Origin: Calothrix sp. HK-06
Lineage (GTDB): Bacteria > Cyanobacteriota > Cyanobacteriia > Cyanobacteriales > Nostocaceae
NCBI RefSeq assembly: GCF_001904745.1
Contig: NZ_MRCD01000062.1
Coordinates: 12,776-55,860 of the forward strand
Direction: 5' to 3'
Length of the DNA: 43,085 bases
Under the pieces are notes generated by a model. It was given only the letters and a program-made list of their open reading frames with translations. It made no database searches and was not told the origin of the DNA. Positions 1 through 43,085 of the stretch are shown here, piece by piece (the stretch's first letter is position 1; each line of letters begins with the position of its first letter). Position numbers and translations under genes: made by a program.

Positions 1-516
1 AGTAGGATTATCCAAAACTTCAACTTCTTGCCCAATGCGGTAAATTTCTACTTGCCTTGCCTTACGATTTATCAACCAACCCAAACGCGCGCCATTATCT
101 CTATACTCTTTCATCTTTTCTTGAGTTGCTTTTAAGCTATCGCTAGGAGAAAGCAACTCTACCACAAAATCAGGGCAAAGAGGTAAAAATCTTGTTTGCT
201 GTTGTGGAGTTAGTGCATTCCAACGTTCTAATTTTACCCAGGAAGCATCGGGGGAACGGTCGGCGCCATTAGGTAGCTTGAAACCCCCAGAAGAATCAAA
301 TGCAATTCCTGTTCCATCTGTATCTGCCCAATTAAATAGTTGTTGATTTAGCCTACCATTACGGTTACTGCTTTCTCCTCCTACTGGTGGCGTTATTATT
401 AGTTCCCCGCTTGCTGTACGTTCAAACCTTAAGTCTTTATTTGCCTGACATAGCTGGAAAAATTGCTCGTCTGTCAGTTCAATAACTGACTTTATATCAA
501 CTGTTAAAGCTTCCAT
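1..516 (-). CDS. Uma2 family (DUF820) putative endonuclease, partial
   Basis: This reading frame starts at ATG 516 and runs off the left edge, giving 172 residues of what should be about 190. The translation has features of the Uma2/DUF820 family, a PD-(D/E)XK nuclease fold very common in cyanobacteria: an N-terminal LTDEQFFQLCQAN segment, FVVELLSPSD (the D and E of the nuclease core), a following helix KATQEKMKEYRDNG, and GWLINRKARQVEIYR. A good Shine-Dalgarno sequence (AGGAGA) lies about 9 bases upstream of the ATG and fixes the start. The gene overlaps the end of the upstream HicB ORF by 13 bases, so the two are probably co-transcribed. Function is unproven; DUF820 proteins are often linked to mobile DNA. 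The C-terminus lies outside the window. Confidence 0.85.
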   Translation of the reverse strand, partial: MEALTVDIKSVIELTDEQFFQLCQANKDLRFERTASGELIITPPVGGESSNRNGRLNQQLFNWADTDGTGIAFDSSGGFKLPNGADRSPDASWVKLERWNALTPQQQTRFLPLCPDFVVELLSPSDSLKATQEKMKEYRDNGARLGWLINRKARQVEIYRIGQEVEVLDNPT

Positions 517-707
517 AATACTTTTTCTCCTAAATCTTTACAAAAAGCTAGGTATTCATCAACTGATATTTGAAATTCTTCATAAGCCTTATCAATATTC
601 TTGGCTTTAAATGTTACAACATCTTTAATGTCTAACACCCTACCGAAAAGAATTCCTGCTTCTAAATCAACTTCGACACTAGCTGTATATCCCTTGTAAG
701 TCATCAT
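504..707 (-). CDS. HicB family antitoxin, shortened
   Basis: This 67-residue protein matches the N-terminal half of HicB antitoxins: MTYKGYTASVEVD, GRVLDIKDVVTF, then a helix ending SVDEYLAFCKDLG. Full HicB proteins of this type continue into a DNA-binding RHH or HTH region after this point. Here the frame ends in KVLWKL and stops, so the DNA-binding half is missing. No HicA toxin lies next to it. It overlaps the downstream Uma2 gene by 13 bases, which suggests the Uma2 gene has replaced its 3' end or that the two are translationally coupled. Start could be ATG 707 or ATG 704. It is probably a degenerate or orphan antitoxin. Confidence 0.7.
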   Translation of the reverse strand: MMTYKGYTASVEVDLEAGILFGRVLDIKDVVTFKAKNIDKAYEEFQISVDEYLAFCKDLGEKVLWKL

Positions 708-841
708 GGTTCAAGTCATTAATATAACTTTATAAATACGAGTAACTACTAATATGCTATTAAGGCTCAATTCCCGCTGCCATTAAAACTCTCTTACTAA
801 CTTTAATGATATCACTTGCAACTAGACTGTCTCTAATGCTG

Positions 842-884
842 TAAAGCGGGTAACAAGGCGCCTATACCTGTGTTACCCGCTTTA
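842..884. repeat. Perfect 14-bp inverted repeat
   Basis: Arms 842-855 (TAAAGCGGGTAACA) and 871-884 are exact reverse complements around a 15-base loop that contains GGCGCC. There is no U-run on either side, so a classic terminator is unlikely. It sits in the 316-base gap between chlH and the HicB gene. Confidence 0.75.
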
Positions 885-940
885 TATGGGTTTGATAAAT
901 TAGCTTGAGGAATTTCCAAATCAAAAAATCTAAAAATTCT

Positions 941-1014
941 CTTGTGGGATGGGCATCCTTGCCCGTCCTTTAGATTGCATATCTAAGGCGGGCAGGGATG
1001 CCCGCTCCACAATT
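941..1014. repeat. Dispersed palindromic repeat (GGGCAAGGATGCCCG family)
   Basis: Two imperfect inverted copies of a GGGCATCCTTGCCCG / CGGGCAGGGATGCCCG unit face each other, bounded by TTGTGG and CCACAA. Related copies occur at 22121-22150, 23563-23619, 30541-30571 and, degraded, about 9566-9592. It lies just 3' of chlH and could fold into a transcript hairpin there. It has no coding capacity and looks like a non-autonomous small dispersed repeat. Confidence 0.7.
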
Positions 1015-1023
1015 CATGATATT

Positions 1024-4000
1024 TTACTCAATGCCCTCGATACGGTTTTCAACTTCTTGGTATAACTCGCGGAGACGTTCTAAATTCTCTTCGCTGGTTT
1101 CCCAATATCCCCGTCCGTTGGCTTCCAACAATGTTGTTACCATTTTGCGGAATGAGTTTGGGTTCATGTTGAGCAAACGTTCCTGCATTTCTTTGTCTTT
1201 CATGAAGGTTTCGTTTGCGTCTTCATATATCCAGTTATCTACGGCGCCTGATGTTGCACTCCATCCTACAGTATTAACTAACCGTTTGGATAGTTCGCGC
1301 ACTCCTTCGTAACCGTGAGCAAGCATTCCTTCGTACCATTTGGGGTTTAATAATTTGGTACGGCTGTCTAATCTTACGGTTTCCGATAAGCTGCGAACTT
1401 GAGCGTTTGCGGTGGTGGTGTCTGCCATGTATGATGCTGGCTTTTTACCATCCGCGCGCAAGCTAGCTACTACTTTGGTTGGGTCGGAGTCGTAGTAGTG
1501 GGATACGTCGGTAAGGGAAATTTCGGAAGAGTCGAGGTTTTGGAATGTTACCGAAGCAGTTTTGAGGCTTTGCTCAAATATCTTTCTGGAGTTTTCCATC
1601 ATACCTGGGTTGTCTGCACTGAAGGCAAATGACTTACGGTTGAGGTACATTTCCTGTAGTTCGGCTTCGCTATCCCAAGAACTATTTTCTACTGCCAAGT
1701 TAATATTTGACGAGTAGGAACCGGAAGCGTTGGAGAATACGCGCGTAGCTGCTTGACGCAGGTTAATGCCCATTTCTTCCGCTTGTGCCATCGCGTGTTT
1801 GCGAATGAAGTTCATTTCCAAAGGTTCGTCTGCTTCTGCTGCCATTTTTACAGCTTGGTCAAGCAGGTTCATTTGGTTAATAAACAAGTCGCGGAATACA
1901 CCTGAACAGTTTATTACTACGTCGATACGTGGGCGCCCTAATTCAGATAAGGGTATTAATTCCAACTTGTTAACGCGACCGAGTGCATCGGGAACTGGAC
2001 GTACACCAACCATCCACATGATTTGTGCTAGTGATTCCCCGTAGGTTTTGATGTTATCTGTTCCCCAAAGTACGCAGGCAATCGTTTCAGGATAGTTGCC
2101 ATCGTTTTCTGCCATGTTACGCGCGAGCAGTCTATCAACAACGATTTTTGCTGATTGTACTGCGGCTTGGGTAGGAATTGATTGGGGGTCAAGGGCGTGA
2201 ATGTTTTTACCTGTTGGTAATACATCTGGGTTGCGGATGGGGTCGCCACCTGGCCCAGGTAAAATATACTCACCTTCTAAACCGCGTAATAATCCTGCAA
2301 GTTCTTTATCTGCACAAACTTGTTCGAGGCAGAATTCCAAGTATTCAAATAACTTCTTAACGGCATCGGTATCTACGTTGGTGTAACCGCAGTTGTGCAG
2401 TGCTTCTACCCACGGTTCCTTTTTGCCCATGTTGAAGAAGTTGAGCTTGGAAATTAACGATACTCTTCCTTCTGCGTCGGTTTGGGCTTTTACTAATGCA
2501 GTAACTGCCGCGCGTATTGCCAAGGTGATGTTTTGTAATAACTCAACATCTTTGAGAACACCTTTATCGCTGTTTCGATAAATTTCTTCTAAGTCGCGAT
2601 ATAAGCTATTAGCAATTATGCGGGGTAAACCAAGAAGTTCTTCTTCAGCACGGTCTAAGCTAGCAATGTTTACAAGTGTTGCTATTGCTTCTTCTGCACT
2701 TGGTGGTTTACCAATAACGTGTAAACCGCAAGGTAATAATCTTGATTCAATTTCCATCAACTTGCGGTAAACGATACCAACTATATTATCCCGTTCATTC
2801 TGGGACATATCTTTAGCATCGGTTTCTGGCAACTCGATATCTTTATCCAAGTTAACCATCCGGCATTTATCCATGATGGTGTTAACAATAGGGATACCGC
2901 GACCACTGTCTTTTAAGGTTTGGTACGAAGCGATTAATTCACTGAGTTCTTTTAAACCTTTATACAAACCAGCGTTTTCAGCAGGTGGAGTTAGGTAAGA
3001 AATTGTTTCAGCGTAACCACGACGTTTGGCAATTGTTGCTTCGCTAGGATTATTCGCTGCGTAGTAATACAGGTTTGGAATGTTGCCAATTAAATTATCA
3101 GGGTAACATTCGCCTGACATACCCATTTGCTTACCAGGCATAAATTCTAACGAACCGTGAGTCCCAAAGTGAAGTACTGCATCGGCGCCCCAAACCTGTT
3201 CTAAATAGGTGTAATATGCGGCAAAACCGTGGTGTGGACTAGCAGAACGCGAGAATAACAACCGCATTGGGTCACCCTCGTAACCAAATGTTGGCTGTAC
3301 ACCAATAAATACATTACCAAAGTGCTTACCGTAAACGAGTAAATTTTGCCCGTCGCTGTTGAGGTGTCCGGGTGGTGGTCCCCAGTTTTCTTCCAAGCGT
3401 TGCGAGTAAGGTGTTAATTTCTCGTATTCAGGTACAGACATTCGATACGCAACGTTTAGCTCAGGGCTACTGTACTGTGCTTGTGCGTCGTGAATAACTG
3501 CTTCTAACAGAGCTTTCGGGTCTTCGGGTAAGTCTTGCACGTCGTACCCGTTATCACGAAGTGCTTTCATTACCTCATATATAGAACCAAACACATCAAG
3601 GTAAGCGGCAGTACCAACGTTACCTTTATCTGGTGGGAAACTAAATACAGTAATGGCAACTTTCTTGGTTAACTTCGGCTTTCTACGCAGGTTAGCCCAT
3701 TTCATGGCCCTTCCTGCTATTGCTTCGATACGGTCTTGCAGTGCAATAGCTTTACCTGTTGCACCATCGCGTCCCGACATAATAATCGGTTCAATGGCGC
3801 CATCAAGTTCAGGAATCGCAATTTGCAGCGCTACTTGAATAGGGTGTAATCCTAAATCGCTATCTAACCATTCTTCGGTAGTTTGGAATACTAAAGGTAA
3901 CGCGACCATGTACGGACGATTGAGACGCTTGAGCGAGTCAATTGCTTTTGGATGATCTTGTCTAGCTGGTCCACCAACAAGGGCAAATCCTGTCAAAGAA

Positions 4001-5019
4001 ATTATTGCGTCTACGTGTACCTGCTTAGATGTAGGTTCGTAGAAGTAAGCATCAACTGGCTTAGAAAAGTCCAAACCACCAGCGAATACAGGTATAACCC
4101 TGGCGCCGAGTGATTCTAACTCCTGTACCATTGCCACATAGTGAGCATCATCCCCTGTAACAAGGTGGGTACGCTGTAATACTAAACCAACGCAAGGCGC
4201 CAGTGGGTCTTTTAAATCTTTGGAAATATCTTTGCGACTGTTATACCAGTTGAGATACTCGCGTACATCCTCATACATGTTAGGCGCCAGAGGGTGCCAA
4301 ACTCCCATATCAGGATATACAACTGGTTGTTCGTATTGTAGAGACCGGGAATTTACGGTCTCTACATTGTCATCTTTTTTAAATACATATTTATCGACCA
4401 GCATCAGCAGGAAGTTTTCGAGGTTCTCAGGAGAACCACCCAACCAATACTGAAAACTGAGCATGAAGTTGCGCGCGTCTTGTGCTTTCTCCATAGGTAG
4501 GTACTTCAGCACATTTGGCAGTGTCCGCAATAGCTTGAGCATCCCATCTTGGAAGCCGGCGCCGGATTTTTCCTTGCGCTTTCTCATAAACTGGGCAATA
4601 GCGCTTTTAGATTGTCCCAACTGCGCCAAAGAAAAGCTACCCATCTTGTTAAGACGCATAACTTCTGGCATCGATGGGAAAACCACCGCTACATCCAACC
4701 TGTCTCGAATGGGTTGTACAGCTTCGACGACCTTCTGCGCCAAATCTTCAATGAAAATTAATGAAGCTATAAAAATATTTGCGGTTTCCAACTCCCGCTT
4801 AAAGTCCGCGTAATTTTCTGCGTCGCGGAGTTCTTCAATCAAGTATCCGCTTATCTCAATCGCTAAATTCGGGTTGTTTGCATTGATTTCCCGAACAGCC
4901 TGTGATAAAGCACTTTGATACTGAGACTCTAGCACGACATAGACCACCTTGAGTAAATGCCGTCCCCGCAAGTCATCGGGTGCAATATGACGAATGGTGG
5001 ACTTGACGTGTGTGAACAT
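1024..5019 (-). CDS. chlH: Magnesium chelatase subunit H
   Basis: This 1331-residue protein is the large porphyrin-binding subunit of magnesium chelatase. With ChlI and ChlD it inserts Mg2+ into protoporphyrin IX, the first committed step of chlorophyll synthesis. Length and sequence match cyanobacterial ChlH from end to end: an N-terminal [59 protein letters not shown], the [19 protein letters not shown] segment and the closing [16 protein letters not shown] 5019 is preceded by an AGGAG ribosome site. No chlI or chlD is nearby, so it appears to be a single-gene unit. Residues about 218-227 are encoded by a 30-base copy of a dispersed palindromic repeat (4337-4366), in a loop that varies between species. 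The reading frame is intact. Confidence 0.98.
4337..4366. repeat. GTAGAGACC palindromic repeat inside chlH
   Basis: TGTAGAGACCG at 4337-4347 and its exact complement at 4356-4366 flank an 8-base loop. The unit is 30 bases, so it adds exactly ten codons to chlH without shifting the frame. A related, longer copy (GTAGAGACGTG ... CACGTCTCTACA) lies between genes at 34603-34658. Confidence 0.75.
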
Positions 5020-5408
5020 GCTAATGAAGCTCCTAAGATATGCGTGTTCTCTTTTTGAATTTACCTATGGTTTGCATAAGCAAAGCCAAGGCTCTTCAAG
5101 GTTCGGCAATTTTGAGGCACTATTGAAATTTTTATCAGAAAATGCGACTCAAAAGCCTATTTTGTCGTTTGTTTGACACAAAACGATATAAAAACTGAGA
5201 CTTTTCGTTACAAAAATTCAGATTATCAAAAAGTAATCACTCACACAAATATTAAATTTTGTTTACATTTATTATTGGCTATTTAGTTATTTAAATTTGT
5301 TAAGGCGCCCATTCTTGTGGAAAAGCCGGACTAGGCTGTACATTAAAGTACTAATCTTTACCACAGAGACTATTAGCGCACAGAGGAAGAGGCAGTTTTG
5401 TATTTTCG

Positions 5409-5446
5409 TAGGTTGGGTGTAGCGGAGCGTGTAACCCAACATTACA
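5409..5446. repeat. TAGGTTGGGT dispersed palindromic repeat
   Basis: GTAGGTTGGGTG and its near-complement TAACCCAACATTA face each other across a short GAG-rich centre. This is the familiar TTGGGT / ACCCAA small repeat of cyanobacterial intergenic DNA. Only one copy was noticed in this window. Confidence 0.6.
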
Positions 5447-5625
5447 GATTTTTTTGAAACCAACCTATACTTTTGCGAAATAATCTCAGGCATCAATATA
5501 GGCAAGATTTAAGCGCTGTGGTTCAACATAAAAAATTCAAGCTTGTTAAAAAAGCTATATTAATCACTGTTGTGAGCAGATTTCCTGTCAAAAGTCCATA
5601 AGAAGAGCTTTTGTTAACCTTTGGA

Positions 5626-5679
5626 TTGCACGAATCAAAATTGTTATATACTAAATTGGTATAACTTGAGTTATACCAA
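5626..5679 (+). promoter_or_regulatory. Probable promoter and 11-bp palindromic operator of RHH antitoxin
   Basis: Arms 5656-5666 (TTGGTATAACT) and 5669-5679 are exact reverse complements separated by two bases, ending four bases before the antitoxin ATG. A -10-like TATACT at 5647-5652 sits just upstream, with a TTGCAC at 5626-5631 as a weak -35 (15-base spacing). Ribbon-helix-helix antitoxins autoregulate by binding such palindromes, so operator function is a reasonable inference. The assignment of -35 is uncertain. Confidence 0.6.
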
Positions 5680-5683
5680 CAAT

Positions 5684-5920
5684 ATGAAAACAGCCATATC
5701 AATCCCCGACCCGCTTTTTGAAGCTGCAGAACAATTTGCAAAACGGATGGGATTATCTCGCAGCGAACTATATGCTGTAGCGCTTCAGCAGTATCTACAA
5801 AATCATAAACACGACCAAATCACAAACCAATTGAACAAGGTATACGCAGAAGAAGACAGCAGCATTGACCCTTACTTCGTTCAAATGCAAGCTTATACAT
5901 TGTCTGAGGAAAATTGGTAA
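5684..5920 (+). CDS. Ribbon-helix-helix (CopG/MazE-like) antitoxin
   Basis: This 78-residue protein begins MKTAISIPDPLFEAAEQFAK, a typical RHH strand-helix, followed by GLSRSELYAVALQQYLQNH, the second helix. The acidic, poorly structured tail would wrap the toxin. ATG 5684 is chosen over an upstream in-frame start because the family signature begins here and a perfect palindromic operator ends four bases before it. The stop codon overlaps the ATG of the mazF-type gene by one base (TAATG), the usual arrangement for translational coupling. Its toxin partner is cut short, so the antitoxin may now be an orphan repressor. Confidence 0.85.
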   Translation: MKTAISIPDPLFEAAEQFAKRMGLSRSELYAVALQQYLQNHKHDQITNQLNKVYAEEDSSIDPYFVQMQAYTLSEENW

Positions 5921-6096
5921 TGATACGAGGTGAAATTTGGTGGGCAAATCTTCCAAAACCTGTTGCTTCTGAACCTGGATATCGTAGACCAGTTCTTATA
6001 ATTCAATCTGATAGTTTTAACCAAAGCCGAATACGGACTATTATTGTTGCGATACTAACAACTAATCTACGATTGGGTACATTTAAAGGTACGTAA
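5920..6096 (+). pseudogene. MazF/PemK family toxin, 3'-truncated
   Basis: ATG 5920 opens a frame with the MazF N-terminus: IRGEIWWANLPKPV, SEPGYRRPVLIIQSDSFNQS and TIIVAILTTNLRLG. MazF proteins are RNA-cleaving toxins of about 110-118 residues; this one stops after 58, just past the second strand region. The conserved residues between LGTFKG and the C-terminus are absent. Beyond about 6090 the sequence belongs to a different gene on the other strand. It is therefore a half toxin and very unlikely to be active. It overlaps the antitoxin stop by one base and has GAGGA as a ribosome site. Confidence 0.8.
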
Positions 6097-6783
6097 TTTT
6101 CAACTTTTCTTTTGTATAAAATATGCCATATTATTAAATCAGTAGGTTCATGTTCATAATCAATAGGTTTAATTGTACTAATTTTTTTTACTTTAAAGTA
6201 TTCAATTTTGCTTTTATGAGGTGTTATAAATTTATTTGAGTCTTGTTTGTCACTATCAAAAATAGCTATTAACTTATATTGATAAATATTTTGATAGCGA
6301 TTACTGCTTATCCAGCGTTGCGTGACTTTTGTGATTTCTCCTACTCCACCACAGTTTTCAGATTTTATCAATTCATCTTTTATAGTCCTGTTTAATAGTT
6401 CGTAAATAGATCGTCTCTTTGTACCACTGCTATATTTTTGACAAATCCCTTTAATAAACTTCCAATCATTGATTCCATTTTCTACTATGACTTTTGAGCG
6501 TTCTGTAATAATTTTGTAAGCATGTTTAGGGTCTATCTCTTTTTTATCTTCATTACTGCCAATAACAATATGTCTAAGGTGCTGTTTGTACAAATTAGTA
6601 ATGGTTACTTGACTCTTTTTATTTAGAAACTCTTTGAAAGTTCTCTGTTGTTGTAAAGAAAAATGTGTTTTAGAAATTACATTTAAATCAAAAATATACT
6701 TAAAATTTTCGTCATAAAAAATTGCATTGATGCTTTTCGTAAAATGCTTTATAATTTTCAAAGGAAACAGATTTTACTTTCAT
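6090..6783 (-). pseudogene. Fragment of an unidentified gene, possible TOPRIM-like
   Basis: A minus-strand frame from TTG 6761 to 6003 encodes about 252 residues, but its last 25 or so are only the antisense of mazF, so the native part ends near 6090. Two segments recall a TOPRIM nuclease fold: VIVENGINDWKFIKGI (a VExG.D-like strand) and KLIAIFDSDKQ (a DxD). A second frame from ATG 6783 reads MKVKSVSFENYKAFYEKH, like the start of an AAA/OLD ATPase, but it hits a stop after 23 codons. Joining the two frames near 6740 would need a frameshift. I read this as a gene damaged at both ends and do not recognise the family with confidence. It starts ten bases after the higA-like pseudogene. Confidence 0.4.
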
Positions 6784-6792
6784 AATTTTTGA

Positions 6793-7197
6793 TTACCAAA
6801 TAAATAAAACAGGGTCAACTTTAAAAAATTATCCCAAAGCTTTTGCTTCAGATTTGCTAATTTCGCGTTTATCAATAATAGCTTCAGAGACAATTTCTCC
6901 GGAACCAATAACTTCGACTAAATCTGACTGCCTGATATCTTGTTGTTCCATTAAGAAAAGTAATATAGAATGAGGTGTAGACGATTGACCTAGAGGGTAA
7001 TATTCTTCTTCAAATTTTTCAATTAAAGTAACTAGTAGGTCAAAAAGTTCATCTTCTTCAGGAGTAAGGTTTTGCCGATGCATAAGTGCTTCGACTATTG
7101 CCAAAGCTTTTTCATTTTATTCTTCATTTCTAATTAGCTTGAGCTAATACTTAATTAATAGTTCTTTATATTTATCTAAATCAAAAGTAAGGGTCAT
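6793..7197 (-). pseudogene. HigA-like HTH antitoxin with three in-frame stops
   Basis: From ATG 7197 one continuous frame reads MTLTFDLDKYKELLIKY, then TAG (7146-7144), LKLIRNEE, then TAA (7119-7117), NEKALAIVEALMHRQNLTPEED and an HTH segment QSDLVEVIGSGEIVSEAI. It then reads REISKSEAKALG, TAA (6831-6829), FFKVDPVLFIW and a final TAA at 6795. The whole 134-codon frame keeps the cyanobacterial HigA-type antitoxin sequence (N-terminal metal-independent domain plus HTH) on both sides of every stop. No indels are needed. Only the middle 91 residues are open as an ORF, from a TTG. No higB partner is visible upstream. A pseudogene is the simple reading. Confidence 0.8.
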
Positions 7198-7578
7198 TTT
7201 TCCAATCCTATTTATTATATGAGCGCGTTAGTAATAATATATTTCGTGTATAATTTCTATTCATAATTTATACCTACAACTAGTCGATATTAATTTACTT
7301 TAATATTAAATATTATTAAATTTACTAAAGCTGAGGCAGTAGTAAATTTAGTTTGTACATCAATTCGATTATACTCAATACGGGTTAGAACTTTACTTTT
7401 AAACAAGTATAAAAATCTTTAAGATGCTAAGAAAGCGGGAAAACTACGTTTACGTTCGCGACTCATGACATAAATCTATACTTTACCCGTTTGCAGTATA
7501 GACCAATCTACTTGATTTACAGCCTTATACGAGTGTTTGTTTTTAACGGGTAAAATCTACTTATTTATATTAAAGGAT
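7198..7578. other. 380-base AT-rich intergenic region
   Basis: No gene, RNA or clear repeat is recognised here. The sequence is AT-rich and may hold the promoter of the higA-like gene on the minus strand, but no motif stands out. Confidence 0.4.
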
Positions 7579-7977
7579 TCAAGCTTTACCTGTGCGCTGT
7601 TCAATATCTTCCAAAGTTTGTAAAACCAGGCGTTTTGCTTCAAGTTTCCATCCCCACTTTTGTAAAGCAATTGCTGCGGCGCCACCACCTATAGTAGCAA
7701 TAAAATCTAGCGGCTGCATGAACGAAATACCTAGCAGTAAACCCAACCCCGCAATACCCCAAAAAGGTAAAGCCACTGTCTGACGCTGATTTAGTACTAT
7801 ATTACTAATTGGGTCGGTTGGCTTTTCCGCGATAAGTGCTTCTTTAACTTCTTTTTGTTCTCTCGCGGAAACGGAAAGACCAATCTTTTGGCGGAGTTTC
7901 TCAATTTTACGCGCATCGGTACTGTATTGCGTTAGCTCATCCTCTGCCATCAAAATCAAACGTTCGTACTGTGACAT
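7579..7977 (-). CDS. Conserved cyanobacterial membrane protein, function unknown
   Basis: This 132-residue protein starts MSQYERLILMAEDELTQYSTDARKIEKLRQKIG, a basic and charged coiled region. It continues with two adjacent hydrophobic stretches at about residues 68-87 (VALPFWGIAGLGLLLGISFM) and 90-107, giving a membrane hairpin. A helical tail ends DIEQRTGKA. It is probably anchored in the membrane with both ends in the cytoplasm. No enzyme motif is seen. It lies 280 bases from and divergent to the LpxB-like gene. The GGCGCC palindrome falls inside it, as in the core genes of this window. Confidence 0.7.
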   Translation of the reverse strand: MSQYERLILMAEDELTQYSTDARKIEKLRQKIGLSVSAREQKEVKEALIAEKPTDPISNIVLNQRQTVALPFWGIAGLGLLLGISFMQPLDFIATIGGGAAAIALQKWGWKLEAKRLVLQTLEDIEQRTGKA

Positions 7978-8020
7978 AGCATTGTTGTTAATCTTACTTT
8001 GTAGATTACCATTTGATGGT

Positions 8021-8239
8021 TTAGTTAGCGCGTTCCCAGGTTCTTTGAATTTCGGTGATTATTTGGGCATCAGGTGGTTGTAAGGTTTGGACTGATGGGT
8101 TAATAAGAGCGCCAGGTATATTTTGATTCCAGGGACTATTAAGAATAGATTTTAGGTCTATGGTGTTGTTGGAAACCGGGTTTCTTGGGATGGTAGAAAC
8201 AAAATGTGTGATATGTACCTCTTGATTATTAAGATGTAA
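8021..8239 (-). pseudogene. Start-less open frame, possible gene remnant
   Basis: A minus-strand frame of over 70 codons is open here and ends in a protein-like tail, ITEIQRTWERAN, at a TAA (8023-8021). It contains SILNSPWNQNIPGALI and LQPPDAQ. There is no ATG, GTG or TTG in the frame, and an upstream TAA lies inside the start of the LpxB-like gene. It is best seen as the 3' remnant of a lost gene, or a chance frame. Confidence 0.25.
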
Positions 8240-8256
8240 TTCTCGATTATTTACTA

Positions 8257-9510
8257 ATGACTCCAGTAGATATTCTTATTCTCTCGAATGGCCCAGGTGA
8301 GGTGACTACTTGGGTGCGTCCTGTGGTAAAGGCATTACGGTGCCTTCTGGGTGATGACCGTGAACATGTGCGTATATCGGTGGTGCTTTCACCTTGTCCC
8401 AATGCTAGCGGTAAGGAAGTTGATATCGCGCGCTCGTATCCTGAAGTTGACCGGGTACAAGGCGCCGAGTATTTCTTTTCATTTTTGCTACGAGGAAAAA
8501 CTGCCCAAAATTGGGACTGGAGAAATAAGGGTGTTGTGGTATTTTTGGGTGGGGATCAATTTTTCCCGATTTTAATTGGTAAGAGATTAGGTTATAAAAC
8601 GGTTGTTTATGCTGAGTGGGACGCACGCTGGCATAATTTAATCGATAGGTTTGGGGTGATGAAACCCGAAGTTATGCCAAAATCGTCAAAGTATGCGAAC
8701 AAATTTACTGTAGTTGGCGATTTAATGGCGGAAGCTGGTGCAATAAATAATGATAATCAAATTCACAAAAATACTGATTCTTTAATTATTGGAATTCTTC
8801 CAGGTTCTAAAGCTGCGAAGTTGGCGCAAGGTGTTCCTTTAACGCTCGCTATTGCTGAATATGTTCATGCACAAAAGCCAGAGACAAAATTTGTAATTCC
8901 TGTGGCGCCGACTTTAGATTTACAAACTTTGGCTAGTTTTGCTGACCCAAAACAAAATCCTGTTGCTGAATATTTTGACTTTAAAGGCGCTTCTTTAATA
9001 TCTGAATTTAATCAACTGCCTATATTAAAAACAGCAAATGGCTTATGCGTTGAACTATACAAGCAAAATCCAGCTTATGATTTGTTAGCGCAGTGTAGCA
9101 TTTGTTTAACTACGGTAGGCGCCAATACAGCAGAACTTGGTTCTCTAGCTGTGCCAATGATTGTTTTATTACCAACTCAGCAGCTTGATGCGATGCGTTC
9201 GTGGGATGGTTTACTCGGTATACTCGCTAATTTACCAGGTGTAGGGTCTAGTTTTGCTAAGTTAATTAATTGGTGGTTTTTGCGGAAAAAGGGTTTACTC
9301 GCATGGCCTAATATTTGGGCACAGCAAGAAATTGTCCCCGAATTAGTCGGAAAACTTCAGCCGCAAGAAGTGGCAAATATGGCTTTAGATTATTTAGATA
9401 ACCCTGATAAGTTAGAGGAAGTTAGAAATAAATTACGGAATGCGCGCGGTCAAGCAGGTGCTGCTGATAAATTGGCAAAGATAGTAGAAGAGATTTTAGT
9501 ATCTCAATAA
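8257..9510 (+). CDS. Lipid-A-disaccharide synthase-related protein (LpxB-like)
   Basis: This 417-residue protein opens MTPVDILILSNGPGEVTTWV, the glycine-rich first loop of a GT-B fold, and continues with GVVVFLGGDQFFPILIGKRL. A C-terminal nucleotide-sugar domain has ILPGSKAAKLAQGVPL and CLTTVGANTAELGSLAVPM. This layout fits the cyanobacterial branch related to LpxB (GT19-like), which is distinct from classical LpxB and has no proven substrate. It likely acts at the cytoplasmic face of the membrane on a lipid-linked sugar. The ATG at 8257 has only a weak ribosome site. No lipid A genes are neighbours, so calling it lpxB would be too strong. Confidence 0.8.
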   Translation: MTPVDILILSNGPGEVTTWVRPVVKALRCLLGDDREHVRISVVLSPCPNASGKEVDIARSYPEVDRVQGAEYFFSFLLRGKTAQNWDWRNKGVVVFLGGDQFFPILIGKRLGYKTVVYAEWDARWHNLIDRFGVMKPEVMPKSSKYANKFTVVGDLMAEAGAINNDNQIHKNTDSLIIGILPGSKAAKLAQGVPLTLAIAEYVHAQKPETKFVIPVAPTLDLQTLASFADPKQNPVAEYFDFKGASLISEFNQLPILKTANGLCVELYKQNPAYDLLAQCSICLTTVGANTAELGSLAVPMIVLLPTQQLDAMRSWDGLLGILANLPGVGSSFAKLINWWFLRKKGLLAWPNIWAQQEIVPELVGKLQPQEVANMALDYLDNPDKLEEVRNKLRNARGQAGAADKLAKIVEEILVSQ

Positions 9511-9565
9511 CTCTTTCTTTATGTCCTTCGTGCCTTTGTGGTTCATTCTTATCATACTTTACTGC

Positions 9566-9592
9566 ACAGGCGGGGACACCTATGCTACAAGT
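9566..9592. repeat. Degraded copy of the dispersed GGGATGCC-type repeat
   Basis: CAGGCGGGGACACCTATGCTACAAG resembles one arm of the unit at 23563-23619 with several changes. It lies between the convergent LpxB-like and 9600-9983 genes. Confidence 0.4.
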
Positions 9593-9599
9593 CGGCACA

Positions 9600-9983
9600 T
9601 TATTCCTCTGACTGTCCGTCTCTTCTGCCTAATTCGTATACTCCGCATCCCATGCACGCTAGTATTCCGGTACTGATACCCCAACTTCCTCCTAAGCCAA
9701 CGTCGAGAAGCCAGTTTGCGATGGCGCCAAAAATGAGGAACGGCACGATGCTAAACAAAGAAGCGTAGAATGCGTTTTGTGATTCTCTGGCTTTGCGAGT
9801 TTTCTCGAATTCTTCTTTGCTGGTATAAAGGAAACCCTCTGCGAAGTTAAACCAACGGTCGAGTAAATCTGTAACTTTGTCTCTGAGGTTGGAGAAAGCT
9901 AGATATAGTGCTAATGACCACAGACTGGCGCCTGCAATGGCAACTGTATTTATCTCAAAGCTAAAAGGTAATATTTCGAGCAT
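9600..9983 (-). CDS. Conserved cyanobacterial membrane protein, function unknown
   Basis: This 127-residue protein has hydrophobic segments at about residues 13-31 (VAIAGASLWSLALYLAF), 73-92 (YASLFSIVPFLIFGAIANWL) and 98-115 (GGSWGISTGILACMGCG). These are joined by a charged stretch with LLDRWFNFAEGFLYTSKEEFEKTRK. It is probably a three-helix inner-membrane or thylakoid protein. No catalytic motif is seen. The ATG at 9983 is the first in the frame. It is convergent with the LpxB-like gene, 89 bases away, and divergent from the M23 peptidase. Confidence 0.7.
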   Translation of the reverse strand: MLEILPFSFEINTVAIAGASLWSLALYLAFSNLRDKVTDLLDRWFNFAEGFLYTSKEEFEKTRKARESQNAFYASLFSIVPFLIFGAIANWLLDVGLGGSWGISTGILACMGCGVYELGRRDGQSEE

Positions 9984-10265
9984 GATTTGAGAATGGGCGG
10001 CAAGGATTAACCCAGTTTATAAGAAGTTTAAAACTTAAGTTAACATTTTTTGGCAATTGGCAACATTGAAGTTTTCACTACGTCTAAAATTATTGCTATT
10101 GATATTTTTAATACTTTGGTTAATAAGCTTTTTAATTGTTAAGCTAGATTGGACATAAATAACAATAGTATAAATTCTTGTATAAATAATACATGTTTAA
10201 TTTTGTAAACAGTGTTAATACTGATAAAAATCAGACTAACCCTAATTGCCTTGAGGAAGCTTCGG

Positions 10266-10949
10266 ATGAGTAGACGGCTACAAAAAACATTAAAAACTGG
10301 AGCCATCTTATTTTTATTAGGATTGAGTCTGGCAGTTTCAGTCATTCTATTTCCTAACCAAGAAGTCGCAATGGCAACTTCTAACTGGCAAGCAGCTTCA
10401 TTTCCAGTAGAAAATTTTCAAGCTTATACGTCCCCTTTTGGCTACCGTCCTTCCGCAACAGGTGGAGGTGGTTGGGAGTTTCACAGCGGTTTAGATATAG
10501 CGGCGCCGCGAGGTAGTTATATTCGTAATTGGTGGACAGGTGTTGTTGTAAAGGTAGAAGACCGTGGCGCCTGTGGTACTCATTTAGTTATTCAATCAGG
10601 ACAATGGCAGCACACTTACTGTCATATGGAAGGAAATGTTGAAACTGCAAACGGTACACGTTACATGGTTGACCGTGCAGGTGGTATACAAATAGCGGTG
10701 GGTATGCAAATTCCTGCAGGAGTCCGAATTGGTCGTGTTGGAATGAGTGGACGTACTACAGGCCCGCATTTGCATTGGGGATTAAAATATAACGGCAATC
10801 ATGTTGACCCAGCATTTATACTGCGGTCTATGTTCGCACAACAACCATCTGGTGTAAGACAAGCAAGACAAGGTTCTTCTTTGATTAAGCAGCAGCAAAC
10901 ACAAATCAATATTCAAGAGTCTAAATTTATTCGAGACTCTGGATATTAA
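10266..10949 (+). CDS. M23 family (LytM-like) peptidase
   Basis: From ATG 10266 the protein is 227 residues. An upstream in-frame ATG exists at 10212, but 10266 has a GAGGAAG ribosome site six bases away, so I prefer it. An N-terminal hydrophobic segment (about residues 12-30, AILFLLGLSLAVSVILF) is a signal peptide or anchor, and AMATS could be the cleavage region. The catalytic domain has the zinc ligands H73 and D77 (FHSGLDIAAP) and H168/H170 (GPHLHWGL). These are the complete M23 set, so it should cut peptide cross-links in the wall. A Gln-rich tail follows. A palindromic repeat separates it from convergent ftsH. Confidence 0.88.
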   Translation: MSRRLQKTLKTGAILFLLGLSLAVSVILFPNQEVAMATSNWQAASFPVENFQAYTSPFGYRPSATGGGGWEFHSGLDIAAPRGSYIRNWWTGVVVKVEDRGACGTHLVIQSGQWQHTYCHMEGNVETANGTRYMVDRAGGIQIAVGMQIPAGVRIGRVGMSGRTTGPHLHWGLKYNGNHVDPAFILRSMFAQQPSGVRQARQGSSLIKQQQTQINIQESKFIRDSGY

Positions 10950-10953
10950 TCAA

Positions 10954-10978
10954 CGTAGGGTGGGCAATGCCCACCATA
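10954..10978. repeat. GGTGGGCA palindromic repeat between convergent genes
   Basis: GGTGGGCA (10959-10966) and TGCCCACC (10968-10975) pair around one base. The same unit occurs twice at 15632-15691. It fills the 34-base gap between the M23 gene and ftsH and could act as a two-way transcript hairpin, although a strong U-run is lacking. Confidence 0.6.
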
Positions 10979-10983
10979 CATAT

Positions 10984-12906
10984 TTAAGCGTTAACGCTGG
11001 CTTTTGCTAACTCTTTTTCAGGAAGTTGTGTATATTCAGCGACAATTTGACGGAATTGCTCACCTTCAATTGTTTCCTGTTCGATTAACAAATCAACTAA
11101 ACGGTCAACTAATGCGCGGTTTTCACGGATAATTCGACGCGCTTCTTGGTAACATTCGGTAGCGATTTCTCTAACTTTGCGGTCAATCTTAATTGCCACT
11201 TGTTCAGAGTATTCGTTGCGTGTTGTCCAGTCACGACCTAGGAAGACATCATAATTTTGGTTTTCTAACGCTACTAAACCTAAATCTGTCATCCCGTACA
11301 TCGTTACCATTTTACGGGCAATATTTGTCACCATCTTCAAATCCCCACTGGCGCCTCCGGTAACTTCGGGCTCGCCAAATACTTCAACTTCAGAAGCTTT
11401 TCCACCCAAGGTCATGGTGATGTTGTCTTTCATCCATGCGCGCGTGTAAAGTCCGCTGTCGATAACTTCTTCGTTTAAGATTTGCTGCGAGAAACCACCG
11501 ACACCACCCGAACGTGGAATAATTGTGACTTTATTAAGGGGATCAGAGTGTGGTAACAATGTCGCTAACAGTGCGTGTCCAATTTCGTGATAAGCAATTA
11601 AACGTTTTTTCTTGCTATCCATTAATGGGTTTAAAGTTAACCCTATTGTCAAACGGTCAATAGCATCATCTATTTCTAATGGTGTTATCGCTTCTTTACG
11701 GCGCCGCGCGGTTAAAATTGCAGCTTCGTTAAGTAAGTTCGCTAAGTCGGCGCCTGTAAAACCAGGAGTACGACGTGCGATAACTTCCAAAGAAACTGCG
11801 GGGTCTACTTTCTTATTACGTGCGTGTACCTTAAGAACTTCTAAACGTCCTTTACGGTCGGGTGCATCAACAATTACCTGACGGTCAAAGCGTCCTGGAC
11901 GTAACAACGCTGCATCAAGGACATCAGGACGGTTCGTAGCAGCAATAATAATGATACCGTTGTTACCTTCAAAACCGTCCATTTCAGTAAGCAACTGGTT
12001 GAGGGTTTGTTCGCGTTCGTCGTTTCCGCCACCAATACCCGCACCACGCTGCCGACCGACGGCATCGATTTCATCTATAAATATTAAACAAGGAGCATTA
12101 TCTTTAGCTTTTTTAAATAAGTCGCGAACACGAGAGGCGCCTACACCCACGAACATCTCAACAAATTCTGAGCCAGAAATACTAAAGAAAGGTACAGCAG
12201 CTTCTCCAGCGATAGCTTTAGCAAGTAATGTTTTACCAGTTCCAGGAGGGCCAACTAATAATACACCTTTAGGAATACGGGCACCGACCGCAGTAAATTT
12301 CTCTGGCTGTTTAAGGAAAGTAACAACCTCTTGGAGTTCTTCTTTAGCTTCTTCAATACCAGCGACATCATCAAACTTAATGCCAGTTTTAGCTTCCATT
12401 TGGAAACGCGCGCGGGTTTTACCAAAGTTCATCGCTTGCGAAGAAGCATTCGAGGAACGACGTAAAAACAGTAGCATCAACGCGACTAAAGGCAAAATCC
12501 ACATTAAATTGATTAATAACCCAACAGCAGCACGACTATTTGCCGAAGAAGCTTCTCCAAACTCAACTTTGTTTTGTCTGAGTTTGGCTATCAACTCCCC
12601 GTTTTGATTCAAAAGCTGCACTCGTAGTGGTGGTGCATCTGGCTTTTGATTCTTTAAATAAACTCTCGCCGTTTGGTCGGTCTCGTCAAGTTCAACCTTC
12701 CTAACTTCCCCGCTATTCGCTTTTTTAATCAGTTCACTATAGCTCAACTGATTGTCTGACCTTTGCTGTTGTTGCTGTTGAGCCATAACAGGCGCCACAC
12801 CTACCACAGAAGGCATCATTATTATACCTGCTGCTAACGCCCCTGTTAACGCTAAACGCTTTGCTGGTTGACGCTTGGCATCGAAGTTTTTCTCTAATTT
12901 TTCCAT
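10984..12906 (-). CDS. ftsH: ATP-dependent zinc metalloprotease FtsH
   Basis: FtsH is a membrane-bound AAA+ protease that removes damaged membrane proteins, such as photosystem II D1 in cyanobacteria. From ATG 12906 (640 residues, AAAGG ribosome site) it has two membrane segments (about residues 17-40 and 127-148). It has Walker A GPPGTGKT at 219-226, Walker B LIFIDEID at 274-281 and the arginine-finger region LLRPGRFDR. The zinc site HEIGH is at 440-444, with the third ligand D522 in GGASGDLK. The site reads HEIGH where most FtsH have HEAGH. With [19 protein letters not shown] after it, this points to the FtsH4-like cyanobacterial branch, from memory. The frame is also open to a TTG at 12969, but that start has no ribosome site. 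Confidence 0.96.
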
Positions 12907-13215
12907 AAAAAGAACCTTTGTTTTGCTGCTAATATTTGCGCTAGCCTTGGTAGTGTTTGTTGGCTTCAAAATAAGTAACTATATTTCTAATCTAGTTTAA
13001 CGTCTATAAATAATGTTCCTACCGTTTTTACCACACCCAGGAATAAATCCGCATGTTGGAAAGTCAGAACATCTGTATTTATATATAACTAACATATAAG
13101 CAATGTAGGCATCATTTGCTTACTGTAATTTACATGTTATAATATTAATGTATCAATTTAAACTTACTTTGTGTGGATAACCGATAGATAAATGTTCGTC
13201 ATAAGAACTTTATTC

Positions 13216-13833
13216 CTAATCAAAATCGGTAGGTAGATGCGGGCTACGATAATACTCAAAGCATTTTGTAATTTGGTGCGGTAAAACTCGCCCTATGGAT
13301 AGTTCAGGAATTGAATCCTCAGCAAAAAATCCAACATCATCAGTTTCAATGCTTGTAGCTGCACTTCCACCCACTAATTCGCAGTGAAAAAGTAATTTAT
13401 ACATATAATACGGAAAAGGAGTATGTCCTTGTCGGTCACGGTCATACACTGCCAATATTTTCACCACGCGAGTTTGATAACCTGACTCTTCAAGAATTTC
13501 TTTAATAACAGACTCACTGGGAGATTCTCCAACATCCGCGTAACCACCAGGAAGCGTCCAACGTCCATCAAATTTTTCTTTGACTAACAAAATTTTATCA
13601 TCGTGAAAAACTGCACCACGCACATCAATTTTTGGTGTGGCATACCCGACTTCACGTTCAAATAAATCTAATACATACTGATGTTCTACCTGTGCGTAAC
13701 TTGCTGCTATTTCTGCTGCAATTTCCCGAATTTGCTTAAATCTTTCAACATCAAAAGGGTTTTCTGAAAAAGTTAAACCACTTTGAGCAATTGCCTGTAA
13801 CTTTTGCGTCCATTCCAGCCATTTTGGTTGCAT
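13216..13833 (-). CDS. NUDIX hydrolase with N-terminal Nudix_N domain
   Basis: This 205-residue protein starts MQPKWLEWTQKLQAIAQSGL, the helical N-terminal domain found on some ADP-sugar/nucleotide Nudix hydrolases. The catalytic domain begins near residue 70. The Nudix box lies at about 97-119: GYADVGESPSESVIKEILEE, then SG. The usual RE pair is KE here, a conservative change; the metal-binding glutamates EE are kept. It probably cleaves a nucleoside diphosphate linked to a sugar or another group; the substrate cannot be told from sequence. It is 104 bases downstream of pgk on the same strand, separated by a heptanucleotide repeat with an inverted copy, so it may be transcribed separately. 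Confidence 0.88.
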   Translation of the reverse strand: MQPKWLEWTQKLQAIAQSGLTFSENPFDVERFKQIREIAAEIAASYAQVEHQYVLDLFEREVGYATPKIDVRGAVFHDDKILLVKEKFDGRWTLPGGYADVGESPSESVIKEILEESGYQTRVVKILAVYDRDRQGHTPFPYYMYKLLFHCELVGGSAATSIETDDVGFFAEDSIPELSIGRVLPHQITKCFEYYRSPHLPTDFD

Positions 13834-13850
13834 AAACAGTAAAAAATGAT

Positions 13851-13932
13851 GAGTTAGAAGTTATGAGTTATGAGTTAGAAGTTATGAGTTTTAAATTATT
13901 AACTCTAAACTCCTAACTCTTAACTCATAACT
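13851..13932. repeat. Heptanucleotide tandem repeat with inverted copy
   Basis: 13851-13892 is six tandem 7-base units of the GAGTTAT/GAGTTAG/AAGTTAT type. From 13900 to about 13932, AACTCTA/AACTCCT/AACTCTT/AACTCAT units form the inverse. The two halves can fold into a long imperfect hairpin just 3' of pgk on its strand, so it may serve as its terminator. It is a short tandemly repeated repetitive (STRR) element typical of filamentous cyanobacteria. Confidence 0.75.
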
Positions 13933-13937
13933 ATTTT

Positions 13938-15140
13938 TTACGCTTCATTCAGCGCAGCAATACCAGGTAGTACTTTACCTTCGAGTAATTCTAAGCTGGC
14001 GCCACCACCAGTAGAAATATGGCTCATTTGGTCAGCTAAACCAACTTTCTCGACGGCAGCTACTGAGTCACCACCACCAATAATGGTAATGGCGCCTTTT
14101 TTGCTGATATCAGCGAGGGTATGGGCAATAGCTTCAGTACCAACAGCGAATTTATCGAATTCAAATACACCCATTGGACCATTCCAAATTACAGTCTTAC
14201 AGTCAGCAAGAGCTTCTTGAAAAACTTTTACAGAGTCAGGGCCAATATCCAAACCCATCCAACCATCAGGGATATTCTCGACGCTGACGGTTTGGGAGTT
14301 TGCGTCTTTATCGAATTTATCGGCAACAACTACGTCGGTAGGAAGTAAGAAAGTTACACCTTTTTCTTTAGCTTTAGCTTCGAGAGAACGCGCAAGCTCG
14401 ATTTTGTCGTCTTCAACCAACGAACTACCTACGTTCAAACCACGAGCTTTGTAGAATGTGAAAATCATCCCACCACCAATGATGAGCTTGTCACATTTTT
14501 CTAACAAAGATTCGATAACGCCAATTTTGCTCGATACTTTGGAACCACCAATAATAGCAGCCAAGGGACGCTGAGGATTTGCAATTGCATTTTCTAAGTA
14601 TTGCAATTCCTTTTCAATCAAGTATCCAGCAACTGAGGGGCTAAGATACTTGGTGACACCTTCAGTCGAAGCATGGGCACGGTGCGCTGTACCAAATGCG
14701 TCGTTTACGTACAAATCAGCGTTTGATGCCAATTTTTGGGCAAATTCAGGATCGTTCTTTTCTTCCTCTTTGTAGAAGCGAACGTTTTCAAGTAGTAATA
14801 CTTGTCCGTTTTGCAGTGACCCAACTTTGGCGCCGACTTCATCACCAATACAATCATCGCACTTAACGACTTCTTGTCCCAGCAACTCAGATAAACGCGC
14901 CGCCACTGGAGTTAGACGCAATTTGTCATCAACACCCTTTGGACGACCAAAGTGACTAGCAAGGATTACCTTAGCACCTTTACCAGTCAAATCTTGAATT
15001 GTCGGTAGTGCCGCACGGATACGTGTATCATCCGTGATATTGCCCGCATCATCTAGGGGCACATTGAAATCTACCCGTACAAATGCTCGCTTACCAGACA
15101 AGTCAGATGCAGATAAATTTGCTAAAGATTTCTTCGACAC
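13938..15140 (-). CDS. pgk: Phosphoglycerate kinase
   Basis: This 400-residue protein matches PGK over its full length. It carries the N-terminal substrate segment [22 protein letters not shown] with the basic 3-phosphoglycerate-binding residues, and [16 protein letters not shown]. The C-terminal [15 protein letters not shown] and [14 protein letters not shown] are the nucleotide site. It interconverts 1,3-bisphosphoglycerate and 3-phosphoglycerate in glycolysis and the Calvin cycle. The start is GTG 15140, supported by a perfect AGGAGG (complement of 15148-15153) seven bases upstream. It is divergent from the universal stress gene, 90 bases away, and the promoters of both must lie in that gap. 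Confidence 0.98.
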
Positions 15141-15230
15141 GGCACAACCTCCTGATTACCTGAATGCTATGTTTTGAATAAATACAACCATCCAGATTGT
15201 ACCGAGTCATGGGGGCCGGAAGTGAACACT

Positions 15231-15635
15231 ATGTTCAAAACAGTATTATTTCCTATCGACCACAGTCGCGAAGCACGTGAAGCGGCTGATGTTGTTGTCA
15301 ATGTAGTTCAAACGTACAAAAGCCGTTTGGTGCTGTTGTCGGTGGTAGAACCAACTACCGACGGTGAGTCAAAAGACCCAATGCAGTCACCCGAAGCGGT
15401 AGCGAAATTACTCGAAAACGCCAAAGCAGTGTTTGAACAGCAAAGCATTCCAACCGAAGTTATCGAACGTGAAGGTAAACCCGCGTTTACCATTTGCGAC
15501 GTTGCTGATGAAGTTGGAGCGAGTCTAATTATCATGGGATGTCGAGGAATGGGGTTAACCGAAGAAGGGTTAACCGATAGCGTCACCAACAGGGTGATTA
15601 ATCTTTCCCCATGTCCTGTGTTAATCGTGCCGTAA
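15231..15635 (+). CDS. Universal stress protein (UspA family)
   Basis: From ATG 15231 the protein is 134 residues: MFKTVLFPIDHSREAREAAD, a full UspA fold, ending SPCPVLIVP. A longer frame starts at 15174, but the family begins at MFKTVLFPID and a GGAAGTGA ribosome-like site precedes it. The ATP-binding signature GxxG-9x-G(S/T) is present as GCRG, nine residues, then DS, so the second glycine is Asp. ATP binding is therefore doubtful. It may act by dimerising and binding a partner or ligand under stress. The stop codon and the last codons are part of a 36-base tandem duplication (15625-15696). Confidence 0.9.
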   Translation: MFKTVLFPIDHSREAREAADVVVNVVQTYKSRLVLLSVVEPTTDGESKDPMQSPEAVAKLLENAKAVFEQQSIPTEVIEREGKPAFTICDVADEVGASLIIMGCRGMGLTEEGLTDSVTNRVINLSPCPVLIVP

Positions 15636-15696
15636 GGTGGGCACTGCCCACTATACATTCTCGTGCCGTAAGGTGGGCACTGCCCACCTTACATTC
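15625..15696. repeat. 36-bp tandem duplication of a GGTGGGCA palindrome
   Basis: 15625-15660 and 15661-15696 are direct copies with two mismatches. Each contains GGTGGGCA-C-TGCCCAC. The first copy begins inside the usp gene (codons for IVP and the stop), so host sequence was duplicated with the repeat. The same palindrome sits at 10954-10978. Confidence 0.85.
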
Positions 15697-15835
15697 TCAG
15701 TAATTTCTACAGCTTGTTGCTTAAGTTTATGTAGGCCATTAATTTTATTAGACTTAATTATCAGAGGTAGGAGCTAACAAAGTAGGCATAGTAACCATAT
15801 CCATTTCTATAACATTATTAATTTTATAGATTTAT

Positions 15836-17020
15836 TTATTCTCCTAGTTTCTCAAACAAGCGTGCTAAAACTACATTAGAAAATAAAAATCCTTCGGGGT
15901 CAGTTAGTCTTAATCTTCCTGCTTCGGCTATAACCCAACCTTGATCAATATATGGCTGTAGTATCTTTAATATCTCTTCTTCTTTTTCTAAGCCAAAGTT
16001 TTGCTTTATTTTGTCTAAACTAACTCCCTCAGCTAATCTCAACCCTAGCATTAATGTATCTAATAACACTTCTGATGGTGGTGTTACTTCGCAATCTTCT
16101 ACTGCACCTGCTTCTACCCAAGCGTAATATTCTTTGGTTTTACGTGGACGAGTAAACCGTTTACCTTCTACATAACTTGCGGCGCCCATTCCAAAGCCAT
16201 AATAAGGAAGATTTTCCCAGTAAACTCGATTATGGCGACATTGGTGTCCAGGTTGTGCGTAGTTGGAAATTTCGTAATGTGAAAATTCGGCACCTGTTAA
16301 GGTTTTTTGCGCCATTCGATACATGTTAACTGTAGCTTCATCCGTAGGTAAGGGTTTATCTCCAGGTTGGTAGTAACGTCCAAAAGCAGTTCCCGGTTCG
16401 ATGGTGAGGTCATATATAGATATATGGGTAGGCGCCAAAGAAATAGCTTTTTCTAAAGACTCTTGCCACATCCCTAAAGTTTGGTTCGGTAAACCCGATA
16501 TTAAATCAATACTAAATTCAGGAACATTGACTTTGTGTATCAGGTGAGCAGCAGCGTAAATATCCGAGACATTATGCGCGCGTCCACATAACCGTAGTAA
16601 TTCTTCTTGAAATGCTTGTACACCAAAGCTAAAGCGATTAACACCTGCACTGCGATAACCTTCAATATGTTCTAAATCAAAAGTACCTGGGTCAATTTCC
16701 ATAGAAATTTCTACGTCTGTGGAAATACCAAACTTAGAGTCAAGAATTGCTATGATGCACTTTAACTGCTCAGTAGATAACAGCGAAGGAGTTCCACCAC
16801 CAAAAAAAATTGTCTGCAAAGGTTGACTTTGTACTGATGTAAGGGCAATTTCCTGACACAGTACCTCAACGTAGCGCGAAATCGTACTAGAACTTTCACC
16901 GCGTTGCTTATCTCCGACAACCGAAATTGGAAAATCGCAGTAAAAGCATCGGCGCCGACAAAACGGAATATGTACGTAAGCTGCCCGTGGAATGCTAGAA
17001 ATAACTACTTTTGTGTCCAT
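15836..17020 (-). CDS. hemW: HemW family radical SAM protein (heme chaperone)
   Basis: This 394-residue protein has the radical SAM cluster motif C21-RRR-C25-FY-C28 in AYVHIPFCRRRCFYCDF. It continues with TIFFGGGTPSLLS, RFSFGVQAFQEELL and the HemW-type segment CRHNRVYWENLPYYGFG, whose HNxxYW separates HemW from true oxygen-independent coproporphyrinogen oxidase HemN. HemW inserts heme into proteins, for example respiratory enzymes. The ATG at 17020 is the natural start. It is divergent from the PIN/TRAM gene with about 300 bases between them. The second HemN-like protein of this window (28081-29430) is a different family. Confidence 0.9.
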   Translation of the reverse strand: MDTKVVISSIPRAAYVHIPFCRRRCFYCDFPISVVGDKQRGESSSTISRYVEVLCQEIALTSVQSQPLQTIFFGGGTPSLLSTEQLKCIIAILDSKFGISTDVEISMEIDPGTFDLEHIEGYRSAGVNRFSFGVQAFQEELLRLCGRAHNVSDIYAAAHLIHKVNVPEFSIDLISGLPNQTLGMWQESLEKAISLAPTHISIYDLTIEPGTAFGRYYQPGDKPLPTDEATVNMYRMAQKTLTGAEFSHYEISNYAQPGHQCRHNRVYWENLPYYGFGMGAASYVEGKRFTRPRKTKEYYAWVEAGAVEDCEVTPPSEVLLDTLMLGLRLAEGVSLDKIKQNFGLEKEEEILKILQPYIDQGWVIAEAGRLRLTDPEGFLFSNVVLARLFEKLGE

Positions 17021-17318
17021 TATGGTTTACTGATTCGGGGATCAAATTCAAATTAAATTGCAAAGATTTATAAATTAATAAATAAACAAGAAATATGAGT
17101 GTAAATTTACATTTATTTATAGCTTAATAACAAAAAGATAAAGAATATAAACAGCATTACTATTCAGTTATAATATATTTACATACTATTATCTTAATTT
17201 TCTAGTAAGTACGTAAGTATAAATTTTGTCATAGGTTCTTTGTTAATATCAGTAACAAGCGACCGATGAGAAATACTCAGTTCAATTGAGTTGTACACCA
17301 GGAAACCAGTGTAACCAC

Positions 17319-18395
17319 ATGCTAGATGCCATTATTATTTTCTCATTCATCCTGGCAGCAGCGGGGGTAGGGTTCTTTAGTATCGACTTACTACCCGACG
17401 GGGCACTAAGTCGAGTCTCAAATATAGAAGCTTTACGCTTTGTTACTGCCGCATTCGCCGCTATTATTGGCGGTGCGATTGGTCTTAGAATTCAAACGGG
17501 TTATCGTCGTCTCGAAGCCCAAGTTCGTGATATGGCTCCAGAAGCAATAGTAACGCGCGCAATCGGCTTGATTGTTGGCTTGCTGCTTGCTAACTTAATG
17601 CTGGCGCCACTATTTTTACTTCCCATACCTCCTGACTTTGGATTTATTAAACCATTGGTAGCAGTAGTTGGTAGTATTGTACTAGCTTATACTGGTATGA
17701 ACTTAGCCGACAGCCACGGACGAGGATTAATTAGATTTATTAATCCCAACAGTGTTGGAGCGTTGGTAGTGGAAGGGACACTAAAACCCGCTGGTACAAA
17801 AGTTTTAGACACAAGCTGTATTATTGATGGTCGTATTGAAGCACTCTTAGAAACAGGGTTTTTAGAAGGCGCCATAATAGTACCACAATTTGTACTACAG
17901 GAATTGCAGCAAGTCGCGGACGCAAGCAAAGACCAAAAGCGAGTACGAGGAAGACGCGGACTAGAAATTCTCAACCGCATTCGAGAAACTTATCCAGAAA
18001 GGATAATTATAAATTCCTCTGACTATGAGGATATAGCTACCGTCGATGCCAAGTTAGTCAAGTTCGCGCAAGAAATCAACGGAACATTGTTAACGAACGA
18101 TTACAATCTATCTAAAGTTGCCAGCGTTCAGAAAGTACCAGTACTCAACGTCAACGACTTAGTTAACGCAGTACGTCCCAGTTACTTGCCTGGAGACTAC
18201 ATCGACATCAAAATTCTCAAAGAAGGCAAAGAACCAAGTCAAGGTATCGGTTATCTTGACGATGGCACAATGGTAGTCGTCGAAGAAGGTAGTCCTTTTG
18301 TAGGTGGTGAAGTTCGCGTCACCGTCACCAGCGCACTACAAACATCCGCAGGAAGAATGATTTTCGCCAAACCTCAAGCATCTGCTTTTGCGTAA
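17319..18395 (+). CDS. PIN/TRAM domain membrane protein (YacL-like)
   Basis: From ATG 17319 the protein is 358 residues. The first 130 or so hold four hydrophobic segments: LDAIIIFSFILAAAGVGFFS, VTAAFAAIIGGAIGL, IGLIVGLLLANLMLAPLFLL and LVAVVGSIVLAYTGM. A PIN nuclease-like domain follows (KVLDTSCIIDGRI, TLLTNDYNLSKVA, with conserved Asp residues). A C-terminal TRAM domain (DYIDIKILKEGKEPSQGIGY to VRVTVTSALQTSAGRMIFA) probably binds RNA. The family is widespread in cyanobacteria and Gram-positives and its biological role is unclear. A strong hairpin terminator follows 40 bases downstream, so it appears monocistronic. Confidence 0.9.
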   Translation: MLDAIIIFSFILAAAGVGFFSIDLLPDGALSRVSNIEALRFVTAAFAAIIGGAIGLRIQTGYRRLEAQVRDMAPEAIVTRAIGLIVGLLLANLMLAPLFLLPIPPDFGFIKPLVAVVGSIVLAYTGMNLADSHGRGLIRFINPNSVGALVVEGTLKPAGTKVLDTSCIIDGRIEALLETGFLEGAIIVPQFVLQELQQVADASKDQKRVRGRRGLEILNRIRETYPERIIINSSDYEDIATVDAKLVKFAQEINGTLLTNDYNLSKVASVQKVPVLNVNDLVNAVRPSYLPGDYIDIKILKEGKEPSQGIGYLDDGTMVVVEEGSPFVGGEVRVTVTSALQTSAGRMIFAKPQASAFA

Positions 18396-18433
18396 AAGAA
18401 AATAATGGCGCCTCAATGTAATATCAAATCATA

Positions 18434-18470
18434 AAAGCCGATACAGTTAAACTGTGTCGGTTTATTTTAT
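18434..18470 (+). terminator. Rho-independent terminator after PIN/TRAM gene
   Basis: CCGATACAGTT (18438-18448) pairs with AACTGTGTCGG (18450-18460) with one G-U wobble. It is followed by TTTATTTTATATTT. The hairpin stands 43 bases after the PIN/TRAM stop codon. Confidence 0.8.
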
Positions 18471-18477
18471 ATTTCAA

Positions 18478-18610
18478 ATTGTCATTCTGAACGCAGCGTA
18501 ATGCGGAGCATTTGCCGCAGGCTAGAATCTCTAAAAACTACAATAAACAAAAAAATTCAAACTGTCATTCTGAGCGTAGCGTAATGCGGAGCATTTACTA
18601 CAGAGGCACG
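18478..18610. repeat. Two copies of the GTCATTCTGA(A/G)CG dispersed repeat
   Basis: A unit of about 50 bases starting GTCATTCTGAACGCAGCGTAATG at 18480 recurs at 18563. Related copies, direct and inverted, lie at 36816-36945. Both are in the 369-base gap after the PIN/TRAM gene. The rest of that gap (18611-18764) shows nothing recognisable. Confidence 0.7.
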
Positions 18611-18764
18611 GAGTTCAAGAGTCAAACCGCTTAAAACAAAATTACTACATAAAGCAGCGTAGAGATAAAGATAACGAATAATTTTAGATTTATATCCAAT
18701 GTTGAATATCCTTAGCCTGATGCTCAATGTTAGGATGTTGGAACTGCTCTAATATTGGTTTTGG

Positions 18765-19229
18765 ATGAGTAAACGATTAGATGAGGCGCTGTCCTTAGAG
18801 GTCGCTAAGAAAATTAAGAGTAAGTCGAAGAAGCCGTTCGATAATGCTTACAAAGCAGCATTAGCAACGGAGGAAGCGATTTACGTACAAGGATTTTTGG
18901 TTTTTGGAGGTCAACCGTATCGTCCTGTTGAACATGCTTGGATTGAGGTAGGGGACAGTGTAATTGACCCAAATTTGCCGCATATCAACAGAAATGCTAG
19001 TGATTTATCGTATTTTCCAGCACAGAAGATAACAGTGGAAAATTTGAAGGAAATTATCGAGGAGTCCCAAGAAGATTATCCTGAAGATGACCCTTTACCT
19101 ATATATGGCAATGCACCATATGAGTATTACGGTGATGTCATGTTAGGTGATAAACCTTACCTTGATGCTTATAAAGCTGCCGAAGATAAGTGTAAGGAAG
19201 TTAATAAACCTATTGTTGATAGCAACTAA
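18765..19229 (+). CDS. Conserved hypothetical protein
   Basis: This 154-residue soluble protein begins MSKRLDEALSLEVAKKIKSK and has a central YVQGFLVFGGQPYRPVEHAW followed by IEVGDSVIDPNLPHI. The order of residues (a structured H-x-W with a later D-P) resembles cyanobacterial proteins of unknown function that look distantly like papain or transglutaminase folds. No cysteine nucleophile is obvious, so enzyme activity is not supported. The tail is acidic (SQEDYPEDDPLPIYG). It ends 25 bases before the kinase gene, with a CCGTAA-CA-TTACGG palindrome between them (19233-19246), so the two are probably one transcript. Confidence 0.65.
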   Translation: MSKRLDEALSLEVAKKIKSKSKKPFDNAYKAALATEEAIYVQGFLVFGGQPYRPVEHAWIEVGDSVIDPNLPHINRNASDLSYFPAQKITVENLKEIIEESQEDYPEDDPLPIYGNAPYEYYGDVMLGDKPYLDAYKAAEDKCKEVNKPIVDSN

Positions 19230-19254
19230 ATACCGTAACATTACGGACTTTGCA

Positions 19255-20202
19255 ATGAGTTTACCATTGTTTCAACTACCAGAAGAAGTGCGATTGAAAG
19301 CGCTGGCACTTGGTGAAGCTGGGCTTTATTGGATGACAGAACTGGAATCTGTAGTGCGTGAGTTGGAAAAAAAGTGGCAGTTAAGTGTAGAAGAGGCGCC
19401 GTTACATGGAGGGTCTGCAAGTCTCGTTTTACCCGCAGTACGCACGGATGGAACACAAGCTGTGTTAAAAATCGGTATACCCGATGAATCTTGTATGTTA
19501 ATGAGCCAAGCTCACGTGTTGAAGTTGGCTCAGGGACACGGGTATGCAAGATTATTTGAATATGATGAAATGCGAAACGCTATCTTGGTAGAAAAACTTG
19601 GTACGCCTCTTGCCCACCAAAACCTGCCTGTACAAGCACAGATAGAGATTATTTGTGCATCGTTAAAAGCTGCCTGGGTTCCATTAGTGGCGCCGAATGG
19701 CTTGATGACTGGCGCCGACAAGGCAAAATGGCTAGCCCAATTTATTAAGGATAAGGCAAACGAACTCAATATACCCTGTGCAAAATTTATTAAGCGAGCG
19801 CTTGAGTTTGCAGAAGAACGAGAAGCTATGCATAATCCTTCGCATTGTGTACTCGTACATGGAGATGCCCATGCCGCTAACATCTTGCAACAGCTTACTG
19901 AACCAGAGAGTGGTGTTAGCACGTATAAATTTATTGACCCTGACGGGTTATTTGCAGAACCTGCTTGTGACCTTGCCATCCCCATGCGCGAATGGAGTGA
20001 TGAATTGTTAGCTGGTAATCCCCTATCTGTAGGTCAAGAGCGTTGTGCTTTACTTAGCTCCTTTACCGGTATCAACGAAAAAGCGATATGGCAATGGGGT
20101 TTTATTGAGTGCGTTTCAACAGGTTTATTACTGTTACAAGTGGGAATGACAGACCTCGGTAATGAATTACTCGTAGTGACAGATTGTTGGGCAAAAGCTT
20201 AA
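19255..20202 (+). CDS. APH(6)/hydroxyurea phosphotransferase-like small-molecule kinase
   Basis: From ATG 19255 (a longer frame opens at 19147 but overlaps the previous gene) the protein is 315 residues. It begins LPEEVRLKALALGEAGLYWM and then HGGSASLVLPAVRTDGTQAV-LKIG, the pattern of the streptomycin 6-phosphotransferase / hydroxyurea kinase family. The catalytic loop VHGDAHAANIL (H202 to N209, with D204) and the metal loop FIDPDG (D228) are intact. It should phosphorylate a small hydroxylated compound with ATP. Whether it gives antibiotic resistance cannot be said; such genes are common in environmental bacteria. Confidence 0.82.
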   Translation: MSLPLFQLPEEVRLKALALGEAGLYWMTELESVVRELEKKWQLSVEEAPLHGGSASLVLPAVRTDGTQAVLKIGIPDESCMLMSQAHVLKLAQGHGYARLFEYDEMRNAILVEKLGTPLAHQNLPVQAQIEIICASLKAAWVPLVAPNGLMTGADKAKWLAQFIKDKANELNIPCAKFIKRALEFAEEREAMHNPSHCVLVHGDAHAANILQQLTEPESGVSTYKFIDPDGLFAEPACDLAIPMREWSDELLAGNPLSVGQERCALLSSFTGINEKAIWQWGFIECVSTGLLLLQVGMTDLGNELLVVTDCWAKA

Positions 20203-20229
20203 TCTAAAAAAACTTGCACGCTATTTACA

Positions 20230-20661
20230 TTAAAATGATACCTTGGCATTACTGGTAACTCTTAATACAGCCTCTTGCTGAAATGTTTTTTTATAGCTAG
20301 ATATAGTTTCTTGAACCATTTGATTTTTAGTAGGATTAGTTTCGTATACAAGAATAATTAACTTAGTTTTTTCTCTGGTAAGCTTGCCAGAATTATTAAG
20401 ATACTGTCCATTTGCATCCATTACGGTAAGTCCATCTTTAAACCGAGGAGTAATGACGCGGTTGAGAAACTGCTGCCATTCAACTTCAGATATTGTTTTT
20501 CCTCCTGGTTTAGATAAACCAAAATATAATTCGTCTTTGATAAGAGTTTTTTCAGATAACTCCGCGCGCGTTAGCAAATTTGTGCAAGCAGGGGTAGTAA
20601 TTAGTAAACCCACAACAGCCAAGCATTTCAAGTGTTTTTGGAGATTTTTCGTAAATAGCAT
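20230..20661 (-). CDS. DUF3574 family lipoprotein
   Basis: This 143-residue protein has a basic start, a hydrophobic signal and the lipobox-like ITTPAC, so Cys26 should be lipidated. The mature part reads KDELYFGLSKPGGKTISEVE, WQQFLNRVITPRFKDGLTV and REKTKLIILVYE, which fits DUF3574, a ferredoxin-fold-like family of unknown function found in envelope proteins. It is convergent with the kinase gene, 27 bases away. The next gene upstream diverges from it. Confidence 0.75.
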   Translation of the reverse strand: MLFTKNLQKHLKCLAVVGLLITTPACTNLLTRAELSEKTLIKDELYFGLSKPGGKTISEVEWQQFLNRVITPRFKDGLTVMDANGQYLNNSGKLTREKTKLIILVYETNPTKNQMVQETISSYKKTFQQEAVLRVTSNAKVSF

Positions 20662-20795
20662 AGCATTTATTGTATTAATTTACAGTAGTTTGCTGTGATG
20701 TAATCACTATCTACAACACGGTTGATTATTTTTCTTTAAGCAATTTACATGCATAGGTTATAACAGTAAAAAGATAAGAGTATAAATTAAAACCA

Positions 20796-22091
20796 GTGAA
20801 AATAAAATTAATTTTATTTACCTTGACAATATTATGTCTTGGAGCAGGCGCCATCCCAATTGAGGCAAATATTGCAACACATGCAAATAGTAATCAATAT
20901 CAAAGCACGCAACTAAAGCTAAAAGGTATCCCGCTTAATTGTTACGTAAGCGTTGGTGAACCTAGTCCAGGAGAAGGACCAATTATTTTAGGTGAAGAGT
21001 TTAGATCACAATATTGGGCAGAAGTGTCACTCGTTTATGCAGAAGCAGGAGCATTTGACCAAGCTATCCAACTAGTAAAGCGGATGACACATGATTTAAT
21101 ACCAGAGCAAACCAAGGTTACTATTGCTACAAAACTAACCGAGAAAAAGCAATACAACCAAGCTATTCAAATTGTCCAAAGCATTAATAACGGGACAGGA
21201 GCAACCGAAAAAGCACGCGGGTTGGCAGTTATCGCACGTCAATATGCCAAAGCTGGAAATAAGCAACAAGCAGACCGCATGTTCTCCCAAGCTTTAAAGT
21301 TCGCGCGTTCCTTAAATCGCGAACTTCAACAGTATCCACTTGCATACATCGCAATTGAGTACGCAGCAGCAAATCGTTACAAAGAAGCGCTACAGCTAGC
21401 AAATGCTATTAAAGACGAAGATAGCCGCACGATGGCACTATCTGGAATAGCAGCTGAATACGCAGTTTCAGGTAATTTTAATAAAGGTATTCAATTAGCA
21501 CAAACAATTAAGAATGATTATTATCTGAGTCAAGCATATAAGTCTATTGCATCGCAAGCAACTGCAACTCAACTTACCCAACTAGAAAAACTTGCAGTTG
21601 CAATGAAAGATGGTACGTACAAGGTGCCAGCTTTAGCAGCTATTGCCATAAGATACATTAACTTAGGGCAAATTGAGCCAGCCAAAAATCTCGAAAAAAC
21701 CATCGTCGCAATAGACCCAGGTGGCTCTGCATATTATAAATTACCAGGCGCCTATGCTAGTAAACAACGATTTAACGACGCAATTAAACTTATTAATCAA
21801 ATGCCAGGTAATGAGTGGCAAGATACAGCGCGTGCCAGTGTTATCTTAGAATACGCGCGTAATAAACAATACGATAAAGCACAAAATATAATTAATAGCA
21901 TTACATCACAATCAGGCAAAAACAAAGCAATTCAAGCACTTGCCCAAGGATACGCAGAAGCAGGACAGTATCAACGTGCATCTGAAGTACTCAAAACAGT
22001 TCAACCAGAAAATAATATAGAGGCGCCTGCTAATCGCCAACATGACATATCCTTAGTTGAATGTGCCGCAAAATCAGTGGCAAGAAAATAA
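20796..22091 (+). CDS. Secreted TPR-like repeat protein
   Basis: This 431-residue protein starts at GTG 20796 with a signal peptide (MKIKLILFTLTILCLGAGAI, then PIEA). The rest is a run of helical repeats of about 33-36 residues with the recurring pattern A..YA..G....A..L, for example IAIEYAAANRYKEALQLANA and GIAAEYAVSGNFNKGIQLAQ. It is probably an exported scaffold or binding protein in the periplasm. The start has no clear ribosome site, so the N-terminus is less sure than the repeats. It is divergent from the DUF3574 lipoprotein by 134 bases. Confidence 0.75.
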   Translation: MKIKLILFTLTILCLGAGAIPIEANIATHANSNQYQSTQLKLKGIPLNCYVSVGEPSPGEGPIILGEEFRSQYWAEVSLVYAEAGAFDQAIQLVKRMTHDLIPEQTKVTIATKLTEKKQYNQAIQIVQSINNGTGATEKARGLAVIARQYAKAGNKQQADRMFSQALKFARSLNRELQQYPLAYIAIEYAAANRYKEALQLANAIKDEDSRTMALSGIAAEYAVSGNFNKGIQLAQTIKNDYYLSQAYKSIASQATATQLTQLEKLAVAMKDGTYKVPALAAIAIRYINLGQIEPAKNLEKTIVAIDPGGSAYYKLPGAYASKQRFNDAIKLINQMPGNEWQDTARASVILEYARNKQYDKAQNIINSITSQSGKNKAIQALAQGYAEAGQYQRASEVLKTVQPENNIEAPANRQHDISLVECAAKSVARK

Positions 22092-22120
22092 TCAAATTAA
22101 ATATAAAACAATGCATCACT

Positions 22121-22150
22121 CTTGTGGAGCGGGCAAGGATGCCCGCTCCA
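22121..22150. repeat. GGAGCGGGCA hairpin repeat
   Basis: GGAGCGGGCA (22126-22135) and TGCCCGCTCC (22140-22149) pair perfectly around AGGA. It belongs to the family of 941-1014, 23563-23619 and 30541-30571 and lies 35 bases after the TPR-like gene. The rest of the 289-base gap has no visible feature. Confidence 0.75.
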
Positions 22151-22380
22151 TATATCTTCGTTGTAGAGTAGGTGCCTCTTATACCTTGCTTTGATATATT
22201 AAGGACGTAAGGGACTTACATCCCACAAGATAAGTCATGATTCAATACTAGTTACACACTTTAATAGGCGCTGAAAAAAGCCAATTTCTTAAAAAATTGT
22301 AAATAGAATCTGCTAGTACACAAACAAAGCTCCGAAGCAGGAAGTAATATAATCAAACAAGAGTACTATCTATAGCGCGT

Positions 22381-22590
22381 ATGAAAACTTTTACTGCAAT
22401 TATCGAGAAAGATTCTCAAACTAACCTTTATGTAGGTTATGTACCTGGGTTTCCAGGGGCACATTCCCAAGGAGAAACTTTAGATGAGCTACAAGAAAAT
22501 CTACGTGAAGTAATCTCAATGCTTTTAGAGGATAATGAATCAATTATTGAAACGCAGTTTGTAGGTATACAACAAATCGCAGTTCCATAA
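22381..22590 (+). CDS. hicB: HicB family antitoxin
   Basis: This 69-residue protein reads MKTFTAIIEKDSQTNLYVGY, VPGFPGAHSQGETLDELQEN and LREVISMLLED. This is the full small-HicB fold, a degraded RNase H-like domain that neutralises HicA. It is two bases upstream of hicA, the normal spacing for a coupled pair, with the antitoxin first. No separate DNA-binding domain is present, so autoregulation may use the pair or another factor. The short solo HicB at 504-707 is a different type. Confidence 0.88.
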   Translation: MKTFTAIIEKDSQTNLYVGYVPGFPGAHSQGETLDELQENLREVISMLLEDNESIIETQFVGIQQIAVP

Positions 22591-22592
22591 GT

Positions 22593-22817
22593 ATGAGCAA
22601 TATACCTGTTCTCAAACCCCAAGAAATAGTTAAAATATTGGAAAATCTTGGTTTTGTGGAAGTGCGGCAGAAAGGTTCACACAAGCAGTTTCGTCACTCA
22701 GACGGACGAGGGACAACAGTTCCATTCCATAAGGGACGTGATATTTCACCTGCATTGTTACGAAAAATTGCTAGTGATATTGGTTTGACTGTTGAAGAAA
22801 TGCTAGAAGCTATGTAA
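22593..22817 (+). CDS. hicA: HicA family mRNA interferase toxin
   Basis: This 74-residue protein has the dsRBD-like HicA fold: LKPQEIVKILENLGFVEVRQ, KGSHKQFRHSDGRGTTVPFH and DISPALLRKIASDIGLTVEE. The catalytic His of GSHKQF is present, so it should cleave mRNA when not bound by HicB. Start ATG 22593 lies two bases after the hicB stop. The stop (22815-22817) is directly followed, in the same frame, by a start-less ORF. This is the only toxin-antitoxin pair in the window that looks complete and intact apart from DUF433/DUF5615. Confidence 0.9.
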   Translation: MSNIPVLKPQEIVKILENLGFVEVRQKGSHKQFRHSDGRGTTVPFHKGRDISPALLRKIASDIGLTVEEMLEAM

Positions 22818-23366
22818 CGTAGGGGTGCGCTTTGGGAAGGAAAAATAAACATATTTTCACAATCTAATAGCCAAAGCGCACCATCAAAAATCACAGTACC
22901 ACTCAAAAATTTTTATATATCTCCCAGAGTTAATTCGCAGCTAGAACAGGGAATACTGCGTCTAGGTGGATACAGCTTAAGTTTGGGTTTTATAGAAGCT
23001 CAACAAACTCCAAAAAATGTACGAAAATTTGCTAGAGAAAGGTGGCTAGTAGTTAAAGGGAAGCAAACTGATTTTTCAGAAAATACAGGTAGGAACGAAG
23101 ACGCTAACCGTCAAAGGCAAAAACGCAACTTTTTCGCAACGAAGTGGGCTATCAATCTGCAAGAATTATCTCTTGATGTCCCAACGCTACCATTATCTAC
23201 TTCAACAATAACTCCAATAGCTAATTCAGGCGCCTTCAATATAAATATTGAGCAGCTACGCCAAGAATTAACATCTTCCCTTACAGAACTAACTCAAACT
23301 GAACTACAGCAATTAACCCATTACATAAATTTCTTACGTTATTCGCGTAACATAAATAGTTTGTAG
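22818..23366 (+). pseudogene. Start-less conserved ORF after hicA
   Basis: The frame is open from the base after the hicA stop to 23366, 183 codons, but has no ATG. The first usable alternative start is TTG 22983. Protein-like sequence begins much earlier, SQSNSQSAPSKITVPLKNFY, then LRLGGYSLSLGFIEAQQTPK, RKFARERWLVVKGKQTDF and a C-terminal helix LTQTELQQLTHYINFLRYSR. The N-terminal part up to TTG 22983 therefore looks native and lost its start. An ATA at 22851, just before FSQSNSQ, could be a mutated ATG. The family is not identified; I would call it a cyanobacterial hypothetical. Confidence 0.55.
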
Positions 23367-23393
23367 CATATCTCTCCGGTGATGTGCAGTAGT

Positions 23394-23619
23394 TTATCTT
23401 TACCACAGAGACTATTAGGACACAGATAAAGACAAATTTGTTCACGTTGTGTACCGCAGGTAGATTGGCGCCTACCTTTAATCAGCATGAGTACCTGGCA
23501 CTAGTGTCGATATTCATGCCTATCGTTACTTAAGCACTTCCAAAAAATAAATTAATCCGGAATGTGGGCATCCTTGCCCGTCCGATACCGAGGGCAGGCG
23601 GGGACGCCTACCCCACAAG
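23394..23619. repeat. Repeat-rich intergenic segment
   Basis: 23394-23440 repeats the CTTTACCACAGAGACTATTAG unit of 5345-5395. 23563-23619 is two inverted copies of the GGGCATCCTTGCCCG unit around CGATACCGAG, ending CCCCACAAG. The rest of the 283-base gap shows no gene. Confidence 0.65.
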
Positions 23620-23649
23620 AAATGAGGGGCAGTTTTTGTTGAATTCAGT

Positions 23650-24036
23650 TTACCTCTGATATTCTTGAAGTACAAAAATTTGCTGGCTAGATTTTGGCTG
23701 ATTCTGTTTTTTAATTCTGATAAGGCGATTAGAAAGGTTGGTATTCTCTTTAAGATAGGCATCAAGAGTATTTGCCTGTCCAACGTAATCTCTATCATCT
23801 TTGCAAATAATTATACCAGCGTGGTTAATATTACTGCGGTGTAAACTGATGAAATCATCACGGTTAAGGGTTATGACAACACGATTTTGCTGGGTTGCAA
23901 AAATTAATACTTGTTCATCAGGAATACCCTGGTTAGCTTGTCCTGCTTCATAAGAAGTTAAAACATTGTGCCCTTTTTGACGAAGGATTGTGACGATATC
24001 AAAGGGGAAGTTTTCGTTTGAGTAAAGGTCAGCCAT
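23650..24036 (-). CDS. DUF5615 family PIN-like toxin
   Basis: This 128-residue protein begins MADLYSNENFPFDIVTILRQ and continues GHNVLTSYEAGQANQGIPDE, VVITLNRDDFISLHR and NHAGIIICKDDRD. These match DUF5615, a compact PIN-like nuclease family thought to be the toxin of a type II pair with DUF433. Acidic residues in the first strand and in LNRDDF would form the active site. The canonical first Asp of the family (LxDEN) is changed, as the segment reads YSNEN, so activity is doubtful. ATG 24036 overlaps the DUF433 stop by one base (TAATG), a coupled pair. Confidence 0.88.
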   Translation of the reverse strand: MADLYSNENFPFDIVTILRQKGHNVLTSYEAGQANQGIPDEQVLIFATQQNRVVITLNRDDFISLHRSNINHAGIIICKDDRDYVGQANTLDAYLKENTNLSNRLIRIKKQNQPKSSQQIFVLQEYQR

Positions 24037-24353
24037 TAAATATCATCTTCTTGGTGGGAGGCTATAATGCTGTTAATTTCATCTTGGTGACGATTATAAT
24101 AAGCCCAAGCACTGTTTAAATCATCAAGTGTTAAGCTAGGAAAATTACGGAGTAGCTCTGTATTATCTGCTCCTTGTTGATGAAAGGATACTAATGTCCA
24201 AACGGGTATTCGAGTACTACGAACGCGCGCATGACCCCCACAAATACCAGGAGTTTTCTGGATAGCACTCAGTTTTTCTTGAAGAAGGGCAGTTTCTTCA
24301 GGACTAAGAGATTCGATGATTTGTACAAGTGAGTCAACAAGTTTGGTATTCAT
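24036..24353 (-). CDS. DUF433 family antitoxin
   Basis: This 105-residue protein has the DUF433 core ICGGHARVRSTRIPVWTLVS, then LRNFPSLTLDDLNSAWAYY, a winged-helix-like fold that binds DNA and the DUF5615 toxin. An N-terminal helix (SLVQIIESLSPEETALLQEK) is a common extension in cyanobacteria. It overlaps the toxin start by one base. It also overlaps the end of a small upstream ORF (24334-24507) by 20 bases. Confidence 0.85.
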   Translation of the reverse strand: MNTKLVDSLVQIIESLSPEETALLQEKLSAIQKTPGICGGHARVRSTRIPVWTLVSFHQQGADNTELLRNFPSLTLDDLNSAWAYYNRHQDEINSIIASHQEDDI

Positions 24354-24507
24354 CTAAAACACGAGTGAATGGAACAATGGAGGCGCCTACTGTACAAGCT
24401 AAATCATCAGTAACAAAAACTTTAACTAATTTTTGTAATTCATATGTACTGGTATTGCGTAATATATACTTGTGGGGATAAATGACACCTGACAGCAAAT
24501 ATTCCAT
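24334..24507 (-). CDS. Small ORF upstream of DUF433, possible gene remnant
   Basis: From ATG 24507 a 57-residue frame reads MEYLLSGVIYPHKYILRNTS, then ELQKLVKVFVTDDLACTVG and PFTRVLDEYQTC. The frame extends upstream with protein-like DEAA and DYKGDKKD, but meets a TAA at about 24562. This suggests the C-terminal end of a larger, lost protein. It overlaps the DUF433 start by 20 bases. I do not recognise the family. Confidence 0.35.
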   Translation of the reverse strand: MEYLLSGVIYPHKYILRNTSTYELQKLVKVFVTDDLACTVGASIVPFTRVLDEYQTC

Positions 24508-24590
24508 AGCTGCCTCGTCTTTTTTGTCTCCTTTATAATCTTCGATTTTTTGGGCATCTTAATTATAGAGTCGTGCATTGGTAAGTAGCG

Positions 24591-25697
24591 ATGGCAGACA
24601 ATCAACCTAGAGATTTTGATGTAGTACTTGGTGGAGATACGGGTTTGGACTTGGTAATTGAAGCATTGCCAAATTTTTCACGGCAAGTGCAACGTTTTGC
24701 AAAAAGATTGTTGAAGCAGCAAGGAGTAGTCCAAGGAAAACAAGCGTTGCTTGATTATTATCCAATGTTGTTTTTCACAAAACTGGAAGATTGGGACATC
24801 GAACAATTTGACCCTAATGCTGGTATAATAAACCCTTCTGAAAAAGCTTATAATATAAACTTAGAGCAATTGAAATTATTATTCACTAGTAAAAATATTT
24901 CTCAACTTGAAGCTTTAATATGCTATCTACCTGAGAGTTCTAGCTATAAATTTTCCGGCTTTTATGACTTTATTAATCTTCTTACCAATAATTGCCAAAA
25001 TTTGATTAACCTTAAAGCTTTATTTATCGGCGACGAAAGAGAAAATCAATATAGGAAATCTCGTGTTCGTATTGGTGATATAAATGTAATCTTAGAAAGT
25101 TGTCCAAACCTGGAAGTTTTGCAGATAAGTGGCTACTGTTCCGAACTAGAATGCAGTATATTACGGCATGATAATTTAAAAACACTGATTATTGAAACTG
25201 CAAGTATAAGTGATATCGTTGTTGAGATGATGTGTTCACTTAATCTACCAGCTTTAGAATATTTTGAACTATGGATGGGTGGTAGGAAATATGAACTTAA
25301 TTTCAATAAACTTATTAAAAATATAAAACCAGTTCTTTTTAGTGAATCCTTTCCAAATATCAGCTATTTAGGGATACGCAGCAGTGAATATGCGGATTAA
25401 ATAGCTGCTGCTATCGCTCAATCTTATTTTATCGCAGAATCCCCTATTGTTGATAATCTAAGAGTACTAGATTTATTAATGCGAAATTTAACAGATGAGG
25501 GTTTAGAGGTTTTACTTGATTGTCCAGCAATCCAAAATTTACACACTCTTAATGTCTCCAACAATTGTGTATCTGAAGAATTTTTTGAGCAAATGGAACA
25601 GCTAGCACCACCTGATTGCTTGTTAATTAAAGATTCTCAGGAACCTATTGTTGAGAGGAATGTTGGTATATCACGTTACTATGCGTTATATGAGTAG
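24591..25697 (+). pseudogene. STM4015 family LRR protein, copy 1, one nonsense codon
   Basis: One frame runs from ATG 24591 to TAG 25697 with a single TAA at 25398-25400. Codons on both sides are homologous to the second copy at 29794-30525. Residues 107-110 onwards hold leucine-rich repeats: NLINLKALFIGDE, CPNLEVLQISGY, LKTLIIETASISD, LPALEYFELWMGG and FPNISYLGIRSSEYAD. After the stop come LRVLDLLMRNLTDEGLEVLL, LHTLNVSNNCVSEEF and the tail RYYALYE. The N-terminus has PRDFDVVLGG, like the start of several cyanobacterial repeat proteins. Nearby relatives would be expected to read SEYADE at the stop, that is GAA to TAA. STM4015 is of unknown function and occurs beside STM4011-4014, as here. Confidence 0.75.
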
Positions 25698-25718
25698 GTC
25701 AGGAAGGATTAATAAATA

Positions 25719-26879
25719 ATGCTAAACTTTATCGCTATTGCAAATCCAGAAAACAGGCGTCTTGGTTTTCTACAACAAGCGCTATCTCATTTCAACTTAC
25801 CACCTGCTACCGTTATTCCTTACGCTGACTTAATTGCAGGCAAACAAACTCTAGAACAATTCAAGGCACCTAATACTATCATCCGCTTTGACTCTCCTGA
25901 GAGAGACTTTGATATTGATAAAGCTATTATTGCCGCAGGTTTTGCCGTACTTGATGACGGACAACACCAGCGTATAAGTCCTGCCGAAGTCGCTTTCTTA
26001 GAGTTTGATAAAGGACGTATTTGTTATCCTCGTCAATGGTATTTAGGCTGGCGCCATCTATTACAACAATGGTTACAGCAATTAAACCCTACCCAGATGC
26101 AGCACTCTGTGGGGTTCATGAACCACCCCGAAGACATTGCTGTGATGTTCGATAAACCAGCATGTCACGAAAAATTCCGGTGCCATAATATTCCCGTTCC
26201 TCGTTCGCTTGGTAAAATTCACAGCTACGACCATTTACGCGAACAAATGGAAAAACAGGAAATAGACCGAGTATTTGTCAAACTCTCCCACAGTTCTGCT
26301 GCTTCTGGAGTTGTTGCTTATCAAACAAATTCAAAGTTTGAGTCAGCTATAACTACTGTTGAACGAGTACGAGAAAACGGGGAAACTTTACTATATAACT
26401 CGCGTAAAATTCGTAATTATACCCGTAGAGAAGAAATTGCCGATATTATTGATATCTTAACAGCGGAAGGTGTGCAGGTCGAAGAATGGCTACCCAAAGC
26501 GCGCTTACAGGGATGTGGTTTTGATGTGCGTGTAGTAGTTATCAACGGTGAAGCGCAGCATATAGTTGTCAGGTTGGGCAAAAGTCCAATGACAAATTTA
26601 CACCTCGGTAACGAAAGAGGTAATAGTGAGGAATTACTAGAAAAAGTCGGCGCCGAAAATTGGGAAACGATGAAGTACACTTGTGAACAAGCAGCAAAGT
26701 TATTTCCGCCTAGTTTATACTGCGGGGTTGATTTATTGATTTTACCTGATTGGAAACAACATACAATTTTAGAAATAAACGCTTTTGGTGATTTGTTACC
26801 AGGGATATTATGGAATGGTATGGATACTTATACAAGTGAGGTCAAAGCAATATTGGAAAGGAATATAAAAGAGGGTTGA
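25719..26879 (+). CDS. STM4014 family ATP-grasp-like protein
   Basis: This 386-residue protein begins MLNFIAIANPENRRLGFLQQ and has an ATP-grasp fold of the RimK type. A lysine strand RVFVKLSHSSAASGVVAY, then EWLPKARLQGCGFDVRVVVI and VRLGKSPMTNLHLGNERG, are followed by the metal/nucleotide end CGVDLLI...HTILEINAFGDLLPG. ATP-grasp enzymes join a carboxylate to an amine or thiol through an acyl-phosphate. In this cassette it would ligate something to the product or to a carrier protein. It starts 21 bases after the STM4015 copy and is on the same strand. The assignment to STM4014 is from the sequence and the gene order. Confidence 0.8.
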   Translation: MLNFIAIANPENRRLGFLQQALSHFNLPPATVIPYADLIAGKQTLEQFKAPNTIIRFDSPERDFDIDKAIIAAGFAVLDDGQHQRISPAEVAFLEFDKGRICYPRQWYLGWRHLLQQWLQQLNPTQMQHSVGFMNHPEDIAVMFDKPACHEKFRCHNIPVPRSLGKIHSYDHLREQMEKQEIDRVFVKLSHSSAASGVVAYQTNSKFESAITTVERVRENGETLLYNSRKIRNYTRREEIADIIDILTAEGVQVEEWLPKARLQGCGFDVRVVVINGEAQHIVVRLGKSPMTNLHLGNERGNSEELLEKVGAENWETMKYTCEQAAKLFPPSLYCGVDLLILPDWKQHTILEINAFGDLLPGILWNGMDTYTSEVKAILERNIKEG

Positions 26880-27245
26880 TTCCCGCACGTTATCTTTTCA
26901 CGGAAATAAACCCAAACTAATCCAAAACTGTCGTGCCATTATTTGTGACTGGCTGTTCATCTCCAAACAATCAAAAGTTCCGGCGCCAATTGCTGTTAAA
27001 GCAATTATTGTGCCAAATGTAATGTTCGCTTAAAGCCTTTTTACGTCAATTCTCCCCCACCACAGCAAAAATGGTTGATACCCTTATTGCAACAGCTTTG
27101 GACTTGATTAATCCAAAACACATAAAAATTGGTTTACAAATTGTTGTTACTGTATCTCATGAACCCGCAATCCGCTGTATCTTAAACCTGTAAAAGCTGG
27201 TAATTGAAGGCGCCTATAAATGTCGTAATAATTGATATGTTTAAC
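26880..27245. other. 366-base gap inside the STM cassette with decayed coding
   Basis: Between STM4014 and STM4013 two short open frames look protein-like without recognisable family: one of about 35 codons ending VKAIIVPNVMFA (stop about 27031), and 27071-27193 from an ATG with LIATALDLINPKHIKIGLQI. They may be the remains of a lost gene. A GGCGCC lies in the first one. No promoter or terminator stands out. Confidence 0.3.
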
Positions 27246-28034
27246 ATGAATCAAATTGTCGGGACTCACGACATATTATTTATCACCCTGGATACTTTGC
27301 GCTATGACGTAGCTAAGGAACTACTTACCCAAGGGCGCCTTCCTAATTTAGCCGCAGTACTTCCAAAAACAGGTTGGGAGCAACGCCATTCTCCCGGTAA
27401 TTTTACTTATGCTGCTCATCATGCTTTTTTCGCGGGTTTTCTCCCTACTCCCATAACCCCAGGTATTCACCCACGTCCTTTTGCTTTGGGGTTTGAAGGC
27501 AGCACTTCTACTACAGAAAATACTTGTGTTTTGGAAGGCACCAATATTGTCGAAGGGTTAGCAGTTAGAGGCTACCATACAGTTTGTATCGGCGGTGTGG
27601 GATTTTTTAATAAACTCAATCCTTTAGGTAACGTCTTGCCGTCAATGTTCGCTGAGAGCCACTGGAGTCGAGAGTTAGGAGTTACTAACCCTGACTCGAC
27701 AGAAAAGCAAATAGCACTAACACAAGAAATTTTAGAAAGAACACCAAAAAGTCAGCGCGTATTCTTATTTATAAATATCTCCGCACTGCATCAACCGAAC
27801 TACTTTTACCTACCAGGTGCTAAAACCGACACTATCGAATCTCACGGCGCCGCTTTGGAATATGTAGATAGCCAACTTGGTAAACTTTGGGATGCTTTGC
27901 GGCAAAGAGGTTCAACATTTTGCATTCTTTGCTCCGACCACGGGACAACTTATGGTGATGACGGATACACTGGACATAGATTGAGCCATCCTGTTGTATG
28001 GACGGTTCCTTATGCAGAGTTTATTTTAGGTTAG
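27246..28034 (+). CDS. STM4013/SEN3800 family hydrolase
   Basis: From ATG 27246 (the longer frame starts at a TTG) the protein is 262 residues in the alkaline phosphatase/sulfatase superfamily. It has DILFITLDTLRYDV (metal-binding D16), a nucleophile region GNFTYAAHHAFFAGFLPTP with a Thr in place of the sulfatase Cys/Ser, and LHQPNYFYLPG. The metal-binding CSDHGTTYGDDGY...GHRLSHP follows near the C-terminus. A Thr nucleophile suggests a phosphatase or phosphonate-type hydrolase rather than a formylglycine sulfatase. Within the cassette it may remove a phosphate or prepare a substrate for the radical SAM enzymes. The natural substrate is unknown. Confidence 0.82.
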   Translation: MNQIVGTHDILFITLDTLRYDVAKELLTQGRLPNLAAVLPKTGWEQRHSPGNFTYAAHHAFFAGFLPTPITPGIHPRPFALGFEGSTSTTENTCVLEGTNIVEGLAVRGYHTVCIGGVGFFNKLNPLGNVLPSMFAESHWSRELGVTNPDSTEKQIALTQEILERTPKSQRVFLFINISALHQPNYFYLPGAKTDTIESHGAALEYVDSQLGKLWDALRQRGSTFCILCSDHGTTYGDDGYTGHRLSHPVVWTVPYAEFILG

Positions 28035-28080
28035 AGGGATTATCATATCCCTAAATTTAACAAAACCCATTTAAAATCAA

Positions 28081-29430
28081 ATGATTACAACCCAAATTCA
28101 AAATCCCAAATCTCAAATCTCAAATCTCAAATCTAAAATCTCTCAATCTCCTTACCAAGCTTACGTCTACTCCTACCCCCACAAAACCGCATACCGTCCC
28201 CTCACCCCACCCGTAAACCTTGCCAACTTATGGTCAAACCAAAATAAAAGCGCATTATTTCTCTACATTCACATACCCTTCTGCGAAATGCGCTGCGGGT
28301 TCTGCAACTTATTTACCACCGTTACCCACAACGAAGATTTTGTAACTCAATACGTCCGCGCGCTACAGCGACAAGCGCAACGGGTAAAATCAACTTTAGG
28401 AAAATCATCATTCGCGCGCTTTGCCATTGGTGGAGGAACACCAACTCAACTACCCATCCAGCACCTTGAAACAATCCTTGATATTGCTGAACAAACGATG
28501 GGCGCCAACTTACAGTCCATTCCTATTTCTGTAGAAGTTTCCCCAGAGACAGTAACCGAAGATAAATTAAAGCTGTTACGAGAACGAGGCACCGATAGAA
28601 TTAGTATAGGTGTCCAAAGTTTCATTGAGTCAGAAGTTCTCGCAACCCAACGGCGCCAAACTACTCCTCAAGTCGAAGCAGCTTTAGGAAGAATCCGCGA
28701 AGCAGGTTTTCCCACATTAAATATTGACTTAATTTACGGGCTTCCCGAACAAACTGTAGAAACTTTTTTACAATCAATACATGCTGCATTGCAATTTCAA
28801 CCAGAGGAAATTTATCTATATCCTTTGTACGTGCGACCACTCACGGGTTTAGGACGTACTGATAAAGAATGGGATGATATTCGTCTCGCTTGCTACCGTA
28901 CAGGGCGCCTGTTGTTGCTATCTGAAGGATATTCTCAAGTTTCAATGCGGATGTTTCAACGGCGCGAAAATAATCCTGCGTTACCTGTTTACTGCTGTCA
29001 AGCCGATGGTATGGTTGGTTTAGGATGCGGCGCCCGTACTTACACCGATACTTTGCACTATTCTAATGACTACGCGGTTGGTGTTAAAGAAATTCGCGAT
29101 ATTTTACAAGCTTATATACACAGTGATGAAGCTTTTGATTTTGCTAGCTATGGGTTTAAGTTAGATGCAGATGAACAACGGCGCCGTTATATTTTGCTAT
29201 CTCTCCTTTCTGATGAAGGTTTGAATTTTGCTAGCTATCAGCAAAAGTTTAATAGCAGTGTTTATATAGATTTTTCTGAACTTAGGGAAGTGAAAGAGTT
29301 AAATTTGGGAATGGAAGATGGGGAAATATTGCGGTTGACTGAAGCTGGTATTGAACTTTCTGATGTAATTGGCGCCTGGTTGTTTTCTCTTAAGGTACAG
29401 GAGTTGATGGAAGGTTATGAGTTGAAATAA
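28081..29430 (+). CDS. STM4012 family HemN-like radical SAM protein
   Basis: This 449-residue protein has the radical SAM motif C68-EMR-C72-GF-C75 in FLYIHIPFCEMRCGFCNLF. It continues with FAIGGGTPTQL, RISIGVQSFIESEVLATQRR and LNIDLIYGLPEQTVETFLQS. It resembles HemN/HemW but has no HNxxYW, so it is not a coproporphyrinogen oxidase; the separate hemW at 15836-17020 fills the heme chaperone role. The family sequence starts near residue 23 (SPYQAYVYSYPHKTAYRP). The residues before that are encoded by a tandem heptanucleotide repeat (28101-28142), so the native start was altered by a repeat insertion. It is 46 bases after STM4013. Confidence 0.85.
   Translation: MITTQIQNPKSQISNLKSKISQSPYQAYVYSYPHKTAYRPLTPPVNLANLWSNQNKSALFLYIHIPFCEMRCGFCNLFTTVTHNEDFVTQYVRALQRQAQRVKSTLGKSSFARFAIGGGTPTQLPIQHLETILDIAEQTMGANLQSIPISVEVSPETVTEDKLKLLRERGTDRISIGVQSFIESEVLATQRRQTTPQVEAALGRIREAGFPTLNIDLIYGLPEQTVETFLQSIHAALQFQPEEIYLYPLYVRPLTGLGRTDKEWDDIRLACYRTGRLLLLSEGYSQVSMRMFQRRENNPALPVYCCQADGMVGLGCGARTYTDTLHYSNDYAVGVKEIRDILQAYIHSDEAFDFASYGFKLDADEQRRRYILLSLLSDEGLNFASYQQKFNSSVYIDFSELREVKELNLGMEDGEILRLTEAGIELSDVIGAWLFSLKVQELMEGYELK
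28101..28142 (+). repeat. Tandem heptanucleotide repeat in the STM4012 N-terminus
   Basis: Six tandem 7-base units (AAATCCC, AAATCTC three times, AAATCTA, AAATCTC) occupy 42 bases. Six times seven is 14 codons, so the frame is preserved. It is an STRR-type repeat like that at 13851-13932 but of a different unit. Confidence 0.85.
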
Positions 29431-29450
29431 ACTGGCAACGGATATAACGG

Positions 29451-29615
29451 ATGGGTTTTAAAACCTCTCCCCCAACCCCTCTTCTTGTAAGAGTAGAAGA
29501 CCCTGATGATACGACCGTTGAGGAAGTAAAAGCTAGTTTAAGGAAAGCTTTACAACAAGCCTCATCTGGGCGACGTTTACCATTGTCTCAAATGTGGGAA
29601 GACATTACTTCCTGA
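29451..29615 (+). CDS. Small conserved ORF, 54 residues
   Basis: From ATG 29451 a 54-residue frame reads LLVRVEDPDDTTVEEVKASL, then RKALQQASSGRRLPLSQMWE and DITS. It resembles short cyanobacterial proteins with an acidic helix followed by LPLSQMWEDI, often annotated as hypothetical or antitoxin-like. Its first codons (GFKTSPPTP) come from an intergenic CTCTCCCCCAACCCCTCT repeat, so the true start may be later or the repeat may have trimmed it. No toxin is adjacent. It lies between STM4012 and the second STM4015. The stretch from 29616 to 29793 shows no gene. Confidence 0.4.
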   Translation: MGFKTSPPTPLLVRVEDPDDTTVEEVKASLRKALQQASSGRRLPLSQMWEDITS

Positions 29616-29793
29616 CTTCCTGATGAAGGAGTGTTTAGTGATGGGATTTTAGAAATAATTCCGCAACAGCTATTGTTCAGTTAAAGCTGCTGCAAAGACT
29701 TCTTCAGCCGTTAGCTGCAATGAATTGAATGTAGGCGAAACAATGCGGTCGCTACCACGAAATTGAACAGGCTTCTGACAGGTTGAAGCTTTA

Positions 29794-30525
29794 GTGTTTG
29801 GATTTTGGTATACAACTTACTTTGAATATTATAATTTATGTCCTGCTATAGACTTACTACTTCAATTTCATGAAAAAATTACTAATGTTAAAGCTTTATT
29901 TTTTGGAGATATTAATAATAATAGATGGGAGGATATTCAATTTAGCTATAGCAATATTTGTTATGTTCTATTAGCGTATCCACAGCTAGAATTATTGAAA
30001 ATTCGCATAAGTTATTATCATAGATTTTATCAAATTTGGAGGGTTGAATTTAGCCACATTCGGCATGAAAAATTAAAAGCTCTTATTATTGAAGGTTGTG
30101 ATATTACGACTAGCGTAATAGAAGAAATTTTTAAACTTGAATTACCTAATTTAGAATATCTTGAACTTTGGCTTGACATAAACGATTATGATGTAAGCGA
30201 ATTGAATTTTCACAATAAGTTTCCAAAACTTAAGTATTTAGGGATACATAGTTATAATAATCACTCAGAACATATAGACATTTATTTTGCAATTATAGAT
30301 TCTTTAGAAATTGAAAATTTAGTTGAACTAAACCTTTCAAGAGGAGCAATACAAGATGAAGCAGCAAAATATTTACTTAATTGTCCGGCAGTTCGTCAAC
30401 TAGATACTCTTGATATTTCTTATAATTGTTTAACTGATGGGATGATTGAAAAATTTAATCAATTAAATATTGAAGTTATTTCTGAGAAGCAAGAACCATA
30501 TAGGTATTGGTCTGCATATGAGTAA
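29794..30525 (+). CDS. STM4015 family LRR protein, copy 2, N-terminally truncated
   Basis: This 243-residue frame starts at GTG 29794. Its first residues align with positions 110 onwards of copy 1 (EALVFGFW against EALICYLP), and codons for VEAL immediately upstream are in frame but follow a TGA. The first third of the protein is therefore missing. The leucine-rich repeats NVKALFFGDI, YPQLELLKIRISY, LKALIIEGCDITTS, LPNLEYLELWLD, LKYLGIH and LVELNLSRGAIQDEAA are intact, as is the tail RYWSAYE. It lies directly upstream of STM4011. Copy number two of this family in one cassette suggests substrate or partner diversification. Confidence 0.75.
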   Translation: MFGFWYTTYFEYYNLCPAIDLLLQFHEKITNVKALFFGDINNNRWEDIQFSYSNICYVLLAYPQLELLKIRISYYHRFYQIWRVEFSHIRHEKLKALIIEGCDITTSVIEEIFKLELPNLEYLELWLDINDYDVSELNFHNKFPKLKYLGIHSYNNHSEHIDIYFAIIDSLEIENLVELNLSRGAIQDEAAKYLLNCPAVRQLDTLDISYNCLTDGMIEKFNQLNIEVISEKQEPYRYWSAYE

Positions 30526-30540
30526 CTAAATTAGATGAGT

Positions 30541-30571
30541 AGGGCAGGCAGGGATGCCTGCTCCACAAGAG
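30541..30571. repeat. GGGCAGGCAGGGATGCCTG repeat between STM4015 and STM4011
   Basis: A copy of the dispersed unit also seen at 941-1014, 22121-22150 and 23563-23619. CAGGCAGGGATGCCTG forms a short hairpin. It follows copy 2 of STM4015 by 15 bases. Confidence 0.65.
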
Positions 30572-30620
30572 TTATCTTTATAATACTGATATATTAGGGT
30601 TTGATAATAATGGAGTTTAT

Positions 30621-31487
30621 ATGCATTTGAACATTCTTTATCGGGGTTCTTTGGTTAGTTGTAATTACGGTTGTGAGTATTGTCCTTTTGCGAAGCGTCA
30701 GCAAACAGCGGCTGAATTAGCTAGTGATAAACAAGATTTGGAACGGTTTGTGAATTGGGTTTCTCAACATCCACAACATGAGTTTTCAATTCTTTTTACT
30801 CCTTGGGGTGAGGCGTTAATTCATCGCTGTTATCAAGAAGCTTTGGTAAGGTTAACTCAAATGTCTCATGTTAATAAGGCTGCTATTCAAACTAATCTTT
30901 CTTGTAATTTAGATTGGGTGGAGGAGTGTAATAAGGATAAACTGGCACTTTGGGCTACTTTTCACCCGGAATGGGTAGAAAGAGACAGTTATGTTGCTAA
31001 ATGTCTGGAACTGGATAGACGAGGCGCCCGTTTTAGTGCTGGTGTGGTAGGTTTCCCGCAGTTTAAACATGAAATTGCTGCTTTGCGTCAAGATTTACCA
31101 GAACATGTGTATTTGTGGATTAACGCAGTAAAGGCGGAGTTGCCGAATTTATCACAAGAAGACAGGGAGTTTTTTAAGTCTATTGACCCGTTGTATGAAT
31201 TGAATACGCAACATTACCCAAGTTTTGGACGTTCTTGCCGCGCGGGTAAGTCAGCCCTAACGGTTGACGGTCAGGGTACAATGCGACGTTGCCATTTTAT
31301 CAAGGTGCCGATTGGTAATATATATGATGATAACTGGGAAGATTATTTAGTTGATAGAACCTGTACAAATAAAACTTGCCATTGTCACATTGGCTACGTC
31401 CATTTAGAGTATTTAGAACTTAATAAGGTGTTTGGCTCAGGAATTTTAGAAAGGATTCCACAACAGATAGCCCTGCGTAAACTGTAA
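30621..31487 (+). CDS. STM4011 family radical SAM protein
   Basis: This 288-residue protein has the radical SAM motif C14-NYG-C18-EY-C21 in SCNYGCEYCPFAKRQ, with FTPWGEAL and AAIQTNLSC following. Its C-terminal third holds further cysteines (RSCRAGKSALTVDGQGTMRR-C, then CTNKTCHCHIGYVHL), enough to bind one or two auxiliary iron-sulfur clusters of the SPASM/twitch type. Such enzymes often modify peptides or proteins by radical chemistry. It is the last gene of the STM4015-4011 cassette, on the same strand. The next gene is convergent and unrelated. Confidence 0.85.
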   Translation: MHLNILYRGSLVSCNYGCEYCPFAKRQQTAAELASDKQDLERFVNWVSQHPQHEFSILFTPWGEALIHRCYQEALVRLTQMSHVNKAAIQTNLSCNLDWVEECNKDKLALWATFHPEWVERDSYVAKCLELDRRGARFSAGVVGFPQFKHEIAALRQDLPEHVYLWINAVKAELPNLSQEDREFFKSIDPLYELNTQHYPSFGRSCRAGKSALTVDGQGTMRRCHFIKVPIGNIYDDNWEDYLVDRTCTNKTCHCHIGYVHLEYLELNKVFGSGILERIPQQIALRKL

Positions 31488-31525
31488 ATTTTTTGATACT
31501 TGACTAATAGAAACTCTTATAATAT

Positions 31526-32431
31526 TCATGTCTCATCTCCAGTCCATTGAAACCGCTCCTTTAAATCATTACAGTGATTTTTTGGTAAAAAATTATCGTG
31601 TTGAAGTCTACCAACTACGATACCCGGTGCAATGCCAATCTTTGAGGCAAATTTTTCTATACCCGCTTTACTACGTTGTTGACCAGAATTTAAAAATTCC
31701 TTGAATTCAGCAGGAGGTATAAGTATGTCTTCGGCGAATTTATTTGCTTCTGTTTCTTTATCTTGTTCTTCGGCAGCTTCACTACCTTTACCTTCTAGAA
31801 AAATATCTCGTTTACCATGTAATAAGATATGACCTGCTTCATGGAAAAAGCCAAACCATAAATGGTCATTTGTTTTGTAGCGTAAGCTAAGTTGAATTAA
31901 AGCTTTCTCAGAAGTTAACCAACGAGTTGCGCCACAAGTTCTTGTTTTTGGTAGCTGAGGAACAAAAACTACAGCGACACCAGCTGTTGCACACAAACGT
32001 ACTACTTCGGATTGAAAAATCTGTGGTGGTTCCAGTGTCAGCCTGCGAATATACTCTAAGGCTTCCTTAAATTTTTTTGCATCATAAGGCATACACAAAA
32101 TTTGTGCCGCTTCAATTTCTCCTCGACGCAGCCAAGCTGCCACATCGCCAAAATTACTCTCGAACGTTTGAGACTTACGAAAATACACCGGCGCATTAGA
32201 CCATATATTCCCCCATTGGTCAGGGGAAGCGACGGAAAAAAAACTCAGCACCTCCCGCAGTTGCTCAACTTTATCCTCAAATTGTTGAATCCAGCCAGCT
32301 TTAATCATAGCTTTTACCGGAATCTGGTCAAGCCAATTTACCTGTTGCTGTAAACTGTCTTTATCTTCTTGCCGTGAATCATGCTTCTCTGTAACGTCGT
32401 TCGCGGTTATTCCAAAAACTCGCTGATACAC
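31526..32431 (-). pseudogene. ImmA/IrrE metallopeptidase part of a split HTH-ImmA gene
   Basis: The frame ends at 31526 and contains the zinc peptidase motif in FFHEAGHILLHGKRD with downstream KETEANKFAEDILIPP, the ImmA/IrrE (DUF955) pattern. Upstream, EDKDSLQQQVNWLDQIPVKA is the normal linker that follows an HTH-XRE domain in longer proteins of this type. Here the two halves are in different frames: the HTH frame stops at 32379. Residues before about DSRQEDKD in this ORF (MYQRVFGITANDV) are only another frame of the HTH region. One inserted base, or two lost bases, near 32374-32381 would explain the split. As written, the two parts could still be made as separate proteins. Confidence 0.8.
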
Positions 32432-32636
32432 CCAGCACTTTTTCTAATTGCAATGCTGTCTCTGGGGTAATTGCAGTTTTACCGTTAATAATTTCGTTAA
32501 TAGTTTTTTTCGGTCTACCTGTCCTTTCTGCCAGTTCTGCCTGGGACATCCCACGCTCTTCAAGAATTTCCTGAAGAGTTTCTCCTGGGGGAGAAACATA
32601 GTCTGGGGCGTACTGATTTTGGAACTCATTACTCAT
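32379..32636 (-). CDS. HigA-type HTH-XRE antitoxin, split from ImmA by frameshift
   Basis: This 85-residue protein starts MSNEFQNQYAPDYVSPPGET and has a clear helix-turn-helix: ERGMSQAELAERTGRPKKTI, then NEIINGKTAITPETALQLEK, VLGVSASFWNNRERRYREA. Relatives continue into an ImmA/IrrE peptidase in one polypeptide. It stops early here because of the frameshift that separates it from 31526-32431. ATG 32636 overlaps the end of the HigB remnant by eight bases, the usual arrangement for a higBA pair. It probably still binds DNA, and a free HTH may act as a repressor of the locus. Confidence 0.85.
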   Translation of the reverse strand: MSNEFQNQYAPDYVSPPGETLQEILEERGMSQAELAERTGRPKKTINEIINGKTAITPETALQLEKVLGVSASFWNNRERRYREA

Positions 32637-32832
32637 GGGTATCCTCCACGCCTATTATTTTAATCGCAGTTACTTCATTCCAGTCAAGTCCACCATCCGG
32701 CTTTACGGGAATAGGTTCATGTGCTGGTTCAAATATTAATCTATATGGGTGGTCTAAGTCCAAAGATAGCTGACCAGCCCGACTATTTATCTGAAGTATA
32801 ACCAAACATAACAGGTATACTAAAATAATCAT
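32629..32832 (-). pseudogene. HigB/RelE-like toxin, C-terminal remnant
   Basis: Residues from about 17 onwards, SRAGQLSLDLDHPYRLIFEP then GGLDWNEVTAIKIIGVEDTH, are the C-terminal half of a HigB/RelE-fold toxin that normally pairs with the HTH protein downstream. The first 16 residues (MIILVYLLCLVILQIN) do not belong to the family and come from the antisense-free junction with the upstream ORF. The catalytic N-terminal half is gone, so the toxin is dead. It overlaps the HTH ATG by eight bases, confirming the original pairing. Confidence 0.8.
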
Positions 32833-33115
32833 AAAAGTGTAAACTATTAAGACTATTGTCTAGTATTTTGATTAAATTAATATACCTTTCAAGTATTAAA
32901 TCTGATGAATATTCCCGAACATTATTTAAAAATTCGCGACAATTAGATACTTTGATAGCTTTTACATCAAATAAGAATTTCTCTAAAATGAATTCTCCTT
33001 TTTCCTTGAGAAGGCAGCAAAAAGTTTTATATGGCGCATCTCCGGTTAAAGGATAAATTAGACCGTTTGTTAATGTTTCTAACTCAGTCAGAATTTTTTG
33101 GGTCTGAAATTCCAT
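32783..33115 (-). CDS. Possible nuclease A inhibitor-like protein
   Basis: This 110-residue protein begins MEFQTQKILTELETLTNGLI and has LIYPLTGDAPYKTFCCLL, AIKVSNCREFLNNVREYSSD and a tail with SLHFYDYFSIPV. The pattern of a first helix with GL(I/L)(Y/F)PxxxDxP recalls NuiA-like inhibitors of sugar-non-specific nucleases, but the similarity is weak and from memory. Its 3' end overlaps the broken HigB remnant by 50 bases in another frame, so its own C-terminus may have been replaced at the junction near 32785. It is isolated from any nuclease gene in this window. Confidence 0.4.
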   Translation of the reverse strand: MEFQTQKILTELETLTNGLIYPLTGDAPYKTFCCLLKEKGEFILEKFLFDVKAIKVSNCREFLNNVREYSSDLILERYINLIKILDNSLNSLHFYDYFSIPVMFGYTSDK

Positions 33116-33181
33116 GATATTGACAATATAGCAGCATCCTACACAAATATTTTAGTCCATTTTAAAGGACTTCCACTATTA

Positions 33182-33215
33182 GCCTATGGTTTGAACCATA
33201 GGCGTTTTAATTTAT
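33182..33215. terminator. Perfect 10-bp hairpin between convergent ends
   Basis: GCCTATGGTT (33182-33191) and AACCATAGGC (33194-33203) pair exactly, with TTTTAATTTATTTT following on the plus strand. It lies just 3' of the transporter gene, which is on the minus strand, so it can serve as its transcript hairpin. The T-run favours termination of plus-strand transcripts. Confidence 0.55.
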
Positions 33216-34591
33216 TTTGAAGCTTTAGCACTTCTCAGCCAAAACTCCACAAACGAAAGCAGCGCAGGACTTATAGGACTTATTAACCAATTAAACAAAA
33301 AGTCCGCAATAGCGGTCTTACGCGGACGGTTTAGAAAAAATGTAGACATTACAATTCCCACACAAGCTAAAGTTGCTGTGACAAAGAAAAACGGTGCAAA
33401 ACTTCCTGTAATTCCTCGTATGGCGCCAATAGTAAAAATTCCACCTAATCCTCCAAAACCAAACGCTGTAAACATTAAACCGTAGTTACTAGGGTAATTA
33501 CTCAAGCCGAAAAAGCTTAATGTTGCAGCAGGCGCCACTGCTAACCATGCTCCTAAACAAAACCAAAATATACAGTACGCTATCAAAAAACTCACAATTT
33601 GACCTTGTGATGTATTCCACATCACTATTGATGCTATCAAAATCAGAGTGTTGATAACGATAATAGTTAATTTTGGTTTGAGACGGTCGTTTAACCAACC
33701 AAATAAAGGACGACCAATACCGTTAAATACCGCAAATAATGGAATTGCAAATGCTAATTGCTCTTGTTGTAACCCAACTATTTCTTTTCCTACCTGTGCT
33801 GTTGTGGCAATTGCTGTTAATCCAACAAAAGTACCAATAATATAGCAAATCCACAACCCGTAAAAAGTCTGAGTTTGTGGCATTGGTAAGCCTAAACTAT
33901 CGATATTTTCTGTATTTGATATAGTTGGGCGCCAATTTACAGGTTGCCATCTTTGCGGAGGCATTTTCAAGACACTCGCAATTGCTAAAATTATTACCGT
34001 AAAAGCAATGCCCAAAATTACAAACGTACCGCGAACACTAAAACCAGGAATACCAATTGCACTGTTACCATTCATTAGAGTAATAGCTAACGGCGCAGTT
34101 ACCAATGGTGACAACCCAAAACCAACAACCGTCATCCCCACTGCTAAACCCTTACGGTCAGGAAACCAACGTGCAGCAACTGCAAGTGGCACACCATAAG
34201 CAATACCAACACCAATACCAGCTATTAAACCATAACTAAGTATCAAAAATGGTAAGTTGGGAGCAATACTGGAGAGTAAATACCCTATTCCAACAATAAT
34301 TCCTCCAACAGTGGTAAGTATGCGGGGACTAAACCTATATATATATAACCCCGAAATTGGCATGACAAGGGTAAAAATTACACCAAGTACCATGAATGGT
34401 AGTAAAATAGTACCTGGTTTAGCTTTTAGCGCTGTCTCAAATGGACTACTAAAAATACTCCAAGAATAAACTGTTCCCAAACATAGTAGTACCGTTAAAC
34501 CCAAAGGGATAAACAACCATCTTCCTACTTCCGGTCTTAGTCCAAAAAGTTTCTCTTCGCGCGGAAAATCAAAAAATCTAGTACTATCCAT
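33212..34591 (-). CDS. OFA-family MFS transporter
   Basis: This 459-residue protein has about 12 hydrophobic segments, from FIPLGLTVLLCLGTVYSWSI to FFLNRPRK. The conserved AYGVPLAVAARWFPDRKGLA (TM4-5 loop), VGFGLSPLVTAPLA and FNGIGRPLFGWLNDRLKPK (the second MFS motif A) fit the oxalate/formate antiporter (OFA) branch of the major facilitator family. Members exchange small carboxylates; the substrate here is unknown. It is divergent from the aas gene with 263 bases between. That gap includes a dispersed GTAGAGACGTG repeat (34603-34658). Confidence 0.88.
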   Translation of the reverse strand: MDSTRFFDFPREEKLFGLRPEVGRWLFIPLGLTVLLCLGTVYSWSIFSSPFETALKAKPGTILLPFMVLGVIFTLVMPISGLYIYRFSPRILTTVGGIIVGIGYLLSSIAPNLPFLILSYGLIAGIGVGIAYGVPLAVAARWFPDRKGLAVGMTVVGFGLSPLVTAPLAITLMNGNSAIGIPGFSVRGTFVILGIAFTVIILAIASVLKMPPQRWQPVNWRPTISNTENIDSLGLPMPQTQTFYGLWICYIIGTFVGLTAIATTAQVGKEIVGLQQEQLAFAIPLFAVFNGIGRPLFGWLNDRLKPKLTIIVINTLILIASIVMWNTSQGQIVSFLIAYCIFWFCLGAWLAVAPAATLSFFGLSNYPSNYGLMFTAFGFGGLGGIFTIGAIRGITGSFAPFFFVTATLACVGIVMSTFFLNRPRKTAIADFLFNWLISPISPALLSFVEFWLRSAKASK

Positions 34592-34602
34592 AATAAAATT
34601 CT

Positions 34603-34658
34603 CTGTAGAGACGTGATTAATCCCTACGGGAAAACCTCCGGTTTACACGTCTCTACAT
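34603..34658. repeat. GTAGAGACGTG dispersed repeat
   Basis: GTAGAGACGTG at the left and CACGTCTCTAC at the right form an 11-base inverted repeat around a 33-base centre that itself contains a short hairpin (CTACGGGAAAACCTCCGG). It is related to the 30-base copy inside chlH (4337-4366). Confidence 0.7.
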
Positions 34659-34854
34659 CTCTGTGGTGAAATACTTTATTTAATCATGGAAAGAGATAAT
34701 CTTTCTATTGCCATTAGTTTATGGCTACCATAGTATTTATCATCGACAGGTTGCTAAACTGTCTATATCTCCATCTTTTTTTGAACTTTACTTGCATAAA
34801 TAGTAGTTAGAGATGACCATATAGTAACTAGATAATAAGAGGCAATATTTATAT

Positions 34855-36786
34855 ATGACTACTCAGATTACAGATAAATATTCTTTTTCTCAAACCGAGC
34901 AATATCAAATGACTGGTCTAGTCAGCTATGGTGAGTTGCAGTCTCTACCTGAAATGTGGAAAATAGCAGCTACACAGTTTAAGGATGTTACTGCATTAAT
35001 AGACCCTCATGTCAAACCCCAAGTTACTCTCACCTACGAACAATTGCACTATCAAATTCAACAGTTTGCTATTGGAATTCAAGCACTAGGATTTACTCAA
35101 AATACACAAGATACAGTATTACCACGAATTGCATTATTTGCTGATAATAGCGCGCGTTGGATGATTGCTGACCAGGGTATTATGATGGCAGGCGCCGCGA
35201 ATGCAGTCAGGTCTTCAGTAGCAGAGAAAGAAGAGTTACTATATATATTGGAACATAGTGGAAGCAATGGTTTAGTTGTCGAAAATATTAAAACTCTCAA
35301 AAAGCTTGAGCCAGAAGTATATAGTGCAAATATACAGTGGATAGTTTTGCTGTCTGATGAAGAAGCACCAATAAATCAGAATATAAAAATAATTAACTAT
35401 AACCAACTCATGCAGTTGGCATCGAGTAATACCCTTAAAGAAGTAAAATTAAATCGTCAAGACTTAGCAACTTTAATTTACACTTCTGGGACAACAGGCA
35501 AACCCAAAGGTGTAATGTTAACGCACGGAAATTTAATTCATCAACTTAATACTCTCACAGCAGTTATTCAACCTGCCGTAGGTGATAAAACATTGAGCAT
35601 ATTACCGACTTGGCATAGCTTTGGACGTGTGGGAGAATATTACACGCTTTCTCAGGGTTGTACTCAAGTTTATACAAATCGTCGCTACTTAAAGCAAGAC
35701 TTACAAGAATATAAACCGCAGTACGTTGTTGGTGTACCGCGTTTATGGGAGTCTATATACGAAGGAATTCAAAAATCCTTCCGCGAAAAGTCTCCACGTA
35801 TGCAAAAGCTTATCAATAATTTCCTTGCTGTCAGTGGTAGATTTATTAAAGCAGTCAGAACTTGGAAAGGTTTAGACTTACAAAACTTAAATCCAACGCG
35901 CGCACAAATAATCAACGCTTGGAAAACTACTATCTTACTGGCGCCACTACATTTCCTAGGTGAGATGATAGTTTATAAGAAAATTCAGCAAGCAACAGGT
36001 GGTAATGTTAAACAGCTAATTTGTGGTGGTGGTTCGTTAGCACAGCACTTAGAAGACTTCTTTGAAATCATTGGCATCAATATATTAGTTGGTTATGGAC
36101 TCACCGAAACATCCCCCGTACTCTCCGCGCGTCGTCATTACAAAAACCTGCGTGGTTCATCTGGTATACCCATTGCTGGTACAGAGTTCAAAATAGTGGA
36201 CTTAGAAACTCGTCAAACTTTACCTCCAAATAAAAAAGGTTTAGTAATGGCAAGGGGGCCACAAATCATGAAAGGATATTACCTAAACCCCGAAGCTACA
36301 CGCAAAGCTATCGATAATGAAGGATGGTTTGACACTGGTGATATTGGTTGGTTAACTCCAGATAATCAAATTGTCTTAACAGGTCGAGCTAAAGATACAA
36401 TAGTACTAACAAATGGCGAAAATATCGAACCTCAACCAATCGAAGACGCTTGTTTACGCAGTGATTACATCGACCAAATAATGCTTGTAGGTCAAGATGA
36501 AAAATATCTCGGCGCCTTAATTGTACCGAATTTGGAAGCATTAGAAGCCAAGCTAGGTAGTCCAATAGATTTAAACAGCAAAGTAGTGCGAGATTTATTT
36601 AGAGAAGAAATCAACCGTGAAACGCGCGACCGTCCAGGTTATCGTCGCGATGATGAAATTCTGGTATTTGATTTAATTCAAGAGCCATTTACAATTGAAA
36701 ATGGTTTACTAACCCAAACTCTAAAAATTCGCCGAAACGTTGTAACAGAAGGTTATCAAGACATCATTCGCAAAATGTTTACATAA
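34855..36786 (+). CDS. aas: Long-chain acyl-ACP/CoA synthetase (AMP-forming)
   Basis: This 643-residue enzyme belongs to the ANL superfamily. The AMP-binding signature YTSGTTGKPKGVMLTHG lies at about 209-225. Other motifs are GYGLTETSPVLSARRH, DTGDIGWLTPDNQIVLTGR and the C-terminal hinge GRAKDTIVLTNGENIEPQPI. Length and layout match cyanobacterial Aas, the only acyl-activating enzyme in many strains. It activates free fatty acids with ATP and transfers them to acyl carrier protein, recycling membrane lipids and taking up exogenous fatty acids. ATG 34855 follows an AAGAGGCAA ribosome site. ACP rather than CoA as the acceptor is inferred from the cyanobacterial context. Confidence 0.92.
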   Translation: MTTQITDKYSFSQTEQYQMTGLVSYGELQSLPEMWKIAATQFKDVTALIDPHVKPQVTLTYEQLHYQIQQFAIGIQALGFTQNTQDTVLPRIALFADNSARWMIADQGIMMAGAANAVRSSVAEKEELLYILEHSGSNGLVVENIKTLKKLEPEVYSANIQWIVLLSDEEAPINQNIKIINYNQLMQLASSNTLKEVKLNRQDLATLIYTSGTTGKPKGVMLTHGNLIHQLNTLTAVIQPAVGDKTLSILPTWHSFGRVGEYYTLSQGCTQVYTNRRYLKQDLQEYKPQYVVGVPRLWESIYEGIQKSFREKSPRMQKLINNFLAVSGRFIKAVRTWKGLDLQNLNPTRAQIINAWKTTILLAPLHFLGEMIVYKKIQQATGGNVKQLICGGGSLAQHLEDFFEIIGINILVGYGLTETSPVLSARRHYKNLRGSSGIPIAGTEFKIVDLETRQTLPPNKKGLVMARGPQIMKGYYLNPEATRKAIDNEGWFDTGDIGWLTPDNQIVLTGRAKDTIVLTNGENIEPQPIEDACLRSDYIDQIMLVGQDEKYLGALIVPNLEALEAKLGSPIDLNSKVVRDLFREEINRETRDRPGYRRDDEILVFDLIQEPFTIENGLLTQTLKIRRNVVTEGYQDIIRKMFT

Positions 36787-36815
36787 AATATCACTAGTTA
36801 CGCAAAATTACAAAA

Positions 36816-36945
36816 TGTCATTCTGAACGAAGCGTAAACGGAGTTTTCCCGCAGGGTAGAATCTCTTTATACTTGATAGTTATTAAGATGCTTCACTACG
36901 TTCAGCATGACAATTTTAGATGCTTCACTGCGTTCAGCATGACAA
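36816..36945. repeat. TGTCATTCTGAACG repeat cluster, direct and inverted
   Basis: A direct unit begins TGTCATTCTGAACGAAGCG at 36816 and includes CCCGCAGGGTAGAATCTC. Two inverted units, TTCACTACGTTCAGCATGACA and TTCACTGCGTTCAGCATGACA, follow at about 36891 and 36923. Related copies are at 18478-18610. The gap between aas and the serine hydrolase is almost entirely repeat. Confidence 0.75.
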
Positions 36946-36955
36946 ATACTAAACT

Positions 36956-37993
36956 ATGTATTTTTCAGAAACTTTGCAAAACCAGTTAAACCAGTCGCTT
37001 CGATTTGAAGCATGTATTGGTGTGAATGTAGCAATAAGTGACGAAAAGCATATTTGGACGGCAAGCGCTGGATACTCAGATTTGGATGCGCGCGAAAAAA
37101 TGGGCGCCAGTCGCTTCTATATATATAGTATTACCAAGACTTTTGTCGCTGCTTGCTTATTGCTATTAATGCAAGAAGGTTTAATAGACTTAGATCAACC
37201 TGTTACAAAATGGTTTCCTAAATTAACATTTCCAGACACAGTAACTTTACGGCGCCTGTTAAACCATAGAAGTGGAGTGCCTAATTATACAACCTTAGAT
37301 AATTATTTACCTGCTGTAAGAGCAAATCCTTCAACACCTTGGACACATCAGCAAGTTATTCAGTTAACCTGTCAAGAACAACTTGATTTTGAACCAGGAG
37401 AAAAATTCCGTTACTCAAATACTGGGTACATGTTGCTATATGAAGTTATTGAAGCAGTCACAGGTAAAACTTTTGCCGAAGTGTTAAAAAGCAAGATTTT
37501 TGATATATTGAATTTGAACAATACATATGTAGCACATGAAGTTGATATTAAAGGAGAATTGGCGCCGGGTTATAGTAGAGAATTAAATGAAGAAAACCAC
37601 ATCGAAAACGTAATTCCTCGCTATCATCCAGACTGGTGCGCAACTGGGTTAATTGTTTCAACACCAGAAGACGTTGTGAAATTCTTTGAAAATCTCTTTA
37701 CTGGAAAACTACTTAATCCTCAATCTTTACAAGAAATGCTAACCCCAGTACCAACACCCACTCGTCACCCTTGGTACAAAAACCCTTGTTATGGTTTAGG
37801 AGTAATGATTGACCCTGAATCTAAATATGGTATCTTGTACGGTCACGGTGGTGGTGGGCCTGGTTACAGTACTTGGACAATGCATCTACCAAATTTTAAA
37901 GGTCGTAAATTAACATTAGCGGTTTTTTGTAACGCTTCAATGTTCGACCACCCTTACGGAATGGTTGATGATATACTGCGATTAATATCGTAA
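36956..37993 (+). CDS. Serine hydrolase, class C beta-lactamase fold
   Basis: This 345-residue protein has the beta-lactamase/DD-peptidase motifs S58-ITK61 in YIYSITKTFVAACLLLLMQE, Y153-SN155 in KFRYSNTGYMLLYEVIEA, and a third-motif-like HGGGGPG near residue 300. These are the catalytic Ser-Lys, the Tyr and the conserved strand. No signal peptide is seen, so it is likely cytoplasmic. Such enzymes may be esterases, amidases or transacylases, and not necessarily penicillin-degrading. It starts at ATG 36956 in a repeat-rich gap and ends nine bases before the methyltransferase gene, so the two form a likely operon. Confidence 0.85.
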   Translation: MYFSETLQNQLNQSLRFEACIGVNVAISDEKHIWTASAGYSDLDAREKMGASRFYIYSITKTFVAACLLLLMQEGLIDLDQPVTKWFPKLTFPDTVTLRRLLNHRSGVPNYTTLDNYLPAVRANPSTPWTHQQVIQLTCQEQLDFEPGEKFRYSNTGYMLLYEVIEAVTGKTFAEVLKSKIFDILNLNNTYVAHEVDIKGELAPGYSRELNEENHIENVIPRYHPDWCATGLIVSTPEDVVKFFENLFTGKLLNPQSLQEMLTPVPTPTRHPWYKNPCYGLGVMIDPESKYGILYGHGGGGPGYSTWTMHLPNFKGRKLTLAVFCNASMFDHPYGMVDDILRLIS

Positions 37994-38002
37994 CCTTAAA
38001 TC

Positions 38003-39046
38003 TTGAGAACAGTGGCTGAAAAAAATCCTAACAGTTTACAAAATCAAAGTTATTCCATAAATAATAAGCATATTGCAAAGCCAAGTTCTGAGTTTTACGC
38101 AGTTTTTTCCCAACAGGAAATTATAAATCTAATAGAGGCATTGAAAATTCGACGCGAAATACCTTTAAAATATTCCTATAAAGGAGCAGGCGCCAATATT
38201 TGGGATAATTTCTACAGAAAGCTAATAGTTCCTAATTGGTATCGCTCGAATGTAGAAATCAATCTACTCAAGGATAACTTTGAATATCTCAATGGCAAAA
38301 CAGAAAATTGCTATAAAGTCAATATAATAGATGTCGGCGCCGGAAATTCATATCCAGTCAAAGAGTATATTCGTAAGCTTGATAAATTAGGCAAAATAAA
38401 TAGATATACAGCATTAGATATTAGTGAAGAATTACTCAACTTATCAAAAAGAAACTTTACCAAATGGTTTCCATTCATCAAATATACAAATAGCTACATT
38501 GACATAGAGAATAATCCTATTCCTGAATACTTATTACATCAAGATAGTATAAATATATTTTTGCACTTAGGCGTCACCATAGGTAATCTACTACATCGAG
38601 TTAAAGCACTCAAAAACTTTAAACAAAGTATGGGCAAAAATGACTTGCTAGTCTTAACTAACGAAATTGGCAATAACTCTGAATGGGATGGAATAGCAAG
38701 AGGTGGATGTTACTATCATGCTGAACAAATATATCAACGTATCAACAAGAATATTGGTATTCAACATCAAGACTGCGAGCTAATTAGAAAATATGATGAA
38801 AAGACAGATAGTGTAGTAGCCAATTTGAAATTTACTTCTGATTACACTATTGATTTTAGTGACACAGGAATTAATCAAAAAGTAGTAATTTGTAAAGATG
38901 AAGAAATAACAATTTGGCGCCATCACAAACACCAGCTTCCCGAACTTATCCAAGAATTAGAACAAGCAGGATTACAACTTATTCATCATAGTACAAATAA
39001 ATACCAATCACACATCATGGCAATTTGCAAAATAAAATGTAATTAA
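38003..39046 (+). CDS. EgtD-like SAM-dependent methyltransferase
   Basis: The frame opens at TTG 38003; GTG 38012, preceded by TTGAGA, is an equally good start. The protein is about 345 residues. The SAM-binding strand VNIIDVGAGNSYPVKEYI and RYTALDISEELLNLSKRNF, then NIFLHLGVTIGNLL and NDLLVLTNEIGNNSEWD, match the histidine N-alpha-methyltransferase (EgtD/Methyltransf_33) family. Position in an operon with a serine hydrolase, and no ergothioneine genes nearby, argues against a true EgtD role. A small molecule or a peptide amine is a possible substrate. It has a GGCGCC in the SAM-binding codons, as in the core genes here. Confidence 0.72.
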   Translation: MRTVAEKNPNSLQNQSYSINNKHIAKPSSEFYAVFSQQEIINLIEALKIRREIPLKYSYKGAGANIWDNFYRKLIVPNWYRSNVEINLLKDNFEYLNGKTENCYKVNIIDVGAGNSYPVKEYIRKLDKLGKINRYTALDISEELLNLSKRNFTKWFPFIKYTNSYIDIENNPIPEYLLHQDSINIFLHLGVTIGNLLHRVKALKNFKQSMGKNDLLVLTNEIGNNSEWDGIARGGCYYHAEQIYQRINKNIGIQHQDCELIRKYDEKTDSVVANLKFTSDYTIDFSDTGINQKVVICKDEEITIWRHHKHQLPELIQELEQAGLQLIHHSTNKYQSHIMAICKIKCN

Positions 39047-39219
39047 TCGTAGCTTGAGTGTTAGCGTAAACGTAAACGTAACTAAACATCTGGCGCCGTT
39101 GTGGAAACAGCCATTGTTCAAGTAGCCACCATAAACAATAGCTGATATGCAAGCAAAGATAAATTACCTGGCGCATATCATGAACACCATAGATAAAGCT
39201 AAAAGCGACTAATAAAACT

Positions 39220-39303
39220 ATGGTAAAAGCTTTTGCAACATTAATCGCTGTTAATGCTGTTATCCCTTTTATTGTGGGGTTGGCTGTATCTTGTATGATG
39301 TAA
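39220..39303 (+). CDS. Possible 27-residue hydrophobic peptide
   Basis: ATG 39220 to TAA 39303 encodes MVKAFATLIAVNAVIPFIVG, then LAVSCMM: a single membrane-spanning helix. It does not match any small photosystem or cytochrome b6f subunit that I know. It lies in the 298-base gap after the methyltransferase, and nothing else is recognised in that gap. It could be chance. Confidence 0.25.
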   Translation: MVKAFATLIAVNAVIPFIVGLAVSCMM

Positions 39304-39344
39304 TATCTTTACAAATTGTAATAATAATTTATATTGTAATAACA

Positions 39345-40106
39345 TTACGACGATTTGCGATTGACCAAGGTAGCACTTGCTTGGTCTACGGGCATTAAAA
39401 TAACTTCGTTGATGTTGACGTGGGCTGGACGGGTCGCGCAATAGTAAATGACATCAGCGACATCATGAGGTGTTAGGGGTGTAACTCCTTGGTAGACTTT
39501 TGCTGCGCGTTCGCTATCACCGTGAAACCGTACTTCGCTAAATTCTGTTTCTACCATACCTGGGTCAACCGAAGTCACACGAATAGGAGTACCAAGTAAA
39601 TCTTGTTTTAATCCTTCTGAAATAGATTTAACGGCAGCTTTCGTACCGCAGTATACATTACCATTGGGATATGTTTGGTGTCCGGCAATCGAACCAATAT
39701 TAATTACATGACCCCGTGCGCGCTGTACCATACCTGGGACTATATAGCGTGTCATGTAAAGTAAACCTTTGATGTTAGTATCAATCATTTCTTCCCAGTC
39801 TTGAAAGGCGCCTTCGTGCAGTTTATCTAAACCGCGACTTAAACCAGCGTTGTTAATTAAAATATCTATATTCGACCATTCGGCAGGAAGTGAAGAAATA
39901 GCAGACTCCACAGCCTCACGGTTACGTACATCAAGTTCTATTAAATGCACATGCGACGAGTTTATACTTAGCGACTCGACTAATTGCTGTAATTTTTCTT
40001 TTCGACGTGCTGCGAGAATTAATTTGGCGCCTGCGCTAGCAAATATTTTGGTGCAAGCGGCGCCTATACCACTACTTGCACCAGTAATGAAAACTATTTG
40101 ATTCAT
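39345..40106 (-). CDS. Short-chain dehydrogenase/reductase (SDR)
   Basis: This 253-residue protein has the cofactor motif TGASSGIG at 8-15, the NNAG motif at about 85-88, and the catalytic S139, Y152 and K156 (VYCGTKAAVK). The following RVTSVDPGMVETEFSEVRF and the general layout resemble YdfG-like 3-hydroxy acid dehydrogenases. It probably uses NADP(H) and oxidises a hydroxy acid or alcohol; the substrate is not defined by sequence. ATG 40106. The downstream gene on the same strand is 52 bases upstream (40159-40968), so co-transcription is possible. Confidence 0.9.
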   Translation of the reverse strand: MNQIVFITGASSGIGAACTKIFASAGAKLILAARRKEKLQQLVESLSINSSHVHLIELDVRNREAVESAISSLPAEWSNIDILINNAGLSRGLDKLHEGAFQDWEEMIDTNIKGLLYMTRYIVPGMVQRARGHVINIGSIAGHQTYPNGNVYCGTKAAVKSISEGLKQDLLGTPIRVTSVDPGMVETEFSEVRFHGDSERAAKVYQGVTPLTPHDVADVIYYCATRPAHVNINEVILMPVDQASATLVNRKSS

Positions 40107-40158
40107 AATTGTGTAATAGAATTGGGTAAAGAACGCCTTTACCCTAATAATTAACTAA

Positions 40159-40968
40159 CTATTTCACAATTTGAAGCCTTTGCGTCACCATTGTTGTACC
40201 TTCACCACGCATAATTACTGCTGATACCCAGCGACTACCAGGAGTTGGAGGCGCCTGACCAATTTTAAATAACCCACCAGAACCAAGTAATTCGAGATTT
40301 ACAGGAGTAGGTTTGAGAAGCGTCTCAGGTTTTACTGGTTCTTCTAATGCGGCGCCAAGAAGATAATCTTCACCAAGAGGTTCGGAGACAATAGCATCGA
40401 AACTAAATTGCTGCCCAACTTTGACTTGTTGAGGTAATCTAAAATCAATTTGCGGCGGTTTTGCTCCTGATGTGAGCTGCGTGCGTTCGGATATTATATT
40501 CTGTTGTATTATTTGCTGCCCATTAATACGTTGCTCAGAACGAATTGTGGCGTTAAGTGCCATATTCTGACTGTTCGCACCTGGTAATCCAGAAATTTGT
40601 GTAACTGTTTCGGCAATAACTGTGTTACCTTGTCTTCTCCAGGATTGTAACTGCGTTGTGTAACGTAATCTTGGATAACGTTGCCACAGAGACACTAAAG
40701 CCTTTTCCATGCTTTGGCGGTTTAAGCCATCGCTATGGGTGAAGTTAGGGCTGTAATATTGCATTACTGCTTTGGTGTTACCCTGACTTGCAGCAGTATC
40801 GATTTGTGTTAACAAATTTGTAAGTTCGGCAGGAGCATTTTGTGCCGTACTAGCTTGGACAGACTGCCAACTAGTGAATAAACTCATTACAAGCAGAAAA
40901 AAAGTTAACTTGTGGTTGACTTTGGTACGATACGAGCGTAAAGGTAATAACTTAATAAAGTTAGGCAT
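40159..40968 (-). CDS. Secreted NTF2-like protein
   Basis: This 269-residue protein has an N-terminal signal peptide at about residues 18-40 (KLTFFLLVMSLFTSWQSVQA, cleavage near AST). An NTF2/SnoaL-like domain follows (LLTQIDTAASQGNTKAVMQY, YSPNFTHSDGLNRQSMEKAL and RYTTQLQSWRRQGNTVIAE). Beyond residue 165 comes a beta-rich C-terminal part, QVKVGQQFSFDAIVSEPLGE. It is exported and may bind a small ligand; no active-site pair is obvious. It is divergent from murG by 85 bases. Confidence 0.75.
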   Translation of the reverse strand: MPNFIKLLPLRSYRTKVNHKLTFFLLVMSLFTSWQSVQASTAQNAPAELTNLLTQIDTAASQGNTKAVMQYYSPNFTHSDGLNRQSMEKALVSLWQRYPRLRYTTQLQSWRRQGNTVIAETVTQISGLPGANSQNMALNATIRSEQRINGQQIIQQNIISERTQLTSGAKPPQIDFRLPQQVKVGQQFSFDAIVSEPLGEDYLLGAALEEPVKPETLLKPTPVNLELLGSGGLFKIGQAPPTPGSRWVSAVIMRGEGTTMVTQRLQIVK

Positions 40969-41053
40969 TGCTGATACGTAAGATATTTACGAAAGAAAAC
41001 TGCGAATTTGTTTTATCTTAATTAAACTAGGGCTGATACGGGTAAAAGTTTAG

Positions 41054-42127
41054 ATGGTAGACACACCAACACGATTATTGATTGCTGCGAGTGGCACCGG
41101 GGGGCATTTGTTCCCCGCAATTGCACTCTGCGAGAAATTGCCAGAGTATCAAATTGAATGGCTGGGTGTTCCCAATCGTCTGGAAACTCAGCTAGTTCCC
41201 AAACAGTATAAGCTGAATACCATATCTGTCGAAGGATTTCAAAAAGGTTTTGGAATTTCTTCGCTCTTTACGCTTGGGAAACTTATCGGTTCCATTTTAG
41301 AAGTTCGCAAACTCCTCAAGCAAGGTAACTTCCAAGGAGTTTTTACCACAGGGGGTTATATCGCTGGACCATCGGTTATTGCCGCGCGTTCGCTGGGTCT
41401 ACCTGTAATTCTCCATGAAGCAAATGCCCTACCCGGCAAAGTCACCCGTTTTTTTGGTCCGATGTGCAATGCTGTTGCCGTCGGTTTTGACGTGGCTGCA
41501 AAATATTTACCCAAAGCTAAAACTATTTACACCAGTACTCCAGTTCGCTCGCAATTTTTAGATGAAGGAATTGCCGCGACTTTAGATTTACCAATACCTG
41601 CCGAGGCGCCTTTAATAGTGGTATTCGGTGGTAGTCAAGGCGCCGTAGCTGTAAATAAATTAGTTCGACAATGCGCTCCAGCTTGGTTTGAAGCAGGCAC
41701 ATACATTGTTCACCTTACAGGAGAAAGTGACCCCGACGCTAACAGCTTACAACATCCGCAGTATATATGTTTGCCATTTTACGAGAATATGGCGGCATTA
41801 TTACGTAGAGCTAACTTAGCAATAAGCCGCTCAGGCGCCGGAAGTTTGACCGAATTAGCAGTATGTGGCACCCCGTCAATATTAATACCTTATCCTTTTG
41901 CAGCAGAAGACCACCAAACCTATAATGCCAACGTATTTAAAGCCGTAAACGCAGCATTATTATTTAAACAATCAGATTTAACAGCAGAAACTTTGCAAAA
42001 AGAAGTATTACGCTTATTAAAATCTCCAGACGAACTGCGACAAATGGGAGAAAACTCCAAAGTTGTAGTCCTACCAGATAGCGCAGAAAAATTAGCGCAG
42101 CTAGTACGTGAAATAATAGAGAAATAA
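41054..42127 (+). CDS. murG: UDP-GlcNAc:lipid I N-acetylglucosaminyltransferase
   Basis: This 357-residue protein is MurG, which transfers GlcNAc to lipid I to make lipid II, the last cytoplasmic step of peptidoglycan synthesis. It has the first G-loop SGTGGHLFPA at 13-22, VFTTGGYIAGPSVIAARSLG, PVILHEANALPGKVTR and GGSQGAVAVN (the second G-loop). The UDP-GlcNAc site is SRSGAGSLTELAVCGTPSIL, PYPFAAEDHQTYNA. It is GT-B, attached to the inner face of the membrane. ATG 41054 is the first in-frame start. Divergent from the NTF2-like secreted protein. Confidence 0.96.
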   Translation: MVDTPTRLLIAASGTGGHLFPAIALCEKLPEYQIEWLGVPNRLETQLVPKQYKLNTISVEGFQKGFGISSLFTLGKLIGSILEVRKLLKQGNFQGVFTTGGYIAGPSVIAARSLGLPVILHEANALPGKVTRFFGPMCNAVAVGFDVAAKYLPKAKTIYTSTPVRSQFLDEGIAATLDLPIPAEAPLIVVFGGSQGAVAVNKLVRQCAPAWFEAGTYIVHLTGESDPDANSLQHPQYICLPFYENMAALLRRANLAISRSGAGSLTELAVCGTPSILIPYPFAAEDHQTYNANVFKAVNAALLFKQSDLTAETLQKEVLRLLKSPDELRQMGENSKVVVLPDSAEKLAQLVREIIEK

Positions 42128-42207
42128 TTTTATAAAGGGCGCACGTTAGTAAGGGCAAGTTGTGCAACTTGCCCTAAACTTTATAATTTATAAATACTTA
42201 TTTGCCA

Positions 42208-42589
42208 TCAAGCACGTTTTCTTTTTGCTGTGGAAGTCTTTTCTCTTGATGGAGGAGTTGCCCAGACACAATCAAAGGTAATATCCAGTAATTTTTTGAG
42301 GCTAACTACCTTTACTTTTCCACCATGATAATCTCCATCGCGGCTTTGAATATCTATAATTTCATAGCCAACTCCTTCAAGTTCGTCAGTTAAACAAATA
42401 GTTCCAAAATAATTTTAAGAATCACTAACCTGGTCTTTATCTTTCCCAATGGGTATATCCCAACACACTATTTGGTTGGTGACTATTAAGGGATGATGAA
42501 ATTCATCGCTACTTGAGAAAGCAAACCTCGATAACTAATTCATCATCAATTGCATTTGTAAGGTTGATTTTGGCACAAACTGTTCCCAT
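42208..42589 (-). pseudogene. Decayed conserved gene with frameshift and stop
   Basis: ATG 42589 begins MGTVCAKINLTNAIDDELVI, which recalls cyanobacterial aspartic-protease-like or small conserved proteins starting MGxVYAKIxLTN, but stops after 26 codons. Another frame then carries FHHPLIVTNQIVCWDIPIGK and KDQVSDS to a TAA. The same frame continues NYFGTICLTDELEGVGYEII, DIQSRDGDYHGGKVKVVSLK and a basic tail ending RKRA with TGA at 42210-42208. One frameshift and one in-frame stop interrupt a sequence that otherwise keeps protein character throughout. The product is not identified. Confidence 0.45.
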
Positions 42590-42662
42590 GACTTTCGGTG
42601 TAATATATTCGCACTATTTATAGTTACATCTATGCTTAACCGCAAGTTATGACTAAGGACAT

Positions 42663-43010
42663 ATGATTATGAAACGTATTGAATTATAACAAGCAATTAA
42701 AGAACTACGCGCGAATGGTATACTTCACACACCAGCGCTTAACTATAAAACCAATGTACTGAAACAATGGCTTGATAATTACAAAGGTACTACTACTCGA
42801 CAAAATGCAGCATTGAACGATTGTGAAGCACTAATAGATGCAGAATCTACGAGAGCTAATTTGTATGAGATTGATAAAAACCTATTAAAAATTGGGAATC
42901 TCGATGAAGAGTATACCTTGTTGCAAATGAAAGAAGGAGAAGAAAGTTTTAATAGTTTAGATGAGTTCTTTGATTATGTAGATAAAACTTCTATAAAATG
43001 TTATGATTAG
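42663..43010 (+). pseudogene. Hypothetical protein gene with nonsense codon 9
   Basis: ATG 42663 (or the in-frame ATG 42669) opens MIMKRIEL, then TAA (42687-42689), then QAIKELRANGILHTPALNYK, TTTRQNAALNDCEALIDAES and LLQMKEGEESFNSLDEFFDY to the TAG at 43010. Sequence character is the same on both sides of the stop. The first usable start after it is TTG 42813. The protein family is not recognised. An alternative is that translation begins at the TTG and the region before is noncoding. Confidence 0.4.
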
Positions 43011-43050
43011 ATAATAAAATATATTAATGTACTAATTAAGTAGTTAAAAA

Positions 43051-43085
43051 ATGTCTGAGCAACAGCGTGTTAATGTGTGGGATTA
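43051..43085 (+). CDS. Start of next gene, partial
   Basis: ATG 43051 opens MSEQQRVNVWD in frame to the right edge. Only eleven codons are visible, with a weak upstream site, so the product cannot be named. Confidence 0.35.
   Translation, partial: MSEQQRVNVWD

What the first reader, a model, noticed from the sequence alone, without database searches (positions are those of the whole stretch)
24591..31487. STM4011-STM4015 type cassette: an uncharacterised radical SAM pathway
Six same-strand genes match families known only by their Salmonella locus names: LRR protein STM4015, ATP-grasp STM4014, hydrolase STM4013, HemN-like radical SAM STM4012, a second STM4015 and a radical SAM STM4011 with extra C-terminal cysteines. 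Two radical SAM enzymes, an ATP-grasp ligase and a phosphatase/sulfatase-fold enzyme around a small LRR protein look like a modification or biosynthetic pathway whose product is unknown. The motifs are seen in the sequence; the family names are from memory of family databases; the pathway idea is inference.
Basis: partly seen in the sequence, partly recalled or inferred. Interest (0 to 1): 0.85.

Follow-up and report, generated by a model that had tools for sequence, protein, structure and literature searches.

The report
Enzyme cassette with glutamate-tailed LRR protein
A five-gene bacterial cassette of unknown function may work on the last amino acids of its own small leucine-rich-repeat protein, which nearly always ends in a short tail with a final glutamate; the gene families already had names, but what they act on was not known, and this gives a testable answer.

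Summary
Genes 25719-31487 are STM4014, STM4013, STM4012 and STM4011, each over its NCBIfam cut-off; the two STM4015-like LRR genes are damaged (an in-frame TAA in copy A, a missing N-terminus in copy B), and other STM4015 copies lie elsewhere in the genome. The order 4015-4014-4013-4012-4011 recurs across phyla.
The new element is a likely substrate. STM4015 proteins end in a short tail, typically R-Y-x-A/S-V-x-E with nothing after the Glu: 108 of 111 end in Glu, against 5 of 311 for the other four proteins together. STM4014 is distantly related to LysX/ArgX and RimK, ATP-grasp ligases that act on a C-terminal Glu of a partner protein; its best fold match is the ArgX:LysW complex. STM4011 has a Twitch cysteine pattern; STM4012 is HemN-like. 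STM4015 and STM4014 co-occur almost perfectly in three genome samples; three Streptomyces STM4015s in enzyme-free genomes lack the terminal Glu.
Best reading: STM4015 is a carrier or protein substrate whose C-terminal Glu is ligated by STM4014, with radical SAM chemistry on the tail or attached group. Every chemical step is inferred; no modification has been seen. The families were already catalogued.

The parts
24591..25697 (+). STM4015 copy A (LRR protein), damaged: in-frame TAA at 25398-25400, then open in the same frame to TAG 25695-25697; part of the N-terminal region missing
   Evidence: NF038076 100.9 bits, below cut-off; frame read; comparison with NIES-4105
25671..25694 (+). C-terminal tail of copy A (SRYYALYE), downstream of the premature stop
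   Evidence: 8 of 8 residues identical to the NIES-4105 counterpart
25719..26879 (+). STM4014, RimK/LysX-like ATP-grasp ligase
   Evidence: NF038074 426.7 bits; the five PDB profile hits at E up to 0.01 are LysX or RimK, best E 0.0004 (names); Foldseek top hit ArgX:LysW 3vpb; dN/dS 0.115
26592..26612 (+). STM4014 TNLHLGN segment (T292-L296 invariant in 64 of 64 aligned homologues)
   Evidence: likeness to the corresponding RimK segment is recalled
27237..28034 (+). STM4013, alkaline-phosphatase/sulfatase-superfamily hydrolase (longest ORF starts TTG 27204; ATG 27237 or 27246 likelier)
   Evidence: NF038075 432.4 bits; PDB relatives NPP phosphodiesterase and sulfatases; invariant D19, T57, N180, H185, D234, H235, H247 counted from 27237
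28081..29430 (+). STM4012, HemN-like radical SAM enzyme with HemN_C domain
   Evidence: NF006067 621.8 bits; PF04055 and PF06969; PDB relatives HemN 1olt and methyltransferase NocN; dN/dS 0.152
28282..28305 (+). CX3CX2C radical SAM cluster motif of STM4012
   Evidence: C68, C72, C75 invariant in 46 aligned sequences
29794..30525 (+). STM4015 copy B (LRR protein), N-terminally truncated; homology runs back to about 29779, behind an in-frame TGA
   Evidence: NF038076 129.9 bits
30499..30522 (+). C-terminal tail of copy B (YRYWSAYE)
   Evidence: last 20 residues identical to NIES-4105, whole compared stretch 63% identical
30621..31487 (+). STM4011, Twitch-type radical SAM enzyme
   Evidence: NF038073 415.2 bits; dN/dS 0.08
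30660..30683 (+). CX3CX2C radical SAM cluster motif of STM4011
   Evidence: C14, C18, C21 invariant in 66 aligned sequences
31236..31385 (+). Auxiliary-cluster cysteines of STM4011: C-x12-G-x4-C ... CX4CXC
   Evidence: C206, C224, C248, C253, C255 invariant; pattern count; comparison with SkfB/PqqE from PMC6231123 passages

Best explanation
The cassette is a protein-tethered pathway. STM4015 is a folded LRR carrier (or final substrate) protein that presents a short C-terminal tail, typically Arg-Tyr-x4-Glu-COOH, behind an acidic linker. STM4014, a RimK/LysX-type ATP-grasp ligase, activates the terminal Glu (gamma- or alpha-carboxylate) and couples an amine or amino acid to it. The Twitch radical SAM enzyme STM4011 and the HemN-type radical SAM enzyme STM4012 then act on the attached unit and/or on tail residues such as the Tyr. 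STM4013 removes or moves a phosphoryl or sulfuryl group, with a HAD hydrolase beside it in some loci. The five core genes include no peptidase, so either the product stays on STM4015 as a built-in modification or an unlinked peptidase releases it. Shown by computation: families, gene order, tail conservation, co-occurrence, fold relatives. Inferred: every chemical step.
For: (1) Tail: of 111 STM4015 ORFs of at least 120 bits in 95 loci, all with a stop codon, 108 end in Glu; residue -6 is Tyr in 94 and Phe in 8, -7 is Arg in 89, -3 is Val in 89. STM4014, 4013, 4012 and 4011 end in Glu in 0/75, 4/85, 0/77 and 1/74. (2) A tail-coding DNA pattern gave 43 exact matches in 52 cassette genomes, the reversed pattern 5; comparing coordinates by eye, 39 of the 43 are at the 3' end of STM4015 matches. 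(3) Ligase: the five PDB sequences hit by the STM4014 profile at E up to 0.01 are LysX and RimK (best E 0.0004); Foldseek of a pLDDT 94 model ranks ArgX complexed with LysW first (E 4.4e-12), then PsnB, DcsG, RimK and LysX. LysX/ArgX join an amino group to the gamma-carboxyl of the C-terminal Glu of LysW (PMC10433800, passages). (4) STM4015 sits directly upstream of STM4014 on the same strand in 61 of the 62 loci (of 80) holding both: 57 by script and L063, L064, L067, L098 by coordinates, also where the pair is inverted. (5) Co-occurrence over cut-off: the same 4 of 292 cyanobacteria; 62 shared among 140 Streptomyces (4 with STM4015 only, 1 with STM4014 only); 96 shared among 200 in the family of G324 (1 and 0). 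(6) The three Streptomyces genomes with STM4015 over cut-off but neither STM4014 nor STM4011 over cut-off encode STM4015 proteins without terminal Glu, 3/3, against 3/52 in enzyme-bearing Streptomyces read (p 8e-4). One of them, G590, keeps an STM4011 remnant with a stop inside. (7) A pentapeptide-repeat protein beside the STM4015 genes of L052 ends HRYELVGE, the best tail score of 5821 other ORFs. (8) Pearlin pathways use a carrier peptide and a radical SAM methyltransferase (PMC9303977, passages).
Against: No modified protein or product has been observed. The AlphaFold model of STM4015 gives the tail fair confidence (blocks 91 and 83) with short strands rather than disorder, which also fits a structural cap. 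The Arg and the Tyr spacing are not universal (E. coli VYMNPMFTE, Salmonella IYMNAMYTE). Three of 111 proteins, all cyanobacterial paralogues, lack the Glu. Tail loss in orphans is few events: G522 resembles tail-less copies in two enzyme-bearing genomes (L241, L243), and G590 may too, so perhaps two independent losses. Of 52 cassette genomes one (G306) has no STM4015 match and G323, which has 4013, 4012 and 4011, has only weak LRR matches (best E 4e-11). No peptidase for release is in the core. STM4014 is only 13-17% identical to ArgX or RimK, and other ATP-grasp enzymes (graspetide ligases, DcsG, D-Ala-D-Ala ligase) score close behind. The co-occurrence argument fits any obligatory partner, not only a substrate.
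Confidence: 0.57

Rival explanations
1. The tail is a docking or capping peptide: STM4015 is a scaffold or regulator that recruits STM4014 and the radical SAM enzymes (or closes its own LRR solenoid) through its C-terminus, without being modified.
For: Tail fairly well ordered in the model; LRRs commonly bind proteins (recalled); the LRR body has strongly conserved residues too, such as W135, W204 and Y210 of the L048 protein.
Against: The chain end itself is fixed, 108/111 with Glu as last residue, behind a linker of variable length, and the nearest relatives of the ligase use that very residue as substrate. A pentapeptide-repeat protein, another fold, carries the tail in L052, though this is one case.
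Confidence: 0.2
2. A free small-molecule pathway: STM4014, 4013, 4012 and 4011 make a diffusible metabolite and STM4015 is an accessory protein (sensor, immunity or chaperone).
For: Such enzyme sets are common in small-molecule pathways (recalled); STM4013 stands without other cassette genes within 8 kb in a KSB3 contig (L058) whose genome has no STM4015 match.
Against: STM4015 is as tightly linked as the enzymes tested and next to the ligase in 61 of 62 loci; an accessory would not need a fixed C-terminal Glu.
Confidence: 0.13
3. A RiPP: the C-terminal segment is a core peptide, cross-linked or methylated by the radical SAM enzymes and closed by the ATP-grasp enzyme, then cut off and exported.
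For: The Twitch cysteine pattern of STM4011 recalls the sactisynthase SkfB; graspetide ligases PsnB and MdnC are near in fold; an MFS transporter gene on the other strand lies within 60 bases of the core in four loci (L092, L106, L111, L120).
Against: The 'core' is nearly constant and lacks the Cys or Ser/Thr acceptors at fixed places that these classes use (recalled); a conserved 300-residue LRR would be an unusual leader. Of the nine neighbour families shared by at least five loci the only peptidase is an M23 gene 1-5 kb away (five loci); two of the nine were not identified.
Confidence: 0.1

Closest known systems
LysW/LysX (ArgX) amino-group carrier protein systems, and AmCP pathways such as vazabitide A
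   Same: RimK-type ATP-grasp ligase paired with a protein ending in a fixed Glu behind acidic residues; best fold match is the ArgX:LysW complex; the C-terminal Glu is the attachment site in LysW (PMC10433800 and PMC9303977, passages)
   Different: STM4015 is a ~300-residue LRR protein, not a ~54-residue zinc protein; the tail is RYVAVSE-like, not EDWGE; two radical SAM enzymes and a phosphatase/sulfatase-fold enzyme instead of the lysine-type enzymes
RimK, ribosomal protein S6 glutamate ligase
   Same: Profile and fold relative; adds Glu to the C-terminus of S6 (title of a reference seen)
   Different: Partner is ribosomal S6, no radical SAM partners (recalled); STM4014 is a separate NCBIfam family (426.7 bits against 24.6 for rimK_fam)
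Pearlin (PEARL) pathways such as 3-thiaglutamate and 3-thiahomoleucine
   Same: Amino-acid derived product built on a ribosomal carrier, with a radical SAM methyltransferase (PMC9303977, passages)
   Different: Loading there is by a tRNA-dependent peptide aminoacyl-tRNA ligase (abstracts), here by an ATP-grasp enzyme; carrier is a short peptide, here an LRR protein
SPASM/Twitch radical SAM systems (SkfB, PqqE)
   Same: STM4011 has CX9-15GX4C and a CX4CXC like SkfB
   Different: No RRE domain reported for STM4011 by Pfam at E up to 0.01; no short precursor gene recognised; no PDB hit for the STM4011 profile
2RA8, uncharacterised Bacteroides fragilis protein Q64V53
   Same: Solved member of the STM4015 family (256.8 bits; 31% identity in Foldseek); the match ends SYPMITE, eight residues before the chain end, probably a tag
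   Different: Longer N-terminal part; named 'uncharacterized' in the results

Membership tests
NCBIfam STM4011/4012/4013/4014 families | Whole-protein score over the curated cut-off | tested here: met
   415.2/200, 621.8/380, 432.4/250, 426.7/175 bits
NCBIfam STM4015 family | Whole-protein score over the cut-off of 275 bits | tested here: not met
   Window copies 100.9 and 129.9 bits, both damaged or truncated; two other copies of the same genome score 303.5 and 301.4
STM401x cassette | Order 4015-4014-4013-4012-4011 on one strand | tested here: met
   Window, with an extra 4015 between 4012 and 4011; 57 of 80 related loci hold all five genes within the stretch fetched, some with the 4015-4014 pair inverted
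LysW/LysX amino-group carrier system | RimK-fold ligase paired with a carrier ending in Glu | tested here: met
   that STM4015 is a carrier is inference
LysW/LysX amino-group carrier system | Carrier is a small zinc-binding LysW with EDWGE end | tested here: not met
   STM4015 is an LRR protein with a RYxAVxE-type end
LysW/LysX amino-group carrier system | Isopeptide bond to the gamma-carboxyl of the terminal Glu | not testable with these tools
   needs mass spectrometry
SPASM/Twitch radical SAM enzymes | CX9-15GX4C plus further C-terminal cysteines for an auxiliary cluster | tested here: met
   65 of 66 rows have CX9-15GX4C and 66 of 66 CX4CXC; the full seven-cysteine SPASM motif is not present, so Twitch rather than SPASM
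HemN coproporphyrinogen oxidase | Score over the hemN cut-off (324.95 bits) | tested here: not met
   165 bits for hemN against 621.8 for STM4012
Formylglycine sulfatases | Catalytic Cys/Ser in C/S-x-P-x-R | tested here: not met
   Consensus at the expected place is PGSFTYAAH with invariant F-T; motif and place recalled
Known anti-phage defence systems (PADLOC) | Strong match of cassette proteins to a defence model | tested here: not met
   48 bits of STM4012 to PDC-M51A, 19.5 of STM4011 to pVip, 17.8 of a DUF6745 protein to Cas12f; read as shared domains or chance

The most novel reading that the evidence does not exclude
STM4015 is a new class of carrier protein: an LRR scaffold whose C-terminal Glu is loaded by a dedicated ATP-grasp ligase, with radical SAM chemistry done on the loaded end. 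This would be a third kind of protein-tethered amino-acid chemistry beside AmCP and PEARL pathways, present in cyanobacteria, actinobacteria, myxobacteria, planctomycetes, Deinococcus and enterobacteria; or the loaded end stays and makes STM4015 an LRR protein with a built-in redox or metal cofactor.
Probability: 0.42. Interest if true: 0.86.

Novelty: new variant of a known kind. Interest (0 to 1): 0.72.

Why it matters
These families are widespread yet known only by Salmonella locus names: full-text searches for STM4011 to STM4015 and SEN3800 found two papers, with one table entry each. The fixed Glu end of STM4015 and the LysX/RimK kinship of STM4014 point to a substrate and a bond, so one mass-spectrometry experiment can settle the first step. 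If right, it adds an LRR-based carrier system spread over many phyla and gives a handle for finding its product.

Tried and rejected
Defence system: PADLOC gives only weak or superfamily-level matches. Phage origin: PHROGs give a 38-bit radical SAM match for STM4011 and a 60-bit match of the DUF6745-linked small protein, nothing for the other four proteins tried. Earlier description of a tail or carrier role: searches for the STM401x names, for LRR with ATP-grasp and radical SAM, for amidoligases with LRR, for DUF6745 and for LRR with RiPP terms showed none in the listings of the library held; subscription journals are mostly outside it. The graspetide survey PMC8939145 does not contain 'leucine-rich', 'LRR', 'HemN' or 'STM40' (word search of the main text).

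Selection effects and limits. The alignment A4 of STM4015 (86 rows, terminal Glu 86/86) left out 10 of the 96 eligible proteins, among them two of the three that lack the Glu, so its invariance is not evidence; the fair count is 108/111. Eight ORFs under 120 bits were outside that count; 6 of the 8 end in Glu. A2 (64 of 66 eligible STM4014), A5 (46 of 69 STM4012) and A6 (49 of 77 STM4013 plus three plasmid ones) were subsets too. The strict STM4012 expression HIPFC..RC.FC matched only 25 of 46 rows because flanking residues vary; the cysteines are invariant. In Streptomyces, G524 was counted as enzyme-bearing though its STM4014 is a 141-bit piece; G562 holds a decayed cassette and was not used in the tail count; G512 and G596 have STM4011 without an STM4015 over cut-off, G596 on a 3.5 kb contig. 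Of 14 dispersed copies read in enzyme-bearing Streptomyces, 11 end in Glu; L241, L243 and L255 do not; a first Fisher test left out L255 and was redone. Mirror-tree correlations (0.72-0.93) are not used, since shared ancestry alone gives them. Before final filing I looked at the neighbour families again. This turned up ATP-sulfurylase/APS-kinase, sulfotransferase, MFS, ABC and M23 genes; I withdrew a draft claim that no exporter recurs and a draft preference for phosphatase over sulfatase, and lowered confidence from 0.58 to 0.57.


Full report
Observation. ORFs at the given coordinates match the named NCBIfam families: STM4014, STM4013, STM4012 and STM4011 are each over the curated cut-off, and two LRR genes match STM4015 below it. 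Copy A of STM4015 has an in-frame TAA at 25398-25400 and the frame then runs open to 25695-25697; copy B lacks its N-terminal part. Against Calothrix NIES-4105 the four enzymes (4014, 4013, 4012, 4011) have dN/dS 0.115, 0.122, 0.152 and 0.08, copy A 0.196 and copy B 0.44. In copy B the last 20 codons show no amino-acid change and two silent ones, while the rest has dN 0.28; the stretch is short and gene conversion is not excluded. The genome holds five further STM4015 matches on contig C35, one of them flagged with two stop codons in the matched stretch. Two score over the cut-off and end RYCSVAE, two more open frames end RYSATYE and RYYSIWE, and one ends without a tail.

Distribution and order. 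Annotated records show STM4015-4014-4013-4012-4011 in Salmonella, Paenibacillus, Deinococcus, Streptomyces, Methylobacterium and E. coli; a Bacteroides plasmid keeps 4015, 4014 and 4011 with remnants of 4013 and 4012. In E. coli, 154 of 5426 complete genomes carry a homologue of the Salmonella 4013-4011 stretch. A scan of GTDB genomes with STM4013 gave 80 loci, from cyanobacteria, myxobacteria, planctomycetes, Chloroflexota, actinobacteria and others. In these 80, 57 hold all five genes within the DNA fetched, 62 hold both STM4015 and STM4014, 26 hold two or more STM4015, and 33 hold a DUF6745 gene with a ~100-residue partner. A HAD hydrolase stands just upstream of STM4013 in 10 loci, in 7 of them behind STM4014 on the same strand. 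In 292 cyanobacteria STM4013, STM4014 and STM4015 exceed their cut-offs in the same four genomes. In 140 Streptomyces 66, 63 and 65 genomes have STM4015, STM4014 and STM4011 over cut-off, and 62 have all three. In 200 genomes of the family of G324, 97 have STM4015, 96 of these STM4014, and no other genome has STM4014 over cut-off. Of 52 cassette genomes chosen by STM4013, 51 have an STM4015 match at E up to 0.001 and 37 one over the cut-off; G306 has none and G323 only weak LRR matches.

The tail. In the 95 loci scanned, 111 STM4015 ORFs reach 120 bits and all have a stop codon; 108 end in Glu, with Tyr or Phe at -6 in 102 and Arg at -7 in 89. The other four proteins end in Glu in 5 of 311. 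The linker before the tail varies in length and is mostly acidic. The exceptions are three cyanobacterial paralogues (L038, L044, L049). The Bacteroides and enterobacterial form differs (WYYPMITE, IYMNAMYTE, VYMNPMFTE) but keeps the Glu. A DNA pattern for the tail matched 43 times in 52 genomes against 5 for its reversal; by eye I place 39 of the 43 at the 3' end of STM4015 matches, two beside or in STM4015 fragments (G295, G333), and two elsewhere (G292 position 7001795 and G317). Outside the family, the best tail score among 5821 other ORFs belongs to a pentapeptide-repeat protein, cut by the contig end, next to the STM4015 genes of L052 and ending HRYELVGE (score 10.5; 99.9th percentile 4.8). 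This is one case.

Orphans. Three Streptomyces genomes (G522, G563, G590) have an STM4015 over the cut-off but no STM4014 or STM4011 over cut-off. Their proteins score 283-322 bits with my profile and end SISVGPLTY, RYVSIAV and WRSICVEGLP: none ends in Glu. G590 keeps a 54-bit STM4011 piece with a stop inside. In enzyme-bearing Streptomyces read the same way, 49 of 52 end in Glu: 38 of 38 in the 30 loci of the best matches and 11 of 14 dispersed copies (Fisher p 8e-4). The SISVGPLTY type also occurs in two enzyme-bearing genomes, so the independent losses may be only two.

Enzymes. STM4014: the PDB profile hits (five, best E 0.0004) are LysX and RimK; model pLDDT 94.3; Foldseek top match ArgX with LysW (3vpb, E 4.4e-12), followed by PsnB, DcsG, RimK and LysX. 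LysX/ArgX join an amino group to the gamma-carboxyl of the C-terminal Glu of LysW (PMC10433800, passages), and AmCP and PEARL routes are compared in PMC9303977 (passages). STM4011: CX3CX2C, C-x12-G-x4-C and CX4CXC. The SkfB paper (PMC6231123, passages) gives the SPASM consensus and says SkfB and PqqE use a CXC pair for the auxiliary cluster, CX4CXC being the earlier proposal for SkfB. STM4012: HemN family, PDB relatives HemN and the methyltransferase NocN, more weakly Elp3. STM4013: alkaline-phosphatase/sulfatase superfamily, PDB relatives NPP phosphodiesterase and sulfatases. An invariant Thr sits where the nucleophile would be (by analogy), which speaks against a formylglycine sulfatase. On the other side, in two myxobacterial loci (L075, L084) the STM4013 frame overlaps the end of an ATP-sulfurylase/APS-kinase gene, and three diverged STM4013 relatives in other cyanobacteria (L040, L041, L042) lie by sulfotransferase-like genes, the last a weak match. 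So a sulfuryl group is as open as a phosphoryl group. STM4015: LRR, pLDDT 93, with a solved relative, 2RA8.

Mechanism. The simplest joint reading is that STM4015 is the substrate: STM4014 loads its C-terminal Glu, STM4011 and STM4012 transform the load or the tail, STM4013 handles a phosphoryl or sulfuryl group. The loading step rests on distant kinship and tail conservation; the later steps are inference. No peptidase is in the core set, which leaves open whether the product is released. A docking-tail reading is the main rival and is not excluded, since the model gives the tail some order.

Literature. STM4011 to STM4015 and SEN3800 occur in two papers of the held library (a third paper holds only STM4010). 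In the passages seen (PMC2784778, PMC3844500; one each) STM4015 is a hypothetical gene in a positive-selection table and STM4013.S an entry in a sigma-54 binding table. I found no report of function.

In passing. The window uses GGCGCC as its iterated palindrome: 76 copies (shuffles mean 4.5, largest 11) and no HIP1 GCGATCGC; the NIES-4105 stretches do the same, while five of six other cyanobacterial stretches have 10-26 HIP1 copies, one has a single copy, and none has GGCGCC.

Noticed in passing
whole window; also L184, L185, L190, L044, L186: GGCGCC occurs 76 times in 43 kb (shuffle mean 4.5, largest 11) and HIP1 (GCGATCGC) never; the same in NIES-4105 stretches, while L037, L038, L039, L047 and L048 have 10-26 HIP1 and no GGCGCC (L045: one and none). 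Looks like a swap of the highly iterated palindrome in this lineage.
   Followed up: partly
23650-24353 (-): DUF5615 and DUF433 gene pair, perhaps toxin-antitoxin, just upstream of the cassette; by its sequence a similar pair lies next to the cassette of L039 at 10230-10885 (not run against Pfam).
   Followed up: no
31526-32636 (-): HigA-type HTH protein overlapping an IrrE/M78 peptidase-like protein, just downstream.
   Followed up: no
L075 1371-3829; L084 602-3069; L040, L041, L042: STM4013 overlaps an ATP-sulfurylase/APS-kinase gene in two myxobacterial loci, and three diverged STM4013 relatives lie by sulfotransferase-like genes: a hint of sulfate chemistry.
   Followed up: partly
33 of 80 loci, e.g. 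L059, L074; also L032 10031-11352, L034 2168-3632, L035 3504-4829: DUF6745 protein paired with a ~100-residue protein beside the cassette. Both have fixed C-termini: DUF6745 ends in Thr in 35 of 36, the small one in Asp in 36 of 36. The small one has a PHROG match and no Pfam match in the two tried.
   Followed up: partly
L053, L055, L060, L061, L070, L076, L096, L108, L112, L114: HAD hydrolase just upstream of STM4013 (three run against Pfam); Salmonella and E. coli have a Cof-type HAD directly after STM4011.
   Followed up: partly
L052 5476-5988 (-): Pentapeptide-repeat protein (cut at the contig end) ending HRYELVGE, next to STM4015 genes: the STM4015 tail on another fold.
   Followed up: partly
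L038 1618-10313; L184 8685-12758; L051 12210-15809: Cyanobacterial STM4015 paralogues carry an N-terminal FDAVLGG module (weak HEAT match below cut-off in one) and come in arrays or dispersed copies; more ORFs with this module follow the cassette in L051.
   Followed up: no
L033 6665-8922; L058: STM4013 outside the cassette: beside a NUDIX gene and a lasso-peptide B2 gene in Streptomyces albidoflavus, and without cassette neighbours within 8 kb in a KSB3 contig.
   Followed up: no
15836-17020 (-): A second HemN-family radical SAM gene in the window, perhaps HemW (152 bits with the STM4012 profile; radical SAM and HemN_C domains); not part of the cassette.
   Followed up: no
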